DNA of 64,000 nt from Asanoa ishikariensis (lineage in GTDB: Bacteria > Actinomycetota > Actinomycetes > Mycobacteriales > Micromonosporaceae). Below the pieces are notes generated by a model. That model did no database searches. It was not told the origin of the DNA and was given only the letters and a program-made list of their open reading frames with translations. The position numbers and the translations under genes are program-made. The stretch spans positions 1 through 64,000 of the forward strand of contig NZ_FNQB01000002.1 in the NCBI RefSeq assembly GCF_900107455.1. The letters run 5' to 3'. Within the stretch, counting starts at the first letter, position 1, and each line of letters begins with the position of its first letter. Positions 1-64,000 of the stretch are shown here, in pieces.

Positions 1-309
1 TTGTGCATCGCGCGGACGATCGCGGTGGAGCCGCAGGTCGTGCTGATGGACGAGCCGTGCTCGGCGCTGGACCCGATCTCGACGCTGGCGATCGAGGACC
101 TGATGTTCAAGCTGAAGGACCGCTACACGATCATCATCGTCACGCACAACATGCAGCAGGCCGCCCGCGTGAGCGACCGCACGGCCTTCTTCTCGATCGA
201 GCGCACCGGCGACCCGGGCCGCCTGATCGAGCACGACTCGACGCAGAAGATCTTCAGCAACCCGAGCCAGAAGAAGACCGAGGACTACATCACCGGCCGC
301 TTCGGCTGA
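1..309 (+). CDS. pstB: phosphate ABC transporter ATP-binding protein PstB (C-terminal part)
   Basis: This is the 3' part of the ATPase subunit of the high-affinity phosphate importer PstSCAB; its beginning lies outside the window, so 102 residues remain of a protein usually near 255. The Walker B motif and D-loop are visible as [13 protein letters not shown], followed by the H-loop in [16 protein letters not shown]. The C-terminal tail, with [23 protein letters not shown] and [11 protein letters not shown], is characteristic of PstB rather than of other ABC ATPases. It works at the cytoplasmic face of the membrane. A 13-bp hairpin follows 12 nt after the stop. The phosphate regulators phoU, senX3 and regX3 lie 34 kb away in this window, not next to it. 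Confidence 0.95.
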
Positions 310-321
310 GCCGTTTTTCGC

Positions 322-352
322 TTCGGCCCGCGACTGCTCGTCGCGGGCCGAA
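322..352 (+). terminator. hairpin terminator after pstB
   Basis: Perfect 13-bp inverted repeat (322-334 with 340-352) around a 5-nt loop, directly after the pstB stop. There is no T-tract on this strand, as is common for actinobacterial terminators. The right arm ends one base before the -10 box of the next gene. Confidence 0.75.
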
Positions 353-365
353 TAGCATCCGGGCG

Positions 366-2318
366 ATGTCCACCCATCCGGAGTTGCGACTGGCCCGGTT
401 CGCGGCCGCGGCCCTAGCCGTCGGGTTCGGCTTCGGCGGGCTGGTCGGCATCATCGACAGCGACCAGCCGGCCGCCCACCGGCTCGTAGCGGTCGCCCTG
501 CTGGGCGCGCTGGTCGCGCTGCATCTGCGCACCTGCGTGCGTCCGGCGGACGGCAGTCGCCCGGCGGCCTGGCGTGCGGCGATCGCGATCCAGGCGCTGC
601 TGACCGGCGTGGGCATGATCTGGTTCGCCGACACCTGGTACGGCAACTCGGGTTTCCTGGCCGCGGCGCTGCTGCTGCTGATCCGGCCGCCCCGCCTGGC
701 CTGGACCGGCTTCGGGCTGGTCGTAGTCGTCCAGTTCGCCGCCGCCCTGCCCGTCCGGCCGACGGTCGGCGAGGCGCTCTATCTCGCGGTCGGGCACACG
801 GCCTTCGTCGGCATCGCGCTGTACGCGGTCGCCCGCCTGGCCGATCTGGTCACCGACCTGCACGAAACCCGGCTGGCGTTGGCCGCAACGGAGGTGGCCC
901 GGCAACGCCTGGCGTTCGGGCGTGAGCTCAACGACCGGGTCGGCGCCAGCATGCGCCGGCTGATCCGGCACGGCGAAGCCATCCTGGCCCGGCCCGACAC
1001 CCCCTTGGATCTGGGCCAGGCGCTCACGATGGCCCGCGCGGCGCTGAACGACGCGCGCTCGGTCGCGCACGGCCACCGCGACCAGGAGGTCGTCCCGCGC
1101 CACCCCGCGGCGGACCTCGGCACCGTGGGCGTGGCCGCGGTCGGCGCGCTGGCGGTCGTCCTCATGATCGTGCCCACCGCGGTGCGCTGGGCGGCGCGGG
1201 TCGGCCTGTCCGGCGGCGAGGTGGTGTTGCTGGCGGCGGCGCTGACCGCGTTCGTCGCCTGCTACCTGCGTGGCTGCCTCCCGCTGCGCGACGGCGCCCG
1301 ACCGCGCTGGTGGCCGGCCGTGCTGTTCGCCGCGGCGGTGCTGGCCGTGGCGCCGCTCGCCGTGTTCCCGTTCACGGTGTGGCACGTGGCGTACTTCCTG
1401 CCCGGGCTCACCCTGGTGCTGCTGCGTGGGCCGGTGCGCTGGTTGGTCAGCGTGCCGCTGATCTGCCTGGACGCGGTGCTGTTCTGGTGGGACGCGAACC
1501 TGGGCGATCCGACGGTCCTGGGCCTGGCCTACGAGGCGGTCTGGTCGGGCGAGCGGGCGTTGCTGGTGTTCGCGTTGGCCAACATGGCCGGCCTGACGGC
1601 CCGGCTGGTGACCGCGCGAGCCGAGCTTGCCCGGGCGGCCGCGGTGCACGAGCGGCTGCGGTTCGCGCGGGACCTGCACGACCTGTTCGGCTTCGGCCTC
1701 TCGGTGCTGGTGCTCAAGAACGAGCTCGCGTTGCGGCTGGCCGGGCGGGACGCCGGCCGCGCCCGTGCGGAGCTCGCGGAAGGCATCGGGGTCGCCCGGC
1801 AGTCCCTCGCCGAGCTCGAGTCGGTCGCCGTTGGCTATCAGGCGATGACGGTCGACACCGAGGCCCGCACCGCCCGCACGGTGTTGACCGATGCCGGGAT
1901 CGAGGTGTCCGGCGACGTCGTGCCGGGACCGTTGGATGCGCGGACCGACACGGTGCTCGCGATCGTGCTCCGCGAAGGAGTCACCAACCTGCTGCGGCAC
2001 AGCGCCGCACGTCGGTGCACGCTGGAGGTCGAGCGCACCGCGACCGAGGTCCGGCTGCGCATCGTCAACGACGGCGTCGGGCACGTCGGCGAGACGCTTC
2101 CGGGGATGGGCCTGGAGAGCCTGCGCGGCCGGGTCGGCGCCCTGGGCGGCCGGCTGACCGCACAGGCCGACGGCGACCGCTTCCGGCTCGTCGCGAGCGT
2201 GCCGTTAGAGCCAGCCCTGGTCGGTCGCGATGCGGATGGCGTCGACCCGGTTGCGCGCGTCGAGTCGGGTGATCGCCGACGAGAGGTAGTTGCGCACCGT
2301 ACCCACGCTGAGGAATAG
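366..2318 (+). CDS. NarL-type sensor histidine kinase with duplicated membrane/dimerisation unit
   Basis: A 650-residue membrane sensor kinase. Residues about 10-165 are a block of hydrophobic helices followed by a dimerisation-like helix whose motif reads RELND (N189). Residues about 255-415 repeat the same plan and end in a canonical HisKA_3 motif RDLHDLFG with phospho-acceptor His438. A HATPase domain follows (N-box REGVTNLLRHS, then GMGLESLRGRVGALGG). The protein thus looks like an internal duplication in which the first copy lost its histidine and has no ATPase domain. The ATG at 366 is preceded by TAGCAT at 353-358, 7 nt away, suggesting a leaderless mRNA. The last 37 codons lie antisense to the 3' end of the convergent response regulator at 2205-2810, its probable partner. 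The stimulus is unknown. Confidence 0.85.
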   Translation: MSTHPELRLARFAAAALAVGFGFGGLVGIIDSDQPAAHRLVAVALLGALVALHLRTCVRPADGSRPAAWRAAIAIQALLTGVGMIWFADTWYGNSGFLAAALLLLIRPPRLAWTGFGLVVVVQFAAALPVRPTVGEALYLAVGHTAFVGIALYAVARLADLVTDLHETRLALAATEVARQRLAFGRELNDRVGASMRRLIRHGEAILARPDTPLDLGQALTMARAALNDARSVAHGHRDQEVVPRHPAADLGTVGVAAVGALAVVLMIVPTAVRWAARVGLSGGEVVLLAAALTAFVACYLRGCLPLRDGARPRWWPAVLFAAAVLAVAPLAVFPFTVWHVAYFLPGLTLVLLRGPVRWLVSVPLICLDAVLFWWDANLGDPTVLGLAYEAVWSGERALLVFALANMAGLTARLVTARAELARAAAVHERLRFARDLHDLFGFGLSVLVLKNELALRLAGRDAGRARAELAEGIGVARQSLAELESVAVGYQAMTVDTEARTARTVLTDAGIEVSGDVVPGPLDARTDTVLAIVLREGVTNLLRHSAARRCTLEVERTATEVRLRIVNDGVGHVGETLPGMGLESLRGRVGALGGRLTAQADGDRFRLVASVPLEPALVGRDADGVDPVARVESGDRRREVVAHRTHAEE

Positions 2319-2810
2319 CGTGGCGGCGATCTCGTCGGGTCCGGCGCCGGTCGCGGCCAGCCGCAACACGTCGACCTCCCGCGCGGGCAACGGACTGTCC
2401 GGCGTTTCCAGCGCGGCCAGCGCGAGCTGCGGATCGACCACCCGCTCGCCCGCGGCGACCTTCCGGATCGCGTCGACGATCGTCTGTGGCACCGAGTGCT
2501 TGAGCAGGAACCCCGACGCACCGGCGGTGAGGGCGCGACGCAGATGACCGGGCCGGGACAGGCCAGTGAGGATCACCGTCCGGCAGCGCGGCAGCCGCTC
2601 CCGCAACCGCGCGGCGGCGGCGATGCCGTCCAACCCGGGCAGGTCGATGTCCAACAGCGCGACGTCGGGCAGCGCGTGGGCAGCGGCGTCGACGATCTCG
2701 TCGCCACGTTCCACAGTGGCCACCACCGTGAGGTCGTCCTCGAGCTCCAACACCGCCGCCAACGACTCCCGCAGCAGTCGAACGTCCTCGGCGATCATCA
2801 CTCGGATCAT
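2205..2810 (-). CDS. NarL/LuxR-family response regulator
   Basis: A 201-residue two-component response regulator. The receiver domain has the acidic pocket (AED at 8-9), phospho-acceptor Asp54 in LLDIDLPG, the Thr of VILTG and Lys in FLLKHS. The C-terminal LuxR helix-turn-helix spans about 140-195 (LPAREVDVLRLAATG, then SVGTVRNYLSSAITRL). GAGGA lies upstream of the ATG as a ribosome binding site. It is convergent with the histidine kinase at 366-2318 and the two coding regions overlap by 114 nt, an unusual layout for a cognate pair, which is normally co-transcribed. The target genes cannot be read from the sequence. Confidence 0.92.
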   Translation of the reverse strand: MIRVMIAEDVRLLRESLAAVLELEDDLTVVATVERGDEIVDAAAHALPDVALLDIDLPGLDGIAAAARLRERLPRCRTVILTGLSRPGHLRRALTAGASGFLLKHSVPQTIVDAIRKVAAGERVVDPQLALAALETPDSPLPAREVDVLRLAATGAGPDEIAATLFLSVGTVRNYLSSAITRLDARNRVDAIRIATDQGWL

Positions 2811-2915
2811 GTGAGTTCCTCATACGGAGTCGCTGAGCGCCGCACTACCGGCCGGATCACTGGAAACGGAACTCTATCCACATGCCCGACGGACGGGCGG
2901 TGGAAGGAAATGACG

Positions 2916-3470
2916 ATGCGCAGGATCATCGCCTCGACGTACGCGACGCTCGACGGCTTCATCGACAACCCGCACCTGTGGTCGATGCGGCACAACAGCC
3001 CGGACGCCATGAAGTACGCGCTCGAACTCGCCCTCGGCGCCGACGCGCTGCTGCTGGGCCGGGTCACCTACGAGGGCATGGCGCAGGCGTGGCCCGCCAT
3101 GGGCGGCAACCCGTACGCCGACCACGTCAACAGCATCGAGAAGTACGCCGTCTCGTCGACCCTGAGCGAGCCGGCCGACTGGCAGAACTCCACCCTCATC
3201 CCGGGCGACAAGCTGCACGAGACCGTCACCGAGCTCAAGAGCCGGCCCGGCAAAGACATCCTGATCTGGGGCAACGGCCGGCTCACCGACGACCTGGCCG
3301 CGCACGGCCTGCTCGACGAGTACCGAGTCTGGATCTACCCGGTCCTCAAGGGCAGCGGCGAGCCGCTGTTTCGGGCGGACAGCGTCACCGCGCTCGAGCA
3401 CGTCGACACGACGACCTTCGAGTCCGGCGTCGTGGTGCTCACCTACCGACCGGTCGCGTCCGAAGGCTAG
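2916..3470 (+). CDS. dihydrofolate reductase-fold (RibD C-terminal) family protein
   Basis: A 184-residue protein of the RibD C-terminal/DHFR-like superfamily, typically NADPH-binding reductases of unknown substrate. The start RRIIASTYATLDGFID is diagnostic, followed by the family strand ALLLGRVTYEGMAQAWP and a C-terminal half with DILIWGNGRLTDDLAAHGLLDEYRVWIYPVLKGSGEPLF. An in-frame ATG at 2910 exists, but GGAAGGA at 2902-2908 is better spaced for the ATG at 2916, which also matches the usual family N-terminus. It is a single gene ending at a strong bidirectional hairpin. It is not a true folate-pathway DHFR as far as the motifs show. Confidence 0.85.
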   Translation: MRRIIASTYATLDGFIDNPHLWSMRHNSPDAMKYALELALGADALLLGRVTYEGMAQAWPAMGGNPYADHVNSIEKYAVSSTLSEPADWQNSTLIPGDKLHETVTELKSRPGKDILIWGNGRLTDDLAAHGLLDEYRVWIYPVLKGSGEPLFRADSVTALEHVDTTTFESGVVVLTYRPVASEG

Positions 3471-3478
3471 GTGTTCCG

Positions 3479-3507
3479 CCGGCGCGGGAGGCCCGCTCCC
3501 GCGCCGG
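3479..3507. terminator. bidirectional hairpin terminator
   Basis: Perfect 12-bp GC-rich inverted repeat (3479-3490 with 3496-3507, 5-nt loop) in the 46-nt gap between the convergent DHFR-fold gene and the nitrobindin gene. Confidence 0.75.
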
Positions 3508-3516
3508 TCACCGGGC

Positions 3517-4113
3517 TCAGCCGCCGACGCGGACGAGGCGGGCCGAAAGGTGCGGGGACAGCGGCTGGCCGACGGCGGCCATCTCCTGGGCGTAGAGCAG
3601 CTCCCCGTTGACGATGCCGAAGAGGCGGTGGCCGGCGGTCACCTCTTTGGCGGTCGGGGTGCGCAGGACGAGGTCGGTCGCCATCTCGACGCGGGCGCCC
3701 TCGATCTTGCCGATGTGCATCTCCATGATGCCGCTCGGCGTGGTGATCAGGGCCTCGATCTCGCCGGTGCCCCGGCCGTCGACCATGACCGGGCGCCACC
3801 AGCCGGTTTCCCGGCCGGCGGGCTTGACCGGCAGGTTCTCCTCGTTGATCACCCAGGCGCGCGACTCGTAGTAGAGGAACGGCCGGCCGTCGTGGGTGAT
3901 TTTGATTTCCTGGCCGTAGTCGAAGTCCTCGATCGTCGGGAAGCCACCACGCCCGCGCCCGCGCCACAGGCCGATGTACGGCAACAGCGGCTGGAGCGCC
4001 GGGTGCAGGTCAGGGCCTTCGCGCAGGTCGTACGTCTCCACGAACGGATACGGATCCACCGGCGGGGCGTTGAGCCACGGCGGGGGTTCCATCGGGTTCT
4101 CGTCGGTCACCAT
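3517..4113 (-). CDS. nitrobindin-family heme protein (FABP-like beta-barrel)
   Basis: A 198-residue protein of the nitrobindin (DUF1794/FABP-like) family, small beta-barrels that bind ferric heme and isomerise peroxynitrite to nitrate in characterised members. The N-terminal signature GLWRGRGRG sits at residues 48-56, and the C-terminal strand LSPHLSARLVRV carries the histidine expected as proximal heme ligand. Central strands EIKITHDGRPFLYYESRAW and EMHIGKIEGARVEMATD fit the family. The start codon overlaps the stop of a 34-residue membrane peptide gene directly upstream (4107-4211), so translation is probably coupled. The mycobacterial relative is Rv2717c. The substrate in this organism is inferred from family only. 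Confidence 0.88.
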   Translation of the reverse strand: MVTDENPMEPPPWLNAPPVDPYPFVETYDLREGPDLHPALQPLLPYIGLWRGRGRGGFPTIEDFDYGQEIKITHDGRPFLYYESRAWVINEENLPVKPAGRETGWWRPVMVDGRGTGEIEALITTPSGIMEMHIGKIEGARVEMATDLVLRTPTAKEVTAGHRLFGIVNGELLYAQEMAAVGQPLSPHLSARLVRVGG

Positions 4114-4211
4114 CTGCCCCTTGCTACGCGTGCTGCCAGGTAGACCAGACCACCCGCCAGCGCGCCGAAGCCTGCCACGAGCAGGCTTACGAACCCGATC
4201 TCGGTCACCAC
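4107..4211 (-). CDS. 34-residue single-span membrane peptide
   Basis: A short frame that begins GTG GTG and encodes about 34 residues: VVTEIGFVSLLVAG, a Gly/Ala-rich span (FGALAGGLVYLAA) and a basic end RVARGRW. It predicts one transmembrane helix with a positively charged C-terminus. Two observations support it. TAGGAT at 4224-4219 lies 7 nt before the first GTG, the same leaderless promoter spacing used across this window, and its TGA stop overlaps the nitrobindin ATG by 7 nt. Function is unknown; it could simply be a translated leader for nitrobindin. No database check was possible. Confidence 0.55.
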   Translation of the reverse strand: MVTEIGFVSLLVAGFGALAGGLVYLAARVARGRW

Positions 4212-4218
4212 GCGAACG

Positions 4219-4228
4219 ATCCTATGCT
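4219..4228. promoter_or_regulatory. overlapping back-to-back -10 boxes
   Basis: TATGCT (4223-4228, plus strand, 6 nt before the ATG of the DsrE gene) and TAGGAT (4224-4219, minus strand, 7 nt before the GTG of the membrane peptide gene) share two bases. The two divergent leaderless transcripts would therefore compete for the same melted region. Confidence 0.5.
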
Positions 4229-4234
4229 GAGCCG

Positions 4235-4597
4235 ATGGCTCGTACCCTGATCGTCAAGGTCACCGCCGGGGCGGACGCGCCGGAGCGGTGTGCCCAGGCC
4301 TTCACTGTCGCCGCGACGGCAATTGCCGCCGGGGCCGACGTCTCATTGTGGCTGACAGGTGAATCGTCCTGGTTCGCGCTCCCTGGCCGGGCGGCCACCT
4401 TCGAACTGCCCCACTCGGCGCCGCTCGACGACCTGCTCGCGGCCGTGCTGGCCGCCGGCCGCGTCACCCTCTGCACCCAGTGCGCGGCCCGCCGAGAGAT
4501 AACCGAGACCGACGTCATCCCAGGCGTACGCATCGCAGGCGCGGCCGCCTTCGTCGAGGAGTGCCTGACCGACGGCGCGCAGGCGCTGGTCTACTGA
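4235..4597 (+). CDS. DsrE/DsrF-like family protein
   Basis: A 120-residue cytoplasmic protein with the DsrE/DsrF-like fold: an N-terminal strand TLIVKVTAGADAPERCAQAF, an Ala-rich helix, a VSLWLTGESSW segment, and a C-terminal conserved cysteine region LCTQCAARREI followed by GVRIAGAAAFVEE. Proteins of this fold relay sulfur or are redox partners; the CxxC pair (LCTQC) may be reactive, but no sulfur-relay partners are nearby. The ATG is preceded by TATGCT with a 6-nt gap, so it is likely leaderless. Its stop overlaps the next start (TGATG), indicating a two-gene operon with the methyltransferase. Confidence 0.75.
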   Translation: MARTLIVKVTAGADAPERCAQAFTVAATAIAAGADVSLWLTGESSWFALPGRAATFELPHSAPLDDLLAAVLAAGRVTLCTQCAARREITETDVIPGVRIAGAAAFVEECLTDGAQALVY

Positions 4598-5223
4598 TGG
4601 CCCGCGACTGGGTCGACTGGCACACCGGCTACGCGGACCCGGAATCCACGATCTCCCGCCGACTGCGCGCGGTGCAGGAACAGATCCGCCTGGCCCTGGA
4701 CGCGGCCCCGCCCGGCCGCATCGGCGTGGTCAGCATGTGCGCGGGCGAGGGCCGCGACCTCCTCGAGGTACTCGCTGAACACCCAAGAGCCGCCGACGTC
4801 GACGCGCGCCTGGTCGAGCTCGACCCGGTGCTGGCCGACCGTGCCCGAGCCGCGGCGTCGGCGTTGCCATCGCGGGTCGAGGTGATCCAGTCGGACGCGG
4901 CCCTCACCGACACGTACACCGGCGCGGTCCCGGCCCAGTTGGTCCTGTTCTGCGGAATCTTCGGCAACATCTCCGACGCGGACATCGCCACAACGCTCGC
5001 GGCGTCACCAGAGTTCACAGCGCCCGGCGGCGTCGTGGTCTGGACCCGGCACCGTCGAGAGCCCGACCTGGTGCCCCAGATCCTCGACTGGTTCGCCGCG
5101 GCCGGTTTCGAGCCGCTGTCGGTCTCGCCACCGGACGCCGACTACGGCGTAGGCGCACATCGCAACACCGGTCCGGGCCGTCCCCTCGCCTTGGGCCGCC
5201 GCCTCTTCACGTTCCAGCGCTGA
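4597..5223 (+). CDS. class I SAM-dependent methyltransferase-like protein
   Basis: A 208-residue protein with a Rossmann methyltransferase core. Motif I appears as VVSMCAGEGRDLLEVLAEH (about 45-63), motif II acidic end as RLVELDPVLADRA, motif III as EVIQSDAA and motif IV region as AQLVLFCGIFGNISDADI. The C-terminal part (WFAAAGFEPLSVSPPDADYGVG) probably forms the substrate lid. The family is frequent in Actinobacteria and its substrate is unknown. It overlaps the DsrE gene by one base and ends before a hairpin terminator and the palindromic repeat. Confidence 0.78.
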   Translation: MARDWVDWHTGYADPESTISRRLRAVQEQIRLALDAAPPGRIGVVSMCAGEGRDLLEVLAEHPRAADVDARLVELDPVLADRARAAASALPSRVEVIQSDAALTDTYTGAVPAQLVLFCGIFGNISDADIATTLAASPEFTAPGGVVVWTRHRREPDLVPQILDWFAAAGFEPLSVSPPDADYGVGAHRNTGPGRPLALGRRLFTFQR

Positions 5224-5231
5224 CAAAACGG

Positions 5232-5251
5232 ACACCCCCGACCGGGGGTGT
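5232..5251 (+). terminator. hairpin after methyltransferase operon
   Basis: 8-bp inverted repeat (acaccccc/gggggtgt, 5232-5239 and 5244-5251) with a 4-nt loop, eight bases after the stop at 5223. Confidence 0.6.
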
Positions 5252-5258
5252 TCGAGCA

Positions 5259-5327
5259 GCTTTGCTCTGCACCCATATACGCACCATCCCGTTGACCTGC
5301 GGTGCGTATATGGGTGCAGAGCAAAGC
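5259..5327. repeat. 27-bp perfect palindromic repeat, copy 1
   Basis: Two perfect 27-nt arms (5259-5285 and 5301-5327) around a 15-nt loop. The arm core TGCACCCATATACGCACC recurs, arms intact for 25 nt but with an unrelated loop, at 59761-59826. The element lies between two convergent units and between two ordinary terminators, so it is not needed simply for termination. Conservation of both arms but not the loop suggests selection on the palindrome. Confidence 0.85.
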
Positions 5328-5338
5328 GGCGGCAAAAC

Positions 5339-5368
5339 AGCGCCCTCTCCGGAGGTGGAGAGGGCGCT
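5339..5368 (-). terminator. rho-independent terminator of the MFS exporter gene
   Basis: Perfect 12-bp stem (5339-5350 with 5357-5368) and 6-nt loop; on the minus strand it is followed by CTGTTTTGCC, a T-run that is rare in this genome. Confidence 0.85.
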
Positions 5369-5384
5369 GCGGTTCAGGCGAATT

Positions 5385-6812
5385 TCAGGCGCGGGCTTTG
5401 CGGGGGAGCAGGAAGCCCAGGGCGAAGGTGATCGCCGTCAGGGCCAGCGCGATCAGGGTCACCCGTTCCACGCCCACGTCGATGCGTGCGAAGAAGACCG
5501 TGCCGAGGACGGCGACGCCGAGGACCGCGCCGAGTTGTTGCAGCGACTCCAGGATGCCGGCTGCCGAGCCGACCTCGTCGTCGCGCACCTCGCCCATGAT
5601 GATGCCGAACAGTGGCACGAAGATCATGCCCATTCCGATGCCGTAGACCAGCAGCGGCACGAGAAGCTGGCGGACGCCGAGGTTGTCGAGCTGGAACACC
5701 GGGTACAGGGCGGCGGTGCCGACCAGCATCAGCGCCAGTCCGATGTGCAGGATGTGCCGGCCGAGGCGGTTCATCATCGTGCTGCCGAAGCCCGAGCCGA
5801 TGAACGCGCCCACTGCCCAGGCCGCCATGGTGAGACTGGCCTTCATCGGGCTGTAGCCGAGCACGAGCTGCAGGAACATTCCCACTGCCAGCGAGAAGCC
5901 GGCGATGGCGCCGAAGAAGAAGATCACGAAGAGCACGCCCGACGCGTACGAGCGGCGGGTGAACACGCGCAACTCCACCAGCGGGTCGCGGCCCGAGCCG
6001 GCCCGGCGGATCTGCCGCAGCGCGAACGCCACCAGCACCGGCACCGCCGCCGCCATCATCGCGAACGTCCACACCGGCCAGCCCTGCTCCCGGCCCTGCA
6101 TCAGCGGGAAGACCAGCAGCAGCAGGCCGATCGCCGCGGTCAGCGCGCCGGTCACGTCGAGGCGGGTGCGGGTCCGCGGCGCGGTTGCCTTCGGCAGCGC
6201 GGCCCGGCCGGCCAGCAGGGCGAACAGGCCCAGCGGGAGGTTGATGGCGAAGACCATCCGCCAGCCGGTGCCGAACAGGTCGGCGTCGATCAGGGCACCG
6301 GCCACGACCGGGCCGAGGATCGTCGAGAAGCCGATGATCGGGCCGAAGGTGCCGAACGCCTTGCCGATCTCGTGCGGCGGGAAGAGGTCGCGGATCAGCC
6401 CGAAGCCCTGCGGCACCATCACGGCCGCGAACAGGCCCTGCACCACCCGCGCGGCGATCAGGCTCTCCGGCGACCAGGCGACCGCGCAGAGGAGCGAGGC
6501 GGCGACGAAGCCGACCACGCCGACCAGCAGCACGCGCCGCCGGCCGAACATGTCGCCGAGTCGCCCGCCGGTGAGCAGACCAAGAGCCATGGCCAGCGTG
6601 TACGAGGCGGCGACCCACTGCAGGCTCGTGTAGCTGCCGCCCAGCGAGGCCTGTATCGCCGGCGCGCCGACGTTGACCACCGTGGTGTCCAGCAGGTTCA
6701 TGATCGTTGCGGCCAGGATCGCGAAGAGGCCGAGCCAGCGGCGGGAACGGACCGGCGCCGCGACCGAGGCCGGCGGGGCGATGGTGACTGGGTCGAGAAC
6801 GACGGTGCTCAC
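5385..6812 (-). CDS. MFS drug/proton antiporter, DHA2 (EmrB/QacA-like) type
   Basis: A 475-residue major facilitator transporter. The N-terminal helix AILAATIMNLLDTTVVNVGAP contains the DHA2 motif D1 (LDxTVVNVALP-like), and helix 2-3 carries motif A as GGRLGDMFGRRR. About 14 hydrophobic segments follow, with short loops, and the C-terminus is basic (LLPRKARA). Such proteins export hydrophobic or cationic compounds using the proton gradient. The GTG start follows GGAGGTAGCC. A TetR-family gene is divergent and the 131-nt gap contains three matching operator-like palindromes, so expression is probably repressed by it and induced by the transported compound. The substrate is not identifiable. 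Confidence 0.92.
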   Translation of the reverse strand: MSTVVLDPVTIAPPASVAAPVRSRRWLGLFAILAATIMNLLDTTVVNVGAPAIQASLGGSYTSLQWVAASYTLAMALGLLTGGRLGDMFGRRRVLLVGVVGFVAASLLCAVAWSPESLIAARVVQGLFAAVMVPQGFGLIRDLFPPHEIGKAFGTFGPIIGFSTILGPVVAGALIDADLFGTGWRMVFAINLPLGLFALLAGRAALPKATAPRTRTRLDVTGALTAAIGLLLLVFPLMQGREQGWPVWTFAMMAAAVPVLVAFALRQIRRAGSGRDPLVELRVFTRRSYASGVLFVIFFFGAIAGFSLAVGMFLQLVLGYSPMKASLTMAAWAVGAFIGSGFGSTMMNRLGRHILHIGLALMLVGTAALYPVFQLDNLGVRQLLVPLLVYGIGMGMIFVPLFGIIMGEVRDDEVGSAAGILESLQQLGAVLGVAVLGTVFFARIDVGVERVTLIALALTAITFALGFLLPRKARA

Positions 6813-6832
6813 GGCTACCTCCGAGGCGGAGC

Positions 6833-6920
6833 GGAATGAACTGTTCCGTCATCAGACTAGCAGAGCGGAACGATCTGTTCCACAACTTCGAGCAAGAAAC
6901 AGAACAGAACTTTTCGTTCC
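6833..6920. promoter_or_regulatory. three quasi-palindromic operator sites (probable TetR operators)
   Basis: Sites at 6833-6847 (GGAATgaactGTTCC), 6867-6881 (GGAACgatctGTTCC) and 6906-6920 (AGAACttttcGTTCC) share a 5-5-5 layout. Site 2 has perfect arms. Starts are spaced 34 and 39 bp. They lie between the exporter and the TetR gene; site 3 ends 11 bp before the TAGTGT -10 box (6931-6936) of the regulator. Confidence 0.65.
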
Positions 6921-6943
6921 GTTCGGGTGGTAGTGTTGTACGC

Positions 6944-7588
6944 ATGACGACCGTCCCGCTGAGTGGCCGCCGCGCCCAGGCCGCCCGCAACGACTCGGTG
7001 ATCCTCGACGCCGCGCGCGATGTCTTCATCGCCGATCCCGGCGCGCCGATCGCCGCCGTGGCGCACAAGGCCGGTGTCGGCATCAGCGCGCTCTACCGCC
7101 GCTATCCGAGCAAGGAGGAGCTGCTCTCCAAGCTCTGCCTCGACGGCCTGCTGCTCTACGTCGAGATCGCCGAGGAGGCCAACGCCGCTCTCGACGCGGG
7201 TGCCGACCCGGCGGAGACCTTCGAGACCTTCATGGTGCGGGTCGTCGACGCCGACACACACTCGCTGACCCAGAAGTTGGCCGGGACGTTCGAGCCGACC
7301 GAGGAGCACACCAGCAACGCCATCCGGGCCGGCGAGCTCAACCAGCATCTGGTCGAGCGGCTGCACGAGGCCCGGGCGGTCCGGCCCGACCTCGAGCTGG
7401 CCGACCTCGGTCAGCTCTTCGAGATGATCGCGGCCATCCGGTTCGGCGACGACGAACGCCGCGGCCAGCTCCGCCGCCGTTATCTCGGGCTGCTGATGGC
7501 CGGCCTGTTCCAGCCCGACGCGGCACCGCTGCCCGGCCCGGCGCCGTACGTCGGTGAGTTCGCCGGCCGCTGGGCCAAGGCCACGTAG
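6944..7588 (+). CDS. TetR/AcrR-family transcriptional regulator
   Basis: A 214-residue repressor. Residues about 10-60 form the TetR DNA-binding domain: RNDSVILDAARDVFIADPGAPIAAVAHKAGVGISALYRRYPSKEELL, with the recognition helix around GISALYRRY. The rest is an all-helical ligand and dimerisation domain. The ATG at 6944 is preceded by TAGTGT with a 7-nt gap and no Shine-Dalgarno sequence, so it is likely leaderless. Its divergent neighbour is the DHA2 exporter, the usual repressor-exporter arrangement, and three similar palindromes lie between the two genes. The ligand is unknown. Confidence 0.92.
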   Translation: MTTVPLSGRRAQAARNDSVILDAARDVFIADPGAPIAAVAHKAGVGISALYRRYPSKEELLSKLCLDGLLLYVEIAEEANAALDAGADPAETFETFMVRVVDADTHSLTQKLAGTFEPTEEHTSNAIRAGELNQHLVERLHEARAVRPDLELADLGQLFEMIAAIRFGDDERRGQLRRRYLGLLMAGLFQPDAAPLPGPAPYVGEFAGRWAKAT

Positions 7589-7610
7589 CGCGGCGAACTA
7601 TCATTCGATG

Positions 7611-8039
7611 GTGTCGGATTCCTCGCTTGCTGAAGTGCTCCGGGCGCGTGGGCTGCGGCTGACCGCGCAGCGCCAACTCGTCCTGGAGGCCGTCTACGAG
7701 CTGGGTCACGCGACACCGGAGCAGGTGCACAACGCGGTCCGCGAGACGGCCGCCGGTGTGAACATCACCACCATCTACCGCACCTTGGAACTGCTCGAGG
7801 ACCTCGGGTTGGTTACCCATACGCACCTCTCGCACGGGTCACCGACGTACCACGCGGCTGGGAACCACCAGCACGTCCACCTGGTGTGCCGGTCCTGCGG
7901 AGAGGTGACCGAGATCGAACCGTCGGTCCTCCAACCGCTGGTGGACCAGCTCGCCACCGAGCGGGGGTTTCGGGTCGACGTCGGGCACGTGGCGCTGTTC
8001 GGCGATTGCCGGAACTGTGAGGGGCGGGAGCAGGGATGA
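7611..8039 (+). CDS. Fur-family metalloregulator
   Basis: A 142-residue ferric-uptake-regulator family protein. The N-terminal winged helix includes GLRLTAQRQLVLEAVYELG and the recognition helix NITTIYRTLELLEDLGLV. The metal and dimerisation domain shows HQHVHLVCRSCGE and FGDCRNCEG, that is the His-rich regulatory site plus two CxxC pairs for structural zinc. It could be Zur-, Fur- or PerR-like; the motifs alone do not decide. GTG at 7611 is favoured because TATCAT at 7599-7604 lies 6 nt before it; ATG at 7608 is the alternative. Its stop overlaps the start of the YgfZ gene, so iron or zinc status may control that Fe-S protein. Confidence 0.9.
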   Translation: MSDSSLAEVLRARGLRLTAQRQLVLEAVYELGHATPEQVHNAVRETAAGVNITTIYRTLELLEDLGLVTHTHLSHGSPTYHAAGNHQHVHLVCRSCGEVTEIEPSVLQPLVDQLATERGFRVDVGHVALFGDCRNCEGREQG

Positions 8040-9121
8040 TCGACGCACCGGGTGCGGTGGCCATTGAGGCGATCGACGAGGAAAGCGCTGACCGGGGGGT
8101 GGCCGCTCATTACGGCAACCCGACCCGCGAGCAGCGACTGCTGGCCGACGACGTCGCGCTGGTCGACCGGTCCAACCGCGGCGTGATCGCCGTGCCGGGT
8201 GAGGAGCGGGCCTCCTGGCTGCACACGCTGACCACCCAGCACCTGGCCGACCTCCGGGCCGGGCAGGGCAGCGAGCTGCTGGTGCTGTCGCCGCACGGGC
8301 ACGTCGAGCAGCACGCGCTAGTCGCGGAGGACGGCGAGACCACCTGGCTCGACACGGAGCCGGGCGCGACCGCGGGCCTGCTGAAATACCTCGAGATGAT
8401 GCGGTTCTTCACCAAGGTCGACCCGCGCGACGCCACCGCCGAATACGCCATGTTCGCGCTGGTCGGCCCGCACGCGGTGCAGGCCGCCGCCAAGCTCGAC
8501 GAGAGCCTGGGCACGCTGGCCGCACCCGACGCGGTCGCGGTGCCGAACGCCAAGTTCTCCGCCGGTGACGCGCCGCCGCGGCCGACCACGATCTACGACG
8601 TCCGGGCACTGCCCGGTGGCGGCTGGGCCCGCCGCACCACGCTCGGCGTCGACGTCCTGGTGCCGCGCGAGCAGTTCGCCGAGACGACCCAGCGGCTCCT
8701 CGACGCGGGCATCGCGCCGGCCGGGCTCTGGGCGTACGAGGCGACCCGGGTGGCCGCCCGCCTCCCGAGGCTCGGCTGGGAGACCGACCACCGCACGATC
8801 CCGGCGGAGGTCGACCTGATCGGCCCGGCCGTGCACCTCGACAAGGGTTGCTACCGGGGCCAGGAGACGGTGGCCCGGGTGCACCACCTCGGCCGGCCGC
8901 CGCGCCGGCTGGTGCTGCTGCACCTCGACGGCATCGCCACCGACCAGCCGCCGGCCAAGGGCACCGAGGTGATCTCCGACGGCCGCACGGTCGGCTTCGT
9001 CGGCACCGCCGTGCGCCACCACGAGCTCGGCGCGGTCGCGCTGGCCGTCCTCAAGCGCAACGTCCCAGACGACGCGACGCTCAAGGTCGGCGAGTCCACG
9101 GCCGCGATCGACCCGACGTAA
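8036..9121 (+). CDS. ygfZ: folate-binding Fe-S cluster assembly protein YgfZ (GcvT-like)
   Basis: A 361-residue member of the YgfZ/GcvT tetrahydrofolate-binding family, which supports assembly or repair of certain Fe-S enzymes. The diagnostic motif K-G-C-Y-x-G-Q-E is present as KGCYRGQETVARV at residues 270-282, with Cys272 the conserved family cysteine. The N-terminal part (NRGVIAVPGEERASWLHTLTTQ) matches the folate-binding fold and the C-terminal beta-barrel ends LGAVALAVLKRNVPDDATL. It overlaps the Fur-family gene by 4 nt (ATGA) and is presumably translated with it. Confidence 0.9.
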   Translation: MIDAPGAVAIEAIDEESADRGVAAHYGNPTREQRLLADDVALVDRSNRGVIAVPGEERASWLHTLTTQHLADLRAGQGSELLVLSPHGHVEQHALVAEDGETTWLDTEPGATAGLLKYLEMMRFFTKVDPRDATAEYAMFALVGPHAVQAAAKLDESLGTLAAPDAVAVPNAKFSAGDAPPRPTTIYDVRALPGGGWARRTTLGVDVLVPREQFAETTQRLLDAGIAPAGLWAYEATRVAARLPRLGWETDHRTIPAEVDLIGPAVHLDKGCYRGQETVARVHHLGRPPRRLVLLHLDGIATDQPPAKGTEVISDGRTVGFVGTAVRHHELGAVALAVLKRNVPDDATLKVGESTAAIDPT

Positions 9122-9144
9122 GGACCCGGCTTAGGATCGCGCCT

Positions 9145-9984
9145 ATGACAACAACGACGTTGATCACGGTGGCGCCGACCGGGGCCGAGTCGGCCAAGTC
9201 CGACGTGCCCGCCCTGCCCGTCACGCTCGACGAGCTGGTGGTGACCGCCAAGGAGTGCGCCGCCCTCGGTGCCTCGGTGATCCACGTGCACATCCGTGGC
9301 GAGGACGCGCGGCCGACGCTCGACCTCGGCCGGCTGCGGGAGACCGTGGCCGCGCTGCGCGAGTCGACGGACCTGATCGTGCAGCTCTCCAGCGGCGGCG
9401 CGGTGACCGACCCCGAGGCCGACCGGCTGCGCGTGCTCGACGCCGAGCCCGACATGGCCTCGTGCACGATGGGCACGGTCAACTTCGGCGACGACGTCTT
9501 CCTCAACCGCTGGGAGTTCGTCGTCGACCTGCACACCCGGATGCAGGAACGGGGCATCGTCCCCGAGTACGAGATCTTCGACCTCGGCCACCTCGCCACG
9601 CTCGAACGGCTGCTGAGCAAGCACGGGCTGCCGGCCGGCGGGCACGTGCACGTCGACTTCGTGATGGGCGTGCCGGGCGGCATGCCGGGCACGACGGCCG
9701 CCCTGGTCGCCTGCACCAACGAGGTGCGCAACCTGCCGGAAGGCACGACCTTCGCCGCCACGGGGATCGGGCGCACGACGATTCCGGTCATGCTCGCGTC
9801 GCTGTCGGCCGGCGGGCACCTGCGGGTCGGCATGGAAGACACCGTCACGTACGCCAAGGGCCGTCCGGTCGAGTCCAACATGCAGCTCGTCGCCCGCGCG
9901 GTCGGCTTCGCGCAGCTCGCCCAGCGCCCGCCGATGACCCCGGCCGACGCGCGTGAGCTGCTCGGGCTCAAGACCAACTCCTGA
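9145..9984 (+). CDS. BKACE-family beta-keto acid cleavage enzyme
   Basis: A 279-residue protein of the 3-keto-5-aminohexanoate cleavage enzyme family (DUF849), zinc enzymes that condense a beta-keto acid with acetyl-CoA and cleave it. Zinc ligands are visible in VIHVHIRGED (HxH) near the N-terminus, and the family segment HVHVDFVMGVPGGMPGT lies near residue 170. The C-terminal region GIGRTTIPVMLASLSAGGHLRVGMEDTVTYAKG is conserved in the family. No lysine fermentation genes are nearby, so a different beta-keto acid is likely. TAGGAT lies 7 nt before the ATG, which suggests a leaderless transcript. It is downstream of the Fur-ygfZ pair. Confidence 0.88.
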   Translation: MTTTTLITVAPTGAESAKSDVPALPVTLDELVVTAKECAALGASVIHVHIRGEDARPTLDLGRLRETVAALRESTDLIVQLSSGGAVTDPEADRLRVLDAEPDMASCTMGTVNFGDDVFLNRWEFVVDLHTRMQERGIVPEYEIFDLGHLATLERLLSKHGLPAGGHVHVDFVMGVPGGMPGTTAALVACTNEVRNLPEGTTFAATGIGRTTIPVMLASLSAGGHLRVGMEDTVTYAKGRPVESNMQLVARAVGFAQLAQRPPMTPADARELLGLKTNS

Positions 9985-10008
9985 TCGCCGAGGGGTACGG
10001 TCGCAGCC

Positions 10009-10968
10009 ATGGGCAAGTTCTACGAAGGCGGCGTACGCCTCACCGAGGTCGTCCGTTCCGGCTTCTCGGAGGGTTACCACCACGGCTCCGTGGTGGTGCT
10101 CGACGCGTCCGGCAACACCGTCGCCGCCACGGGTGACGTCGAGTCGCCGATGTTCCCGCGCTCGTCCAACAAGCCGATGCAGGCAGTCGGCATGCTCCGC
10201 GCGGGGCTGCGGTTGACCGATTCGGCCGACCTGGCGCTGGTCTGTGCCAGTCACTGGGGCCAGGACATCCACGTCAACCGGGCCGCCGCGATGCTGCGCT
10301 CCGCGGGGCTGGACGAGTCGGCGCTGCGCTGCCCACCCGACCTGCCGCTGGACCCGGCCGCCGCCGCGGACGTGATCCGCGCCGGCGGTGGGCCGTCGCG
10401 GATCCAGATGAACTGCTCCGGCAAGCACACCGGCATGCTGCTGACCTGCGTGGCCGCCGGCTGGCCGACCGAGGGCTACCTGTCGCCCGAGCACCCGCTG
10501 CAGAAATCGATCACCGCCGCGGTGGCCGACCTCGCCGGTGAAGACGTCGTGGCGACCGCCGTCGACGGCTGCGGTGCGCCGTTGCTCGGCATCTCGTTGA
10601 CCGCGCTGGCCCGGGCGTTCGGCACGCTCGTGGAGGCCGCGCCCGGGACGGCAGAGCGGTCGGTCGCCGACGCGATGCGCGCCCACCCGGAGCTGGTCTC
10701 AGGCACCGACACGGTGGAACAGAAGCTGATGGCGGCCGTACCCGGAATGCTCGTCAAGGCCGGCGCCGAAGGCGTGATGGCGGTCGCCGTGCCGGGTGCC
10801 GGCGCGGTCGCGATCAAGATGGACGACGGCGCACACCGGGGCAACCGGCCGGTGCTGGTGTCGGCGTTGCGCCGGATCGGCGTGACCGGCACGGCCCTCG
10901 AGCAGGCCGCACAGGAGCTCGTGCTGGGCGGCGGCGAAACGGTCGGAGAACTGCACAGCACCTGGTAG
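10009..10968 (+). CDS. L-asparaginase of the Rhizobium etli (asparaginase II) type
   Basis: A 319-residue protein of the asparaginase II family related to the R. etli enzyme, not to E. coli AnsA/AnsB. Signature segments are FPRSSNKPMQAVG (the Ser/Lys active-site pair), MNCSGKHTGML and DGCGAPLLG. The predicted role is cytoplasmic deamidation of L-asparagine to aspartate and ammonia. No signal peptide is present. TACGGT lies 7 nt before the ATG, with no ribosome binding site, so it is probably leaderless. It stands alone, followed by the operator-rich promoter of the XRE/HbhA-like pair. Confidence 0.88.
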   Translation: MGKFYEGGVRLTEVVRSGFSEGYHHGSVVVLDASGNTVAATGDVESPMFPRSSNKPMQAVGMLRAGLRLTDSADLALVCASHWGQDIHVNRAAAMLRSAGLDESALRCPPDLPLDPAAAADVIRAGGGPSRIQMNCSGKHTGMLLTCVAAGWPTEGYLSPEHPLQKSITAAVADLAGEDVVATAVDGCGAPLLGISLTALARAFGTLVEAAPGTAERSVADAMRAHPELVSGTDTVEQKLMAAVPGMLVKAGAEGVMAVAVPGAGAVAIKMDDGAHRGNRPVLVSALRRIGVTGTALEQAAQELVLGGGETVGELHSTW

Positions 10969-10996
10969 ATGTCCGATTTTGATACTTCGTGACTCT

Positions 10997-11048
10997 GCTA
11001 ACTGCTGTTAGCGTTTCGCTTGCAGGAGCTAGCAAACGGCGCTAACGT
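10997..11048 (+). promoter_or_regulatory. cluster of GCTAAC/GTTAGC half-sites and -10 box
   Basis: GCTAAC (10997-11002) and GTTAGC (11007-11012) form a palindrome with a 4-bp centre; GCTAGC (11028-11033) and GCTAAC (11041-11046) follow. The last overlaps the TAACGT -10 box (11043-11048), 7 nt before the ATG at 11056. The arrangement fits autorepression by the XRE protein. Confidence 0.5.
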
Positions 11049-11055
11049 CGTTCGC

Positions 11056-11658
11056 ATGCCCTCGAAAGATCTGCCCCGCGACGTGGGGGGCTTCATCCGA
11101 GACCTGCGACGCAACGCGCAGATCTCGCTCCGCCAGCTCGCCGAGCAGGCGGGCGTCAGCAACCCCTATCTGAGCCAGGTCGAGCGCGGGCTGCGCAAGC
11201 CCAGCGCCGAGGTGCTCCAGCAACTGGCCAACGCCCTGCGGGTGTCGACGCCGGTGATGTATCTGCGTGCCGGCCTGCTGGAGGAGAAGGAAGGCCACGG
11301 CGTGCTGACCGCCATCGCCGCCGACTCCGAGCTCACGATCGCTCAGAAGCAGTCGCTCAGCCAGATCTACGAGACGTTCCGCCGCGAGAACGCGCGGCAC
11401 GCCGAGGCGGAGGCGGAGACGGCCAAGCAGGCCGAGGCCGCCAGCGAGGCGGCCGCCCAGGCCGCGCGCGCCGCTGACGCCGCCGCAGCCGCGGCCGGTC
11501 GCGCCGCCGGTGGGCCCACGAAGGCCCCGACCGGCTGGCCCGACGACACAGAAGCCACCCCAACACCGGCGGCGGAGCCCGCCAAGCCGGTGGTCAAGAA
11601 AACGGCCAAGAAGGCCGTGAAGAAGGCGGCACCAAGGGCCGCCGAGGAGGAGAACTGA
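11056..11658 (+). CDS. XRE-family regulator with Ala/Lys-rich tail
   Basis: A 200-residue regulator. Residues about 8-70 are a Cro/CI helix-turn-helix (FIRDLRRNAQISLRQLAEQAGVSNPYLSQVERGLRKPS). Residues about 100-150 are an Ala/Glu-rich region predicted to be coiled coil, and the C-terminus has lysine repeats (KKTAKKAVKKAA), a composition like the tail of the HbhA adhesin. Start at 11056 is supported by a TAACGT box 7 nt upstream. It overlaps the HbhA-like gene by one base (TGATG). The layout matches M. tuberculosis Rv0474-hbhA. Four GCTAAC-type half-sites precede it, consistent with self-control. The tail may bind polyanions or the partner protein; this is inference. Confidence 0.85.
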   Translation: MPSKDLPRDVGGFIRDLRRNAQISLRQLAEQAGVSNPYLSQVERGLRKPSAEVLQQLANALRVSTPVMYLRAGLLEEKEGHGVLTAIAADSELTIAQKQSLSQIYETFRRENARHAEAEAETAKQAEAASEAAAQAARAADAAAAAAGRAAGGPTKAPTGWPDDTEATPTPAAEPAKPVVKKTAKKAVKKAAPRAAEEEN

Positions 11659-12209
11659 TGTCCCAGCCGAAGACGACCCGCATTCCGGCTCCGTTGTACG
11701 CGGCCGCCGGCGCCGGGGAGATGGCCTACCGTCAGCTGCTCAAGCTGCCGACGTTCGCCAACGACCTGGGCGACAAGGCCGCCAACAACGGTGCGGAGCT
11801 GCGCCAGTCGGTGATCACCACGACCACCGACCTGCGCCAGCGGGCCAGTGCGGCCTACCGGCAGGCCAACGAGCGCGCGGTCAAGCTGCGTCGCGAGGAC
11901 CTCGACGTCGACCGCCTGCGTGACCTGGCCATGCGCAACGCCGGCCAGTTCATCGTGACCGCCCAGGAGATCCAGGAGCGGGCGATCTCGTTCTACGGCG
12001 AGCTCGTCGCGCGCGGCGAGAAGGTCGTCGGCACCGGTGTCGTGGAGGCCGCCGACGTCGTGCAGGCCGACATGGTCGAGACCGGCAAGCCGTTCACGCC
12101 GAAGGCGGAGAGCAACGGGCACGGCACCCTGAACAGCGCCGACCCCAAGCCGGCCGGTGCGAAGAAGACCGCGCCGACCACGCCCCCGAAGAAGGCCACC
12201 AAGCCGTAG
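11658..12209 (+). CDS. HbhA-like heparin-binding hemagglutinin homologue
   Basis: A 183-residue protein resembling the mycobacterial heparin-binding hemagglutinin. The N-terminus IPAPLYAAAGAGEMAYRQL parallels the HbhA start, followed by a helical region (DLRQRASAAYRQANERAVKLRREDLDVDRLRDLAM) and AISFYGELVARGEKVV. The C-terminus is Lys/Pro-rich (AGAKKTAPTTPPKKATKP), shorter than the HbhA repeats. No signal peptide is visible, which is also true of HbhA although that protein is found at the cell surface. Roles proposed for this family include adhesion and lipid-inclusion or membrane binding. It is co-transcribed with the XRE gene and ends at a 14-bp hairpin. Confidence 0.72.
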   Translation: MSQPKTTRIPAPLYAAAGAGEMAYRQLLKLPTFANDLGDKAANNGAELRQSVITTTTDLRQRASAAYRQANERAVKLRREDLDVDRLRDLAMRNAGQFIVTAQEIQERAISFYGELVARGEKVVGTGVVEAADVVQADMVETGKPFTPKAESNGHGTLNSADPKPAGAKKTAPTTPPKKATKP

Positions 12210-12220
12210 CACCACACCGA

Positions 12221-12252
12221 AAAGGGGACCGACCGGCTGGTCGGTCCCCTTT
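12221..12252. terminator. bidirectional terminator
   Basis: Perfect 14-bp stem (12221-12234 with 12239-12252) and 4-nt loop, flanked by AAA and TTT, between the convergent HbhA-like and AlaX genes. Confidence 0.85.
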
Positions 12253-12266
12253 CGCGTACGCGGGAC

Positions 12267-13004
12267 TCAGTCGGCGATCCGGACCCGTACCCGACGGTTC
12301 GCCTTGCCCTTGCTCTCCACCTTGACCACCTGCACCCGGCCGATCGCCCGGGTCGAGGCCACGTGGGTGCCGCCGTCGGCCTGCACGTCGAGGCCCACGA
12401 TGTCGACGATGCGGATCTCCTGCTCGTCGGCGGGGATCAGGTTCGACTGGGTGCGGATGATGTCGGGCAGCGCCAGCGCCTCGGTCCGGGGGAGCACCTT
12501 CACCGCGACCGCCCGGTCGGCGGTCACCTCGGTGTTGACCAGCTCCTCCAGCTTTAGCTTGAAGTCCGGCGGCACCTCCGGGAGGTTGAAGTCCATCCGG
12601 GCCTCGCCGGGCTCCATGTTGCCGCCCGTGACCAGCGCGCCGAAGTCGCGGAACACCACACCACAGAGCACGTGCAGCCCCGAGTGGGTACGCATGAGCA
12701 TCGTGCGGCGGGCGTCCTCGACCGCGCCGGTCACCGCGGTGCCGACCGGCGGCAGCGGGTCACCCTCGGCCGGAAGCAGGTAGAGGTCGTCGCCCTTGCG
12801 AGTGCCGACGATCCGGGTCTGGGTGCCCTGCCAGAGCAGCGTGCCGTGGTCCGGCGGCTGGCCACCGCCACCCGGGTAGAAGGCCGACCGGTCCAGGACG
12901 ATGCCGTCCTCGGGTGACGAGTGCAGGACTGTGCACTCCCACTCGCGCAGCGTCGGGTCGATCAGGTCGAGGCGGTGTGTGCGGCCGTGCTCGGAAACGC
13001 CCAT
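12267..13004 (-). CDS. alanyl-tRNA editing protein (AlaX family)
   Basis: A 245-residue stand-alone editing-domain protein related to the second additional domain of alanyl-tRNA synthetase, which hydrolyses mischarged Ser- or Gly-tRNA(Ala). The N-terminal part DRSAFYPGGGGQPPDHG is the family signature. The first zinc pair is HSGLH (His107, His111). The second pair, usually CxxxH in a CGGTH context, reads DGGTH (Asp210, His214), so an aspartate replaces the cysteine. TAGTCT lies 8 nt before the ATG within the end of the upstream hydrolase gene, allowing independent leaderless expression. It ends at a bidirectional hairpin. Confidence 0.88.
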   Translation of the reverse strand: MGVSEHGRTHRLDLIDPTLREWECTVLHSSPEDGIVLDRSAFYPGGGGQPPDHGTLLWQGTQTRIVGTRKGDDLYLLPAEGDPLPPVGTAVTGAVEDARRTMLMRTHSGLHVLCGVVFRDFGALVTGGNMEPGEARMDFNLPEVPPDFKLKLEELVNTEVTADRAVAVKVLPRTEALALPDIIRTQSNLIPADEQEIRIVDIVGLDVQADGGTHVASTRAIGRVQVVKVESKGKANRRVRVRIAD

Positions 13005-13015
13005 GACCGGGCAGA

Positions 13016-13909
13016 CTACTCCCGAGCGTTGAGGAATTCGGAGATCCGGCCGCGCAGGTCGGCCCGGTCGGTCCAGATCACCCCAGGCCGGTCGTAGACG
13101 TGCAGGGTGGCGTTGGGCAGCGCCTCCGCGAGCCGCTCCGCGACCGGCACCGGGTGCAGGTCGTCACCGGCGCACGCGATCACCAGGGCGGGCGCGGTCA
13201 CTTTGTGCAGCGGTGCCGGGTCGGGGATCGCCACCTGCTCGGACAGCGAGGCGAGGTCTTTTGCCAGCCCGTCGCGCATGAGCTGGTCGATCCGCTGCCG
13301 CAGGTAGGCCCAGACCGCCGGCGTGCCCCGCAGCGTGGGCGGGAACTCGACGGAGATCGCGTCGGCGACCGCGGCGACGTCACCCGAGGCGACGGCGGCG
13401 GCCAGGGCGGCCAGGCGGGCCTTGACCGTGGCCGGGCGGGGCAGGTCGAGCACCGCCGGAAGGAAGAAGACCAGCCGGTCGAACCGGTCCGGGTTGTCAG
13501 CGACCAGCCGGGTCAGCGCGCCGGCGCCCAGGCTGACCCCCATCGCTCGGGTCGCCCCCGTCAGATCGGCGATCGCGCGCAGGTCACGGGCCAGGTCGGA
13601 GTACGACCACGGTCCCGGCGGCGCGTCGGAGCGGCCGTGGCCGCGGAACTGGAAGAACACCTTGCGCCCGCCGACCGCGCTGCCGTAGGGCCGGGTCACC
13701 GCGATGCCGCTGGCCAGGCCGTGCGCGAACACGGTGGTGGGGCTGCCGGTGCCGATGATCAGGCGCTCCAGCCGAACCCCGTGCGGGGTCGAGACGACCT
13801 CGGTCTCGGGTTCGGGCAGCGTGGGCCGCCCGCTGCGCGGGGCGCTCGGGCCGGGTCCGTAGGTCCGCGGACCCCCGTCGGGCGGTGGGGGCCAGCGGAA
13901 ATCCCTCAC
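13016..13909 (-). CDS. alpha/beta-fold hydrolase
   Basis: A 297-residue alpha/beta hydrolase. The oxyanion strand VFAHGLASG, the FRGHGRSD turn and the nucleophile elbow GVSLGAG (Ser126) are clear, and the acid is probably in ACAGDDLHPVPVAERLAEAL. The usual C-terminal catalytic histidine is not obvious: the expected position reads YDRPGVIWTDRADL. Either a different histidine serves (DDLH) or the enzyme is impaired. The start is GTG at 13909, overlapping the stop of the DUF2516 gene by 4 nt, so the two are co-transcribed. The N-terminal 35 residues are Pro-rich and likely disordered. Substrate unknown. Confidence 0.82.
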   Translation of the reverse strand: MRDFRWPPPPDGGPRTYGPGPSAPRSGRPTLPEPETEVVSTPHGVRLERLIIGTGSPTTVFAHGLASGIAVTRPYGSAVGGRKVFFQFRGHGRSDAPPGPWSYSDLARDLRAIADLTGATRAMGVSLGAGALTRLVADNPDRFDRLVFFLPAVLDLPRPATVKARLAALAAAVASGDVAAVADAISVEFPPTLRGTPAVWAYLRQRIDQLMRDGLAKDLASLSEQVAIPDPAPLHKVTAPALVIACAGDDLHPVPVAERLAEALPNATLHVYDRPGVIWTDRADLRGRISEFLNARE

Positions 13910-14220
13910 CAGAAGCCTTTGCCGTCAGTGAGATCCTTCAGCCCTGGTCGCACGTCGAGCAGGTAGACCAGGGCCGCGCCGATGCCGATCAGCCGGAAGA
14001 TGCTGAGCGAGTCGTTGAGCAGCAGCGACAGCAGCAGACAGATGCCGAGGATCGCCAGCCAGCCGCCCTTGGGCAGCGAGCCGATCGCCGCGAACGCGTC
14101 GCCGCGCTGGGTCAGGCAATGCACGAACGCGATGCCGATCAGCACCAGCGCGAGGATCAAGCTCGCTATGTTGATGCCCCACAGGACATTGTCGTAGAAA
14201 ATGGGCGCGCTCGTGGACAT
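13906..14220 (-). CDS. DUF2516-family small membrane protein
   Basis: A 104-residue integral membrane protein with three hydrophobic segments: SLILALVLIGIAFVHCL, GGWLAILGICLLLSLLL and IFRLIGIGAALVYLLDV. The tail DVRPGLKDLTDG is typical of DUF2516, an actinobacterial family of unknown function. It is the first gene of a unit with the alpha/beta hydrolase (GTGA overlap). No catalytic motif is present. Confidence 0.8.
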   Translation of the reverse strand: MSTSAPIFYDNVLWGINIASLILALVLIGIAFVHCLTQRGDAFAAIGSLPKGGWLAILGICLLLSLLLNDSLSIFRLIGIGAALVYLLDVRPGLKDLTDGKGFW

Positions 14221-14336
14221 GCCCCTAAGCGTACTTCCGTGTCGGCCGCACGGGTGCCGGGAGCTTTGGGGCAGCCCACCTGATCATGGCAACGCCGCCG
14301 CCCGGGTCCGGACGACGGTGTCGCGGTGCGCGCGGC

Positions 14337-14543
14337 TCAGTGCTCCGGCACGTAGCGCCACGGCGGGTCGCTGCCAGGTGCGTCGTCGGCCACATATGTC
14401 TCCGTGACCTTCTTCTCGCCGCCCGGGCCGGTCCAGCGCCATTCGTGGGTGAGCGGGCTCGGCGGCAGACCGTCGGTGATGGGCACCTCGATCTGGGTGC
14501 CGTCCTGTGGGCCGCCGATGACCGGAATCCACGCGTTTGCCAT
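14337..14543 (-). CDS. small hydrophilic protein of unknown function
   Basis: A 68-residue protein that I do not recognise. It starts MANAWIPVIGGPQDGTQIEV and ends SDPPWRYVPEH, is rich in Pro and Trp, and has no membrane span or signal peptide. Two features favour it being real: its codon use (G/C third positions) and a compact soluble composition. It lies on the same strand as DUF2516 with a 116-nt gap in which I saw nothing. No clear ribosome binding site or -10 box precedes it, which lowers confidence. Confidence 0.5.
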   Translation of the reverse strand: MANAWIPVIGGPQDGTQIEVPITDGLPPSPLTHEWRWTGPGGEKKVTETYVADDAPGSDPPWRYVPEH

Positions 14544-14589
14544 GCTCAGATCATCGCGCGGGCGATTGTCGGACGTGCGGCGAATCGCG

Positions 14590-14973
14590 CTATCCGGGCG
14601 GCTCAGGCAACAGCGCCGCGAGCTTCTTCGGCGCCATGATCCGGTAGCTCTCGGTCAGTAGCTCACCCACCTCCACCCAGTCGGTGCGCCGGCCGAACGT
14701 GATCCCGACCACGTTGCCGCCCCACTCGGCCCGGAAGAACGGCGGACCCCCGCTCGCGAACGCGGCGACCTCGTCGTCGGCCGCCCGGAAGGTCATCACG
14801 ACGAGCGGGCCGGTGCGGTCCTGGTCGCGCGTGTAGACGTGGGCGATGGTGCGCTGCCTGATCCGCCAGCGCACGCCGATCCAGGCCGGCTCTTCGTAGG
14901 CCTCCGGCAGCCCGCGACAGATCGCCCGCAGCCGGGCGAGGATCGCGGGTGGGACGTCGCCGGGTGCGGACAT
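14590..14973 (-). CDS. MmcQ/YjbR-family protein
   Basis: A 127-residue protein of the MmcQ/YjbR (CyaY-like fold) family. The order RLRAICRGLPEAYEEPAWIGVRWRIRQRTIAHVYT, then VVMTFRAADDEVAAF and FRAEWGGNVVGITFGRRTDWVEVGELLTESYRIMAPKKL, follows the family layout. Members are small cytoplasmic proteins sometimes called DNA-binding, but function is unproven. TACGGT at 14985-14980 lies 6 nt before the ATG, indicating a leaderless transcript, divergent from the acetyltransferase at 15020. Confidence 0.78.
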   Translation of the reverse strand: MSAPGDVPPAILARLRAICRGLPEAYEEPAWIGVRWRIRQRTIAHVYTRDQDRTGPLVVMTFRAADDEVAAFASGGPPFFRAEWGGNVVGITFGRRTDWVEVGELLTESYRIMAPKKLAALLPEPPG

Positions 14974-15019
14974 GACAGGACCGTAGCGCCGGGGTCCGAC
15001 AGTTCCGTAGCCTCGGCGC

Positions 15020-15502
15020 ATGCCTTCGGTGACCCTCCGCCCGGCCCGCGAGGCCGACATCGAGGCGCTCACCGAGATCTGGCACCGCGGCTGGGCCGAC
15101 GGCCATCTCGGCAACGTGCCCGACGCGTTGGTAGCGGTCCGGACCCCGGATACCTTCCGTTCCCGAACCGTCGACGGCCTCCCGCATACGACGGTCGCGC
15201 TGGTCGGCGAGTCGATCGCCGGCTTCGTCAAGGTGGTCGACGAAGAGGTCGAGCAGGTCTACGTCTCCGCCACCCACCGCGGCTCCGGCGTCGCGGGCGT
15301 ACTGCTCGCGGAAGCCGAGCGCCAGGTAGCGGCCGAGGGTTACGCGGAGGCCTGGCTCGCGGTCGCGGCGGGCAACGCCCGAGCGCGCCGCTTCTACGAA
15401 CGCAGCGGCTGGTCAGACGCAGGCCTCTTCGACTACTTAGCCAGCACGGCCGAAGGCCCAATCCCAGTCCCCTGCCACCGCTACGTGAAACCGGTCGCCT
15501 AG
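15020..15502 (+). CDS. GNAT-family N-acetyltransferase
   Basis: A 160-residue GCN5-related acetyltransferase. It begins VTLRPAREADIEALTEIW; the acetyl-CoA-binding motif A is VYVSATHRGSGVAGVLLAEAE, and motif B is WLAVAAGNARARRFYERSGW. The acceptor substrate is unknown. TAGCCT at 15008-15013 is 6 nt before the ATG, so it is probably leaderless. A 10-11-bp hairpin follows the stop. Codons near the 3' end use A in third position more than usual (for example GTA, CCA), a mild version of what is seen in hemB. Confidence 0.9.
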   Translation: MPSVTLRPAREADIEALTEIWHRGWADGHLGNVPDALVAVRTPDTFRSRTVDGLPHTTVALVGESIAGFVKVVDEEVEQVYVSATHRGSGVAGVLLAEAERQVAAEGYAEAWLAVAAGNARARRFYERSGWSDAGLFDYLASTAEGPIPVPCHRYVKPVA

Positions 15503-15509
15503 ACGCGAA

Positions 15510-15543
15510 AGCGCCCCGCACCTCCGAAGAGATGCGGGGCGCT
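15510..15543. terminator. bidirectional terminator
   Basis: 11-bp inverted repeat (15510-15520 with 15533-15543) with a 12-nt loop, between the convergent GNAT gene and the first secreted-family gene. Confidence 0.8.
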
Positions 15544-15555
15544 GGACAACCGGTG

Positions 15556-16089
15556 TCAGATAGTGATGGACGCGCCGTGGGACGTGTTTGCCGGATCGTT
15601 CGTGGCGTCGAGTTGGACGTTCCACTTGGTCGGGAACGTCATGCCCTGGCACTTCACGGTGGCGTCGCCGTGGAGAGTGATCGCGTCGTCGATCGTCACG
15701 ACTACCACCGAGTTCGGCGGAAGCACGATGCCGGGGTTGCCAAGGACCCGCTCGATCAGCCACGTGGCGCAGTCCGGCTTGTCCGCCGCGAGGGGGCCTT
15801 CGATGTCGGTGTAAGGGATGTTGACCGCAGTGATGCTGCTGATCCGGGCTTGGACGTTGTTGTTGGTTGGCGACGCGATCGTGAGTTTCACGTCGGCGGC
15901 GTTGCCTGGCAGTAGCGGCGCGGTGGTCGACCATTCGGCGGTGACCGTGATTTCGCCGAACTTCGCAGCTGCGCCCTGCGCGGTGGCCTGCGGTGCGTAG
16001 TAGAAGGCCGCATATGCGATTCCGCTGGCGGCGATGACGCCCGCGACGGCGAGGGCGGCGGCCAGGATGCGCTTCGAACGCTTCTGCAA
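15556..16089 (-). CDS. secreted protein, member of the local Cys-pair family (divergent member)
   Basis: A 177-residue exported protein. It begins with a basic N-terminus (QKRSKR), a hydrophobic segment and a signal-peptidase-like site after GIAYA, then AFYYAPQATAQG. The mature part shows the traits shared with the three genes at 16817, 17334 and 17821: LLPG, an SPTNNN turn, an isolated Cys (PDCATW), an acidic DDAITL turn, and a final C-x-G-x-x-F (KCQGMTF). The pattern is a small beta-sandwich probably closed by one disulfide. The start is TTG at 16089, chosen because AGGAGA sits 6 nt upstream; longer in-frame extensions lack a ribosome binding site. No known function; the post-signal segment vaguely resembles SipW-dependent TasA/camelysin proteins. 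Confidence 0.78.
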   Translation of the reverse strand: MQKRSKRILAAALAVAGVIAASGIAYAAFYYAPQATAQGAAAKFGEITVTAEWSTTAPLLPGNAADVKLTIASPTNNNVQARISSITAVNIPYTDIEGPLAADKPDCATWLIERVLGNPGIVLPPNSVVVVTIDDAITLHGDATVKCQGMTFPTKWNVQLDATNDPANTSHGASITI

Positions 16090-16816
16090 GGGAGGTCTCC
16101 TAGGGCGTGCCGGCGTTGTCTCGGGCCGGCGCATGTTCATGGCGGGTGTCGCGGACAAACCGGATTTTCCGGCCGGTTGTGGCGACATAGGAGACTCTGC
16201 CCGAACGGGACGAGAACGCGGCATAGAGAACACGGTCCGTGGTTGTTCGCCGACAAGCGGTCCTGCCGGTCGGACCGGATGACCCCGAATGAGTGACCCC
16301 CCTTGAACGCGATAAATGCTCGACCTTGGTTGAGTATTTAAGCAACTAATAAAGCGCACTGATCGTTTTGCTGAATGGCGACAAAGAATCGCTTCGGCGC
16401 CGCGTCGCATTGCGGACCGAAATGGCCCGCGCAGCCGAGCTCGCACGCTCTGGCGCGAGGCGGCGCGACCCCGGCCGTGGGAAGAACTCGCAGGTCAGAG
16501 CGTTTCGCCACGCCGGTCGTTGCTAACGGTGCGATACCTGCTAGGGAAGTGTTTTCCCAGCTCAGAGCGCTATCCGCGACCAGGGAACCACCACGAAACG
16601 GGCTTAACGGGCATATTGGGTCACTCTAAGGGGTTAGGCCTTCAGGGTTTAGTTCTGCTATTTGCGCACAGCAAAGGTCGGACGGTTGCTTGCTTGAACG
16701 ATAAGCGTCTTCTGGGCAAAGTTGTCATCGGCGCCGGACCGCCTCCACCGGGCCGGCGCCGACATAGAGATCGTTCTTTTCGCCCAATCTCAGCACAGCC
16801 CTGAAAGGACTTCGCC
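16090..16816. promoter_or_regulatory. 727-bp divergent intergenic region with AT-rich core and hairpin
   Basis: No gene is supported here. About 16311-16380 is unusually AT-rich (29 G/C in 70 by my count). GGGAA...TTCCC forms a small palindrome near 16544-16558. A 10-bp perfect inverted repeat (16728-16737 with 16753-16762) lies 55 nt before the next ATG and could be a leader hairpin. No riboswitch family was recognised. The region presumably drives both divergent members of the secreted-protein family. Confidence 0.45.
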
Positions 16817-17260
16817 ATGCGCAAGGTCACCAAGCGGACAGTCACCGTCCTCGTCGCCGCAGCCATCACGCTCGGGACGTCGAGTGCCGCTTGGGCGTGG
16901 TGGGAGTTCTCGGGCCGGGCCACCGTCGAGGCCTCGGCCGCGTCGATCAAGCCGATCAAGGTCGAGACGCGGGACGTCAACGGCCTCTACCCGGGTGCCG
17001 AGAAGGACCTGCGGGTCGAGATCTACAACCCGAACCCGTTCCCGGTCGTTATCACGGAAGCCGAGGCAACCGTCCGCACCAGGTCGGAGCACTGCGACGA
17101 CGCGATCAGCGTCGAGCTGCCCAGGCGGCCGGTCCGGGTCGAGCCGGGCCACAAGTCCTACACGTTGGAAGACGCCGTTCGGATGGACCGCGACGTGGAG
17201 CGATGCCAGGGCGCGGACTTCAAGGTGGTCATTTTCTACTCGGGCCAGAACGCGGCCTGA
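16817..17260 (+). CDS. secreted Cys-pair family protein
   Basis: A 147-residue exported protein. The signal segment RKVTKRTVTVLVAAAITLGTS ends near SAAWA and is followed by WWEFSGRATVEASAASI. The mature domain contains LYPG, the NPNPFPV strand, a first Cys (EHCDD), LEDAVRMD and the closing RCQGADFKV. These elements recur in order in the neighbours at 17334 and 17821 and, more loosely, at 15556. AAAGGA lies 7 nt before the ATG. It is the first gene of a five-gene rightward unit. No enzymatic motif exists, so a structural or binding role outside the cell is inferred. Confidence 0.8.
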   Translation: MRKVTKRTVTVLVAAAITLGTSSAAWAWWEFSGRATVEASAASIKPIKVETRDVNGLYPGAEKDLRVEIYNPNPFPVVITEAEATVRTRSEHCDDAISVELPRRPVRVEPGHKSYTLEDAVRMDRDVERCQGADFKVVIFYSGQNAA

Positions 17261-17333
17261 TCGCCGTCGGCGGGTGGCGGAGCCGGTTCGGCCGCGTCAC
17301 CCGCCGAGTCCAGAAATGAACGTAGGAGCGTCC

Positions 17334-17813
17334 ATGCGCAACATGTCCCAGCGCACCGCCATCATCACGCTGGTCGCCGTCATCGTGACGGGCATCGCCA
17401 GCGTGGCGTGGGCGGCGTGGTCGGTTACTGGCCAGGGGACCGCGACGGTGACAGCGGCCGAGGTGACCGCGCTGCAAGCGACGGCCCGGCCGACGGGAAG
17501 CCTGTTCCCGGGCGGCACCGCCGACATCGAGATCCGCGTGACCAACCCGAACGAGTTCGCCGTCGAGGTGCAGTCGTTCGCGCAGTCCCCGGACATCGTG
17601 GTCGACGACGCGCACGCCGCCGGGTGCCCGGCCGGCAACGTGCGGCTCAAGGCGACCAAGAAGCCGATTGGCCAGCGGGTCGAGGCCGACGGTGGCCGCG
17701 AGACGTTCGTGGTCGAGGACGCGGTCGAGATGGTCTACAACGCACCCGAGTCGTGCATGGGCGCTTCCTTCGAGATCACGCTCGCGCTGGCCGGCGTCGG
17801 CCTCCCGGACTGA
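17334..17813 (+). CDS. secreted Cys-pair family protein
   Basis: A 159-residue exported protein with signal segment QRTAIITLVAVIVTGIA and a cleavage-like site around SVAWA, followed by AWSVTGQGTATVTA, which resembles the start of TasA/camelysin-type mature proteins. The mature domain shows LFPGGTADIEI, a TNPNEFAVEV strand, a first Cys (AAGCPAG), VEDAVEM and the closing SCMGASFEI. AGGAG at 17324-17328 supports the ATG at 17334; an in-frame ATG at 17316 has no such site. It is 73 nt downstream of its paralogue and 7 nt upstream of the next. Confidence 0.8.
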   Translation: MRNMSQRTAIITLVAVIVTGIASVAWAAWSVTGQGTATVTAAEVTALQATARPTGSLFPGGTADIEIRVTNPNEFAVEVQSFAQSPDIVVDDAHAAGCPAGNVRLKATKKPIGQRVEADGGRETFVVEDAVEMVYNAPESCMGASFEITLALAGVGLPD

Positions 17814-17820
17814 GGTCTTC

Positions 17821-18267
17821 ATGAAGCTGACGACGGCCCTCGCCGCAGGCGCGCTGGCGCTCGCCTTGGCGGGCGCCGTTGCCACGTCAGGTCCCGCCGG
17901 CGCCGAGCTCAAGCTGACCGGCGACGAGGCGCACACGTTCGTGATCGACGGGACGTCGGTGTCCGGCCTCCACCCGGGCTCCGAGCGGTCGACCGCGCTG
18001 CGGGTCCGCAACCCGTACCCGTTCGACCTGCGGTTGACCCGCCTGCGCGGCGACGTCGTCGACAGCTCCAGCCCCGACTGCCCGGCTCACCCGGGCAACC
18101 TCACCGCCGGCCCGCACCAGGGCCGGCTGCCGCTAACGGTGCGCGCCCGTCAGTCGCGCGATGCCGGTTCGATTCCGATCCGGATGCCCGCCTCGGTGAC
18201 CAACGAATGCTCGGGGGTCACCTTCACCATCCGGATCACCGGTGTAGCCACGAAGGTGAACAAGTGA
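17821..18267 (+). CDS. secreted Cys-pair family protein
   Basis: A 148-residue protein with a classical signal peptide (KLTTALAAGALALALAGAV, cleavage near AGA) but without the Trp-rich post-signal segment of its siblings. The mature domain keeps LHPG, the RNPYPFDLRL strand, a first Cys (SPDCPAH), IRMPASV and the closing ECSGVTFTI. GAGG overlapping the previous stop acts as ribosome binding site, so translation is probably coupled. It overlaps the next gene by 4 nt (GTGA). Function is unknown; the shared pattern suggests a one-disulfide beta-sandwich. Confidence 0.8.
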   Translation: MKLTTALAAGALALALAGAVATSGPAGAELKLTGDEAHTFVIDGTSVSGLHPGSERSTALRVRNPYPFDLRLTRLRGDVVDSSSPDCPAHPGNLTAGPHQGRLPLTVRARQSRDAGSIPIRMPASVTNECSGVTFTIRITGVATKVNK

Positions 18268-19487
18268 AAAGACTGATCGCCACGTCCCCCGCCGTACTCG
18301 GTGGCATTGCCGCTGTCACCCTGGTCGCCGGCGCCGGGGCGGCGATCGCCGCGTGGCGTGTCCAGAGCGACGAGGTCGTGCTGACCGCGGAGACCGCGAC
18401 GCTCTCGCCGGGCAACAAGCCGGCGGTCAGCGCGGCAGGCAACCTGGTGACCGTGTCGTGGACGCCCAACACGTTCGGCGACCGGAAGGTCGACAGCTAC
18501 CGGATCCAGCGCTACGACCTGGCCGGCTCCGTGCAGCAGCCGCGCGGCACCTGCGAGGAGAACGTCGCCAAGGAGTCCTGTGGGGACTCGGGCGTGCCGA
18601 CGGGCTCGTGGCGCTACACGGTCGTGCCGGTCAAGGGCGGCTGGACCGGGCCGGAGAGCGCGAAGAGCGACGCGGTGATCGTCGCCGCTGACGGCAAGGC
18701 CGTGGTGGTGCCCGACCCGGCGGTCGCGAAGCCGGCCGGCCCCGCCGCGGGTCCCGCCGTCGTCGCGATCGGCGACCCCGCCCAACCGGCGGCCACCCCC
18801 GCGCCCGGCAGCCCACCGGCCTGGACCGTGCAGCCAGGTGCCGACGGGGTGCTCGGCACGGACGACACGCTGACCTACGCGGGCGGAGCGCCGGTCGCAC
18901 CCAACGACGTCATCATCGGCTGGGACGGCGGCGCACGCCCCGTCACCGTGGTGGCCGAGGCCGGCGCGCAGCCGGTGCTGACGGTCGACGACGGCGCGAC
19001 CCGGATCTTCGGCCCGCTCGCGGTGCCACCCGCGACGGTGCCCGCCAACCTCACCTTCGACGCGACGCTGGCCGAGGTGAAGGGCCGGATCGTGCTGACA
19101 CTCGGCGCGGTGCGGGTGGCGCCGGCACCGGACGAGGCGGCCACCGCACCCGGCGAGCCGACCGCCGGCACCGACCCGACGACCGGCACGGACACCCCGG
19201 AAACCCCCGGCGCGGCCACGCCGAGCACGGAAACCACCGAGCCGGCCGAGCCGGGCGGCACGCCGAGCACGACCGAGTCGGCCGGCGGCGACCCGAGCGG
19301 CGCCGACCAGCCAGGGACCGGGGGAGACGGCGGCGACAGTGGCAATGGCGGCGACGCCAGCACCGCGGGCACCGAGGGTGAGCCGGACGCTCCGGCCACC
19401 GACACCGCCGCGACCGGAACGCCGGCCGCGGAGGTGACCCCGTCGACGGCCAGCAGCGACCCGGCCGTCGTGCTCGTCGCCGCATGA
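18264..19487 (+). CDS. secreted fibronectin-type-III-like protein with Thr/Pro/Gly-rich stalk
   Basis: A 407-residue exported protein starting with GTG. The signal segment TSPAVLGGIAAVTLVAGAG ends near AIAAW. Residues about 48-133 read as a fibronectin type III-like domain (NLVTVSWTPNTFGDRKVDSYRIQRYDL, then SWRYTVVPVKGGWTGPESAKS), with two cysteines forming a likely loop (GTCEEN and KESCGDS). A second module lies around 195-280. The last 120 residues are low-complexity Thr/Pro/Glu/Gly repeats, like a wall-spanning stalk. No LPXTG motif or C-terminal membrane span is seen. It overlaps both neighbours in frame-coupled fashion and may present or scaffold the small Cys-pair proteins. Confidence 0.75.
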   Translation: MKRLIATSPAVLGGIAAVTLVAGAGAAIAAWRVQSDEVVLTAETATLSPGNKPAVSAAGNLVTVSWTPNTFGDRKVDSYRIQRYDLAGSVQQPRGTCEENVAKESCGDSGVPTGSWRYTVVPVKGGWTGPESAKSDAVIVAADGKAVVVPDPAVAKPAGPAAGPAVVAIGDPAQPAATPAPGSPPAWTVQPGADGVLGTDDTLTYAGGAPVAPNDVIIGWDGGARPVTVVAEAGAQPVLTVDDGATRIFGPLAVPPATVPANLTFDATLAEVKGRIVLTLGAVRVAPAPDEAATAPGEPTAGTDPTTGTDTPETPGAATPSTETTEPAEPGGTPSTTESAGGDPSGADQPGTGGDGGDSGNGGDASTAGTEGEPDAPATDTAATGTPAAEVTPSTASSDPAVVLVAA

Positions 19488-19957
19488 CCGATCCGGCCGG
19501 CGAAGAACCGACGACCCGCGAGGTCACCGCCCGTAACCTCGCGACCGTCCTGAACGGTGTAATCGGTGTGCAGCTCACGCCGAAGAAGGTCCTCGCGCTG
19601 ATCCTCGGGCTCGGCCTGCCCGTCGTGGTCGCGGTCGGCTGGGTGCTCGGTCAGCGCCAGGCCACCGGCACCCCGTCCGACGGTTCGGGTGCGATGGGCA
19701 CCGCGCCGCACGAGCAGGTGCCCTCGCCGGCCGCCCAGTACGACGTCTACGAGGACGCGCCGACGGTGGTGCCGATGGCCAGCACGTCGGCCGTGCCGTC
19801 GCCGCGACCCAAGGACGCCGGACCGAAGAACAGCCAGGCGCCGCAGCCGACGGTCCAGCCGACCGTTGTGCCCGAGGACCAGACGCCGAGCCCGGAACCG
19901 AGCCCTGCGGAGACGACTCCGAGCCCGGAGGAGCCCAGCGCGGAGCCCGAAGGATAA
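19484..19957 (+). CDS. single-span membrane protein with Pro-rich exterior
   Basis: A 157-residue protein with an N-terminal cytoplasmic segment of about 35 residues (EEPTTREVTARNLATVLNGV), one transmembrane helix (VLALILGLGLPVVVAVGWVLG) and an exterior tail of about 95 residues rich in Pro, Ser, Thr and Glu ending in PSPEPSPAETTPSPEEPS. It overlaps the previous gene by 4 nt (ATGA). No enzymatic motif is visible. The topology suggests an anchor that spans the cell wall. Together with the FN3 protein it closes the secreted-protein operon. Confidence 0.72.
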   Translation: MTDPAGEEPTTREVTARNLATVLNGVIGVQLTPKKVLALILGLGLPVVVAVGWVLGQRQATGTPSDGSGAMGTAPHEQVPSPAAQYDVYEDAPTVVPMASTSAVPSPRPKDAGPKNSQAPQPTVQPTVVPEDQTPSPEPSPAETTPSPEEPSAEPEG

Positions 19958-20006
19958 AACCGGCTAAACCGCCCACTGGGCCGGCTGTCGCCCGTACGGT
20001 CAGCTC

Positions 20007-20873
20007 ATGGGCCTGATCCTGGCGATCGTTTCGGCGATCTGCTACGGCGCGGCGTCGGTGTTCCAGGCGATCGCGGCCCGCCGGGCGCCGAGCTCGGACA
20101 CCGTCAGCGCGAAGTCGCTGGTCGGGGTGTTCGCGCAGTGGCCGTACATCCTCGGTCTCGGCCTGGACGGCGCCGGCTTCGTGGCCCAGTTCATCGCCCT
20201 GCGCAGCCTGCCCATCTTCCTGGTGCAGGCGGCCCTGGCGGCCAGCCTCGCGGTGACCGCGGTGATCGCCATCCCGCTGCTCAAGCTGCGGCTCGGCCCG
20301 GTGCAGTGGACCGCGGTCGGTGGCGTCTGCGTCGGCCTCGCGCTGCTCGGCATCTCGGCCGGGCGGGAGAACGCCGACCAGCCCTCCTGGACGTTCCGGA
20401 TCGGCCTGACGATCGCCGTACCCGTGCTGGCCCTGCTGGGTCTGGCCGCCATCAAGCTCAAGGACCCCCTGCGGGCGGCGACCCTCGGTCTGGTCGGCGG
20501 CCTGTTCTTCGGAGTCGTGGCGCTGGCCGCGCGGTCGATCTCGGACGTCGACTTCGTCGACTGGTTCAGCGGCCCGGAGATCTACACGCTGGTCGTCTCC
20601 GGGGCCCTGGCCTTCGTCTTCTACACGATCGGCCTCCAGCGCGCCTCGGTGACGACGGTGACCGCCGGCCTGGTGATCGGCGAGACCGTCCTGCCGTCGG
20701 TGGTCGGCGTGCTGGCGCTGGGCGACAGCACCCGGCGCGGCTTCATCCCGGTCGCGGTGGTCGGTTTCGCGCTCGCCATCGCGTCCAGCCTGATGCTGGC
20801 CAAGTACGGCAGCCTGGAGGAGCCGGAGGACGCGGCCGGGGCGCCGGAGACCGCCGAGCTCCAGGCGGACTAG
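20007..20873 (+). CDS. DMT-superfamily (EamA-like) integral membrane protein
   Basis: A 288-residue membrane protein with about nine to ten hydrophobic segments, beginning GLILAIVSAICYGAASVFQAIAARRA, the standard start of actinobacterial DMT/EamA-like transporters. Repeated five-helix units are visible (FLVQAALAASLAVTAVIAIPLL and VTAGLVIGETVLPSVVGVLALGD). Substrate is unknown. TACGGT lies 6 nt before the ATG, so the transcript is probably leaderless. Its TAG stop is shared antisense with the stop of the peptidase E gene (CTAG at 20870-20873). Confidence 0.82.
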   Translation: MGLILAIVSAICYGAASVFQAIAARRAPSSDTVSAKSLVGVFAQWPYILGLGLDGAGFVAQFIALRSLPIFLVQAALAASLAVTAVIAIPLLKLRLGPVQWTAVGGVCVGLALLGISAGRENADQPSWTFRIGLTIAVPVLALLGLAAIKLKDPLRAATLGLVGGLFFGVVALAARSISDVDFVDWFSGPEIYTLVVSGALAFVFYTIGLQRASVTTVTAGLVIGETVLPSVVGVLALGDSTRRGFIPVAVVGFALAIASSLMLAKYGSLEEPEDAAGAPETAELQAD

Positions 20874-21595
20874 ACCGGCCGGTCGGCGATCACCCGCGCG
20901 TTCAGCGGCCGGTGCACTCCGGGCTCGACCCGGTACGCGTCGGCCCCGGGAGCGGACGTCACGGCCTCGACGAGCTCGGTGCCCACGTAGTGCAGGCCGG
21001 TCCCGTCGTCGGTGGCGTAACCCGCGGGCAGCGTGCCGTCGTCGACCAGGGCCTGGAACAGCGTCCGCCGGGGTTGGTAGGTGTAGTCGTGGTGCACGCC
21101 GTTGCTGTAGGGCAGGAAACCGAGCGCGTCGGTCACGGGGTCCAGGTCGTCTGAGAACGAGTCGGTGGTGCCGCCCGTGTGCCAGCAGATGCTGCCGGCG
21201 CTGCCGCCGCCCAGCACGACGCCGGCCTCCCAGCACTCCCGCATGATCTCGTCGAGCCGGTGCGCCCGCCAGACCGCCAGCAGGTTGACCACGCTGCCGC
21301 CGCTGACCCAGATCAGGTCGCGCGAGAGCAGGAAGGACCGGACGTCACGCACGTTGGGCTGGGGGAAGAGCTGTAAGTGGCTCGGCTCGGCGTCGGGGGA
21401 CTCCCGCAGCACGGTGTAGAGGCTGGCGATCGCGGCCGGGTCGTCGCCGACCGCGGTAGTGACGAAGCAGACCTTGGCGCGGGGTACGCCCGTCAGCGAG
21501 ATCGCGTGGTCGAGGAGGGCGCTGCGCTGGTCAGGCGGCGTACCGGCGGGACGGGCAGCGGGTGAGACGGCGAAGATCTGCGGCGGGCGAGACAC
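20870..21595 (-). CDS. peptidase E-like serine peptidase (family S51)
   Basis: A 241-residue protein of the S51 family, whose characterised members are cytoplasmic dipeptidases specific for N-terminal Asp. The class I glutamine-amidotransferase-like fold shows the nucleophile in GGGSAGSICW (Ser132), the strand LIWVSGGSVVNLLAVW, and the later segment LGFLPYSNGVHHDY with a candidate catalytic His. The start is a GTG with no strong ribosome binding site. It is convergent with the DMT transporter, the two stop codons overlapping on opposite strands. Nothing suggests a wider operon. Confidence 0.85.
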   Translation of the reverse strand: MSRPPQIFAVSPAARPAGTPPDQRSALLDHAISLTGVPRAKVCFVTTAVGDDPAAIASLYTVLRESPDAEPSHLQLFPQPNVRDVRSFLLSRDLIWVSGGSVVNLLAVWRAHRLDEIMRECWEAGVVLGGGSAGSICWHTGGTTDSFSDDLDPVTDALGFLPYSNGVHHDYTYQPRRTLFQALVDDGTLPAGYATDDGTGLHYVGTELVEAVTSAPGADAYRVEPGVHRPLNARVIADRPV

Positions 21596-21861
21596 GCTTG
21601 ATCATCTCAGAAGGACAACCAGCGGGGCGAACGACGCCCACCCCCGTAAGCGTCGCCCGCTCGCCCGCCGGTTTCAGGTGACCGACCGTCCCCCAACGGG
21701 CTGGTCACCGTACCCCCAACGCTTGCGCTCGTCGTGTGCCGGGCCTCGCGGCCTGCGGCTACCCCCAAAAACCCCTTCGAGCGTGGCGCTAACGAGAACG
21801 GTAGTTCTCCACGAGATCAGTGGACAAGCGAGAATGCCTGTCTCGCCCATCACATCGGTCC
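21596..21861. other. 266-bp intergenic stretch
   Basis: Upstream of the peptidase E gene and downstream of the YbjN gene. It contains several C-runs in similar context (TACCCCCAA twice) but no gene, strong hairpin or recognisable RNA element was found. Confidence 0.3.
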
Positions 21862-22377
21862 TTACCGCTCAGTAGGAGAAATCGGCGGGAAGAGATGCGT
21901 GAATGCCTGGAGGTTCGCCGTGGACTCGCCGCGCTTGACGCGCCACTCCCACTCGCGCCGGATCGCCGTGCCGAAGCCGATTTCCAACATCGTGTCGAAC
22001 GAGTCGTCGGCGTAGCTGAGCACCGCGCCGAGCAGCCGGTCGAGCTCGTCCTCGGTCACGCCGGCCAGCCCGGTCCGGCCGGTCAGATAGACGTCACCGA
22101 CCTGGTCGATGGAGAAGGCGACCCCGTACATCCGGGCGTTGCGCTGGAGCAGCCAGGCCCACAGCTCCTCGCGCCGCTCGTCCGGCTGGCGCATCACGAA
22201 CGCCTCGACCCGCAGGGCGTGCTCGCCGACGATCAGGTTGCAGCTCGTCTTGAGCTTGTGGGTGCCGGGCAGGGTCACGACGTACGACAGCTCGCCGGTC
22301 GCCTCGATCGGAAGCTCCCGCTCGGCGCAGACCCGCTCGATCAGCGCCGCGACCTCGGCCGGCGAGGGGCCACTCAC
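21862..22377 (-). CDS. YbjN-domain protein
   Basis: A 171-residue protein with the YbjN (type III secretion chaperone-like) fold: [54 protein letters not shown], then [26 protein letters not shown]. Function in Actinobacteria is unknown. The GTG start overlaps the mshA stop by 4 nt, so the two are translated together. In M. tuberculosis the gene after mshA (Rv0487) has the same character, so linkage to mycothiol synthesis is old. Confidence 0.82.
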
Positions 22378-23732
22378 CACGCGGCCGTGCCCGCGCCCAA
22401 CGCCGCCGCTTCGCCCTCGAGTCGGGCGGTCAGCCGCTCCCGATGCTCTGTCACCGCACCACCGTAAACCGCCAGCAGCCCGCTCGCCGTGCGCGACCAG
22501 GAGAACTCGCTGGCGTGCGCGACGGCGCCTCGAGACAGCTCCACCCGCAGGCCCGGCGCGGCCAGCAGGCCACCCAGCGCCCGGGCCCAGTCGTCCGGGT
22601 CGTGCCCGTCGACGAGTACGCCGCTGATGTTGTCGCGGACCGCGGTGACCAGGCCACCGACCGCCGCGGCGACCACCGGGGTGCCACACGCCTGTGCCTC
22701 GACCGCGACCAGCCCGAACGACTCGTTGTACGACGGGACGGCGACCAGGTCGGCGGCGCGGTAGACGTCGGCGAGGTCGCTGCCGGTCTGCGGCGGCATG
22801 AAGCGCACCGCGTGGCTGATGCCGAGCGACGCGGCGAGCTCGATCAGCGCGGCCGGCCGGGCCAGGCCGGTGCCGCTCGGCCCGCCGACGATCACCACGG
22901 TCAGGTCGCGGGCGAGCTCCGGGTCGCGGGCGTGCAGCGCGGCGGCCGCGGCCAGCAGCACGTCGGGTGCCTTGAGCGGCTGGATCCGGCCGACGAAGGC
23001 GACGATGTGGCCGCGCTCGGGCAGCCCCAGCCGGCGGCGGGCGGCGCCCTTGTCGCCGGGGGTGAAGCGGTCCAGGTCGACGCCGGGCTCGACGACGCTG
23101 ACCAGGTCGGAGTCCGCCCCGTACCGGTCGATCAGGTCGCGGGCCTCGAACGTCGTGTTGGCCACCAGCCGGTCGGCCTCGGCGACCACCTGCTCCTCGC
23201 CGACCACGCGGGCAAGCGGCTCGGGGCGGTCACCGGCGGCGAGCTGGGCGTTCTTGACCTTGGCGAGGGTGTGCGCGGAGTGCACCAGCGGCACGCCCCA
23301 GCGCTCCCGGGCCAGCCAGCCGACCTGTCCGGAGATCCAGTAGTGGGAGTGCACCAGGTCGTAGTAGCCGGGCGCGTGCGCCGCCTCGGCACGCAGGACG
23401 CCGGTGGCGAAGGCGCACATCTGCGCCGGCAGGTCTTCCTTGGCCAGGCCCTCGAACGGACCGGAGATGACGTGCCGGACGAGCACGCCCGGCGCCATCT
23501 CGACGGTGTGCGGCAGGTCGCTGGAGGTGGCGCGGGTGAAGATCTCGGTCTCGACCCCGGCCTCGGCGAGCCGGCGGGCGACCTCGGTGACGTAGACGTT
23601 CATGCCGCCCGCGTCACCGGTGCCAGGCTGGTCGAGCGGTGAGGTGTGAACGGACAGCGTGGCGATGCGTCGGGGGAGCGGCCAGGGCTTGGGTCCTCGC
23701 TGCCGGCCGACGCCGGACGGCGCCTGCACCAC
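22374..23732 (-). CDS. mshA: D-inositol-3-phosphate glycosyltransferase MshA
   Basis: A 452-residue GT-B glycosyltransferase (family GT4) that catalyses the first committed step of mycothiol synthesis, transfer of GlcNAc from UDP-GlcNAc to 1L-myo-inositol 3-phosphate. The N-terminal domain has [23 protein letters not shown], diagnostic for MshA. The C-terminal domain shows [15 protein letters not shown] and the E-x7-E motif in [24 protein letters not shown]. The start was set at GTG 23732 because AAGGAG lies 5 nt upstream; further in-frame upstream codons lack a site. It is coupled to the YbjN gene, and lies divergent from the SDR gene as part of a conserved actinobacterial block. Confidence 0.93.
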
Positions 23733-23902
23733 ATCTGCTCCTTCCAAGCCGCGCCCGACATCGCCGGGCGCCCATGTATAAACCTCTCCCCCAGGCGACA
23801 TCTTCCCCACGGAAGGGTGGCTACGCCTACTCGACCGTAGACATACGTGACGGACTTCATCCGGCAGTGAGGCTCGCCACGGGATGGGAGAGGATTGTGG
23901 GC

Positions 23903-24721
23903 ATGCCGATCGCGATCGTCACCGGTGCGTCCAGCGGGATCGGGGCGGCCACCGCCCGCCGCCTGGCCGCCGAAGGATTCACCGTCGTTCTGTCCGCCCG
24001 CCGTGCCGACCGACTGGCCGAGTTGGTGACGCAGATCACCGACGCCGGCGGCAGCGCGGTCGCGGTGCCCTGCGACGTCACCTCCGACGAGTCGGTGGCG
24101 GGCCTCGCCGAGGCGGTGGCCGATCTCGCCGAGTCGTACGGCCGGGAGGGCGGCGGCCCCGACGAGCGGGTCAGCCTGCTGGTCAACAACGCCGGCGGCG
24201 CCCTCGGCCTCGACCCCGTCGAGCACGGCTCGGTCGACGACTGGCAGTGGATGTTCGAGGTCAACGTGCTCGGCACGCTGCGGGTGACCAAGGCCCTGCT
24301 GCCGCTGCTGGAGGCGTCCGAGGCCGGCACGATCGTGATGGTCAGCTCGACCGCGGGCTTCATCGTGTACGAGGGTGGTGGCGGCTACAGCGCCGCCAAG
24401 CACGGCATGACCGCGATGACCGGCACGTTGCGCCTGGAGTTGGCCGGCCGCCCGGTGCGGGTGGTCGAGATCGACCCGGGCATGGTCCGCACCGACGAGT
24501 TCGCGACCAAGCGGTTCCGCGGCGACACGGAGCGGGCCGACGCGGTCTACGCCGGCGTCGAGATGCCGCTGACCGCCGACGACGTCGCCGACTGCATCGC
24601 CTGGACGGCGACCCGACCGCAGCACGTCAACATCGACCGGATCGTGGTCCGGCCCTTGGCTCAGGCCGCTCAGCACAAGGTCGCGCGCGGGCCGATCGGC
24701 CGGCAACGGCCGACCAGCTAG
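23903..24721 (+). CDS. SDR-family oxidoreductase
   Basis: A 272-residue short-chain dehydrogenase/reductase. The dinucleotide-binding motif TGASSGIG is at residues about 8-15, NNAGG at about 95, catalytic Ser in VMVSSTAG and the YxxxK pair in GGYSAAKHG. The C-terminal region PGMVRTDEF is typical. It is probably the counterpart of M. tuberculosis Rv0484c, which also sits beside murB and mshA. ATG at 23903 was chosen because GGAGAGGA at 23887-23894 is well placed. The substrate is unknown. A methyltransferase gene follows closely and may be co-transcribed. Confidence 0.88.
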
Positions 24722-24738
24722 CAGAGCGGGAAGCAGAA

Positions 24739-25536
24739 CTGACCGGGCGACAGCGACCACAGGGGTTCGTCACCAGAGGGACGACGAACCCCAACCGGCT
24801 GCGCCGGATCGACAACTGGATCGCGGCGTACGCGGCTGGGGTGTTGCGCGACGCCGCCGATCCGCTGGTGGTGGACCTCGGCTACGGCGCAACCCCGGTG
24901 ACCGCGGTCGAGCTGCGCTCCCGGTTGGCCCGGGTGCGACCCGACGTGCGGGTGGTCGGGCTGGAGATCGACCCGGAGCGAGTGGCTTTCGCGGCGTCGG
25001 CCGCTGATCCTCCGGGGCTGACCTTCGCCCGTGGTGGCTTCGAGCTGGCCGGCCTGCGCCCGGTGGTGGTGCGGGTGCTCAACGTGCTGCGCCAGTACGA
25101 CGAGGACCGGGTCGCGCCGGCCTGGGCGACGATGACCGGTGCGCTGGCGCCGGACGGCATCGTGGTCGAGGGCACCTGCGACGAGCTAGGCCGGCTGGCC
25201 GCCTGGGTCTGCCTGGATCGCGCCGGCCCCCGCTCGCTCACCCTGGCCGCCCGGCTGTCGACCCTCGACACCCCGGCCACGCTGGCCGAACGGCTGCCCA
25301 AGGCGCTGATCCACCACAACGTGCCGGGCGAGCCGGTGTACGACCTGCTGCGGGCGCTCGACGACGGGTGGCGGGATGCCGCGCCGTACGCGACTTTCGG
25401 CGCCCGGCAGCGGTGGCAGCGGGCGGTGGCCTCGGTCAAGGCCGGCGGCTGGCCGGTGCTCGATCGTCCGGCCCGTTGGCGCCTGGGTGAGCTCACGGTC
25501 GCCTGGTCGGCGATCATGCCGACAAAATTCTCTTAA
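24739..25536 (+). CDS. class I SAM-dependent methyltransferase-like protein
   Basis: A protein of about 265 residues with a Rossmann core: VVDLGYGATPVTAVELRSRL is motif I, VVGLEIDPERVAFAASAA is motif II, and VVVRVLNVLRQYDEDRV is motif IV. The conserved N-terminus GFVTRGTTNPNRLRRIDNW lies upstream of any in-frame ATG, GTG or TTG after the SDR stop. The best start is CTG at 24739, with GGAAG at 24729-24733 five nt upstream. The first standard start (GTG near 24840) would delete part of the domain. It lies 17 nt after the SDR gene. The substrate is unknown. Confidence 0.72.
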   Translation: MTGRQRPQGFVTRGTTNPNRLRRIDNWIAAYAAGVLRDAADPLVVDLGYGATPVTAVELRSRLARVRPDVRVVGLEIDPERVAFAASAADPPGLTFARGGFELAGLRPVVVRVLNVLRQYDEDRVAPAWATMTGALAPDGIVVEGTCDELGRLAAWVCLDRAGPRSLTLAARLSTLDTPATLAERLPKALIHHNVPGEPVYDLLRALDDGWRDAAPYATFGARQRWQRAVASVKAGGWPVLDRPARWRLGELTVAWSAIMPTKFS

Positions 25537-25615
25537 CCGGACACGCCACCTAAATCGCCACAGCATCGTTGGGCCGTTCGACAACAACCCATCACACAGA
25601 CGGGGAGGACAGGCT

Positions 25616-25957
25616 GTGCGTAACCGGCTGTCCCTCATTCTCGCCGCTTTCGCGCTGCTGGTGCCGGCGATCGCGCTGACCAGCGTGGCCGCTTCGGCCG
25701 CGCCGGCCGCGTACGTGGCCGCGGCGCCGTGTCCGCCTGGCTCGGTCCAGCAGGACTACTACTGCCAGCCCACCGACACTCCGACGACGCCGCCGGCGGT
25801 CACGGAGGAGCCCGAGCCGCAGCCGACGCCGACACTTCCGCAGACCGGTGCGGACGCCGGAGTCGTGGCCGGGATCGGCGGCGGCGTGCTGCTGGCCGGT
25901 GCGGTCATCGCGATCTGGGCGACGGCTTTCCGCCGCCGCCACCGTTTCGAGGCCTGA
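25616..25957 (+). CDS. small LPXTG-type cell-wall-anchored protein
   Basis: A 113-residue surface protein. It has a signal peptide (RNRLSLILAAFALLVPAIAL, cleavage near ASA), a short mature region with two Cys (APCPPGSVQQDYYCQP), a Pro/Thr-rich linker (TDTPTTPPAVTEEPEPQPTP), the sortase motif LPQTG, a hydrophobic helix and a basic tail (FRRRHRFEA). This is the full sorting signal, so it should be covalently attached to peptidoglycan by a class of sortase not encoded here. Only about 40 residues would project. GGGGAGGA precedes the GTG start. Function is unknown. Confidence 0.82.
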   Translation: MRNRLSLILAAFALLVPAIALTSVAASAAPAAYVAAAPCPPGSVQQDYYCQPTDTPTTPPAVTEEPEPQPTPTLPQTGADAGVVAGIGGGVLLAGAVIAIWATAFRRRHRFEA

Positions 25958-26010
25958 GCTCTGCAACAGCCCCCAGCCCGGTGCGTACCCGGGGGTCCAG
26001 TGGGGGTACC

Positions 26011-26041
26011 GAAGGGGGTCCGCTCTTGGCGGGCCCCCTTC
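26011..26041 (+). terminator. hairpin terminator after LPXTG gene
   Basis: 13-bp stem with one G-U pair (26011-26023 with 26029-26041) and a 5-nt loop. Confidence 0.75.
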
Positions 26042-26048
26042 CATTTGT

Positions 26049-26097
26049 AAGCAAGGGACCCTTGTTAACGCATAGCGTTAACAAGGGTCCCTTGCTT
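26049..26097. terminator. 23-bp hairpin with 3-nt loop (murB side)
   Basis: Perfect 23-nt arms (26049-26071, 26075-26097) around ATA. Each arm also contains AAGGGACCCTT and GTTAAC, both palindromic. It ends 4 bp before the murB stop and can terminate either strand. From memory, similar hairpins containing GTTAACGC are common near gene ends in Micromonospora genomes. Confidence 0.75.
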
Positions 26098-26101
26098 CGC
26101 C

Positions 26102-27190
26102 TTATAGGGCGCAGTTGACCAGCACGGGCTCCGGGTGCAGGGTCACGCCGAACCGCTCGTGCACGCCGTCGCGGATCTCCCGGGCCAGGTCGAGCAGTGC
26201 GGCCGTGCTGCCCTGACCACGGTTGGTCAGTGCCAGCGTGTGCTTGCCGGAGATGGCCACGCCGCCCCGACCGCCGTAGCCCTTGGTGAACCCGGACTTG
26301 TCGATCAGCCAGGCGGCGCTGATCTTGACCAGCCCGCCCGGGCCGGGCCAGGAGGGCGGCTCGCCGACGCCGCCGGCCCGCGCGCGCAGGAACTCGAAGG
26401 CGGCGGCGTCCAGCACCGGGTTGGTGAAGAACGAGCCGACGGACCAGGTGTCGTGGTCGGCCGGGTCGAGCACCATGCCCTTGCCCGCGCGCAGGGCACG
26501 CACCGCCGCCCGTGCCTCGGCCAGCGGCACCCGGTCGCCCGGTCCCACGCCCAGCGCCCGGGCGAGCTCCGCGTAGCGCAGCGGCGCCGACCGCGGGTCA
26601 CGGGCCAGCCGGAAGTCGACGGAGAGCACCACCCAGCGGTCGCTGTGCTTGAAGATGCTGGTCCGATAGGCGAACCGGCACTCGGCCGGTGCCATCCGGC
26701 GGACGGTGTCGTCGAGCCGGTCGTAGACCTCGACGCCGAGGATCGTGTCGGTGACCTCCTGGCCGTAGGCGCCGACGTTCTGGATCGGCGTCGCACCGGC
26801 CGAGCCGGGGATCCCGGAGAGGCACTCGACCCCGGACCAGCCGGCGTCGACGGTGGCGGCGACGAACTCGTCCCAGGGCTCGCCGGCCGCGACCCGGACC
26901 ACGACGTGGTCGCCGTCGGACTCGACAATCTCGAAACCGCGGGAACGGATCAGGATCACCGGTCCGGGTACGCCCGCATCGGCGATCACCACGTTGCTGC
27001 CCCCGGCCAGGATCATGGCGGGTGCATCGTCGCGCGCGGTCGCGCGTACCATTTGCACGATTTGATCCGTGTTTTCAGCCGTTTGCACCTGGCCCGCGGG
27101 GCCGCCCAATCGCAGCGTGGTGAAGTCGGCCAACGCTCGTGGATCGAGCGGGCCGGCGGCGGTCGGAGGTTCGGCGCTAACGTCTGGCAC
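26102..27190 (-). CDS. murB: UDP-N-acetylenolpyruvoylglucosamine reductase MurB
   Basis: A 362-residue FAD enzyme of the cytoplasm that reduces UDP-GlcNAc-enolpyruvate to UDP-MurNAc with NADPH, an essential peptidoglycan step. The FAD-binding domain has ILAGGSNVVIADAG and GIPGSAGATPIQNVGAYGQE; the proton-donor serine lies in SVGSFFTNP and the C-terminal glutamate in LHPEPVLVN. This matches type I MurB. GTG at 27190 is chosen because TAGGGT lies 7 nt upstream on the minus strand; GTG at 27199 is the alternative. It is divergent from the isomerase at 27261. Confidence 0.93.
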   Translation of the reverse strand: MPDVSAEPPTAAGPLDPRALADFTTLRLGGPAGQVQTAENTDQIVQMVRATARDDAPAMILAGGSNVVIADAGVPGPVILIRSRGFEIVESDGDHVVVRVAAGEPWDEFVAATVDAGWSGVECLSGIPGSAGATPIQNVGAYGQEVTDTILGVEVYDRLDDTVRRMAPAECRFAYRTSIFKHSDRWVVLSVDFRLARDPRSAPLRYAELARALGVGPGDRVPLAEARAAVRALRAGKGMVLDPADHDTWSVGSFFTNPVLDAAAFEFLRARAGGVGEPPSWPGPGGLVKISAAWLIDKSGFTKGYGGRGGVAISGKHTLALTNRGQGSTAALLDLAREIRDGVHERFGVTLHPEPVLVNCAL

Positions 27191-27260
27191 GTTGTTCACC
27201 CTAGGCTGGGGGGCTCCGGCATCAGTGGCGACGGTCCGGCCTGCACCTAAGGAGCATCCG

Positions 27261-28022
27261 ATGACCAGACTGCACGGCACCAAGGACTTCTGGCTCGGCG
27301 GTCTGCGGGCGGAGGCGGCCGCGTTCGGCGCCGCGGTGTCCCAGGCACCGCCGGACGCCCCGGTGCCGTCCTGCCCCGACTGGACCGTCACCGACCTGGT
27401 GCACCACCTGGGCAGTTGCTACGAGTGGGTGACCGGCCTGGTCGAGCGCGGCGGCACCGAGCGGCCCGACCGCCGCGAGCACCCCGTCGACGTGCCCGCC
27501 GGCGACGCGACGTTGGCCTGGTGGCAGATGCGCTACGACACCCTGATCTCCACTCTGGACGCCACCGATCCCGAGGCGCCGCTGTGGAACTGGGCGCCGC
27601 AGTCCAAGAAGGCCGGTTTCTGGAACCGGCGGATGGCGCACGAGACCGCGGTGCACCGGTGGGACGCGCAGATGGCGATGGCGGCGAGCGAGCCGATCGA
27701 GGCGAAGCTGGCCGCCGACGGGATCTCCGAGGCGCTCGACACGTGGTTGCCGGCCGGGCGGCGCAAGAGTGGCGACCGCCCGCACGGCGTCGTGCAGCTC
27801 TTCGCGGCCGACGCCGACCAGGAATGGCTGGTGCGACTGCGCGGCGAGGGCGTCGCGCTGCTCGACACCGACACCATCCTCGACACCGACGAACCGCCGG
27901 CCCGGGTGCAGGCCGAGGGCACCGCGAGTGATCTGCTGCTGGCGATCTACGGCCGGGTGGGCTTCGATGTCCTGGTGGTCAGTGGCGACCCGACGCTGCT
28001 GACGGCGTTACGCACGGGGTGA
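27261..28022 (+). CDS. maleylpyruvate isomerase-family mycothiol-dependent enzyme
   Basis: A 253-residue member of the MDMPI/DinB-like family, mycothiol-dependent metalloenzymes. The N-terminal four-helix domain carries the metal histidines in VHHLGSCYEWV and MAHETAVHRWDAQ, and CPDWTVTDL is a family signature. The C-terminal domain (DQEWLVRLRGEGVALL...) matches the MDMPI C-terminal fold. Reaction is unknown; possibilities are isomerisation or conjugation with mycothiol. AAGGAG lies 6 nt before the ATG. Nearby mshA supplies the thiol pathway. Four nt separate it from the LacI gene, suggesting co-transcription. Confidence 0.85.
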   Translation: MTRLHGTKDFWLGGLRAEAAAFGAAVSQAPPDAPVPSCPDWTVTDLVHHLGSCYEWVTGLVERGGTERPDRREHPVDVPAGDATLAWWQMRYDTLISTLDATDPEAPLWNWAPQSKKAGFWNRRMAHETAVHRWDAQMAMAASEPIEAKLAADGISEALDTWLPAGRRKSGDRPHGVVQLFAADADQEWLVRLRGEGVALLDTDTILDTDEPPARVQAEGTASDLLLAIYGRVGFDVLVVSGDPTLLTALRTG

Positions 28023-28026
28023 TTCC

Positions 28027-29055
28027 TTGACCAGGGCGAAGAACGGAACGCGCGAACGGCCGACACTCGAGGCGGTGGCCAAGCGGGCAGGCGTGTCCCG
28101 AGCCACCGTGTCGCGGGTGGTCAACGGCTCGACCACGGTCGCCGAACCCATCCAGGAGGCGGTCCGGCGGGCGGTGCGCGAGCTGGGCTACGTGCCCAAC
28201 CTCGCCGCCCGGAGCTTGGTCACCCAGCGCACCGACTCCGCCGCCCTGATCCTGCCGGAGACGCCGACCCGGGTGTTCTCCGACGACCCGTTCTTCCACG
28301 GCGTCATCCGCGGCGTCTCGATGGAGCTCGACGCCGCCGACAAGCAGCTCGTGCTGCTGATCGCCGGCTCGACCGCCGGCCACGACCGGGTCGAGCGCTA
28401 CACGATGGGCCGGCACGTCGACGGCGTCATGTTCGCCTCGATGCACGGCGCCGACCCACTGCCCGCCGCGCTGATCCGGATGGGCATCCCGGTCATGTGC
28501 AGCGGTCGGCCACTCGGTCGCGCCACGGTCGAGGTGCCCTACGTCGACGTCGACCAGATCGGCGGCGTGGTCTCGGCCGTCCGGCACCTGCTCGACTCGG
28601 GCCGCAAGCGGATCGCGACCATCTCCGGCCCGCAGGACATGGTGGCCGGCATCGACCGGCTGACCGGCTACCGGCAGGCGCTGCGCGACTCGGACCGACG
28701 CTCGATCGTCGCGATCGGCGACTTCACCCGGGAGTCCGGCACGGTCGCGATGCGCCAGCTCCTCGACGACGACCCCAAACTCGACGCGGTGTTCGCGGCC
28801 TCCGACCTGATGGCTCACGGCGCGCTGCGGGCGTTGCGGGAGGCCGGTCGGCGCGTGCCGGACGACGTCGCCGTGATCGGCTTCGACGACATCGAGATGG
28901 CCCGCTACACCGAGCCGCCGCTGACCACCGTCCGCCAGCCGATCCAACAGATCGGCCGCGAGATGGCCCGCCAGCTCATGCGCCTGGTAGCGGGCGAGGA
29001 GATCGAGCCGGTGACGATGCTCCCTACCGAACTGATCATCCGAGAGTCGGCGTAG
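28027..29055 (+). CDS. LacI-family transcriptional regulator
   Basis: A 342-residue regulator beginning with TTG. Residues about 10-65 are the LacI DNA-binding domain and hinge helix: TLEAVAKRAGVSRATVSRVVNGS and VRELGYVPNLAARSL. The remainder is a periplasmic-binding-protein-like sensor with DDPFFHGVIRGVSMELD, HVDGVMFASM and FDDIEMARYTEPPLTTVRQP, typical for sugar-responsive members. No sugar transporter or catabolic gene is adjacent, so its regulon lies elsewhere. It follows the mycothiol-dependent isomerase by 4 nt. Confidence 0.92.
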   Translation: MTRAKNGTRERPTLEAVAKRAGVSRATVSRVVNGSTTVAEPIQEAVRRAVRELGYVPNLAARSLVTQRTDSAALILPETPTRVFSDDPFFHGVIRGVSMELDAADKQLVLLIAGSTAGHDRVERYTMGRHVDGVMFASMHGADPLPAALIRMGIPVMCSGRPLGRATVEVPYVDVDQIGGVVSAVRHLLDSGRKRIATISGPQDMVAGIDRLTGYRQALRDSDRRSIVAIGDFTRESGTVAMRQLLDDDPKLDAVFAASDLMAHGALRALREAGRRVPDDVAVIGFDDIEMARYTEPPLTTVRQPIQQIGREMARQLMRLVAGEEIEPVTMLPTELIIRESA

Positions 29056-29111
29056 GTGCAACAGATTCGCGTCGGTCCACGTTCTTAGCTTCGTGGATCG
29101 ACGGAGCCGGC

Positions 29112-29627
29112 GTGGACGCTGAGACGCGGCGCGACTTCAGCGCCTTCGTCGCGGACCGGTCCGCCGGGCTGTTCCGGTTCGCGATGGGGCTGACCGGGCA
29201 ACCGCAGCAGGCCGAGGACCTGCTCCAGTCGGCGCTGGCCAAGGCATACCGGCACTGGGGCCGGGTGCGACACGGCAACCCGGACGCGTACCTGCGGCAG
29301 GCGATGTGTCGCGAGCAGATCGACTGGTTCCGGCGGCCGAGCTGGGGGCGGGAGCTGCCGAGCGAGCGACTTCCCGAGCGCCGGGTGGGCGACGGCACCG
29401 CGACCGTCGACCTGCGGCTCGCGCTCCGCGACGCGCTGGCCCGGCTCGGCCCGAAGCACCGCGCGGTGCTGGTGCTGCGCTATCTGGAGGACCTACCCGA
29501 CGACGAGATCGCGGCGCTGCTCGGCTGCCGGCCGGCGACCGTGCGGAGCCTCGCCGCCCGCGGCCTCGAGCGCCTTCGGGTGCTCTGCCCCGAGCTCGCG
29601 CCGCAGTTGAGTGAGGGCGCGCGATGA
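29112..29627 (+). CDS. SigE-family ECF-type RNA polymerase sigma factor
   Basis: A 171-residue sigma factor of the actinobacterial SigE family. Region 2 is FSAFVADRSAGLFRFAMGLTGQPQQAEDLLQSALAKAYRHW, and region 4 includes LGPKHRAVLVLRYLEDLPDDEIAALLGCRPATVRSLAARGLERL. GTG at 29112 has GGAG 5 nt upstream. Its stop overlaps the start of the next gene (ATGA), which encodes a single-span protein with an exterior beta-propeller, a common SigE partner that may act as anti-sigma factor or sensor. Confidence 0.9.
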   Translation: MDAETRRDFSAFVADRSAGLFRFAMGLTGQPQQAEDLLQSALAKAYRHWGRVRHGNPDAYLRQAMCREQIDWFRRPSWGRELPSERLPERRVGDGTATVDLRLALRDALARLGPKHRAVLVLRYLEDLPDDEIAALLGCRPATVRSLAARGLERLRVLCPELAPQLSEGAR

Positions 29628-30772
29628 GCGCCGAACTGCGCCGCACGCTGCGGGAGCTCACCGACGTGCCGCCGCCGGCGGACCTGGCCACCAACTCGAT
29701 CCGGCTGGCGGGTCGGCGGCGCCGCAACCGGATCGTGGCCGGCGCGGCGGCGCTATTGGTGGCGGTCGTGGTCGCCGTGCCGCTCGCACTGCGGCCGGAC
29801 GGGCGCGGCGAACCGGTGCCGATCGGTCCGACCCCGTCGATCACCTCGCCCGCGCCCGAGCTGGAGACGCCCGAACCGACGCCGGCGCCGGACGTCCCGC
29901 TTCCGCCCGGCGAGGGCAAGCGGCGGGTCGTCGCGTTCGCGTACGCCGGCGCCCTGCCCACGACCTCGACCGACAACGAGCCGATCACCCCGGACGACGC
30001 CGTCTCGTACGTGCTCGACCGGACGACGGGGGAGTACCGGAAGATCGATTACCGGGTCGTGGCGCCCGCGCCCGACGGGAAGCGGTTCTTCGTCGCCGAC
30101 GGCGGGCGCGGCGGGTTCATGGCCGGAGCCGGCGGGCCGGTGCAGTGGGTCGACCACCAAGGCGGCTTTATCAAGCAGGTCGACTGGTCACCCGACGGCC
30201 GACGGGTGCTGCTCAACCACGACGGCGGGTTCACCGTGGTCGACGCGACGACGCGCGCGGCCGGGTCGTTCGTGCCGATGGCGGACGCCAGCACCGGCAA
30301 TGCCCGTGGCCTCGGCTTCTTCTGGGTCGACGGGCGGACCCTGGGACACACCGTCAGCGTCGCGAACGGCGAGGCGAATCCCGACCGTACGGTCGCCATC
30401 CGGTTCTACGACCTGCGCGGGAAAAAGCTGCGGACACTGGGATTCCCGGGCACCACGGCCGTCCGGACCTCCGCTGACGTGTCGCCGGACGGGCGGCGCG
30501 CGGCGGCGATCGGCCCCTGGGACGAGCGCCGGATCGAGATCGTCGACCTGGCCACCGGCGAGGTCGAAGCGCGGCTCTCCGGGGACGACGTCGCGGGCTG
30601 GTACGACGACGACCACCTCGTGCTCAAGGACGACAGCGGATTGCAGGTCGTCGACCTCACCGGCCGGGTCGTGCGCTCCCTGCCCGGCTCCGACGAGGTG
30701 CTGCACGGCTCCACGGTGCATCTGGTGCCGGCGGCCGGGCTGCCCGCGAAGTCAGCCCGCTACGCGTTCTAG
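29624..30772 (+). CDS. membrane-anchored beta-propeller protein, partner of SigE-type sigma factor
   Basis: A 382-residue protein with a short cytoplasmic N-terminus (about 45 residues, LRRTLRELTDVPPPADLATNSIRLAGRRRR), one transmembrane helix (IVAGAAALLVAVVVAVPLAL), a Pro/Thr/Glu linker and a WD40/TolB-like propeller of repeats such as VDWSPDGRRVLLNHDGG and ADVSPDGRRAAAIGPWD. The N-terminal piece may bind the sigma factor encoded just upstream, as in other SigE loci; this is inference, as no canonical zinc anti-sigma motif is present. The 3' end overlaps the convergent MFS gene by 21 nt. Confidence 0.75.
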   Translation: MSAELRRTLRELTDVPPPADLATNSIRLAGRRRRNRIVAGAAALLVAVVVAVPLALRPDGRGEPVPIGPTPSITSPAPELETPEPTPAPDVPLPPGEGKRRVVAFAYAGALPTTSTDNEPITPDDAVSYVLDRTTGEYRKIDYRVVAPAPDGKRFFVADGGRGGFMAGAGGPVQWVDHQGGFIKQVDWSPDGRRVLLNHDGGFTVVDATTRAAGSFVPMADASTGNARGLGFFWVDGRTLGHTVSVANGEANPDRTVAIRFYDLRGKKLRTLGFPGTTAVRTSADVSPDGRRAAAIGPWDERRIEIVDLATGEVEARLSGDDVAGWYDDDHLVLKDDSGLQVVDLTGRVVRSLPGSDEVLHGSTVHLVPAAGLPAKSARYAF

Positions 30773-31975
30773 CTCGCGGACGGCCAGCGCCCGGCGGGCG
30801 GCTTCGCGGTCGCGGGACGGGCCGGTCAGCAGGTGGCCGACGGCGGCGACCAGGCCGACCGAGCCGACCGCGATCCAGTGCCAGCTTCCGATGTGGTCGA
30901 GGCTGAGGCCGCCGAGGGCCGGGGTGATGAACGCCGCGGCCGGGAAGGTCAGGCTGAACACCGACTGGTAGCGGCCGCGCAGTTCCTCCGGGGACAGCTC
31001 CGCGTTGACCTCGGCGTTGGGCGGCGCGGCGAGCATCGAACCGATCGTCCAGATCACCGAGGCGAGCAGGTAGACGGCCAGGTGGTCGGCGAAGGCCAGG
31101 GCACCGAAGCCGATGCCGATCAGCCCGAGGGCGGTGGCCAGCACGGTGTGCTTGCGGTGCCCGTCGATCAGCGGGGGCACGAAGAGCTGGCCGACCACGA
31201 TCAGGGCCGCGCTGATCGCGACCACCGTCCCGTACGCGGCGGGGCTCAGCCCGTCGGCCCGCATCGCCAGCGGCATGATCGTCGAGGTCTGGGTGGACAA
31301 CGCGGCCAGCAGGAAGGTCAGCCCGACGAAGACCAGGTACGTGCGGTCGGTGAGGGCGGTCAGCAGCCCACCGTTGTGCCTGGTGGCCGCATGGCGGCGG
31401 AACGTCTCCGGCACCTTCCAGGCGATCACCACCGCGGTCACCGCCGTGGCGCCCGCGTCGGCGAGGAAGAGCGCCAGGTAGCTCGCCTGGGCCAGCAGGC
31501 CGGCGAGCAGGCCGGCCGCCGCCATGCCGAGGTTGAACGACCAGAACTGGAGGTTGAACGCGCGCGACCGGCGCTCGGCCGGCACCACGTCGACGATCGC
31601 GGCGACAAACGCCGGCATCGGCATCGAATGGACGAGCCCGAGCAGGACCGTGAGGGCCGCGATCAGGCCGAGGTGGGTGGTGAAGGCCAGCGCCGCCATC
31701 AACCCGGCCGCCACGGTGTGCGCCCAGAACAGCGTGGCCCGCCGTCCCCAGTGGTCGGCGAGGACGCCGCCGAGCAGCGTGCCGGCCACGCCGCCGATCC
31801 CGTAGCCGCCGACGACCAGGCCGGCCAGGCTGGCCGAGGCGCCGCGCTCGTCGGTCAGGTAGACCGACATGATCAGCATGGCGAACGCGCCGACCCGGTT
31901 GATCAGCATGCCGGTCCAGAGGTACCAGTACGTCCCGGGCAGGCCGCCCGCGGTGTTCCGCAACCAGGCCCGCAA
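30752..31975 (-). CDS. MFS transporter (tandem paralogue 2)
   Basis: A 407-residue 12-helix major facilitator protein. It opens RAWLRNTAGGLPGTYWYLWTGMLINRVGAF, nearly the same plan as the neighbour at 32017-33315, and motif A reads GGVLADHWGRRATLF. The last residues form a charged tail (RDREAARRALAVRELERV). The TTG start is supported by AAGGAGGA 6 nt upstream. It lies 41 nt downstream of its paralogue, so the two form an operon and may be separate exporters or a heteromeric pair. Substrates are unknown. Confidence 0.88.
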   Translation of the reverse strand: MRAWLRNTAGGLPGTYWYLWTGMLINRVGAFAMLIMSVYLTDERGASASLAGLVVGGYGIGGVAGTLLGGVLADHWGRRATLFWAHTVAAGLMAALAFTTHLGLIAALTVLLGLVHSMPMPAFVAAIVDVVPAERRSRAFNLQFWSFNLGMAAAGLLAGLLAQASYLALFLADAGATAVTAVVIAWKVPETFRRHAATRHNGGLLTALTDRTYLVFVGLTFLLAALSTQTSTIMPLAMRADGLSPAAYGTVVAISAALIVVGQLFVPPLIDGHRKHTVLATALGLIGIGFGALAFADHLAVYLLASVIWTIGSMLAAPPNAEVNAELSPEELRGRYQSVFSLTFPAAAFITPALGGLSLDHIGSWHWIAVGSVGLVAAVGHLLTGPSRDREAARRALAVRELERVAG

Positions 31976-32016
31976 CCCCGGTCCTCCTTCAGTTAAGAAG
32001 CCTTACCGAAGGGACG

Positions 32017-33315
32017 CTACGAAGCCGACGAGGTGGGCGCCAGCGTGTCGCTCATCACGCCGGGCGGTGCGGGCACCACGGCGTCGCGGGGCACGGGCAC
32101 CCGGGAGGCGGCGAGCGCCGCGGCGCGACGCTCCCGGGCCGGTCCGGCGGCCAGGTTGACCGCCGCCGCCACGAAGGCGATCAGCGCGCACCCGATCCAC
32201 AGTGCGCTGTTGCCCAGCAGGTCCCGGACGAACCCGCCGGCCACCGGTGCGGTGAAACCGGCGATCGACCAGGAGAGCGCGAAGACCCCCTGGTAGCGGC
32301 CGCGCACCGCGGCGGGCGCGAGGTCGGCGATGGTGGCCGCGTTGGCCGGCGAGTAGACCATCTCGCCGACGGTCCAGATCAGCACGGTCATCGCGTACAG
32401 CCAGGCGCTGCCGGCCAGCGCGGTCAGGCCGAAGCCGATGCCCTGCACGATCGTGCCGACCGCGAGCACCCTGGCCCGGCTGTGGCCGGCGATGAGCTTC
32501 GGGATGAAGAGCTGGCCGAGCACGATCAGCAGGCCGTTGAGCGCGATCACCCAGCCGAACGTCGACGAGGACAGGCCGTCGTCGGTCATCGCGATCGGCA
32601 GCATCGAGATGTGCTGGAGGAAGACCATCGCGGCCAGCAGGTTGGCGCCGGTGAAGATCAGGAACACCGGGTCGCGCAGGACCATGCCGAGACCGCCGCG
32701 GCTGCCTGTCCCCGCAGGCAGATGCACGCCGACCGGGCGCGTTTCCTTGATCTTGACGAACACGATCGCCGCGGTGATCAGCGTCGCTGACGCGTCGATC
32801 ACGAAGAGCAGCACGTAGTCCAGGTGCGCGGCGAAACCGCCGAGGATCGCCGCCGACGCGAAGCCCAGGTTGATCGCCCAGTAGTTGAGCGAGAACGCGC
32901 GTACCCGGTCGCGGTCGGGCACGACGTCGACCATCATCGCGGCGAACGCGGGGCGAGCGGCCTCGGCGAACGCGCCGAGGGCGAACGCGACGCCGGCGAT
33001 CATCGCGAACGGCCGGGAGAAGCCGAGCAACAGCATCATGCCGGCGCCGCCGACGTGGGCGATCAGCAGCGTCGGCCGCCGGCCCCAGCGGTCGGCGAGG
33101 ACGCCGCCGACCATCGTGCCGATGCCGCCGCCGGCACTCCACAGGCCGACCACCAGGCCGGCCTGGATGTCGCTGAAGCCCCGTTCCTTGGTCAGGTAGA
33201 CAGTCAGGAAGATCAGTACGAAGCCGCCGAGCCGGTTGACCAGGGTGCCGCACCAGAGATACCAGAACGTCCTGGGCAGTCCACCCGTCGTCTCACGCAA
33301 CCAGCCTCGTACCAC
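32017..33315 (-). CDS. MFS transporter (tandem paralogue 1)
   Basis: A 432-residue 12-helix major facilitator protein starting GTG with VRGWLRETTGGLPRTFWYLWCGTLVNRLGGF, closely similar in layout to its downstream neighbour. Motif A is GGVLADRWGRRPTLL. It has an extra C-terminal tail of about 30 Pro/Ser-rich residues (RVPVPRDAVVPAPPG). The family resembles MdtH-like drug exporters. It is the first gene of the pair; the 150-nt gap to gpmA, read in the opposite direction, holds promoters for both sides, none clearly recognisable. Confidence 0.88.
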   Translation of the reverse strand: MVRGWLRETTGGLPRTFWYLWCGTLVNRLGGFVLIFLTVYLTKERGFSDIQAGLVVGLWSAGGGIGTMVGGVLADRWGRRPTLLIAHVGGAGMMLLLGFSRPFAMIAGVAFALGAFAEAARPAFAAMMVDVVPDRDRVRAFSLNYWAINLGFASAAILGGFAAHLDYVLLFVIDASATLITAAIVFVKIKETRPVGVHLPAGTGSRGGLGMVLRDPVFLIFTGANLLAAMVFLQHISMLPIAMTDDGLSSSTFGWVIALNGLLIVLGQLFIPKLIAGHSRARVLAVGTIVQGIGFGLTALAGSAWLYAMTVLIWTVGEMVYSPANAATIADLAPAAVRGRYQGVFALSWSIAGFTAPVAGGFVRDLLGNSALWIGCALIAFVAAAVNLAAGPARERRAAALAASRVPVPRDAVVPAPPGVMSDTLAPTSSAS

Positions 33316-33465
33316 TATTTGGCCCCCCAGGTAATGACCGCCAATCCGCAGCGGCCTTACGCAACCTAGGTTGTCGGCACCCAGGAAGTCATCAGGATTA
33401 CCGCATGGCGGTCGTCACGCCGGGTGGGTTGCCGGCCGGTTCACCGGCTGCGCGAGGATGGCGGC

Positions 33466-34215
33466 ATGACTGTGGGGACGTTGGTGCTGCTCCGGCACGG
33501 CGAGAGTGAGTGGAACGCGAAGAACCTGTTCACCGGGTGGGTCGACGTCGACCTGACCGAGAAGGGCGAGACCGAGGCCCGGCGCGGCGGCGCGCTGCTG
33601 CGGGAGCACGGCCTGCTGCCGGACGTGCTGCACACCAGCCTGCTGCGCCGCGCGATCCGCACCAGCGAGCTCGCGCTGGGCGAGGCCGGCCGCTCGTGGA
33701 TTCCGGTCAACCGGTCCTGGCGGCTCAACGAGCGCCACTACGGTGCGCTCCAGGGCAAGGACAAGAAGCAGACGCTCGAGGAGTACGGCGAGGAGCAGTT
33801 CATGCTCTGGCGCCGGTCGTACGACGTGCCGCCGCCGCCGATCGACCCGGGCGACGAGTGGGCGCAGACCGACGACCCGCGCTACGCGACCCTGCCGCCC
33901 GAGCTGATGCCGCGCACCGAGTGCCTCAAGGACGTGCTCGTCCGCACCCTGCCGTACTGGTACGACGCGATCGTCCCGGACCTGCTCGCCGGCAAGACCG
34001 TGCTGGTCGCCGCGCACGGCAACTCGCTGCGCGCCGTCGTCAAGCACCTGGACGGCATCTCCGACGAGGCGATCGCCAAGCTCAACATCCCGACCGGCAT
34101 CCCGCTGCGCTACGACCTGGACGCCAACCTGCGCCCGATCACCGTCGGCGGCGCCTACCTGGACCCGGCGGCCGCCGCCGAAGCAGCGGCCGCAGTGGCC
34201 AACCAGGGACGTTAG
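33466..34215 (+). CDS. gpmA: 2,3-bisphosphoglycerate-dependent phosphoglycerate mutase
   Basis: A 249-residue cytoplasmic glycolytic enzyme interconverting 3- and 2-phosphoglycerate. The phosphohistidine motif [10 protein letters not shown] is at the N-terminus, followed by [16 protein letters not shown], the [12 protein letters not shown] substrate segment and the second active-site histidine in [10 protein letters not shown]. Length and motifs match dPGM. It precedes senX3-regX3, as gpm1 does in mycobacteria. The stop TAG overlaps the phoU stop TAA on the other strand (34212-34215). Confidence 0.95.
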
Positions 34216-34871
34216 TTCGAGGCCTGCGGCTGTTCGCCGGTCACCAGGTAGATGACGTGGTGGCCGGCGTTCACCGCATGGTCCGCGAAACGCTCGTAGA
34301 AGCGGCCCAGGAGAGCGCCGTCGATCGCCGTCTCGGCGCCGTAGGGCCAGTCCGGGCTGAGCATGACCTTGAACAGCTCGACGTGCAGCGCGTCCATCGC
34401 GTCGTCGTCGCTGTCGAGCTCCGCGGCGCCGACCGCGTCGAGCTTCGAGATCACGGTCGCGATCTTGGCGGCCATCTTGTCGGCCACGTCGGCCTTGGCC
34501 TGGAAGACCGGGCGCAGCTCGGCCGGGACCGCCGGCGACGGGTGCCGGCGCAGCGCGGTCTTCGCCACGTGGTCGGCGAGGTCGCCCATCCGCTCGAGGT
34601 CGGCCGCCGTCTGCAGGGCAGTGATCAACACTCGCAGGTCGCTGGCCACCGGGGCCTGGCGGGCCATGAGATCGGTCACCCGCTCCTCGACCTGGCGGTA
34701 CAGCGAGTCGACCTCGGCGTCCCGGGAGATCACGTCCTCCGCGGCAGCGCGGTCGGCGCGCAGCAGGGCGGTGGTCGCCTCGCTCATTGCGGTGCGGACC
34801 GCCTCGGCCATGTCGACCAACAACTGGCTGACGATGTGCAGGTCAGCGCGGAACTCTTCGCGCAAAGCCAT
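34212..34871 (-). CDS. phoU: phosphate signalling regulator PhoU
   Basis: A 219-residue helical protein made of two PhoU repeats. Each repeat contains the metal-binding E-R-x-x-D-H type motif: [14 protein letters not shown] in the first and [16 protein letters not shown] in the second. PhoU restrains the Pst transporter and the SenX3-type kinase when phosphate is sufficient. AGGAG lies 7 nt before the ATG. It is divergent from senX3-regX3, separated by 215 nt that contain PHO-box-like repeats, so both arms are probably controlled by RegX3. Confidence 0.93.
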
Positions 34872-34955
34872 GTCGGTGCTCCTGGGGAACGGTGTGTCGT
34901 CTACAGAAATAATGTGACCTGAGAGTAATATCTGGTCACGCTTCGACTTATGTCC

Positions 34956-34977
34956 GGTTCACCGTAGGTGTACGCCA
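34956..34977 (+). promoter_or_regulatory. PHO-box-like direct repeat
   Basis: GGTTCACCGTA and GGTGTACGCCA are two adjacent 11-nt units resembling the GTTCACC repeats bound by actinobacterial phosphate regulators. A further GGTGAAC (GTTCACC on the other strand) lies at 35009-35015. They sit between phoU and senX3. Confidence 0.45.
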
Positions 34978-35086
34978 CAGAACGCCAGTTAACGGCGCTG
35001 AGCCGGCCGGTGAACATTGGGCGATCTGCGCCCGCTTTGCCCGGCCCGACCAGCCTGTTCGTTAACAATGACCCTACGATCGCCTC

Positions 35087-36376
35087 GTGGAATGGGCGAT
35101 CGTGGCTGGCGTGTGCGTCAGTCTGTTGGCGGGCTTCGCCGCCGGATCGCTGATCCCGCGCATCAGGCGGCGGGGATCAGCGACCGTCGCCGCTACCCGC
35201 GCTGCTGGCGAGGGAAGGCAGGCGATCACCATCGACCGGCACGATCCGCAGCCCGGATTGGGTCGCAAGAGCCTCGACTCGCTGCGGGTCGGCGTGGTGG
35301 TGCTCGACAGCGACGACACCGTGGTGCTGGTCAACCCAGCCGCGCGGGCGATGGGTCTGCTCCGCTCGGCGGGCACGCCCGGCAGCCTGGTCGCGCACCC
35401 GATCATCCGCACCCTGGCCGGCCAGGTCCGCCGCTCCGGCGTCCGCCGCGACGTCGAGATGGACCTGCCCCGCGGTGACGGAGTCTCCGAGCCCCTCGGC
35501 GTCCACCTGCGCGCGGTCGGCCTGGGCGGCAACTTCGTGGCCGTGGAAGCCGCCGACGTCACCGAGTCGCACCGGGTCAGCCGGGTGCGCCGGGACTTCG
35601 TCGCGAACGTCAGCCACGAGCTCAAGACCCCGATCGGCGCGCTCCAACTGCTCGCCGAGGCCCTGCTCGACGCCACCGACCCGACCAACATCGGCCCGCA
35701 GCCCGGCGCCGGCCCCGAGGAAGACGTGGCCGCCGCCCGCCGGTTCGCGGTGCGGATCCAGCACGAGTCGACCCGGTTGGGCCGGCTGGTCAACGAGCTG
35801 CTGGAGCTGACCCGGCTCCAGGGCGCCGACCCGCTGCCCGACCCCGAGCCGGTCCCGGTCGACTGGGTGGTCGCCGAGGTGATCGACCGGACCCGCACGA
35901 CGGCCGCCGCCCGCGAGATCGAGGTCGTGGTCGAAGGCAAGCGCGGACTCACCGTCTACGGCAGCGACAGCCAGTTCGCCACCGCGCTGTCCAACCTGGT
36001 GGAGAACGCGATCGCGTACTCGAAGGAAGAGACCCGGATCACCATCACGACCGCGCTCGACGAGTCGTCAATCGTGCTCTCGGTGGCCGACCAGGGCATC
36101 GGCATCGCGCCGGACGAGGTCGACCGGATCTTCGAGCGGTTCTACCGTGCCGACCGCGCCCGGTCCCGGGCCACCGGCGGCACCGGGCTCGGCCTGGCCA
36201 TCGTCAAGCACATCGCCACCAACCATGGCGGGCGCATCGATGTTGTCAGCACACTGGGAGAGGGTTCGACGTTCACCCTTCGGTTTCCGGCCAGTCCGCC
36301 GGATGCCGCCCTCCCGCTACCCCCCTCTATTGAGATCGTGACCGGATCGGCCGAGTCGAGCCGATCCGAGCGGTAA
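35087..36376 (+). CDS. senX3: phosphate-responsive sensor histidine kinase SenX3
   Basis: A 429-residue OmpR-type sensor kinase. An N-terminal hydrophobic helix (AIVAGVCVSLLAGFAAGSLI) anchors it, a PAS-like segment spans about 65-160, and the HisKA domain contains FVANVSHELKTPIGAL with phospho-acceptor His177. The HATPase domain has the N-box LVENAIAYS, DQGIGI and GGTGLGLAIVKHI. It starts at GTG 35087, with TACGAT 6 nt upstream, suggesting a leaderless mRNA. It is paired with regX3 14 nt downstream and controls the response to phosphate limitation. Confidence 0.94.
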   Translation: MEWAIVAGVCVSLLAGFAAGSLIPRIRRRGSATVAATRAAGEGRQAITIDRHDPQPGLGRKSLDSLRVGVVVLDSDDTVVLVNPAARAMGLLRSAGTPGSLVAHPIIRTLAGQVRRSGVRRDVEMDLPRGDGVSEPLGVHLRAVGLGGNFVAVEAADVTESHRVSRVRRDFVANVSHELKTPIGALQLLAEALLDATDPTNIGPQPGAGPEEDVAAARRFAVRIQHESTRLGRLVNELLELTRLQGADPLPDPEPVPVDWVVAEVIDRTRTTAAAREIEVVVEGKRGLTVYGSDSQFATALSNLVENAIAYSKEETRITITTALDESSIVLSVADQGIGIAPDEVDRIFERFYRADRARSRATGGTGLGLAIVKHIATNHGGRIDVVSTLGEGSTFTLRFPASPPDAALPLPPSIEIVTGSAESSRSER

Positions 36377-36389
36377 GGAAGGAAAGTCC

Positions 36390-37073
36390 GTGGCCCGCGT
36401 GCTCGTGGTCGAGGACGAAGAGTCGTTCTCCGATGCCCTCTCGTACATGCTCCGCAAGGAGGGTTTCGAGGTCTCGGTCGCACCGACCGGCACCTTGGCG
36501 CTGACCGAGTTCGACCGGACCGGCGCCGACATCGTGCTGCTCGACCTCATGCTGCCGGAGATGTCCGGCACCGAGGTCTGCCGCCAGCTCCGTCAGCGCT
36601 CCCGCGTGCCGATCATCATGGTCACCGCACGGGACAGCGAGATCGACAAGGTGGTCGGCCTGGAGATCGGCGCCGACGACTACGTCACCAAGCCGTACTC
36701 GCCGCGCGAACTGGTCGCCCGGATCCGCGCGGTGCTCCGCCGCCAGGGCACCGAGATCACCGAGCCCGACGCACCGACCCTGGCCGCCGGCCCGGTCCGG
36801 ATGGACGTCGAGCGGCACGTGGTGACCGTCGACGGCTCGTCCGTGCAGTTGCCGCTCAAGGAGTTCGAGCTGCTCGAGCTGCTGCTCCGCAACGCCGGCC
36901 GGGTGCTCACCCGAGGCCAGCTCATCGACCGCGTCTGGGGCGCCGACTACGTGGGCGACACCAAGACCCTTGACGTGCACGTCAAGCGCCTGCGCTCCAA
37001 GGTCGAGCCCGAGCCGTCGACGCCGCGCTTCATCGTCACCGTCCGCGGCCTGGGCTACAAGTTCGAGCCGTAA
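36390..37073 (+). CDS. regX3: OmpR-family response regulator RegX3
   Basis: A 227-residue response regulator. The receiver domain carries VEDEE, phospho-acceptor Asp52 in LLDLMLPEMSG, and Lys in VTKPYSPRELVARIRAVLRR. The winged helix is FELLELLLRNAGRVLTRGQLIDRVWG and TLDVHVKRLRSKVE, ending VRGLGYKFEP. It starts at GTG with GGAAGGAAAG upstream. In mycobacteria RegX3 activates pst and phosphatase genes on phosphate limitation; GTTCACC-like repeats occur in the phoU-senX3 gap here. Confidence 0.95.
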   Translation: MARVLVVEDEESFSDALSYMLRKEGFEVSVAPTGTLALTEFDRTGADIVLLDLMLPEMSGTEVCRQLRQRSRVPIIMVTARDSEIDKVVGLEIGADDYVTKPYSPRELVARIRAVLRRQGTEITEPDAPTLAAGPVRMDVERHVVTVDGSSVQLPLKEFELLELLLRNAGRVLTRGQLIDRVWGADYVGDTKTLDVHVKRLRSKVEPEPSTPRFIVTVRGLGYKFEP

Positions 37074-37078
37074 CCGGC

Positions 37079-37960
37079 CTAGCGCTTCTTCGGCGGGTGG
37101 GCGGGCTCGGCGCCGCCGTTGAGGTCTTTGGTGCGGGTCAGCGGCAGGCGGCGCTTCGGGTCGGCCGGGTGCGGGGCGACCATGCCGCGGCGGGCGCGGG
37201 CGGCGCACATCTCGGCCAGCTTGGCGTAGGCGGCCTTGCCGATCAGGGCCGTCAGCTCCGGCTCGTAGGACTGCCACATCGCCTCGCTGCCGACGTGGGC
37301 CTCCGGGGACGACGTGCACCACCAGTGCAGGTCGTGCCCGCCGGAACCCCAGCCGCGGCGGTCGAACTCGGTCAGCGTCGTGATCAGGATCTTGGTGCCG
37401 TCGGGGCGCTTGTTCCAGTCCTGGTCGCGGCGGACCGGAAGCTGCCAGCACACGTCGGGCTTGTATTCCAGCGGGTGCACGCCGTCGCGCAGGGCCTGGG
37501 CGTGCAGCGCGCAGCCGCCGCCGGCCGGGAAGTCCGCGTCGTTGAGGAACACGCAGGGGCCGTCGGCGCTCTGGGTGGCGGTGCGCCGGGCCGGCGTCTT
37601 GCCGTCGACGGTGTCCATCTCGGTGTAGTTCTTGAACCCTCGGCGGTAGTGCTGCCAGGTGTCCGGCGTCAGCTTCTTGGCCGCCGCCCGGACCCGGGAC
37701 TCGTCGTCGGAGTCGGTGAAGAACGCGCCGTGGGAGCAGCAACCGTCCGCGGCCCGGCCCTCGATGATGCCGTGGCAACCCTTGCCGAAGATGCACGTCC
37801 AGCGGGACAGCAACCAGGTCAGGTCGGCACGGATGAGGTGCTTGGGGTCCTCGGGGTCGAAGAACTCCACCCATTCCCGCGGGAAGTCCAGATCGACCTC
37901 GCGGCTGCGGGGATCGTCGTCCGAGTCGACGAGGACGCGAAGCTGGTTGCGTGCTGGCAC
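37079..37960 (-). CDS. cysteine-cluster protein of unknown function
   Basis: A 293-residue soluble protein that I do not recognise with certainty. Its N-terminal part has a cysteine cluster, [13 protein letters not shown] and [10 protein letters not shown], and further Cys/His at [23 protein letters not shown] and LHWWCTS. This resembles the metal-chelating cysteine clusters of YkgJ- or DUF3109-like proteins and suggests a bound Zn or Fe ion. No signal peptide or membrane span is present. TAGTCT lies 6 nt before the GTG start. It is convergent with regX3 (5-nt gap) and divergent from ppx. Confidence 0.72.
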
Positions 37961-38048
37961 CCGACAAGACTACGCCCGAATAGGCTGCGGGCCCGCGTTG
38001 CCGCACGGCAACGCGGTGGCGATAACCGTTGGGCCATAAGGTGCGGAC

Positions 38049-38993
38049 ATGAGGTTGGGCGTTCTAGACGTCGGTTCCAACACCGTTCACCTGCTGTTGG
38101 TCGACGCGCACCACGGTGCGCACCCGTGGCCGGCGCACTCGGAGAAGGCGGTGCTGCGGCTGGCCGAGCAGATCGGCCCCGACGGCGCGCTCACCAAGGC
38201 GGGCTCGGACGCGCTGGTCAAGGCCGCGCACGACGCGCAGGCCAGCGCCCGCCGGTTGAAGGCCGACGACCTGCTGGCGTTCGCCACCTCGGCGGTCCGG
38301 GACGCGACCAACTCCCAGGAAGTGCTGGCCCGGGTACGCAAGGAGACCGGCGTGCGGCTCCAGGTGCTCTCCGGCGCCGACGAGGCCCGCGCCACCTTCC
38401 TGGCCGTCCGGCGCTGGTTCGGGTGGTCGGCGGGCCGGCTGCTGGTGCTCGACATCGGCGGCGGCTCGCTGGAGATCGCGGCCGGCATCGACGAGACTCC
38501 GGACCTCGCGATGTCGCTGCCGCTGGGCGCGGGCCGGCTCAGCCGTGAGCGGCTGGGTGTCGATCGGGACACCTCCTCGCCGCCGTCGCCGAAGAGCGTC
38601 GACGAGCTCCAGGCGTACGTGGAGAAGCAGCTCGAGTCGGCCGCGGCGAAGCTGGCCGAGGTCCGGTGGGACCGCGCGGTGGCCACCTCGAAGACGTTCC
38701 GCACGCTGGCCCGGCTGGCCGGCGCGGCACCGTCCCGGCAGGGACTCTGGGAGCCGCGCGCGCTGACCGCTCAGGGCCTGCGCCAGGTGCTCGGCTTCAT
38801 CCGGCTGATCCCACCGCGCCAGGTGTACGAGCTGGAGGGCGTCAGCGCCAGCCGGTCACACCAGTTGCTGGCCGGTGCGGTCGTGGCCGAGGCCGTGCTG
38901 CGTCGCCTCCAGATCGAAGCGGCGGACATCTGCCCGTGGGCGCTGCGCGAAGGCGTGATCCTGCGCCGGCTCGATCAGCTTGAATCGGCATAA
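38049..38993 (+). CDS. exopolyphosphatase / guanosine pentaphosphate phosphatase family
   Basis: A 314-residue member of the Ppx/GppA family, short form like M. tuberculosis Rv0496 (Ppx1). The phosphate-binding loops are [14 protein letters not shown] at the N-terminus and [15 protein letters not shown] near 140. It hydrolyses terminal phosphates of polyphosphate; which substrate is preferred is not visible. TAAGGT lies 6 nt before the ATG, so it is probably leaderless. Its place shortly after senX3-regX3 matches mycobacteria and fits phosphate metabolism. Confidence 0.9.
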
Positions 38994-39054
38994 ACGATGG
39001 ATTTGGGGTGGCTCGTCCAGGTGCCTGCTGCCGCGTAGGACTACCCTGATTGAC

Positions 39055-39855
39055 GTGACCTCGCGCACCCCCGTACTGCTGTCAAGCTCTTCGGTGTTCC
39101 CCGAGCCGACCGCCGCCGCCTTCGAAATGGCCGCGCGGCTGGGCTACGACGGCATCGAGGTCATGGTGTGGACCGACGCGGTGAGCCAGGACGCCGGTGC
39201 CCTGAAGGGGCTGGCGGCGCACTACGGCGTGCCGGTGCTCAGCGTCCACGCGCCCTGCCTGCTGGTGACCCAGCGGGTGTGGAGCTCCGACCCGTGGGAG
39301 CGGCTGCGCCGCGCGGCCGAGCTCGCCGAGTCGCTGGAGGCGCCGACCGTGGTCGTGCACCCGCCGTTCAGTTGGCAGCGCGACTACGCCCGGTCGTTCC
39401 AGCCGGGGCTCGAGCGGATCGCGCACAAGCACAGCGACCTGACCTTCGCGATCGAGAACATGTTCCCGGTGCGCATGGCCGGCCGCGAGTTCGTGCCCTA
39501 CCAGCCGGGCTGGAACCCGACCGAATCCGGCTTCGACGCGTACACCCTGGACCTGTCGCACTGCGCCGCTAGCCGCACGGACGCGCTCGCCATGGCCGAC
39601 GCCATGGGCGCCGGCCTCAAGCACGTGCACCTGGGCGACGGCAGCGGCGAAGGGCGCGACGAGCACCTGGTGCCCGGGCGCGGCAACCAGCCCTGCGGCG
39701 AGTTGCTCGAGTCGCTGGCCGGGCGGGGCTTCCGCGGCTCGATCGCCGTGGAGGTCAACACCCGGGGTGCCAAGAGCCGCGCCGACCGCGAGGCCGACCT
39801 GGGCGCGGCCCTGGAGTTCGCCCGCGCCCACCTGCCGGCCCCGGCCAAGGTCTAG
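39055..39855 (+). CDS. sugar phosphate isomerase/epimerase (AP-endonuclease 2-like TIM barrel)
   Basis: A 266-residue TIM-barrel protein of the xylose isomerase-like superfamily. Strands typical for it are [49 protein letters not shown] and [22 protein letters not shown], which supply His/Glu/Asp metal ligands. Substrate is unknown; it corresponds in position to Rv0498. GTG at 39055 is preceded by TACCCT with a 7-nt gap. Its TAG stop is shared antisense with the CGNR gene (CTAG, 39852-39855). Confidence 0.82.
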
Positions 39856-40385
39856 ACGCCCGCGAGAGTCGCTCTCTTGCGAGCCCGGTGCGCCGCCACG
39901 TGCGAGCGCGTCGCGCACCGCTCGGAGCAGAACCGCCGGCAGTTGTTGGACGACGTGTCCAGGTAGACGTTGCCGCACCGGTCGTCGGCGCAGACCCCGA
40001 ACCGGGCACTGCCGTGGGTGGTCAGCCAGACCGCCAGCCCCCACACCGCCGCGGCGAGGAACTCGTTGCTGGCCGAAGCACCGCGGCTGGTCACGTGCAT
40101 GTGCCAGTCGCTGGCATCGTGCCCGGAGATCCGCGGCTGGACCGGATGGTCCTTCAGCAATGAGTTGAGCTCGTTGACCGCCTCGGTGTCGCGGTCGGTG
40201 CTGCCGAACTGGAAGACGTCGCGCAGCCGCTTCTGGGCACGGCGGAACGTCGTCACATCACGCTCGGTGACCTCGTCGCGCATCCAGGCGTTGTCGGCGA
40301 TGAAAACGGCCCGCAGGTCGTCGATGCCCTCCATCGGGGCGTTGACCAGGTCAACGGCGGTGCGCGCGTACGCATCGAAGTTCAC
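39852..40385 (-). CDS. CGNR zinc-finger (ABATE-type) regulator
   Basis: A 177-residue protein with an N-terminal ABATE-like domain ([21 protein letters not shown]) and a C-terminal CGNR zinc finger: [39 protein letters not shown], containing the CGN...YLD...RRFCSERC pattern that names the family. Members are thought to bind DNA as transcription regulators. The GTG start has TACGGT 6 nt upstream, so it is probably leaderless, and it is divergent from proline dehydrogenase, which it might regulate; this last point is inference. Confidence 0.88.
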
Positions 40386-40522
40386 CCGACAACCGTAGAC
40401 GACGCGGCCAGAGCATGCCTCGTCCGTCGGGTCACTCCGCGACGAAGCCACTCCGCTAAGCGATCATGAAGGGTTGCCAAGCTCGCCGAGAAGCGTCCGC
40501 CAACGGGCGCTACGCTGCGGTC

Positions 40523-41443
40523 ATGCTCCGTTCGGTCATCCTCGCCGCCTCCCGGTCATCCCGGGTCGAGCGGCTCGTCGAGACGGCTCCGCTGACCCGC
40601 GACGTCGTCCACCGCTTCATCGCCGGCATCGCCACCGATGACGCTCTGCACACGACCCGCGACCTGGTGGGCGACGGCCTCCGGGTGACCCTCGACCACC
40701 TCGGCGAGGACACGGTCAACCCCGACCAGGCGACGGCCATCAAGGACGAATACCTAGCGCTGCTCGGAGCGCTCGGCGGAGCCGGCCTGACGCCCGCCGC
40801 CGAGGTCAGCGTCAAGCTCTCGGCCCTCGGCCAGAAGTTCGACGAGCAGCTCGCGTACGACCTGACGCGGCAGATCTGCGCCGCCGCGAGCAACGCCGGC
40901 ACGACGGTGACCCTCGACATGGAGGACCACACCACCACGGACTCCACCCTGGAGATCCTGGCCAAGCTCCGGCTCGACTACCCGACCACCGGCGCCGTGC
41001 TGCAGGCCTACCTGCGCCGCACCGAGGCCGACTGCCGCGAGCTGGCCACGCTCGGCTCCCGCGTCCGGCTGTGCAAGGGCGCCTACAAGGAGCCCGAGTC
41101 GGTCGCCTTCCAGTCCGCCATCGACGTCGACAAGTCGTACGTGCGCTGCATGAACATCCTGATGTCGGGCGAGGGCTACCCGATGCTGGCCACCCACGAC
41201 CCCCGGCTGATCGCGATCGCCGAGGACCGGGCCCGCTGGTTCGACCGCTCGACCGACGCGTTCGAGTTCCAGCTCCTGCACGGCGTGCGCCCCGACGAGC
41301 AGTTGCGGCTGGCCGCCGAGGGCTACACCGTGCGCGTCTATGTGCCCTACGGCAACGACTGGTACGGCTACATGATGCGCCGCCTGGCCGAACGTCCGGC
41401 GAACCTGCTGTTCTTCGCCCGCGCCATGAAATCGCGCAAGTAA
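40523..41443 (+). CDS. proline dehydrogenase
   Basis: A 306-residue FAD-dependent proline dehydrogenase (mono-functional PRODH type) that oxidises L-proline to pyrroline-5-carboxylate, feeding electrons to the membrane quinone pool. Barrel strands with family motifs are EVSVKLSALGQKF, VTLDMEDHTTTDSTLEIL, VRLCKGAYKEPESVAF, LATHDPRLIAIAED and FEFQLLHGVRPDEQ, ending VRVYVPYGNDWYGYMMRRLAERP, which contains the conserved Arg pair for substrate. TACGCT lies 6 nt before the ATG. No P5C dehydrogenase gene is next to it. In mycobacteria proC occupies roughly this place. Confidence 0.93.
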   Translation: MLRSVILAASRSSRVERLVETAPLTRDVVHRFIAGIATDDALHTTRDLVGDGLRVTLDHLGEDTVNPDQATAIKDEYLALLGALGGAGLTPAAEVSVKLSALGQKFDEQLAYDLTRQICAAASNAGTTVTLDMEDHTTTDSTLEILAKLRLDYPTTGAVLQAYLRRTEADCRELATLGSRVRLCKGAYKEPESVAFQSAIDVDKSYVRCMNILMSGEGYPMLATHDPRLIAIAEDRARWFDRSTDAFEFQLLHGVRPDEQLRLAAEGYTVRVYVPYGNDWYGYMMRRLAERPANLLFFARAMKSRK

Positions 41444-41496
41444 CTCATCCGTACGGCTGATCCCTCGATCGGGTGGACGGCCTTAATCTCGCCCGG

Positions 41497-42807
41497 ATGG
41501 CTGAGGAGACAGGTGCGCCGGCACCACGCCGGCGGTGGTCCTTGTGGCTTTCCCTCGGTCTGGTGGCCACGCTCGTGCTGTGCGTCGCTCCGGTCGGAGT
41601 CGGCGTCGTCGTGTTCCGCGGGCTCGACTCGCCGGCCTGGCCGGCGACACCGTCAGCCAAGGCCGAGCCGGCCCGCAGTCCGGTCGCCGGCGACGCCGAC
41701 CGGGTCACCGCCGCGTGGTTGCGCGACAAGATCGGTGCCGCGCTGACCGCACAGGGCACCGCGCTGCTCGGCGGCGACCAGGCGGGCTTTCTCGCGATCG
41801 CCGATCCGGCCAGCCCGGCGAAGGCCACGCTGAGCGCCCAGTTCGCCTCGCTGCGGGGCATGAAGATCACCCGCTGGGTGCCGTCGGCGGACTCCATCCC
41901 CTCGTCGGTCGGCCCGCAGAAGTGGCGGACCCTGGTCGAGGTCGAGCACTGCTTCGTCGAGCCCGACTGCAAGCCGATGACCATCACGTACGGCACGGTG
42001 TGGACCGACACCGCGGCCGGGCTCAAGCTGGTCGGCGTCGAGCCGTCCATGTCGACGTACGACGGCCCCCGCCCGTGGGAGGTCGACCAGCTCGTGGTCG
42101 CCCGCGGCAAGCGGGTCATGGTGGCCACCACGAACGCGCTGCGCGGGCAGCTCAAGACCGTCCTGGCCGAGGCCGAGAAGGCCGCCGTGGTCGCCGACCG
42201 GTACGCGGTCGGTGGGCCGCCCCCGGCGCACTACGAGGTGTTCTACGCGGGCACCGAGCAGTGGAAACGGTGGTTCGGCGGCAGCCGGCCGGCGTGGACC
42301 GCCGGCTACGCGCTGCCGGTCGGCGGGCGCCAGGTCGACGTCGTGATCAACGCGGCCGCACCGCAGCGCAACAACCTCGACGACCTGCTCCGCCACGAGA
42401 TGACCCACGCCTCGACGATGCCGCAGAACGGCTTCCCGACGTCGGCCTGGTGGCTGGTCGAGGGGATCGCCGAGCTCGCCGCGTCCGGTGGCGCCGCGCC
42501 GCAGGCCTACGAGGGCATCGAAGAGGTGCGCAAGGTGGTCAAGGAGCGCGGCTGGGCCGGTCCGCTGCAGGACCTCAAGATCGCCGATGGCGCGGCCGAC
42601 TGGGAGGTCGCCGGCGCGTACGGGATCGGCTACCTCGCTGTCAGACAGCTCGCGGAGCGGTTCGGCGAGCCCGACGTGCTGGCCTTCATGAAGGCCCTGA
42701 CACATGACCGGATGTCGATCGAAGAGGCCAGTCGAGAGGTCTTCGGCGAGCCGTGGTCTGTGCTCAATGATCAGTGTGTGGCAGCTGTGAGGGCGGCCGC
42801 AGCATGA
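41497..42807 (+). CDS. membrane-anchored zinc metalloprotease-like protein (HExxH)
   Basis: A 436-residue protein with an N-terminal transmembrane helix (LWLSLGLVATLVLCVAPVGV), placing the rest outside the cell. The middle region (about 75-190) resembles a SnoaL/NTF2-like domain, with AALTAQGTALLGGDQAGFLAIADPAS. The C-terminal domain has LLRHEMTHAS, that is H300-E301-x-x-H304, followed by WWLVEGIAELAA (Glu322 or Glu326 as third ligand), a gluzincin pattern as in peptidase MA. TAATCT lies 7 nt before the ATG. The substrate is unknown; being beside bldC, a role in envelope change is possible but unproven. Confidence 0.78.
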   Translation: MAEETGAPAPRRRWSLWLSLGLVATLVLCVAPVGVGVVVFRGLDSPAWPATPSAKAEPARSPVAGDADRVTAAWLRDKIGAALTAQGTALLGGDQAGFLAIADPASPAKATLSAQFASLRGMKITRWVPSADSIPSSVGPQKWRTLVEVEHCFVEPDCKPMTITYGTVWTDTAAGLKLVGVEPSMSTYDGPRPWEVDQLVVARGKRVMVATTNALRGQLKTVLAEAEKAAVVADRYAVGGPPPAHYEVFYAGTEQWKRWFGGSRPAWTAGYALPVGGRQVDVVINAAAPQRNNLDDLLRHEMTHASTMPQNGFPTSAWWLVEGIAELAASGGAAPQAYEGIEEVRKVVKERGWAGPLQDLKIADGAADWEVAGAYGIGYLAVRQLAERFGEPDVLAFMKALTHDRMSIEEASREVFGEPWSVLNDQCVAAVRAAAA

Positions 42808-42982
42808 TCATTCATCGAGATATGTCCCCTTTAGGGGTAAATTTCGGGAAAACTCGGTGAGTTGCCTTGACTAACCATGATCAAACCGGCGAAGGGATCG
42901 CGCCGGTAACAACGGCACCGCTACCGTACTAGTTACACGAGCGCCTGACGGCGCGCGCCGGGGATGGATTGGTTGGTGAGCC

Positions 42983-43192
42983 ATGGCAGGATCACCACAA
43001 GCCGACAGGCTGTCGGAGGTCAAGTTCCTCACGGTGGCCGAGGTGGCGACATTGATGCGGGTGTCAAAGATGACGGTCTACCGCTTGGTGCATTCGGGTG
43101 ATCTCACCGCGGTGCGCGTCGGTCGATCGTTCCGGGTTCCGGAACACGCCGTGAACGAATACTTACGGGGCGCGTTCCAAGAGTCCGCATAA
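42983..43192 (+). CDS. bldC: developmental regulator BldC (MerR-like HTH)
   Basis: A 69-residue DNA-binding protein consisting almost entirely of a MerR-like winged helix-turn-helix: VKFLTVAEVATLMRVSKMTVYRLVHSGDLTAVRVGRSFRVPEHAVNEYLRG. It matches Streptomyces BldC, which binds direct repeats cooperatively and delays entry into development. Mycobacteria carry it as Rv0500A in the same context. The upstream 175 nt contain TTGACT near 42867 as a candidate -35 element. A 13-bp hairpin follows the stop. Confidence 0.95.
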   Translation: MAGSPQADRLSEVKFLTVAEVATLMRVSKMTVYRLVHSGDLTAVRVGRSFRVPEHAVNEYLRGAFQESA

Positions 43193-43206
43193 GAGTGGCC
43201 ATGGAG

Positions 43207-43239
43207 CCGGCCGCGGGGCTGTGATGGCCCCGCGGCCGG
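43207..43239 (+). terminator. hairpin terminator after bldC
   Basis: Perfect 13-bp GC-only stem (43207-43219 with 43227-43239) and 7-nt loop, 14 nt after the bldC stop. Confidence 0.8.
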
Positions 43240-43409
43240 GGTCGCTTTGGCTGGGCTGACGGTCGACGCGTACCCTGGATCGCGATTCTTACCCCGCTGT
43301 GGTGCAATGCGCCCGCCGTCGGGTCGGATCCGATGTCAGATCGCCGTCGGCCTTCACGTCCCCGTGACGTCCGGCGCATGTCGCACGTTCACTGGGAGAG
43401 GGCTGTCGT

Positions 43410-43511
43410 ATGGGCTCGGTGGTCAAGAAGCGCCGCAAGCGTATGGCCAAGAAGAAGCACCGCAAGCTGCTGCGCAAGACCCGCGTCCAGCGTCGCCGTC
43501 TCGGCAAGTGA
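43410..43511 (+). CDS. small ribosomal subunit protein bS22 (33 residues)
   Basis: A 33-residue, extremely basic protein: [20 protein letters not shown] followed by [13 protein letters not shown]. It is nearly identical to mycobacterial Rv0500B, identified as an extra protein of the small ribosomal subunit (bS22) that lies at the subunit interface, and related to the mitochondrial AURKAIP1 C-terminus. GGGAG lies 11 nt upstream of the ATG. The order bldC, bS22, epimerase is conserved with mycobacteria. It is easily missed by gene finders because of its length. Confidence 0.95.
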
Positions 43512-43624
43512 CGTCGGCCCGAGCCTGAGGTCCAATCCTGGGCCGTCGGTTCGGGTCTGACGTCAGATGCCTGTGGCCCGGCGCGTCCGCGCGGCACCCT
43601 CCTGAGATTTGACCGGAGGCCAAC

Positions 43625-44686
43625 GTGAGGTCGCGACCAACAGGCTCGGTTGTCGTCACCGGCGTCAGCCGGTTTCTGGGCGCCCACGTGGCCGCCCGGC
43701 TCGCCGCCGACGACCGGATCGGCCGCGTGGTCGGGCTTGACCCGCACGCGCCGCCAGCGGAGTTCGCTCACCTGCTCGACGGTGTCGAGCAGGTGCGCGG
43801 CGACGCCGGGTCCGCCAGCACCGTGATCGCCGACCTCGAGGCCGAGGCGGTGGTCCATCTCGCGCTGGCCACCGCACCCGACCCGCAACACGGCGGGCGG
43901 GCGGCGATGAAAGAACAGAACGTCATCGGCACCATGCACCTGCTAGCCGCCTGCCAACAGGCGCCGCGGCTGCGCAAGCTGGTGATGCGCTCGTCCACGG
44001 CCGCCTACGGGGCGTCGTTCCGCGACCCGGCGGTGTTCACCGAAGACACCGAGCCGCGTGAGGTGCCCCGCGGCGGGTTCGCCCGGGACATCCTCGACAT
44101 CGAGGGCTACGTCCGAGGCTTCCGGCGCCGCCGCACCGACGTGACCGCGACCGTGCTGCGCTTCGCGCCGTTCATCGGCTCCAACGCCGACACCACGCTG
44201 ACCCGGTACTTCGCCCGCCCGGTGGTGCCCACCGTGCTCGGCCGCGACCCGCGCCTCCAGTTCCTGCACATCGAGGACGCGCTGGAGATCGTGCACCGGT
44301 CGGTGGTCGACGACCACGCCGGCACGTTCAACGTCGCGGGGGCCGGTGTGCTCTCGCTGTCCCAGGCGATCCGCCGGGCCGGCCGGATACCCGTGCCCGT
44401 GCTCGAACCCGGGCTGTCCGCCGCCTCCAACCTGGTGCGCAACCTCGGCCGCAGCGGCTACGGGCTCGACCAGGTCGACCTGTTCGTGCACGGCCGGGTG
44501 GTCGACACGAGCAAACTGGTCAGCGAGTTCGGCTGGAGCCCGCGGAGCACCGCCGACGCGTTCGATGACTTCGTCGCGGGCCACCGTGGTGGGGCGGTGC
44601 TGCGCCGGGAACAGTTGGCCATCGCGGAACAGGCCATCCTCGACGGGATCCGCCAGGCACGCGCGACCGTGCAGGAGAAGGCATGA
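43625..44686 (+). CDS. NAD-dependent epimerase/dehydratase family protein
   Basis: A 353-residue extended-SDR protein, counterpart of Rv0501 (called galE2). The nucleotide-binding motif is TGVSRFLGAHVAARL; the strand AVVHLALATAP and the catalytic-serine region VMRSSTAAYGAS follow. The usual YxxxK is not clear: the matching position reads GYVRGFRRRR, so catalysis may be altered or lost. The C-terminal part LHIEDALEIVHRSVVDDHAGTFNVAG is typical of the family. GGAGG lies 5 nt before the GTG. It overlaps the acyltransferase gene by 4 nt, suggesting a shared lipid or envelope role. Confidence 0.85.
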   Translation: MRSRPTGSVVVTGVSRFLGAHVAARLAADDRIGRVVGLDPHAPPAEFAHLLDGVEQVRGDAGSASTVIADLEAEAVVHLALATAPDPQHGGRAAMKEQNVIGTMHLLAACQQAPRLRKLVMRSSTAAYGASFRDPAVFTEDTEPREVPRGGFARDILDIEGYVRGFRRRRTDVTATVLRFAPFIGSNADTTLTRYFARPVVPTVLGRDPRLQFLHIEDALEIVHRSVVDDHAGTFNVAGAGVLSLSQAIRRAGRIPVPVLEPGLSAASNLVRNLGRSGYGLDQVDLFVHGRVVDTSKLVSEFGWSPRSTADAFDDFVAGHRGGAVLRREQLAIAEQAILDGIRQARATVQEKA

Positions 44687-45777
44687 CAGACGATTCGGGC
44701 CGGCCCGACCGGCCGCCGCGCAAGAGCACCCGCAAGGCGACCCCGCGCCGCGCACCGGCGCAGAAGACCAACGGCGCCAGCCGCCGGGGGAGCGTTCCGG
44801 CCACGGAGTTCACGGTCGTCGAGCCAGCACCCAACGGCAACGGTCCGGCCGCCTCCAACGGTGTCCGATCCACAACTCCCAGCAGCAACGGGACTGCCCC
44901 GGCGCCGTTGCCGCCCGCGGTGGAAGACCAGCCCGGTGACGTCTGGGACGACCGGGTCGCCCGGGGGCTGGCGTTCCTGCGGCGCCGGCTGGGCGGTGAC
45001 TACGAGGTCGACGAGTTCGGGTTCGACCCGGAACTCACCGACAAGGTGTTCCTGCCGATGCTGCGGCTGCTCTACCGCGACTGGTTCCGCACCGAGGTCT
45101 TCGGCGTCGAGAACCTGCCGGCGAACGGGTCGGCGCTGGTGGTCGGCAATCACTCCGGCACCGTCGCGCTCGACGCGATCATGCTGGCCACGGCCGTCAA
45201 CGACCGCACGCCCAACCGCCGCCACCTGCGGCTGCTCGGTGCCGACCTGGTGTTCCGCATGCCGATCGTCTCGGAGCTGGCCCGCAAGTCGGGCGGCACG
45301 GTCGCCTGCAACCCCGACGCCGAGCGGCTGCTGAGCACCGGCGAGCTCGTCGGTGTCTTCCCCGAGGGCTTCAAGGGCGTCGGCAAGCAGTACGCGCAGC
45401 GCTACAAGCTCCAGCGGTTCGGCCGGGGCGGGTTCGTCTCGGCGGCGCTGCGCACCGGCACGCCGATCGTGCCGGCCGCGATCGTCGGCGCCGAGGAGAT
45501 CTACCCGATGCTCGCCGACATCAAGCCGCTGGCCCGGCTGCTCGGCCTGCCCTACTTCCCGGTGACGCCGACCTTCCCGTGGCTGGGCCCGCTGGGCATG
45601 CTGCCGTTGCCGAGCAAGTGGCTGATCGAGTTCTCGAAGCCGATCCCGACGGCGCACCTGCAGGACCAGGCCGACGACCCGCTGGTCGTGTTCAACCTGG
45701 CCGACCAGGTGCGGGAGACCATCCAGCAGACCCTGCACACGCTGCTGGAGCGCCGGCCAGACCCCTTCGGCCGGTAA
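44683..45777 (+). CDS. lysophospholipid acyltransferase family protein (PlsC-like)
   Basis: A 364-residue membrane-associated acyltransferase, counterpart of Rv0502. The first 90 residues are low-complexity Pro/Ala/Ser/Asn and probably disordered. The acyltransferase core has NHSGTVALDAIML in place of the NHxxxxD motif (His and Asp both kept), VFPEGFKGVGK as the phosphate-binding block, and IVPAAIVGAEEIYP. The acceptor may be a lysophospholipid or other polar lipid. It is coupled to the epimerase gene by an ATGA overlap and converges with the HAD phosphatase. Confidence 0.88.
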   Translation: MTDDSGRPDRPPRKSTRKATPRRAPAQKTNGASRRGSVPATEFTVVEPAPNGNGPAASNGVRSTTPSSNGTAPAPLPPAVEDQPGDVWDDRVARGLAFLRRRLGGDYEVDEFGFDPELTDKVFLPMLRLLYRDWFRTEVFGVENLPANGSALVVGNHSGTVALDAIMLATAVNDRTPNRRHLRLLGADLVFRMPIVSELARKSGGTVACNPDAERLLSTGELVGVFPEGFKGVGKQYAQRYKLQRFGRGGFVSAALRTGTPIVPAAIVGAEEIYPMLADIKPLARLLGLPYFPVTPTFPWLGPLGMLPLPSKWLIEFSKPIPTAHLQDQADDPLVVFNLADQVRETIQQTLHTLLERRPDPFGR

Positions 45778-45793
45778 GCCGGGTAAAGCCGGC

Positions 45794-46669
45794 TCAGCCG
45801 GCGCGGCGCCGCCGGCGGGCCGCCAGGACCGTTGTGATCGCGCCGGCCAGCAGACCGGCGGCCAGCGTCGACGGCACCGCCACTTTGGCGGCCTTGCGGC
45901 CGGTGCGGAAGTCGCGCATCTCCCAGCCCTGCTCGCGGGCGGCTCGACGCAGCCCGCTGTCGGGGTTGACGGCGACCGCGTTGCCGACCGCCGAGAGCAT
46001 CGGCAGGTCGTTGACCGAGTCGCTGTAGGCGGTGCACCGGCGCAGGTCGAGCCCCTCGACGTTGGCGAGCTGGGTGATCGCGTCGGCCTTGGCCGGGCCG
46101 TGCATCAGGTCGCCGACCAGTCGGCCCGTGTAGGCACCGTCGATCACCTCGGCCACCGTGCCGATCGCGCCGGTCAGCCCGAGCCGCTGTGCGATGACCC
46201 GGCCGATCTCCACGGGTGCGGCGCTGACCAGCCAGACCCGCTCGCCGGCGTCGAGATGCAATTGCGCCAGCGCGCGGGTGCCGGACCAGATCCGTGGCGC
46301 CATCAGCTCGTCGAAGATCTCTTCGGTCAGCCGCTCGATGTCGTCGACCCGCCAGCCCTCGATGAACGCCAACGCCACCTTCTTGGCGTTCGACATGTCG
46401 CCGGCGTGTTCGGCCGCGAGCAGCCGATAGCGGGCCTGCTGCCAGGCGAACCGGGCCAGGTCGGTGGTGGTGAAGTAGCGCCGCGCGGCCAGCCCACGGG
46501 CGATCCAGTAGATCGACGCGCCCTGCAGCATGGTGTTGTCGATGTCGAAGAAGGCCGCCGCGCTCTTGTCGATGTCGACCTCGAGCGCCGCTTCGAGCTC
46601 GGCCGCGGCCCAACCTGCCGTGTGACCGTGTGCGTCCGTGCTGATGGTCAGCCGGTGCTCCGATGTCAC
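45794..46669 (-). CDS. HAD-IB family phosphatase (SerB-like) with C-terminal membrane helix
   Basis: A 291-residue HAD hydrolase, counterpart of SerB1 (Rv0505c). Motif I is FFDIDNTMLQG (nucleophile Asp and acid Asp), motif II Ser in LVSAAP, motif III Lys in GPAKADAI and motif IV YSDSVNDLPML. The C-terminus forms a hydrophobic helix (VPSTLAAGLLAGAITTVLAA) followed by RRRRR, so the enzyme is probably membrane-tethered. The substrate may be phosphoserine or a lipid phosphate; the neighbouring acyltransferase favours the latter, but this is inference. Confidence 0.88.
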   Translation of the reverse strand: MTSEHRLTISTDAHGHTAGWAAAELEAALEVDIDKSAAAFFDIDNTMLQGASIYWIARGLAARRYFTTTDLARFAWQQARYRLLAAEHAGDMSNAKKVALAFIEGWRVDDIERLTEEIFDELMAPRIWSGTRALAQLHLDAGERVWLVSAAPVEIGRVIAQRLGLTGAIGTVAEVIDGAYTGRLVGDLMHGPAKADAITQLANVEGLDLRRCTAYSDSVNDLPMLSAVGNAVAVNPDSGLRRAAREQGWEMRDFRTGRKAAKVAVPSTLAAGLLAGAITTVLAARRRRRAG

Positions 46670-46794
46670 GCAGCTACCTCCGATCGATCCGCCCTTGGCC
46701 CCACAAACGAGGGTATCCGGCCGAACGCACTGCTTCAGCGATCGAGGCGTTCCTCCAGGTGAGGAACGCCCCGATCGTGGTAGGTCGGCAGGAG

Positions 46795-47904
46795 TCAGGA
46801 ACCGGGTACGAGGCCGCCCAGCAGGCCGCCGAGATCCTCGACGAGGTTGCTGTTGTTGCTCGGTGCCGGGGTCGGCGTAGCCGGTGCCGGGCTGGAACCC
46901 GGACGGTCGGCCGAGCCCGGCGTGGCGGGTGAGCCGGACGGGGCCGGCTTCGGGTCGGACTTCTCCGGCCGCGACTCGTTGGCCTCGCCATTGCCGCCGG
47001 ACTGCTTGCCAGCCGGTGCGTCAGCAGGTGCGCTGCCCGCCGGACAGGTGCCTGGCAGCGGACCCAGCGCGTCGGCCTTGGCCGCCGCGTCGCCGCCGCA
47101 CTCCAGCGACCGGCGCAGCTCGTCGGACCGCTTCTCGACCGAGAGCAGCAGCGCGACGGAGGACAGCGCACGCTCGTGGCGGGCTCCCGTCGTCGTGCCG
47201 AGCAGGCTGCTGACCTCGGTGCGCTGGTGCTTGAGGAACGCGTCGACCGCGTCGAGCGCGGCCATCTCGTGCCGTTGCGCCGCGGTCGTGGTGAGCAGCC
47301 GCACACCCTCGGTGGTGTTGGCGTCCATGTCGTCGAGCGCCCGGGCGAACCCGTCGCTGTCGCTGACGGCCCGCGCCTCCGAGAGTCGGTTGCGGGCGAA
47401 GTCCAGGAAAAGCTGGCCCTTGGACAGGTCGGAGCTGGCCAGTGCGAGCTGAGCCCGCTCGGTGGAGCGCTTGACGCCGTAGAGCGCGTCGCCCGGAACC
47501 GCGTTCTCGCTGGCCGCTGACATGCCCGAGATGGCGATCGCACCGACGGCTACGCCGGCCAGGATCGCTCCACGGGTACGGAGACGGCGCGCCCGTTGCT
47601 TCGGCGCGTTGGCCGCGGCCCGGAACGCCTGCAGGTCGACGGTCGCGCCGGTGTCGGCGATCGCGCCGATCCCTTCGCGCTCCGCCGCTGCGACGAGGGC
47701 CGCACGCAGGCTCATCCGGAACTCAGGGTCGACGTCAACGTCGACTGAGTGTTTGAGCGCTGACACCCGATGCCCGACAGCCACGACATCGGCGAGATCG
47801 TTGTCCACCGGAGACCGCACGTGGTGACGACGGCCGCCGTGGGCCTCGTCGAGAAGCTGGGCGAAGCGCTCGGCGCGCCGCCGGTGGAAAAGGACGGAGT
47901 TCAC
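46795..47904 (-). CDS. DUF5667 membrane protein, RsbN-like anti-sigma factor candidate
   Basis: A 369-residue protein with a cytoplasmic N-terminal region of about 120 residues (AERFAQLLDEAHGGRRHHVRSP), one transmembrane helix (AILAGVAVGAIAISGMSAAS), the DUF5667 region directly outside (PGDALYGVKRSTERAQLALASSDLSKGQLFLDFARNRLSEA) and a Pro/Ser-rich tail. It lies just downstream of the BldN-like sigma gene, the position of rsbN in Streptomyces, whose product is a membrane anti-sigma factor for BldN. GGGAGG lies 8 nt before the GTG start. The assignment rests on position and topology. Confidence 0.78.
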   Translation of the reverse strand: MNSVLFHRRRAERFAQLLDEAHGGRRHHVRSPVDNDLADVVAVGHRVSALKHSVDVDVDPEFRMSLRAALVAAAEREGIGAIADTGATVDLQAFRAAANAPKQRARRLRTRGAILAGVAVGAIAISGMSAASENAVPGDALYGVKRSTERAQLALASSDLSKGQLFLDFARNRLSEARAVSDSDGFARALDDMDANTTEGVRLLTTTAAQRHEMAALDAVDAFLKHQRTEVSSLLGTTTGARHERALSSVALLLSVEKRSDELRRSLECGGDAAAKADALGPLPGTCPAGSAPADAPAGKQSGGNGEANESRPEKSDPKPAPSGSPATPGSADRPGSSPAPATPTPAPSNNSNLVEDLGGLLGGLVPGS

Positions 47905-47927
47905 CGCGGGCACCTCCCTTCGCTGAT

Positions 47928-47986
47928 TACGACAGTGAAACCGGGATGGGAACCCATCACCGGACGCATCGAGTTCAACTGTCGTA
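47928..47986 (-). promoter_or_regulatory. nested inverted repeats between BldN-like and RsbN-like genes
   Basis: Outer arms TACGACAGT (47928-47936) and ACTGTCGTA (47978-47986) are perfect and enclose a second repeat GATGGGaaCCCATC (47945-47958). In RNA this would be a two-level stem between the sigma and anti-sigma reading frames and could set their expression ratio. Confidence 0.45.
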
Positions 47987-48019
47987 GGGCACGAAAAGTT
48001 ACGGGGCGGTCCCCACCGG

Positions 48020-49009
48020 TCACGGTTGGAACCCGTCCGGCAGCAGCCGGGCGAGGGCTCTGACCGCACGGTATTGCAGTGCCTTGATGGCACCCTCGTT
48101 CTTGCCCATCGACTGCGCCGTCTCGGCCACCGAGAAGCCCTGGAGGAACCGGAGCACGATGCACTCCTGCTGCTCCGGGTTGAGCTGCTTGACGGCCGTG
48201 AGTAGGGCGACGTTGGTGATGTGGTCGACGACGGCGGCTTCGGGGCTGCCCTCGGGGCCGCGGTCCTCGCGGTCGGCGTCGAGCACGTCGCCCGTGGTCA
48301 CCTCGAGCCGGTAGCGGCCCGACTTGAAGTGGTCGGCGACCAGGTTGCGGGCGATCGTGACCAGCCAGGCGCCCAGGTCGCGGCCCTGCCAGGTGAAGCT
48401 GCCGATGCGCTTGAGAGCGCGCAGGAACGTGTCGGAGGTGAGGTCCTCGGCGAGCTGGCGGTTGCCGACGCGGAAGTAGACGAACCGGAAGACGGTGTCG
48501 ACGTAGCGGTCGTAGATCAGCCCGAACGCCTCGGCCTCGCCCGCCTGGGCCCGCTCGACCAGCGTCCAGACCTCGGTGGCCGGGTCGGACGGGTCGGGGC
48601 GGGACGGGTACTGGGTCGGCGCGCCTCCGGAGCCTCCGGTGCGCTGCTCGGTGATCGGCGGCACGGCGGGCAGGACGGCGGTCTCGCCGCTTTCCGCCGG
48701 GCTCTGGCCGACACCGGGTTGGGCCGGCATGGTCGGCCGGTTGGGAGTGCCCACGCGACCGCCGTTGACCTGCTTGGAGTTGCTGCCCGGGCCGACTGGC
48801 CGGCCAGGGATGTCGGTGTGCGGCTTGTTGCGGGTCCGCCGGGCGCCCCCGTCGGCGACGGAACCGTCGCCACGCCAGGTGGATCCGTCACCTCGGATGT
48901 CGAGGATCCGCATCTCGTGCACCGTCCGGCGCAAGGCCGCGAGGCCCGCGCTCAGTGCGGCTGGGACGTCATGGAGTTCATTGCCCGGGGCATAGCTGTA
49001 AGCCGTCAC
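48020..49009 (-). CDS. bldN: ECF sigma factor, BldN-like, with long N-terminal extension
   Basis: A 329-residue ECF sigma factor. Residues 1-145 are a Gly/Pro-rich extension with no sigma motif. Region 2 follows (EAFGLIYDRYVDTVFRFVYFRVGNRQLAEDLTSDTFLRALKRIGSF) and region 4 (LNPEQQECIVLRFLQGFSVAETAQSMGKNEGAIKALQYRAVRAL). Streptomyces BldN also carries an N-terminal proregion that is removed by proteolysis, and its gene is followed by rsbN. GGAGGG lies 6 nt before the GTG start. BldN controls hydrophobic sheath proteins in Streptomyces; the target genes here are unknown. A gene symbol is offered on architecture and context. Confidence 0.82.
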   Translation of the reverse strand: MTAYSYAPGNELHDVPAALSAGLAALRRTVHEMRILDIRGDGSTWRGDGSVADGGARRTRNKPHTDIPGRPVGPGSNSKQVNGGRVGTPNRPTMPAQPGVGQSPAESGETAVLPAVPPITEQRTGGSGGAPTQYPSRPDPSDPATEVWTLVERAQAGEAEAFGLIYDRYVDTVFRFVYFRVGNRQLAEDLTSDTFLRALKRIGSFTWQGRDLGAWLVTIARNLVADHFKSGRYRLEVTTGDVLDADREDRGPEGSPEAAVVDHITNVALLTAVKQLNPEQQECIVLRFLQGFSVAETAQSMGKNEGAIKALQYRAVRALARLLPDGFQP

Positions 49010-49462
49010 TTGCCGCCCTCCAGGCCGCGTGCGGGGGCTGCGTCAACAGCCAACCGGAGCCACCAGGAGGCGGCACCGGGACATAGGTGCTCATGCAACG
49101 CGTTCACGGGCACAGCGGCCTCCTCGGGGATGAGGGGTGTGACTCACATACAAAAGGGGTGAGCCGACCCAGGAATGATAGGGCCAACATCACCCACGTG
49201 TGGGGAGTCCGTTACACAGAGCCGAAGTATTTCCCGATACCACCTGAACGTGTCGCACATCTTGTCCGCTGCCGGACCTAAGACACCTAGCCGGAGGACG
49301 GCTGTCACCTGCGGAAAGCGGCCGACACGCCGAATCGCGACACGCCGATATGCACAGGTGCCTCTAGCCGATCGGCGACACGCGGGTGCCTCGTCGGTTC
49401 GTGAGCACGGTCCCGTCGGTGGGATCGCGACGCACACTCGCACAACGCACCGGACGACAACC
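49010..49462. promoter_or_regulatory. 453-bp divergent region upstream of bldN-like gene
   Basis: No gene is supported. It holds two short palindromes: TGTGAcTCACA near 49138-49149 and CCCACgtGTGGG near 49194-49205. Both could be regulator sites for the bldN-like promoter on the minus strand; in Streptomyces that promoter is a BldD target, but neither palindrome is a convincing BldD box. No hairpin terminator or RNA element was seen. Confidence 0.35.
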
Positions 49463-51025
49463 GTGGCCACGGTCGGCGACACTGTGCCAGACTCGGCGAC
49501 CGTGGTGGACCACCGTTCCGACACACTTGCCGACCGGGTGGCCGCAGCCGCTGCCGCGACACCCGACAAGACCGCCTTGATCTGGCACGACACGAGCCTG
49601 CGCTGGGGTGAGCTGGACCGTCGCGTCGATGCCGCCGCGGCCGCGCTCACCGGGCTCAACCTGCCAGCGGGCGCTCGGGTTGCGCTCGCGTTACCCAACT
49701 CACCCCGCTACGCCGTGACCTTCTTCGCCGTCCTGCGCGCGGGCCTGGTCGCGGTGCCGGTGAATCCGCAGTACACCGCCCGGGAACTGCGGCACGTGCT
49801 GGCCGACTCCGGGGCGTCGCTGTTGGTCGCCAGCCCCGATGTCGCGCGCGTCGTGGAGGGCATCCGAGGCGACCTGCCCGAGTTGGCGCGCGTACTCGAA
49901 AAGCTTCCCGAAGAGGGTCCGGCCGGTTCCGTGGCCGCGACCAACGATCTGGCCGTGCTGCTCTACACCTCGGGCACCGAAGGCGCGCCCAAGGGCGCGA
50001 TGCTCAGCCATCGTGCGCTGCTGGCCAACCACGCGCAGATCGACGGCATCACGCCCACTGTGGTCGGTCCGGACGACATCCTGTTGCTCGCATTGCCGCT
50101 CTTTCACGCCTACGGGCTGAACTCCGGGCTTGGCGCGGTCGCCTATCACGGCGCCACCGGTGTGCTCGTCGACCGCTTCGATCCGGCGGACTCGCTTGCC
50201 CTGATCGCCCGGCACGGCGTGACCGGGCTGGTCGGCGTCCCCTCGATGTACCAGGCCTGGTCGCTGGTGCCGGACGCCGGCGCGGCGCTGACGACGGTAC
50301 GGGTCGCGGTGTGCGGCGCCGCGCCGCTGGACCCGGAGACCGCGACGCGGTTCACCCGGGCGACGTCGCTTCCGGTCTTCGTCGGGTACGGGCTGACCGA
50401 GACCGCACCGGCGGTCACCTCGACGCTGCTCAGCCCGGAGCCGAAGCTGGGCTCGATCGGCCGCGCCATTCCCGGTGTCGAGCTGCGGCTGGTCGCGCCC
50501 GACGGCAGCGCGGTCTCCGACGTGTCCGATCTGGACAGTGACGAGTTCGACCTCGAGCTCGGCCCGCCGGAGACCGACCCCGGCGAGATCGTGGTCCGCG
50601 GCGCCAACCTGTTCGACGGCTACTGGCCCGACGGGCGCGACGGTCCCGACGCCGACGGTTGGTGGGCCACGGGCGACATCGCGTACGCCGACGCCGACGG
50701 AGACCTGTTCATCGTCGACCGCCGGGGTGAGCTGATCATCGTGAACGGCTTCAACGTCTACCCTCGCGAGGTGGAACAGGTTCTGGAAGCCCACCCTGGC
50801 GTCGCCGAGGCGGCCGTGATCGGCGTGCCGCACCCGTACACCGGACAGACCGTCAAAGCGTTTGTCGTGCGCGCTCCCGGCACCGAGGTGGATCCCGACG
50901 AACTGCTCTCGCACGCCGAGGCGAATCTCGCCCGGTTCAAGACGCCGACCGCGCTGGAGTTCGTGGCGGAGCTGCCGCACTCGGCGATCGGCAAGGTGCG
51001 CAAGGCGGAACTGCGGGATGTCTAG
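49463..51025 (+). CDS. AMP-dependent acyl-CoA synthetase / ligase
   Basis: A protein of about 520 residues of the ANL superfamily that activates a carboxylic acid, probably a fatty acid, as acyl-AMP and then acyl-CoA. Core motifs are present in order: LLYTSGTEGAPKGAMLSH (A3), GYGLTETAPAV (A5), DGWWATGDIAY (A7), VNGFNVYPREVEQVLEAHP (A8) and the catalytic lysine in IGKVRKAEL (A10). The start is uncertain: in-frame GTG codons occur at 49463, 49484, 49502 and 49505, and none has a strong ribosome binding site. It overlaps the glutaredoxin-like gene by 8 nt. Confidence 0.88.
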   Translation: MATVGDTVPDSATVVDHRSDTLADRVAAAAAATPDKTALIWHDTSLRWGELDRRVDAAAAALTGLNLPAGARVALALPNSPRYAVTFFAVLRAGLVAVPVNPQYTARELRHVLADSGASLLVASPDVARVVEGIRGDLPELARVLEKLPEEGPAGSVAATNDLAVLLYTSGTEGAPKGAMLSHRALLANHAQIDGITPTVVGPDDILLLALPLFHAYGLNSGLGAVAYHGATGVLVDRFDPADSLALIARHGVTGLVGVPSMYQAWSLVPDAGAALTTVRVAVCGAAPLDPETATRFTRATSLPVFVGYGLTETAPAVTSTLLSPEPKLGSIGRAIPGVELRLVAPDGSAVSDVSDLDSDEFDLELGPPETDPGEIVVRGANLFDGYWPDGRDGPDADGWWATGDIAYADADGDLFIVDRRGELIIVNGFNVYPREVEQVLEAHPGVAEAAVIGVPHPYTGQTVKAFVVRAPGTEVDPDELLSHAEANLARFKTPTALEFVAELPHSAIGKVRKAELRDV

Positions 51026-51254
51026 GGTCACGTTGCTCACCCGGGTCGACTGCCACCTGTGCGACGCGGCGCGGTCCGCGCTGGACCGGGTCGCACAGCG
51101 CACCGGTGAGCCGTGGACCGAGGTTGACGTGGCCTCCGACATCGAGCTCGAGCGCGACTACGGCGACCGGTTGCCAGTCGTGTTGCTGGACGGCAAGGAG
51201 CACGGTTACTGGCGGGTCGAGGAGGACCGGCTGGCCCGAGATCTCGATGGGTAA
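51018..51254 (+). CDS. glutaredoxin-like protein (DUF836 type)
   Basis: A 78-residue thioredoxin-fold protein with the redox motif CHLC (VTLLTRVDCHLCDAARSAL), the cis-proline region LPVVLLDGKEHGYWRVEE, and no membrane signal. It corresponds to Rv0508, which precedes hemA in mycobacteria. It overlaps the acyl-CoA synthetase by 8 nt and is likely translated with it. It would perform dithiol-disulfide exchange; its partner is unknown. Confidence 0.85.
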   Translation: MSRVTLLTRVDCHLCDAARSALDRVAQRTGEPWTEVDVASDIELERDYGDRLPVVLLDGKEHGYWRVEEDRLARDLDG

Positions 51255-51264
51255 AGTCGTTCAC

Positions 51265-51912
51265 GTGACGCGTACGCACCTGGTCTGGGACTGGAACGGC
51301 ACCCTGCTCAACGACTTCGCACTGGTCCTGTCCGCGACCAACCACGCGCTCGCGACCGTGGGCGGCCCGTCGGTGACCGCCGACCACCACCGGCGCCACT
51401 TCATCCGGCCGGTCGCCGACTACTACGCGATGGTGCTCGGGCGGGCAGTCGACGCCGACGAGTTCGACCAGCTCGACGAGATCTTCCACGACGCCTACCG
51501 GGCCGGGCTGACCACGTGCGCGCTCGCCGACGACGCGGTCACCGCCATGCGGTCCTGGCACGGCAGCCAGTCGCTGCTGTCCATGTGGTTCCACGAGGAC
51601 CTGGTGCCGGCCGTGACGGCGTTCGGGCTCGACGGCCGGTTCCGGCGGGTCGACGGGGTGCAGGTCGCGCTCGGCGGAGACCGGGCGTTCAAGGCCGGCC
51701 ACCTCGCGCGGCACATGGCGGCACTCGAGCTCGACGGTGCGTCGATGGTGCTGATCGGCGACTCGCTCGACGATGCCGACGCCGCCACGTCGGTGGGCGC
51801 CGGATGCGTGCTCTACACCGGCGGGTTCACCGACGAGGAGCGGCTGCGCGCCTCCGGGCATCCGGTGGCCGGGACGCTCTCCGAGGCCGTTGAGCTCGCC
51901 CTAACCGCGTAG
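51265..51912 (+). CDS. HAD-superfamily hydrolase
   Basis: A protein of about 215 residues with HAD motifs: LVWDWNGTLLND (motif I, nucleophile Asp then Asn in place of the usual second Asp context), SMWFHEDLVPAV near motif II, GGDRAFKAGHL (motif III Lys) and VLIGDSLDDADAATSVGA (motif IV). It resembles phosphoglycolate-phosphatase-like members. GTG at 51265 is favoured by TAAAGT 7 nt upstream and the homologue-like start; ATG at 51247, which overlaps the previous stop, is the alternative. Its 3' end overlaps the convergent response regulator by 12 nt. Confidence 0.82.
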   Translation: MTRTHLVWDWNGTLLNDFALVLSATNHALATVGGPSVTADHHRRHFIRPVADYYAMVLGRAVDADEFDQLDEIFHDAYRAGLTTCALADDAVTAMRSWHGSQSLLSMWFHEDLVPAVTAFGLDGRFRRVDGVQVALGGDRAFKAGHLARHMAALELDGASMVLIGDSLDDADAATSVGAGCVLYTGGFTDEERLRASGHPVAGTLSEAVELALTA

Positions 51913-52545
51913 GTAGGTCAGCACCGCGAGCACCCGCCGGTGCTGCTCCTCGTCGGGCGGGAGCTGAAGCTTGGTGAAGATGTTGCGCACGTGCTTCTCC
52001 ACGGCGCCGTCGCTGACCACCAGCTTGCGGGCGATCGCGGTGTTGGACATGCCCTCGGCCATCAGCCCCAGCACCTCGCGCTCGCGGGCCGTCAGCTCAC
52101 GCAGCGGGTCGTCACGCCGGCGCCGCACCAGTAGCTGGGCGACCACCTCGGGGTCGAGCACCGTCCCGCCGCCGGCCACCCGGGCGAGTGCGTCCAGGAA
52201 CTCGGTGATCGCCGCCACCCGGTCCTTGAGCAGGTAGCCGACCGCGCCGGCCCGATCGGCCAGCAGATCGTCGGCGTACGAGACCTCGACGTACTGCGAC
52301 AACACCAGCACCGGGGTGCCGGGCACGAGGCGGCGTGCCTCGACAGCGGCCTTGAGTCCTTCGTCGGTGTGTGACGGCGGCATTCGCACGTCGACGATCG
52401 AGACGTCGGGTTTCTCTCGGACGATGGCCTCGACCAGGCTCGGCCCGTCACCGACCGCGGCCGCCACCTCGTGGCCGTGCTCGGTCACGAGCCGGACCAG
52501 GCCCTCGCGGAGGAGTACGGCGTCGTCAGCGATCACTATGCGCAC
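51901..52545 (-). CDS. NarL/LuxR-family response regulator
   Basis: A 214-residue response regulator: acidic pocket ADD, phospho-acceptor Asp52 in IVDVRMPP, Ser/Gln at VLVLSQYVEVSYA and Lys in YLLKDRV. The LuxR helix-turn-helix is LTAREREVLGLMAEGMSNTAIARKLVVSDGAVEKHVRNIFTKL. GTG at 52545 has TACGCT 6 nt upstream, so it has its own leaderless promoter although it lies 53 nt downstream of the probable partner kinase gene; a hairpin sits between them. Confidence 0.92.
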   Translation of the reverse strand: MRIVIADDAVLLREGLVRLVTEHGHEVAAAVGDGPSLVEAIVREKPDVSIVDVRMPPSHTDEGLKAAVEARRLVPGTPVLVLSQYVEVSYADDLLADRAGAVGYLLKDRVAAITEFLDALARVAGGGTVLDPEVVAQLLVRRRRDDPLRELTAREREVLGLMAEGMSNTAIARKLVVSDGAVEKHVRNIFTKLQLPPDEEQHRRVLAVLTYLRG

Positions 52546-52560
52546 CGGTCGAGCGTAGTA

Positions 52561-52589
52561 GAAGGGCCCCCGTCGGTAGGGGGCCCTTC
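52561..52589 (-). terminator. hairpin between kinase and response regulator genes
   Basis: Perfect 11-bp stem (52561-52571 with 52579-52589), 7-nt loop, in the 53-nt gap between the two-component genes. It can stop or attenuate kinase transcripts before the regulator gene. Confidence 0.7.
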
Positions 52590-52598
52590 AGATGCGGT

Positions 52599-53903
52599 TC
52601 AGATCGGGAGCGTGGCCTGGATCAGCGTGGGGCCTCCGGCGGGGCTGGTGACGGTGAGCTGACCGCCCGCCGCGTGCACCCGGTCGGCCAGGCCAGCCAG
52701 GCCGTGGCCCTTGGAGACGTGGGCGCCGCCCTCGCCGTCGTCGGAGATCTCCACCCGCAGATCTTCGCCCTCCCGGCTGACCGCGATCCGGCAGATCTCC
52801 GCCCGGCTGTGCTTGGCGACGTTGGTCAGCGACTCGGCGACCACGAAGTAGGCGGCGCTCTCCAGCGCCGGGTCCAGCCGGCCGGCGGAGGTGCCCAGCG
52901 CCTGGTCTATCGAGAGGTCGATCGGGATCACACCGCGACCGGCGAGGGCGGCCAGCGCGCTGGGCAGGCCACGGTCGACCAGGATCGGGGGTGCGATGCC
53001 CCGGGACAGCGAGCGGAGCTCGTCGAGGGTCTCCCGGGTCTGGGTCAGCGCCTCGTCGATGGTCCGGCGGGCCGCCTCCGGGTCGCGGTCGAACTGCTGC
53101 TGTGCCCGGCCGAGGTCCATCGCGAGCCGGACCAGCCGCTGCTGGGGACCGTCGTGGATGTCGCGTTCGAGCCGGCGCAGGGCGGTCGCCTCGGCCGACA
53201 CCGCGGCCCGCCGCTGCCCTTCCAGTGTGGTGATCTTGCTGCGCATCTCGGCCACGCCGGTCAGCATCGCCTTGCTGAAGTTGGCCTGCAGCAGGGCCAC
53301 GCCGCGCACCACGATCGGCAAGCTGAGCAGGAAGAACACCCCGATGGCGGTGTACAGCAGCAGGCGCGGACCGGTGCCGTCACCCAGGCCGAGCAGGGTG
53401 TTGAGGTCGACCTCGTCGTCGCCGCGCGGAATCGCCCAGTCGTAGGCCCAGTAGAACGCGCCGCCGATCGCGCCGGCCCACCAGACGACGGTGACCACGA
53501 ACCCGAAGATCGACAGGACGAACTTGACCAGGGCGTGCACCGCGTCGAGCCAGGACTGGCTGTCGCCGATGACCGCGATGACGCGCTTGAAGAGGCCGGC
53601 GCCAGGCGCGGCGGTGCGGTACTCGGGGCGCACCCGCGGCAGCCGCAGGATGCGGCCGATCGCGAGCCGGTCGAGGTCGGCGAAGATCCGGGCGAGCAGC
53701 AGGGCTCCCGCCATCACCGGCAGGCCGATGCCTGTGACGATCAGGCCGGCGCTGAGCACCAGCCCGACCAGGACTGCGACGAAACCGGCGATCGCCAGCG
53801 GAAAGCCCACGATCACGTACGCCGAGTCGGTCATCAGCTGACGCACGATGCCACGGTGACTCGTGGTGCTCGAGGTGGGGCTGGAAACGACGGCTGTTGT
53901 CAT
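52599..53903 (-). CDS. NarL-type sensor histidine kinase with membrane sensor domain
   Basis: A 434-residue sensor kinase. Four or more transmembrane helices occur in the first 220 residues (YVIVGFPLAIAGFVAVLVGL, FVVTVVWWAGAIGGAFYWAY, LLLYTAIGVFFLLSLPIVV), forming a sensor of the actinobacterial type. HisKA_3 is LERDIHDGPQQRLVRLAMDL with His250, and the HATPase has AESLTNVAKHS, ISDDGEGG and GHGLAGLADRV. ATG at 53903 has TAGCGT 7 nt upstream; an ATG at 53921 is also in frame. It pairs with the regulator just downstream. The stimulus is unknown. Confidence 0.9.
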   Translation of the reverse strand: MTTAVVSSPTSSTTSHRGIVRQLMTDSAYVIVGFPLAIAGFVAVLVGLVLSAGLIVTGIGLPVMAGALLLARIFADLDRLAIGRILRLPRVRPEYRTAAPGAGLFKRVIAVIGDSQSWLDAVHALVKFVLSIFGFVVTVVWWAGAIGGAFYWAYDWAIPRGDDEVDLNTLLGLGDGTGPRLLLYTAIGVFFLLSLPIVVRGVALLQANFSKAMLTGVAEMRSKITTLEGQRRAAVSAEATALRRLERDIHDGPQQRLVRLAMDLGRAQQQFDRDPEAARRTIDEALTQTRETLDELRSLSRGIAPPILVDRGLPSALAALAGRGVIPIDLSIDQALGTSAGRLDPALESAAYFVVAESLTNVAKHSRAEICRIAVSREGEDLRVEISDDGEGGAHVSKGHGLAGLADRVHAAGGQLTVTSPAGGPTLIQATLPI

Positions 53904-54205
53904 GCCATCGACGCTAGGCATCAGCGCTCTTTACCCCCATCCAGTCGGCTTGCCTCTTCAGGGTAGGGCTGGCCGTACCTCACCCCGGTACCCGCGACTC
54001 GCGATTGGTGGTATGGGTCCGATTTACGCAATAATCGTGAGCAGGAACGGCGACCAAGATCGCGATTTGTGCACGAGTTCACAAGCGCTTAGTCTGTGTT
54101 CCCGACGAATCCCGTTAACACAGCCGGTCTTCGCGCATTGGGTCGGGGGCGGCACAGCCGCGGGCCCCGCTCGCGGGCAGCCGGACGATCGCAAAACGGA
54201 GTCGC
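53904..54205. promoter_or_regulatory. 302-bp divergent region upstream of rex operon
   Basis: Contains the kinase promoter at the left (TAGCGT, 53916-53911), a Rex-type operator at 54067-54084 and the GGAG ribosome binding site of rex at 54198-54201. No gene is supported. Confidence 0.6.
54067..54084 (+). promoter_or_regulatory. Rex operator (ROP) upstream of rex
   Basis: TTGTGCACGAGTTCACAA matches the inverted repeat bound by Rex (TTGTGAA-type arms) at nearly all arm positions. It lies 122 nt before the rex start, consistent with NAD(H)-dependent autoregulation of the rex-hem operon as known from Streptomyces. Confidence 0.8.
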
Positions 54206-54931
54206 ATGAGCCAGCACCGCCCGACAGGCCCCAACGGACGGTCCGGCGGCGTACCCGCCCTCCCGGACCTGCCCGAGGCGACGGTGGCCCGCCTGCCGGA
54301 ATATCTTCGTGCGCTGCACCACATCGCCGAAACGGGCAACGACACCATTTCGAGCGAGGGGCTCGCCGCGGCGGCCGGGGTCAACTCGGCAAAGCTTCGC
54401 AAAGACCTTTCCCACCTCGGCTCGTACGGGACGCGTGGGGTTGGCTATGACGTGGCGCTGCTCATCGACCAGATCGAGTTCACCCTCGGGCTGACCCAGC
54501 GCCGCGCGGTCGCGCTGGTCGGCGTCGGTAATCTCGGTCACGCATTGGCCGGCTACGCGGGCTTCGCCAGCCGCGGCTTCCGCATCGCTGCCCTCTTCGA
54601 CGCCGACCAGGCCCGGGTGGGTGAGCCGATCAACGGCCTTGACGTGCGTCACATCTCTGAGCTGGCCACGGTCGCCGCAGCCGAGTCGATCGCGATCGGC
54701 GTCATCGCCACCCCCGCCGCGGCCGCCCAGGACGTCGCCGACGCCCTCGTCGCGGCCGGCGTCACCAGCATCCTCAACTTCGCGCCTTGCGTACTTTCGG
54801 TACCCGAAGGGGTGGACGTCCGCAAAGTCGACCTGGCGATCGAGTTGCAGATTCTGTCGTTCCACGAGCACCGTAAGTCGGCGTTGACCTCCCTACCGGG
54901 CGGCCTTGCAGAAGAGGCGGTGGGCACGTGA
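54206..54931 (+). CDS. rex: redox-sensing transcriptional repressor Rex
   Basis: A 241-residue repressor that senses the NADH/NAD+ ratio. The N-terminal winged helix (ATVARLPEYLRALHHIAETG, then SEGLAAAAGVNSAKLRKDLSHLGSYGTRGVGYDV) is followed by a Rossmann domain with VALVGVGNLGHALAGYAGF and the swapped C-terminal helix. NADH binding releases it from DNA. A matching operator lies upstream. It overlaps hemA by 4 nt, linking heme synthesis to respiration state, as in Streptomyces. Confidence 0.95.
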   Translation: MSQHRPTGPNGRSGGVPALPDLPEATVARLPEYLRALHHIAETGNDTISSEGLAAAAGVNSAKLRKDLSHLGSYGTRGVGYDVALLIDQIEFTLGLTQRRAVALVGVGNLGHALAGYAGFASRGFRIAALFDADQARVGEPINGLDVRHISELATVAAAESIAIGVIATPAAAAQDVADALVAAGVTSILNFAPCVLSVPEGVDVRKVDLAIELQILSFHEHRKSALTSLPGGLAEEAVGT

Positions 54932-56235
54932 ACCTGATCGTGGTGGGCGCTTCCTACAAGACCACGCCGGTCGCGATGCTGGAGACGCTGGTGGTGCCGG
55001 CGGTCGACGTGACCAACACGCTCGACCAGTTGGTGGCCCAGCCCTACGTACGCGAGGCGGTCATCGTCTCCACGTGCAACCGGGTGGAGATCTACGCCGC
55101 GGTCACCGGCTTCCACGGCGGACTCACCGACATCTGCGCCGTGCTCGGTGAGCGCGCCGGTCGCTCCCCGGCCGAGCTGGCCACCCACCTCTACGTGCAC
55201 CACGACGCCGCCGCGGTCGAGCACGCGTTCCGGGTCGCCACCGGGCTCGACTCGATGGTGATCGGTGAGGCGCAGATCCTCGGCCAGCTCCGTGACGCCT
55301 ATCACGCCGCCACCGAGGCCGACAGCGCCGGCCGCACCCTGCACGAGCTGATGCAACAGGCGCTGCGGGTCGGCAAGCGGGCACACGCCGAGACCGGCAT
55401 CGACCGGGCCGGGCAGAGCGTGGTGACCGCGGCCCTCGACATCGCCGCCAGCCACTTCGCCGGCGGACTCACCGACCGGCCCGCTCTCGTGGTGGGTGCC
55501 GGCGCGATGGGCGCCCTCTCCGTCGCCACGCTGTCCCGCATCGGCGTCGGTCCCGTGTCGGTGACCAACCGGGGTGCCGACCGCGCGACCCGGCTCGCCG
55601 CCGCCTACGGCGCGACCGCGGCCCCGGTCGCCGACCTGCGGCGACTGCTGTCCGAGGTCGACCTGGTGATCGCCGCGACCGCGTCCACCGAGCCGGTGCT
55701 CACCCGCGAGACGGTCGAGGCCGCCCTGCCCGGTCGCACCACGCCGCTCGTCCTGCTCGACCTGGCCGTGCCGCGCGATGTCGAGCCCGAGGTCGCCGGC
55801 CTGCCCGGCGTCGTCGTGGTCGACATCGACACGCTCGCCGCCGAGTTGCGCGCCGGCCAGCACGCCGCCGACGAGGTGGCCGTGCAGGAGATCGTCGAGA
55901 CCGAGGTCGAGGCGTTCGTGGCCTGGCTGCGCGGTGCCGACGTGGCACCGACCGTGGCCGCGTTGCGCACCCGGGCCGACGAGGTCGTCGCCGCTGAGCT
56001 CAGCCGCCTCCGGCAGCGCCGTCCGGAGCTTTCCGAAGAGCAGCGGGCCGAGGTCGCACATGCCGTGCACCGGGTGGTCCGCCGCCTCCTGCACTCGCCG
56101 ACCGTCCGGGTCCGGCAACTCGCCGCCGAGCCCGGTGGCGACCAGTACGCCGCGCTGATGCGCCAGCTCTTCGACCTCGAAGTGCCGCAGACCGCGCAGG
56201 CGGATGACGTCCCCCCGTTGGGAGAGCCCAGATGA
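54928..56235 (+). CDS. hemA: glutamyl-tRNA reductase HemA
   Basis: A 435-residue NADPH-dependent enzyme that reduces glutamyl-tRNA to glutamate-1-semialdehyde, the first committed step of C5-pathway tetrapyrrole synthesis. The catalytic Cys lies in VIVSTCNRVEIYA, the glutamate-recognition region in ATGLDSMVIGEAQILGQLRDAY, and the NADPH domain in ALVVGAGAMGALSV. The C-terminal dimerisation helix ends RVRQLAAEPGGDQYAALMRQLFDL. The start is GTG, overlapping rex. It corresponds to Rv0509. Confidence 0.96.
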   Translation: MNLIVVGASYKTTPVAMLETLVVPAVDVTNTLDQLVAQPYVREAVIVSTCNRVEIYAAVTGFHGGLTDICAVLGERAGRSPAELATHLYVHHDAAAVEHAFRVATGLDSMVIGEAQILGQLRDAYHAATEADSAGRTLHELMQQALRVGKRAHAETGIDRAGQSVVTAALDIAASHFAGGLTDRPALVVGAGAMGALSVATLSRIGVGPVSVTNRGADRATRLAAAYGATAAPVADLRRLLSEVDLVIAATASTEPVLTRETVEAALPGRTTPLVLLDLAVPRDVEPEVAGLPGVVVVDIDTLAAELRAGQHAADEVAVQEIVETEVEAFVAWLRGADVAPTVAALRTRADEVVAAELSRLRQRRPELSEEQRAEVAHAVHRVVRRLLHSPTVRVRQLAAEPGGDQYAALMRQLFDLEVPQTAQADDVPPLGEPR

Positions 56236-57158
56236 CCTCGCTGCGCCTCGGGACCCGGGGCAGCAAGCTCGCGCTGGCCCAGTCCCGGTTGGTCGCCGAC
56301 GCGGTGACCGCCGCCACCGGCCGTCCGGTGGAGTTGGTGGAGATCAGCACCGCTGGTGACCGGTCTTCCGCGCCCGTCGCCCAGTTGGGCGTCGGCGTGT
56401 TCGTGTCCGCTCTGCGTGACGCGCTCACCGAGCGCCGGATCGACTTCGCGGTGCACTCCTACAAAGACCTGCCGTCGGCCCAGCCGGGCGCGCTGCACAT
56501 CGCGGCCATTCCGCTGCGGGAGGACCCGCGCGACGCGCTCATCGCGCGCGACGGCCGCATGCTGACCGACCTGCCCGACGGCGCGATCGTCGGCACCGGC
56601 GCGGTGCGCCGGATCGCACAGCTCAACGCGCTGCGGCTGCCGCTGCGGGTGACGCCGATCCGGGGCAACGTCGACACCCGGATCAGGCGGGTCACCGGCC
56701 CGGAGGCCGACCTTGACGCCGTCGTCGTCGCCCGTGCCGGAGTGGTCCGGCTCGGGCGGGCCGACGAGATCACCGAAACGCTCGACCCCATGCTGATGCT
56801 GCCCGCACCGGCACAGGGTGCGCTGGCGGTGGAGTGCCGCCACGACGACCACGACCTGGTCGCGGAGCTCGGAGCGCTCGACGACGGACCGACCCGGGCC
56901 GCGGTCACCGCGGAACGGGCGTTGCTGGCCACGCTGGAGGCCGGGTGCAGTGCCCCGGTCGCCGCCTACGCGGAATTCGCGGAGGGTGAGGACGGCGATG
57001 AGATCTACCTGCGCGGTGCGGTGATCAGCGCGGATGGCGAGCGCGCCATCCGTCTTTCGCGCACCGGAACGCCCAGCGCCGCCGCGGAGATCGGCAAGGC
57101 ACTCGCCGCCGAACTCCTCGACCGTGGCGCCGATACCTTGTTTGGGAGCACAGAATGA
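56232..57158 (+). CDS. hemC: hydroxymethylbilane synthase (porphobilinogen deaminase) HemC
   Basis: A 308-residue enzyme joining four porphobilinogen units to hydroxymethylbilane on a dipyrromethane cofactor. LRLGTRGSKLALAQ opens the protein, FAVHSYKDLPS and RIAQLNALRLPLRVTPIRGNVDTRI carry the substrate-binding Lys and Arg residues, and the cofactor cysteine lies in LEAGCSAPVAAYA. It overlaps both hemA and hemD by 4 nt. It corresponds to Rv0510. Confidence 0.96.
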   Translation: MTSLRLGTRGSKLALAQSRLVADAVTAATGRPVELVEISTAGDRSSAPVAQLGVGVFVSALRDALTERRIDFAVHSYKDLPSAQPGALHIAAIPLREDPRDALIARDGRMLTDLPDGAIVGTGAVRRIAQLNALRLPLRVTPIRGNVDTRIRRVTGPEADLDAVVVARAGVVRLGRADEITETLDPMLMLPAPAQGALAVECRHDDHDLVAELGALDDGPTRAAVTAERALLATLEAGCSAPVAAYAEFAEGEDGDEIYLRGAVISADGERAIRLSRTGTPSAAAEIGKALAAELLDRGADTLFGSTE

Positions 57159-58735
57159 CCCGCACCCGTAAGCCCGCAGGCCACATCTCGTTCGTCGGGG
57201 CGGGACCTGGCGATCCGGGCCTGTTGACCCGCCGGGCGCACGACGCGCTGGTCGAGGCAGACCAGGTGGTCTACGACCGCGGCGTGCCGGAGTCGCTGCT
57301 CGCGGCGATCCGCGCCGAGGCCAAGGACGACGCCCAGTTCACCCCCGCCGAGGGCACCACCGGCGACGTGGCCAAGGTGCTGATCTCGGCCGCGCGCTCC
57401 GGGCTCTCCGCCGTGCACCTCGTGGCCGGCGACCCGTTCGGACACGAGTCGGTGGTCAAGGAGGTGCAGGCCGTCGCCCGCACCGCCGTCCACTTCGAGG
57501 TCGTGCCGGGAGTCGGCCAGGCCGAGGGCGTGGCGACCTACGCGGGCGTTCCGCTCCCCGGGCTGCGCACCGCCGCCGACGTCGACGACGTCTCGTCGCT
57601 GGACTTCGAGGCACTGGCCGTCGCGGTGGCCCGTGACTCGCTGGCCCTCGCGGTCGACGCCGGTGACCTGGCCGCGCTCCGTGATGGCCTGCTCTCCGCC
57701 GGCCTCGACGGCACCACCCCGGTCGGGGTGACCGGCGACGGCACCGGCGAGACCCAGTTCACCACGACGTCGACCGTCGACAGCTTCGTCGCTGCCGCCC
57801 TCGGCTTCACCGGACGGGTGGTGCTCACCCTCGGCGCCGGCGTCGCGCACCGCGACAAGCTGAGCTGGTGGGAGAACCGGCCGCTGTACGGCTGGAAGGT
57901 GCTGGTACCCCGCACCAAGGAGCAGGCCGGCGCGATGAGTGCCCGACTGCGTGCCTACGGCGCGATCCCGTGCGAGGTGCCGACCATCGCGGTCGAGCCG
58001 CCCCGCACGCCGGCGCAGATGGAGCGCGCGGTCAAGGGCCTGGTCGACGGCCGCTACGCCTGGGTGCTGTTCACCTCGGTCAACGCGGTCCGCGCGGTCT
58101 GGGAGAAGTTCGGCGAGCACGGCCTCGACGCCCGCCACTTCGGCGGCGTGAAGATCGCTTGCATAGGAGAGGCGACGGCCGACGCGGTCCGCGCCTTCGG
58201 CATCCAGCCCGAGCTGGTGCCGGCCGGCGAGCAGTCCTCGGAGGGCCTCCTGGCCGAGTTCTCGCCGCACGACGAGGTGCTCGACCCGGTGGGTCGGGTG
58301 CTGCTGCCGCGCGCCGACATCGCCACCGAGACCCTCGCCGCCGGACTCACCGAGCTTGGCTGGGAGGTCGACGACGTGACGGCGTACCGCACGGTCCGCG
58401 CGGCGCCGCCGCCGGCCGAGATCCGCGACGCCATCAAGTCGGGCGGCTTCGACGCGGTGCTCTTCACGAGCTCGTCCACGGTCCGCAACCTGGTCGGCAT
58501 CGCCGGCAAGCCGCACACCCGCACGGTGGTCGCGGTCATCGGCCCGAAGACGGCCGAGACGGCAACGGAGTTCGGCCTGCGCGTCGACGTCCAGCCGGCC
58601 CACGCCTCGGTCCCGGACCTGGTCGAAGCCCTGGCCTCGTACGCGGTGGAACTGCGCGAAAAGCTGGCAGCGATGCCGGCGAAGCAACGCCGCGGCTCGA
58701 AGGTGCAAGGCCCAACAGCGCTGCGGTTCCGCTGA
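57155..58735 (+). CDS. hemD: fused SUMT-like / uroporphyrinogen-III synthase HemD
   Basis: A 526-residue two-domain protein. Residues about 8-245 resemble uroporphyrinogen-III C-methyltransferase: [20 protein letters not shown] and [12 protein letters not shown] are kept, but the usual KGGDPF-GRGGEE block reads [11 protein letters not shown], so methylation may be lost. Residues about 250-515 are HemD ([60 protein letters not shown]), which cyclises hydroxymethylbilane to uroporphyrinogen III. Such a fusion is usual in Actinobacteria (Rv0511). The last 25 codons begin to show A-ending codons, continuing into hemB. Confidence 0.92.
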
Positions 58736-59718
58736 TGGCTTTCCCCACGGACCGCCCACGCCGCCTGCGAGTCAACTCCGCGGTACGCCGCCTGGTCGAG
58801 GAGACCAAGCTGGCGCCGTCGGAGCTCGTACTGCCGATGTTCGTCAAAGAGGGCCTGACAGAGCCCCGCCCACTGTCCGCGATGCCCGGCGTTGTGCAGC
58901 ACTCCCGCGAGTCGCTGCGCAAAGCCGCGGCCGAAGCGGTCAGAGCAGGCGTAGGCGGCATCATGCTCTTCGGCGTCCCGACCTCAAAGGACCCAGAGGG
59001 CTCAGGCGGCCTGGACCCGAACGGCATCCTCAACGTAGCGATCCGAGACGTGATCTCAGAGGTAGGCGACGCCACAGTAGTAATGGGCGACCTCTGCCTG
59101 GACGAGTTCACCTCACACGGCCACTGCGGCGTCCTGGACGAAGCAGGCCAAGTAGACAACGACGCGACCCTGGAGTCCTACGCCAAGATGGCGGTAGCCC
59201 AGGCCGAAGCGGGCGCACACATGGTGGGCCCGTCCGGAATGATGGACGGCCAGGTAGGCGTAGTCCGCCAGTCCCTGGACGCAGAGGGCTACCAGGACGT
59301 AGGAGTCCTGGCCTACGCGGTGAAGTACGCGTCAGCCTTCTACGGCCCGTTCCGAGAAGCAGTCGAGTCATCCCTAGAGGGCGACCGCCGCACATACCAA
59401 CAGGACCCAGCCAACTTCCGCGAGGCCCTACGCGAGGTAGCGCTAGACGTAGAAGAAGGCGCGGACATAGTGATGGTCAAACCGGCCCTCACAAACCTGG
59501 ACGTAATCGCCGCGGTCCGAGCAGCAGTAACCATCCCGGTAGCCGCGTACCAAATCTCCGGCGAGTACGCGATGGTCGAAGCCGCAGCAGCCAACGGCTG
59601 GGTAGACCGCGAACGCGCCCTGATGGAAACCCTGACCTCAATCCGCCGAGCCGGAGCCCAAATAATCCTGACCTACTGGGCCACAGAAGCAGCCGCCCTC
59701 CTCCGCTCGCGCTACTAA
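58735..59718 (+). CDS. hemB: delta-aminolevulinic acid dehydratase HemB
   Basis: A 327-residue enzyme condensing two 5-aminolevulinate molecules to porphobilinogen. The metal region reads [19 protein letters not shown], with two of the zinc-type cysteines kept; active-site lysines lie in [15 protein letters not shown] and [12 protein letters not shown]. It overlaps hemD by one base. Codon use is odd: in 59041-59160, 11 of 40 codons end in A (GTA, TCA, ACA, CAA), whereas hemA and hemC almost avoid this. The protein is fully conserved, so the change is synonymous. The codon shift stops at the end of the gene, just before the palindromic repeat. Confidence 0.95.
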
Positions 59719-59760
59719 AGATCACCACCACCCCACCAACCCACCCCCTGTCTCACCGCA

Positions 59761-59826
59761 TTTGCTCTGCACCCATATACGCACCACCCCTGCGTCGGGC
59801 CGGTGCGTATATGGGTGCAGAGCAAA
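59761..59826. repeat. palindromic repeat, copy 2
   Basis: Perfect 25-nt arms (59761-59785, 59802-59826) around a 16-nt loop. The arms are identical to the inner 25 nt of copy 1 at 5259-5327; the loops are unrelated. It lies 42 nt after the hemB stop and 70 nt before the next gene, at the point where codon and strand composition switch. Confidence 0.85.
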
Positions 59827-59896
59827 GCTGCTGAAGTTATCCACAGGTTCTGGGGTCGGGGTGTTGGGCCGGGGTTCCGGGCGGCATGCTTTGGCG

Positions 59897-60370
59897 ATGG
59901 GTGGGCTGGCGCTTCCGGTTTCGGGTCTTTTGCGGGCTGCTCGGCGGCAGGCTGATCTCAGTCAGCGGCAACTTGCGGCTAGGAGTGGGGCTAGTCACGG
60001 CACCATCAGTCGGATCGAGGCTGGTGGGTTGGTTCCTAGTCTTTCCATGATGGAGAAGTTGCTGGCTGCGTGCGGGTATCGGCTGTTGGTGGTCGATGAT
60101 GGGCGGCGGACGCTGCGGCCCATGGCTGACAGTGACAACACCTTGGACGGGGCTCGTCGGCGGTTTCCGGCTCATCTCGACGTGATTCTTGATCCGTTGC
60201 CGGGGGAGTGGTGGGCCGACATCTACGGGCTCGCGCGGCCGCCTGAGACGTTTTATCGCGATCGGGGTAAGCGGGATCGGCAGCGGCGGCGGAGTCAGTG
60301 GGAGGTTCGGGTCAAGCAGCAGCGTTGGCTGCCGCCGCCTCCGACGCTTTTGGAGTATTACGGCGGCTGA
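59897..60370 (+). CDS. XRE-family helix-turn-helix protein
   Basis: A 157-residue DNA-binding protein. Residues about 8-65 form a Cro/CI helix-turn-helix: SGLLRAARRQADLSQRQLAARSGASHGTISRIEAGGLVPSLSMMEKLL. The rest is acidic then basic (YRDRGKRDRQRRRSQWEVRVKQQRWLPPPPTLLEYYGG), a tail I do not recognise. CATGCT lies 6 nt before the ATG, a weaker version of the leaderless box. Codon use is unlike its neighbours: 16 of the first 40 codons end in T. It could be horizontally acquired or shaped by the local strand bias. Targets unknown. Confidence 0.8.
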   Translation: MGGLALPVSGLLRAARRQADLSQRQLAARSGASHGTISRIEAGGLVPSLSMMEKLLAACGYRLLVVDDGRRTLRPMADSDNTLDGARRRFPAHLDVILDPLPGEWWADIYGLARPPETFYRDRGKRDRQRRRSQWEVRVKQQRWLPPPPTLLEYYGG

Positions 60371-60375
60371 GACGC

Positions 60376-60407
60376 GAAACGGCCCGGCTGTGGGGCCGGG
60401 CCGTTTC
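60376..60407. terminator. bidirectional terminator
   Basis: Perfect 13-bp stem (60376-60388 with 60395-60407), 6-nt loop, flanked by AAA/TTT within the arms, between the convergent XRE and nuclease genes. Confidence 0.85.
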
Positions 60408-60422
60408 TGGGTGCGTGGTGCG

Positions 60423-63400
60423 TTAGTCGTCGTTGCGGATCGTGCCTACGCCGATCGGGTCCGTCAGGACCAGGCCGGGGATGCCCGCCACGATCAGCGT
60501 CAGGGTTTCGTTCGGTTCGCGCTGGCGGTCGCCCTTGACCGTTACGTCCACCGTTGTGGACGTGGCTCCGGCGGCCAGGGTGCGGCAGCCGATCACCGGG
60601 TCGTAGTCGCTGCCTGCTCTCGCGGTCAGGCCTAACGTCGTGCCGCACAGCAGGACCGGCTGGCTCAGCGGGCGGGAGACCGACACGGTGAAGGTGAGCT
60701 TGGTCGTGCCTGTGTTTCCTTCGGTCACCGTGGCGTCCGAGACTCGCAGTTCCGCCCTCGAGTTGAAGCGGGCTACCTGCGGGTCGTGGTCGCTGGAACC
60801 CCGCGAGCCGTCGCCCGCGTAGTTGGCCGCCCAGTCCGCGTTGATGTGGGCCGCGCGCATTTGCACCAGGTCCGAGTAGAGCGGGTTGTTGACGAACAGG
60901 TGGTCCAGCGTCTGGGCCTGTCCTTCGTAGCTGTACGAGTACGCGCTGGCCGGAACGTCCCGGGCAAGGTCCTCCCACAGATTGTGCAGGCCGGCGTCGT
61001 ACAGCGGCGCCAGTTGGTCGCCCGGGTTGTTCTGTACCGGGTCGTCTGGCCGCGGGAAGACGTTGAGGTCGCCGCCGTAGACGACCCTGGCGTTCGGGTC
61101 GGACTGTTCGATCGCTGTGACGATGGCGGCGCCGTAGCGGGCCTGTTCGCGGCGTTGGCCTACTCGGCCGTCCGGAGTCGACGAGTAGTGGTTGCTCACC
61201 GCCCACAGGACCGACTTCTCGTTGCCGCCCGGGGTTGCCGCTACCAGGAACTTCGCTACCTGGGGGGCGCGGGTGAAGACGTCCGAGCCGTCTACGCCCG
61301 TTGACGTGTCGACGTCACCTGGGAGGTCGGCGTTCAGGGACTTCGGGTTCTGCACATCCGTGTTGTACGGCAGGCCCGGTGCCCGGTACGAGACCGTGGG
61401 AGTCGCGCCCAGCACCGTGTCCGTCGCGGCGGCGGGGGCCAGGGCGACTCGGTCTGTGCGGTAGAGGAACGCCGCGGTGATGCCTCGGTCGTCGGCGCCG
61501 TCACGGTCATAGGCTGCCGCGTACGCCGGACCGCCCTTGGCCTTGATGGTCAGCGCCAGTTCCTGGATGGTGTCGGGCGCGCCGTCGGCGTTGTCGGTGG
61601 TGCCGCAGGACAGGGCGTTGCCCGCGACCGTGCAGATGTCCTGGTCTTCGGCTTCCTGCACGAGGATCACGTCGGGGCTGTGCAGGTCGTTGGTGACCTG
61701 GTCGGCGAGCGCGGCCAGTTGGTTGTCGTAGTCGGCCTGGTCGACCGGGACGTAGTCGAACGGCGGGCTCACGCCCGGGCAACCCGTGTTGCCGAGGAAG
61801 TCGCAGCCGTCGAACGGGTCGTCGCGGAAGTCATAGAGATTTTCGACGTTGTACGTGGCGACCGCGTACTCCGTGTTGCGGTTGGCGGCCTTCGGTGGGT
61901 TGTTCTTCGAGGGGTCCGTGCCGCCCGCGAAGGTGACCTGGCCGGGCTGGATGCCGTACTTGTCGAACGAGAAGTACAGGCCACCGACCGCGTCGCTCGT
62001 CAGCTTGTCGAAGGTGTGCGCCGGCGGGAGCAGCGTGAAGCTGTCGCCTGCGCGGTCCTTGACGCCCATCGAGCCGAACATGATCCGGTTGCCGTTCTCG
62101 TCATCGAAACGGGCCGGGTTGTTGTCCAGCGGGTGCGAGTCACGGAAGACGCGCTGGGCGTACGGGTCGGCCCGGTCGAGCAGCGGGTCGTCCTTGTCGA
62201 CCACCCACACCTCGGAGTCGGCGGTGCCGGCGAACACGTCGCGGCCGCTGACGGCCTGTGCGCCCGCCCGTACGCGCATCTGCATGCCCTCGTGCCGCTC
62301 CCAGAACCGGTCGGCGCTGGCCAGGTCGACCGGCGGCACCGCGTCGGTGGCGGGGACCTCGACTCCGCTGGCCAGCTTGGACACCAGCGAGGCGCTGGCG
62401 AGCTGGCTCAGGTTGAAGAACTCGGTGACCCGGGCGCGGACCACGATCTCGTCGCCGACGACGGGCTGGTAGCCGCCGATCAGCGTGGTGAACGTGCTGG
62501 TGTAGACGAAGATGCCGTCGGAGGTCAGCGGGTCGCCGTCTTCGGTGCCGGGGCGGCTCTGCAGGAAGAACCCGTACTGCAGGGCGCCGGCCGAGGTGCG
62601 GGACAGGGTCCGCTGGGTGACCACGCCGCGCACGTCGTAGAGCTGCTGGCTGTTGCCGCTGGCCGGGGCGAGGGGCGAGCGGTCGAGCTTGCCCTCCTCG
62701 GCATCAGTGGTCTGGCCCTGCACCGCACCGACCGACAGCACGCCGTTGACCTGGACGGCCAGCGTGCACGTCGCGGTGGTGCCCGCGTCGTCGGTCGACG
62801 TCAACTGGACCGCGTAGCTGCCGGCCGGCACCTCGGCGCTGACGGTGACCGTCGCCGTGGCGGTCGTACCCGGGCCGGTGGCCGCGGTGAACGCCGTGCG
62901 GCTGATGGTGCCCGAGGCCGGTGCCGGTGTGACGTTGGTGACCGCGAGGTCGGTGATCGTGTCGTCCGCGTCAACCGCCGTGACGTCACGGGTCGCCGCC
63001 GCACCCTCGGAGGTGGTCAGCGCGCTGCCGCAGGTGAGCACGGCGGGCGCGTCGACGGGGCCGCCGCCGGTGGAGTGGCTGCCGAGACCGTCGAAGGTGT
63101 CGGTGGCGAAGCCGTCCCACTGCACCGCCGGGTCGAAGGCGTCGCTCGGGTCGGTGTCGCCCGCCTCGACCGTCGACTTGCGGCGCAACGTGTTGTCGGC
63201 CGTGCTCTCCAGCCCCGTGCCCCACTCGGTGCCCGGGTCGACTCCCACCTGGCCGAGCGAGTCGACGACCGCGGTGCCTTTGCGGAGCACGATCGCGTCG
63301 TCGCCGTTCCAGAGCCCGGAGCCGCTGGTGAGGTCCGCCTGGGCCAGGATCGCGGGGACCGAGGCCGAGTGGGCGAACACGAAGACGTCGCCGGCGGCGA

Positions 63401-63659
63401 CTGTGCCCGTCAGCGCGGCGTTGAAGGTGGCCGTGGTGGAGCCGTTGAAGTAGACCGACAGTTGGTAACCGGTCAGGTCGACCGGGGCGCCGGTGCCGTT
63501 GTAGAGCTCGACCGCCTTGTTGTTGGACGAGCCTTCGACGTACTCGGAAATGATCAGGTCGGTCGGTGCCGCGTAGGCCCCAGTGGACACGCCGAACAAC
63601 GTGGCGGTCGTGGTAAGGGTCGCGGCCGCCAGCAATGCGGGCGCGCGCAACGAGCGCAA
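60423..63659 (-). CDS. secreted ExeM/NucH-family endonuclease with lamin-tail and Calx-beta-like domains
   Basis: A 1078-residue extracellular nuclease. A signal peptide (RSLRAPALLAAATLTTTATL, cleavage near AYA) is followed by a lamin-tail domain (about 18-140, LIISEYVEGSSNNKAVELYNGTG), an Ig-like domain, an OB-like region (about 320-450) and an endonuclease/exonuclease/phosphatase domain (about 596-960) with ATYNVENLYD, ILVQEAED, VSNHYSST, VYGGDLNVFP, LDHLFV and SSDHDPQ. The end is Calx-beta-like (VTEGNTGTTKLTFTVSVSRP). It would degrade DNA outside the cell, for phosphate or biofilm turnover. The TTG start has GGAGG 5 nt upstream. No sorting motif is seen. Confidence 0.93.
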   Translation of the reverse strand: MRSLRAPALLAAATLTTTATLFGVSTGAYAAPTDLIISEYVEGSSNNKAVELYNGTGAPVDLTGYQLSVYFNGSTTATFNAALTGTVAAGDVFVFAHSASVPAILAQADLTSGSGLWNGDDAIVLRKGTAVVDSLGQVGVDPGTEWGTGLESTADNTLRRKSTVEAGDTDPSDAFDPAVQWDGFATDTFDGLGSHSTGGGPVDAPAVLTCGSALTTSEGAAATRDVTAVDADDTITDLAVTNVTPAPASGTISRTAFTAATGPGTTATATVTVSAEVPAGSYAVQLTSTDDAGTTATCTLAVQVNGVLSVGAVQGQTTDAEEGKLDRSPLAPASGNSQQLYDVRGVVTQRTLSRTSAGALQYGFFLQSRPGTEDGDPLTSDGIFVYTSTFTTLIGGYQPVVGDEIVVRARVTEFFNLSQLASASLVSKLASGVEVPATDAVPPVDLASADRFWERHEGMQMRVRAGAQAVSGRDVFAGTADSEVWVVDKDDPLLDRADPYAQRVFRDSHPLDNNPARFDDENGNRIMFGSMGVKDRAGDSFTLLPPAHTFDKLTSDAVGGLYFSFDKYGIQPGQVTFAGGTDPSKNNPPKAANRNTEYAVATYNVENLYDFRDDPFDGCDFLGNTGCPGVSPPFDYVPVDQADYDNQLAALADQVTNDLHSPDVILVQEAEDQDICTVAGNALSCGTTDNADGAPDTIQELALTIKAKGGPAYAAAYDRDGADDRGITAAFLYRTDRVALAPAAATDTVLGATPTVSYRAPGLPYNTDVQNPKSLNADLPGDVDTSTGVDGSDVFTRAPQVAKFLVAATPGGNEKSVLWAVSNHYSSTPDGRVGQRREQARYGAAIVTAIEQSDPNARVVYGGDLNVFPRPDDPVQNNPGDQLAPLYDAGLHNLWEDLARDVPASAYSYSYEGQAQTLDHLFVNNPLYSDLVQMRAAHINADWAANYAGDGSRGSSDHDPQVARFNSRAELRVSDATVTEGNTGTTKLTFTVSVSRPLSQPVLLCGTTLGLTARAGSDYDPVIGCRTLAAGATSTTVDVTVKGDRQREPNETLTLIVAGIPGLVLTDPIGVGTIRNDD

Positions 63660-63749
63660 GGAAGCCTCCAGGGGTGGTGGGGGCGTAACGAGGGGTTGGG
63701 CAATCAAGGGCTGTGTAACAGCCCCGTATGGCGATCCAGTGTCGGCTAG

Positions 63750-64000
63750 CTAAACGCCGTGCTCAAGGTGTCGGAGGACGTCGGCGACATCGGCGCCGTA
63801 TTCGTACCATTCACGGTCAGGCTGGAAGCCGAGCTCCGCGTTGACCTTGAGCATCGACTCGTTGGCCTGTGCGTTCCAGGTCTGCACTTCGGCCAGTTTG
63901 GGCTCGGCCGAGCGCAACTCGAAGAGCATCCGGGCTTTGATGGCGCGGTCGATGCCATAGCCACGGTGGTCCTGGGCGACGATCGTGTCGTACTGGTCGG
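63750..64000 (-). CDS. GNAT-family N-acetyltransferase (C-terminal part)
   Basis: The last 82 codons of a gene that enters from beyond the right edge. The fragment reads YDTIVAQDHRGYGIDRAIKA, then MLFELRSAEPKLAEVQTWNA and ANESMLKVNAELGFQPDREW, ending with ADVADVLRHLEHGV. The HRGYGI loop is the acetyl-CoA-binding motif A and the NxSMLKVNxELGF segment is motif B of GNAT enzymes. The substrate and N-terminal domain cannot be seen. It is upstream of the nuclease gene on the same strand with a 90-nt gap. Confidence 0.8.
   Translation of the reverse strand, partial: DQYDTIVAQDHRGYGIDRAIKARMLFELRSAEPKLAEVQTWNAQANESMLKVNAELGFQPDREWYEYGADVADVLRHLEHGV

Follow-up and report, generated by a model that had tools for sequence, protein, structure and literature searches.

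The window analysed here, a 64,000-nucleotide stretch of DNA from the soil bacterium Asanoa (Micromonosporaceae), contains a cluster of genes for small exported proteins, a larger exported protein and a membrane protein. The original prediction had placed six genes between positions 15556 and 19957, and all six were found there, with two further features.

15556..16089, minus strand: A0, small exported subunit, 177 aa, TTG start with AGGAG upstream
16090..16816: divergent intergenic region, with blocks kept in 6/6 aligned Asanoa sequences
16728-16762: strong stem-loop in the leader of 16817 (fold z -2.17; 6/200 shuffles equally good)
16817..17260, plus strand: A, small exported subunit, Trp-tagged (AWAWWEFSG), 147 aa
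17334..17813, plus strand: A, small exported subunit, Trp-tagged (AWAAWSVTG), 159 aa
17821..18267, plus strand: A-prime, small subunit without Trp, 148 aa
18264..19487, plus strand: F1, exported, with Trp-tagged N-terminus, FN3 domain and low-complexity tail, GTG start
19484..19957, plus strand: Pro-rich, single-span membrane protein

The overlapping starts that had been described are present as 4-nt overlaps at 18264/18267 (start of F1 and stop of A-prime) and 19484/19487, and it is correct that the cluster holds no sortase or signal peptidase gene. The proposed order of four small-protein genes followed by F1 applies to 16817, 17334 and 17821, but not to 15556-16089, which is on the minus strand, 727 bp (16090-16816) from gene 16817, and is therefore transcribed divergently from the remaining cluster genes, so that its inclusion in the same operon is not supported. 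Nor is a place of the membrane gene 19484 in a more general system supported: among the 31 stretches clustered, its homologues were found in Asanoa only. No Rfam match was found in 16000-16900, the promoter scan returned 0 promoters, and the terminator scan gave 1 terminator-like site against 2.1 expected.

The family of small subunits and its relation to TasA

The four small proteins share L-x-PG (LLPG, LYPG, LFPG, LHPG) and a closing C-x-G-x-x-F (CQGMTF, CQGADF, CMGASF, CSGVTF), and each has two cysteines, both of which are invariant across the 43-row family alignment. The acidic turn attributed to all four is present as D-A-V/I in three and absent from 17821. The Trp-rich stretch after the signal occurs in two of the four as AWAWW or AWAAW, and protein 15556 has AYAAFYY at this position. 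That the four form one paralogous family was borne out when whole groups were left out and the first 27 residues removed, as they were still recovered at E <=2e-10; when the A0 type was the group left out, the A0 protein of the window was recovered at 3.3e-15. An HMM trained on 39 relatives trimmed of residues 1-27, none of them a window protein, recovered the four at 2.9e-39, 3.2e-32, 5.4e-22 and 3.9e-31; because these relatives included close Asanoa orthologues, the group leave-outs are the stricter test. In the host genome, the A1 profile gave four matches, all within the cluster (9 of 148 first-look candidates scored), while a BLAST-type search (47/47 candidates scored) gave three of the four cluster proteins and three weak places (E 0.006, 2.3 and 6.2), around which no family members were found.

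The small proteins of the window are not recognised by Pfam or NCBIfam. TIGR04089, a SipW-type exported family, was matched by one of the 43 A rows (5.7e-5), and the rodlin model NF041022 touched gene 15556 only, below its cut-off (13.3 of 75 bits). Within Asanoa, 17334 is the best conserved small subunit. A0 keeps its signal peptide and has a hypervariable mature domain: the mean identity among six Asanoa copies is 81% over the first 27 residues versus 23% over the rest. Relatives of A-prime end in LPFTG (L115) or LAWTG (L166), tails seen in no other of 48 stretches; no window protein has a C-terminal sorting motif with membrane span and basic tail, and the host genome has 8 sortase matches over the cut-off. 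One A relative (L055) is fused to LamG-like domains, and an A-prime relative (L120) carries a weak extra Ig-like stretch.

The model predicted for 17334 is an Ig-like sandwich from about residue 45, with a confident block from residue 51 (pLDDT 82-95) and a low-confidence N-terminal arm (residues 12-41 below 50). Foldseek and VIA-align returned only generic Ig-like domains, with the solved TasA not among the matches listed, which speaks neither for nor against a TasA fold. The predicted fold does not contradict the proposed relation to TasA/camelysin, but the PDB search did not single TasA out. Searching PDB sequences with the A profile gave nothing convincing, the best match being a lysosomal membrane glycoprotein (E 0.012). 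It is very improbable that these proteins are a LEA_2/WHy-like protective family. The LEA_2/WHy domain is Ig-like and contains NPN, and 12 of the 43 A members touch the LEA_2 model (best E 0.0083); however, the best window score against PF03168 is 14.1 of 25.4 bits, the sole match in 198 Actinomycetota genomes is again under the cut-off (21.2 bits) and overlaps an A protein beside F1 (G172), and the A family is exported and tied to F1.

The suggested link to TasA/camelysin is supported by profile-profile comparison. In the biofilm matrix of Bacillus subtilis, TasA is the chief protein; that it assembles through donor strands was demonstrated only in 2022-2023. In hhalign, A1 matched the TasA-family alignment A7 at 96.5% over 153 columns, end to end. 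Without signal and arm the match was 74.3% (P 2.7e-5) with a score of 33.6, whereas 100 column shuffles reached 13.3 at most and reversed profiles 17.9-18.1; with the A-prime rows removed as well, the match was 39.6%. The A7 alignment itself finds solved TasA (8aur, 4.5e-17; 5of1, 4.8e-17) and archaeal AbpX (6e-5). Judged by these profiles, the A family is remotely homologous to TasA. Like TasA/camelysin (PF12389; fibre 8aur, monomer 5of1), A proteins are small and exported, with an aromatic residue right behind the signal, L/M-x-PG followed by an N turn, a C-terminal QG before the closing strand, and several paralogues per locus. Unlike TasA/camelysin, they have two invariant cysteines (A1) and the NPN motif, live in a host without SipW, and are missed by PF12389 and TIGR04088. 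PF12389 gave no match at E <=1 in the window proteins, one among the 43 A members (best E 0.19) and none in the host genome at E <=0.001, and the host genome has no TIGR04088 or TIGR02228 match over the cut-off.

F1, the shared tryptophan start and the conserved module

F1 has no Pfam or NCBIfam match over the cut-off, and no NCBIfam family, hence no named TapA-type model, appears at E <=1. Its description as an FN3 protein is clear from the predicted fold, which superposes on titin Fn3-56 (8oq9_C; TM(target) 0.76, 2.3 A, 96 columns, E 2.4e-5), but not from Pfam fn3, which stays under its cut-off (13.1 vs 25 bits). The tail is low-complexity, acidic and rich in Thr, Pro and Gly. The residue after the signal is Trp in 16 of 17 F1 rows and Tyr in the other; W or F stands there in 29 of 43 A rows, and the nine A-prime rows have no Trp in this column. 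With a crude signal call, a Trp start was seen in 12/25 F1 proteins versus 12/136 other proteins (Fisher P 1.2e-5). Past this tag, mature A and mature F1 have no profile similarity, and the Trp start is common to two unrelated folds. F1 matches camelysins at 77.8%, which falls to 0.4-0.5% without signal and arm, and so this match was not taken as evidence of homologous domains. Hydrophobic residues alternate suggestively in the Trp arm, in phase at 26 of 29 positions, yet among the 122 places along the protein the arm comes only 45th, and no weight was placed on this pattern.

That A, F1 and camelysins align to one another over signal plus arm could also mean that a dedicated signal peptidase encoded outside the cluster, a SipW equivalent, recognises the Trp stretch for processing or sorting, the proteins being otherwise matrix proteins of the camelysin type. 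SipW-type peptidases do adjoin relatives in L064 and L168. In L064 the place of the small subunits beside F1 is taken by such a peptidase (100.4 bits against a cut-off of 51.85) together with a camelysin (22.9 against 22.5 bits), a swap that also speaks for the TasA-like reading favoured below. However, the best SipW-type candidate in the host reaches only 25.8 bits against the TIGR02228 cut-off of 51.85, the cleavage sites are ordinary A-x-A, and no peptidase was noticed beside A-F1 modules when the gene lists were inspected by eye, which makes this explanation improbable.

The idea of a conserved assembly-type cluster gains support from the adjacency of A and F1 across the phylum. Across 396 evenly sampled Actinomycetota, 17 genomes besides the host are A-positive, and 13 of these have F1 directly downstream of A; the 14 top-scoring places for F1, that of the host included, all adjoin A. 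The homologues are thus not mostly scattered singly, yet A stands without F1 in 13 of 48 stretches; the two occur together in 33, including five with a single detected A (L050, L113, L116, L124, L126). The small subunit or subunits and F1 therefore form a real conserved module, common to scattered relatives within the Actinomycetota. Such a module could still consist of non-polymerising secreted Ig-like surface proteins, either separate adhesins or sporangium/spore-coat proteins, that are co-transcribed as products needed together and in which the Trp is part of an unusual signal peptide. The generic Ig-like fold of A, the LamG-like fusion and extra Ig-like stretch in relatives, the stretches with A without F1 and the dissimilarity of the mature proteins outside the tag would agree with this. 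We nevertheless consider it rather unlikely, because a Trp start that is present on A and F1 and missing in A-prime is better explained by subunit contacts, and the homology of A to the TasA family also speaks against it.

A possible mechanism of fibre assembly

The reading that we favour, and hold to be nearly but not quite an even chance, is that the cluster encodes a surface fibre system of the TasA/camelysin type, reduced to a minimum and independent of SipW, which resembles a simplified form of the biofilm-fibre system of Bacillus. For cleavage, disulfide, polymerisation, roles and polarity of the A/F1 system we infer the following course. A subunits would be exported via Sec and cleaved at A-x-A, probably by ordinary signal peptidase I, and mature A would be a disulfide-bearing Ig-like sandwich behind a flexible, Trp-led N-terminal arm, which would serve as the donor strand for the next subunit and so build a fibre. 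F1 shares the A-x-A-x-W start of A, but its fold is another one, FN3, and is complete by itself; it would therefore donate but not accept, and may start (or cap) the fibre in the way that TapA starts that of TasA, with its low-complexity tail facing the wall or the exterior. A-prime, having the A core without the Trp start, would accept but not donate, and might thus end or anchor the chain, with a sortase attaching it to the wall in some relatives. The divergent A0 may be an optional, fast-changing surface variant.

F1 had been proposed as a wall-spanning scaffold bearing the subunits. This was not supported, and the long stalk as a scaffold was dropped because tail length and composition differ widely among the F1 relatives compared. 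A TapA-like initiator is the better match for what F1 shows, namely the Trp-tagged start, the complete FN3 fold and the tail of low complexity. TapA is reported to have an N-terminal donor, a complete Ig-class fold with a cysteine pair and a large unstructured region, and to be produced together with the fibre subunits (PMC10151520), all of which resembles F1. Unlike TapA, F1 has an FN3 fold and no NCBIfam match, with no sign of descent from TapA. Compared by description only, the crenarchaeal thread protein Saci_0406 resembles A in its predicted signal peptidase I site and in an aromatic YYY motif of the donor tail that is conserved immediately behind the cleavage site, and its neighbour Saci_0405 has been proposed as a cap (PMC9715654). 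Saci_0406 differs from A in being archaeal.

A further comparison concerns Actinoplanes missouriensis, an actinomycete of the same family as the host. Its SspA, CwpA and CwpB are cell-surface proteins anchored to the wall by a class E sortase (SrtE); SspA is described as putatively disordered, CwpA and CwpB are larger and compared with chaplins, and the available parts of this description contained no link to A or F1 (PMC13251363). The A/F1 family was not described in the open-licence PMC literature at the level of titles and abstract beginnings.

We offer as a tentative possibility that the Actinomycetota possess an undescribed class of donor-strand fibres, with two genes as a minimum, neither SipW nor chaperone-usher, and a hypervariable companion subunit, expressed from a divergent promoter, as a source of diversity. 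If true, donor-strand fibres would reach another large Gram-positive group, the actinomycetes, with an FN3 protein in place of the initiator, and the family left blank by Pfam and NCBIfam would have a name. The two genes would encode a Trp-tagged subunit with a disulfide and an initiator of the FN3 type, a system that would be easy to reconstitute.

Gene arrangement and the family of small proteins

Six genes had been noted here as one cluster, and on reading the window all six were found in place; the five plus-strand genes stood as a cluster, while the remaining one was instead on the minus strand and divergent:
15556-16089, minus strand, gene of the small exported protein A0 (TTG start, AGGAG upstream)
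The interval 16090-16816 separates it from the five divergently oriented plus-strand genes, which form a run with 7 nt between 17334-17813 and the gene at 17821 and with 4-nt overlaps into the genes at 18264 (F1, an exported FN3 protein) and 19484 (a single-span, Pro-rich membrane protein). The 16817 leader contains a GC-rich, near-perfect stem at 16728-16762 (fold z -2.17), whose block is conserved in all six Asanoa and had no Rfam match. Within 16090-16330, before the minus-strand gene, CCGAATAGGTGAC and ATAGAGAACACGGT...CGCCGACAAG are nearly identical in six Asanoa.

The proposal that the four small proteins form one paralogous family held, since group leave-out HMM tests without the first 27 residues still find members. 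By BLASTP, 16817 and 17334 share 30% identity (3e-25), and an iterated HMM search of genes predicted from 31 stretches of related DNA gathered 58 members, the four window proteins included. When proteins were excluded from training and their first 27 residues removed, in a small database of about 950 proteins, the minus-strand type (five, excluded together) was recovered at 9e-12 to 3e-17 and the Trp-less type (nine, excluded together) at 2e-10 to 1e-17. For the window's own four proteins, whose Asanoa orthologues were kept in training, the values were 2.9e-39, 3.2e-32, 5.4e-22 and 3.9e-31. Both cysteines are invariant in the 43-row alignment A1, where L57, P59, G60 and N71 are conserved in at least 90% of rows; A4, a more divergent alignment of 23 rows, keeps just P59 and the second cysteine invariant. 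Searched against the own genome, A1 matched four places, all in the window cluster (best 9 of 148 candidates scored).

Three kinds can be distinguished. The A kind (16817, 17334) carries Trp or Phe two residues past the usual A-x-A site in 29 of 43 rows; A-prime (the 17821 type; nine rows, grouped by eye) shares the A core and lacks the aromatic at that column. In the six Asanoa copies of A0, the first 27 residues average 81% identity and the remainder only 23% (16-37), compared with 87% for the hydrolase beside A0 and 76% overall for 17334. A conserved leader and signal peptide ahead of a divergent mature domain would fit a surface protein that is diversifying or being swapped. In A0 and its syntenic copies (L045, L046, L047, L048, L049), the variable mature domain is flanked by neighbours at 85-87%. 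All six Asanoa stretches contain 17334 and F1. Three of them (L045, L046, L047) lack A-prime, L045 and L047 retaining remnants upstream of F1, and one (L048) lacks 16817.

Unusual forms were also seen. L055 (9562-11256) fuses an A domain to domains of the LamG-like (concanavalin A-like) type, which score 87.2 bits for Laminin_G_3, and genus g29 has an additional A copy, as called, with a long, perhaps cytoplasmic, N-terminal extension ahead of the hydrophobic segment:
L054, 10546-11229, extended A copy
L056, 11352-11963, extended A copy
L058, 7667-8302, extended A copy
L061, 10540-11190, extended A copy
L062, 9035-9703, extended A copy

The A-F1 module in Actinomycetota

The A-F1 module is real, conserved but patchy in Actinomycetota, and nameless in Pfam and NCBIfam. 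Neither library named any of the four window small proteins; among the 43 A members the best Pfam E-value was 0.0083 (LEA_2) and the best NCBIfam one 5.7e-5 (TIGR04089, one member), both from tables that give no cut-offs. Across 396 evenly sampled Actinomycetota genomes, the own among them (E <= 1e-4; best 9 candidates per genome scored), the A profile matched at least 18 genomes and the F1 profile at least 28. As to whether homologues are scattered without the FN3 gene, among the 17 other genomes with an A match, at least 13 have F1 just downstream on the same strand, one (G372) with a further small ORF between; in G205 F1 is located elsewhere, and G211, G305 and G343 have no F1 among the matches listed. 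Among 33 F1 places listed, each of the best 14, which take in the own genome and extend to G172 at 1.6e-9, adjoins A; in the 19 weaker places A is not adjacent. A BLAST-type search (E <= 1e-3) of 121 genomes from the own family, Micromonosporaceae, placed A in 25, F1 in 14 and both in 12: the module is patchy. In 48 stretches, a non-random sample that is mostly A-selected, with some from the same genome and several cut at contig ends, and that excludes the duplicates L159-L162 and L164 as well as L070-L073 (no family member found), A was present in 46, F1 in 35 and both in 33, with A lacking F1 in 13 and F1 lacking A in 2. Carriers of both include Virgisporangium, Modestobacter, Klenkia, Solihabitans and a Propionibacteriales MAG. 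The membrane gene 19484, which had been counted as part of the system, clusters only with Asanoa genes in 31 stretches, which does not support a place for it in the general system. Near the module in L056, L057 and L061, also of g29, lie small proteins that have a single span and a GRxHQWY motif.

Relation to the TasA family

The suggested link to TasA/camelysin found support in profile-profile (hhalign) matches, but a fold search with the A model did not single out TasA. A 21-row alignment, A7, was built from Actinomycetota proteins recovered with PF12389; as it finds solved TasA (8aur, 4.5e-17; 5of1, 4.8e-17) and archaeal AbpX (6e-5), it is a TasA-family profile. A1 and A7 align collinearly over 153 columns (96.5%), with the C-terminal C-x-G-x-x-F of A opposite the camelysin N-x-x-QG motif. 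Signal and arm contribute to such matches, since F1 itself reaches 77.8% over 62 columns against camelysins. With both profiles begun past signal and arm, the match was 74.3% (P 2.7e-5, score 33.6), compared with a best score of 13.3 in 100 column shuffles, 17.9-18.1 for reversed profiles and 13.7 for the F1 FN3 core; an earlier comparison that used more camelysins reached 59.7%, with a score of 34.5. Over the same region, the nine A-prime rows alone gave 62.1%, and A1 without them 39.6% (P 3.1e-4, score 28.1). These comparisons support, and do not prove, remote homology of the A and TasA families; by profile, the A family is a TasA-superfamily relative that falls outside the library definition of a camelysin.

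A possible donor-strand fibre

According to published accounts, the N-terminal strand of each TasA subunit goes into the next subunit (PMC9674648), and TapA, whose Ig fold is complete and which has a large unstructured region, acts as a donor through its N-terminus (PMC10151520). A crenarchaeal thread uses donor strands that start from a predicted signal peptidase I site, an aromatic motif standing where the new N-terminus begins (PMC9715654). The A model (23-row alignment) is an Ig-like sandwich with strands from residue 48 on and a block from 51 with pLDDT of 82-95; pLDDT is below 50 for residues 12-41. F1 begins with a signal and the Trp tag, followed by an FN3 domain and then a low-complexity tail. 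The model built from its 8-row alignment (pTM 0.44) matches titin Fn3-56 with a TM by target of 0.76 and 2.3 A across 96 columns. The A-x-A-x-W start of A recurs in 16 of 17 rows of F1, whose domain is unrelated. In profile-profile comparison of A and F1, signal plus start match at 93.0% over 56 columns, the mature parts at 0.2% and the cores at 0.1%. By a crude signal call, Trp lies at +1 to +5 in 12 of 25 F1, 37 of 65 A and 12 of 136 other proteins, the last including at least two module-like and two 19484-type proteins. Short end motifs such as DKDF, DADF, DVDF or DVEF close F1 in L113, L114, L051 and L064; the window F1 has no such C-terminal motif.

Because A and the unrelated F1 domain share this start, donor and acceptor roles may be proposed: A would be donor and acceptor, F1 donor only, as initiator, and A-prime acceptor only, as end or anchor. 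Every fibre step from cleavage onward is what we infer. That the module works like TasA/TapA, as a SipW-free fibre, is our main reading, held at slightly under even chances. A more tentative proposal, which we consider possible but less likely than not, is that Actinomycetota have a two-gene donor-strand fibre, of a Trp-tagged disulfide subunit and an FN3 initiator, without SipW or chaperone-usher and with a hypervariable companion subunit. The 39.6% obtained without A-prime, together with the dissimilarity of the A and F1 arms, puts less weight on the main reading and on this more tentative proposal, and slightly more on the first two rival explanations, namely secreted Ig-like surface proteins that do not form polymers and a Trp stretch that serves a dedicated signal peptidase encoded outside the cluster.

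Nothing in the own genome exceeded either SipW-related cut-off. One place in it away from the cluster, contig C7 50600-50656 (L078), narrowly misses the TIGR04088 cut-off for a SipW signal, with 18.5 bits against 19. In relatives, A-prime ends in LPFTG plus a membrane span (L115) or LAWTG plus a span (L166), where NCBIfam sorting models gave matches below cut-off only. In L064, F1 (522 aa) has in place of A an adjoining SipW-type peptidase (TIGR02228, 100.4 bits, cut-off 51.85) and, nearby, a camelysin (PF12389, 22.9, cut-off 22.5). Neighbours of one another in Xylanimonas oleitrophica (L168) are a SipW-type peptidase (82.1 bits), a protein that scores 118.3 bits for TIGR04089 (cut-off 60), a short YW protein unmatched by the F1 profile, and an AWAAW protein matched by the A1 HMM at 1e-5.
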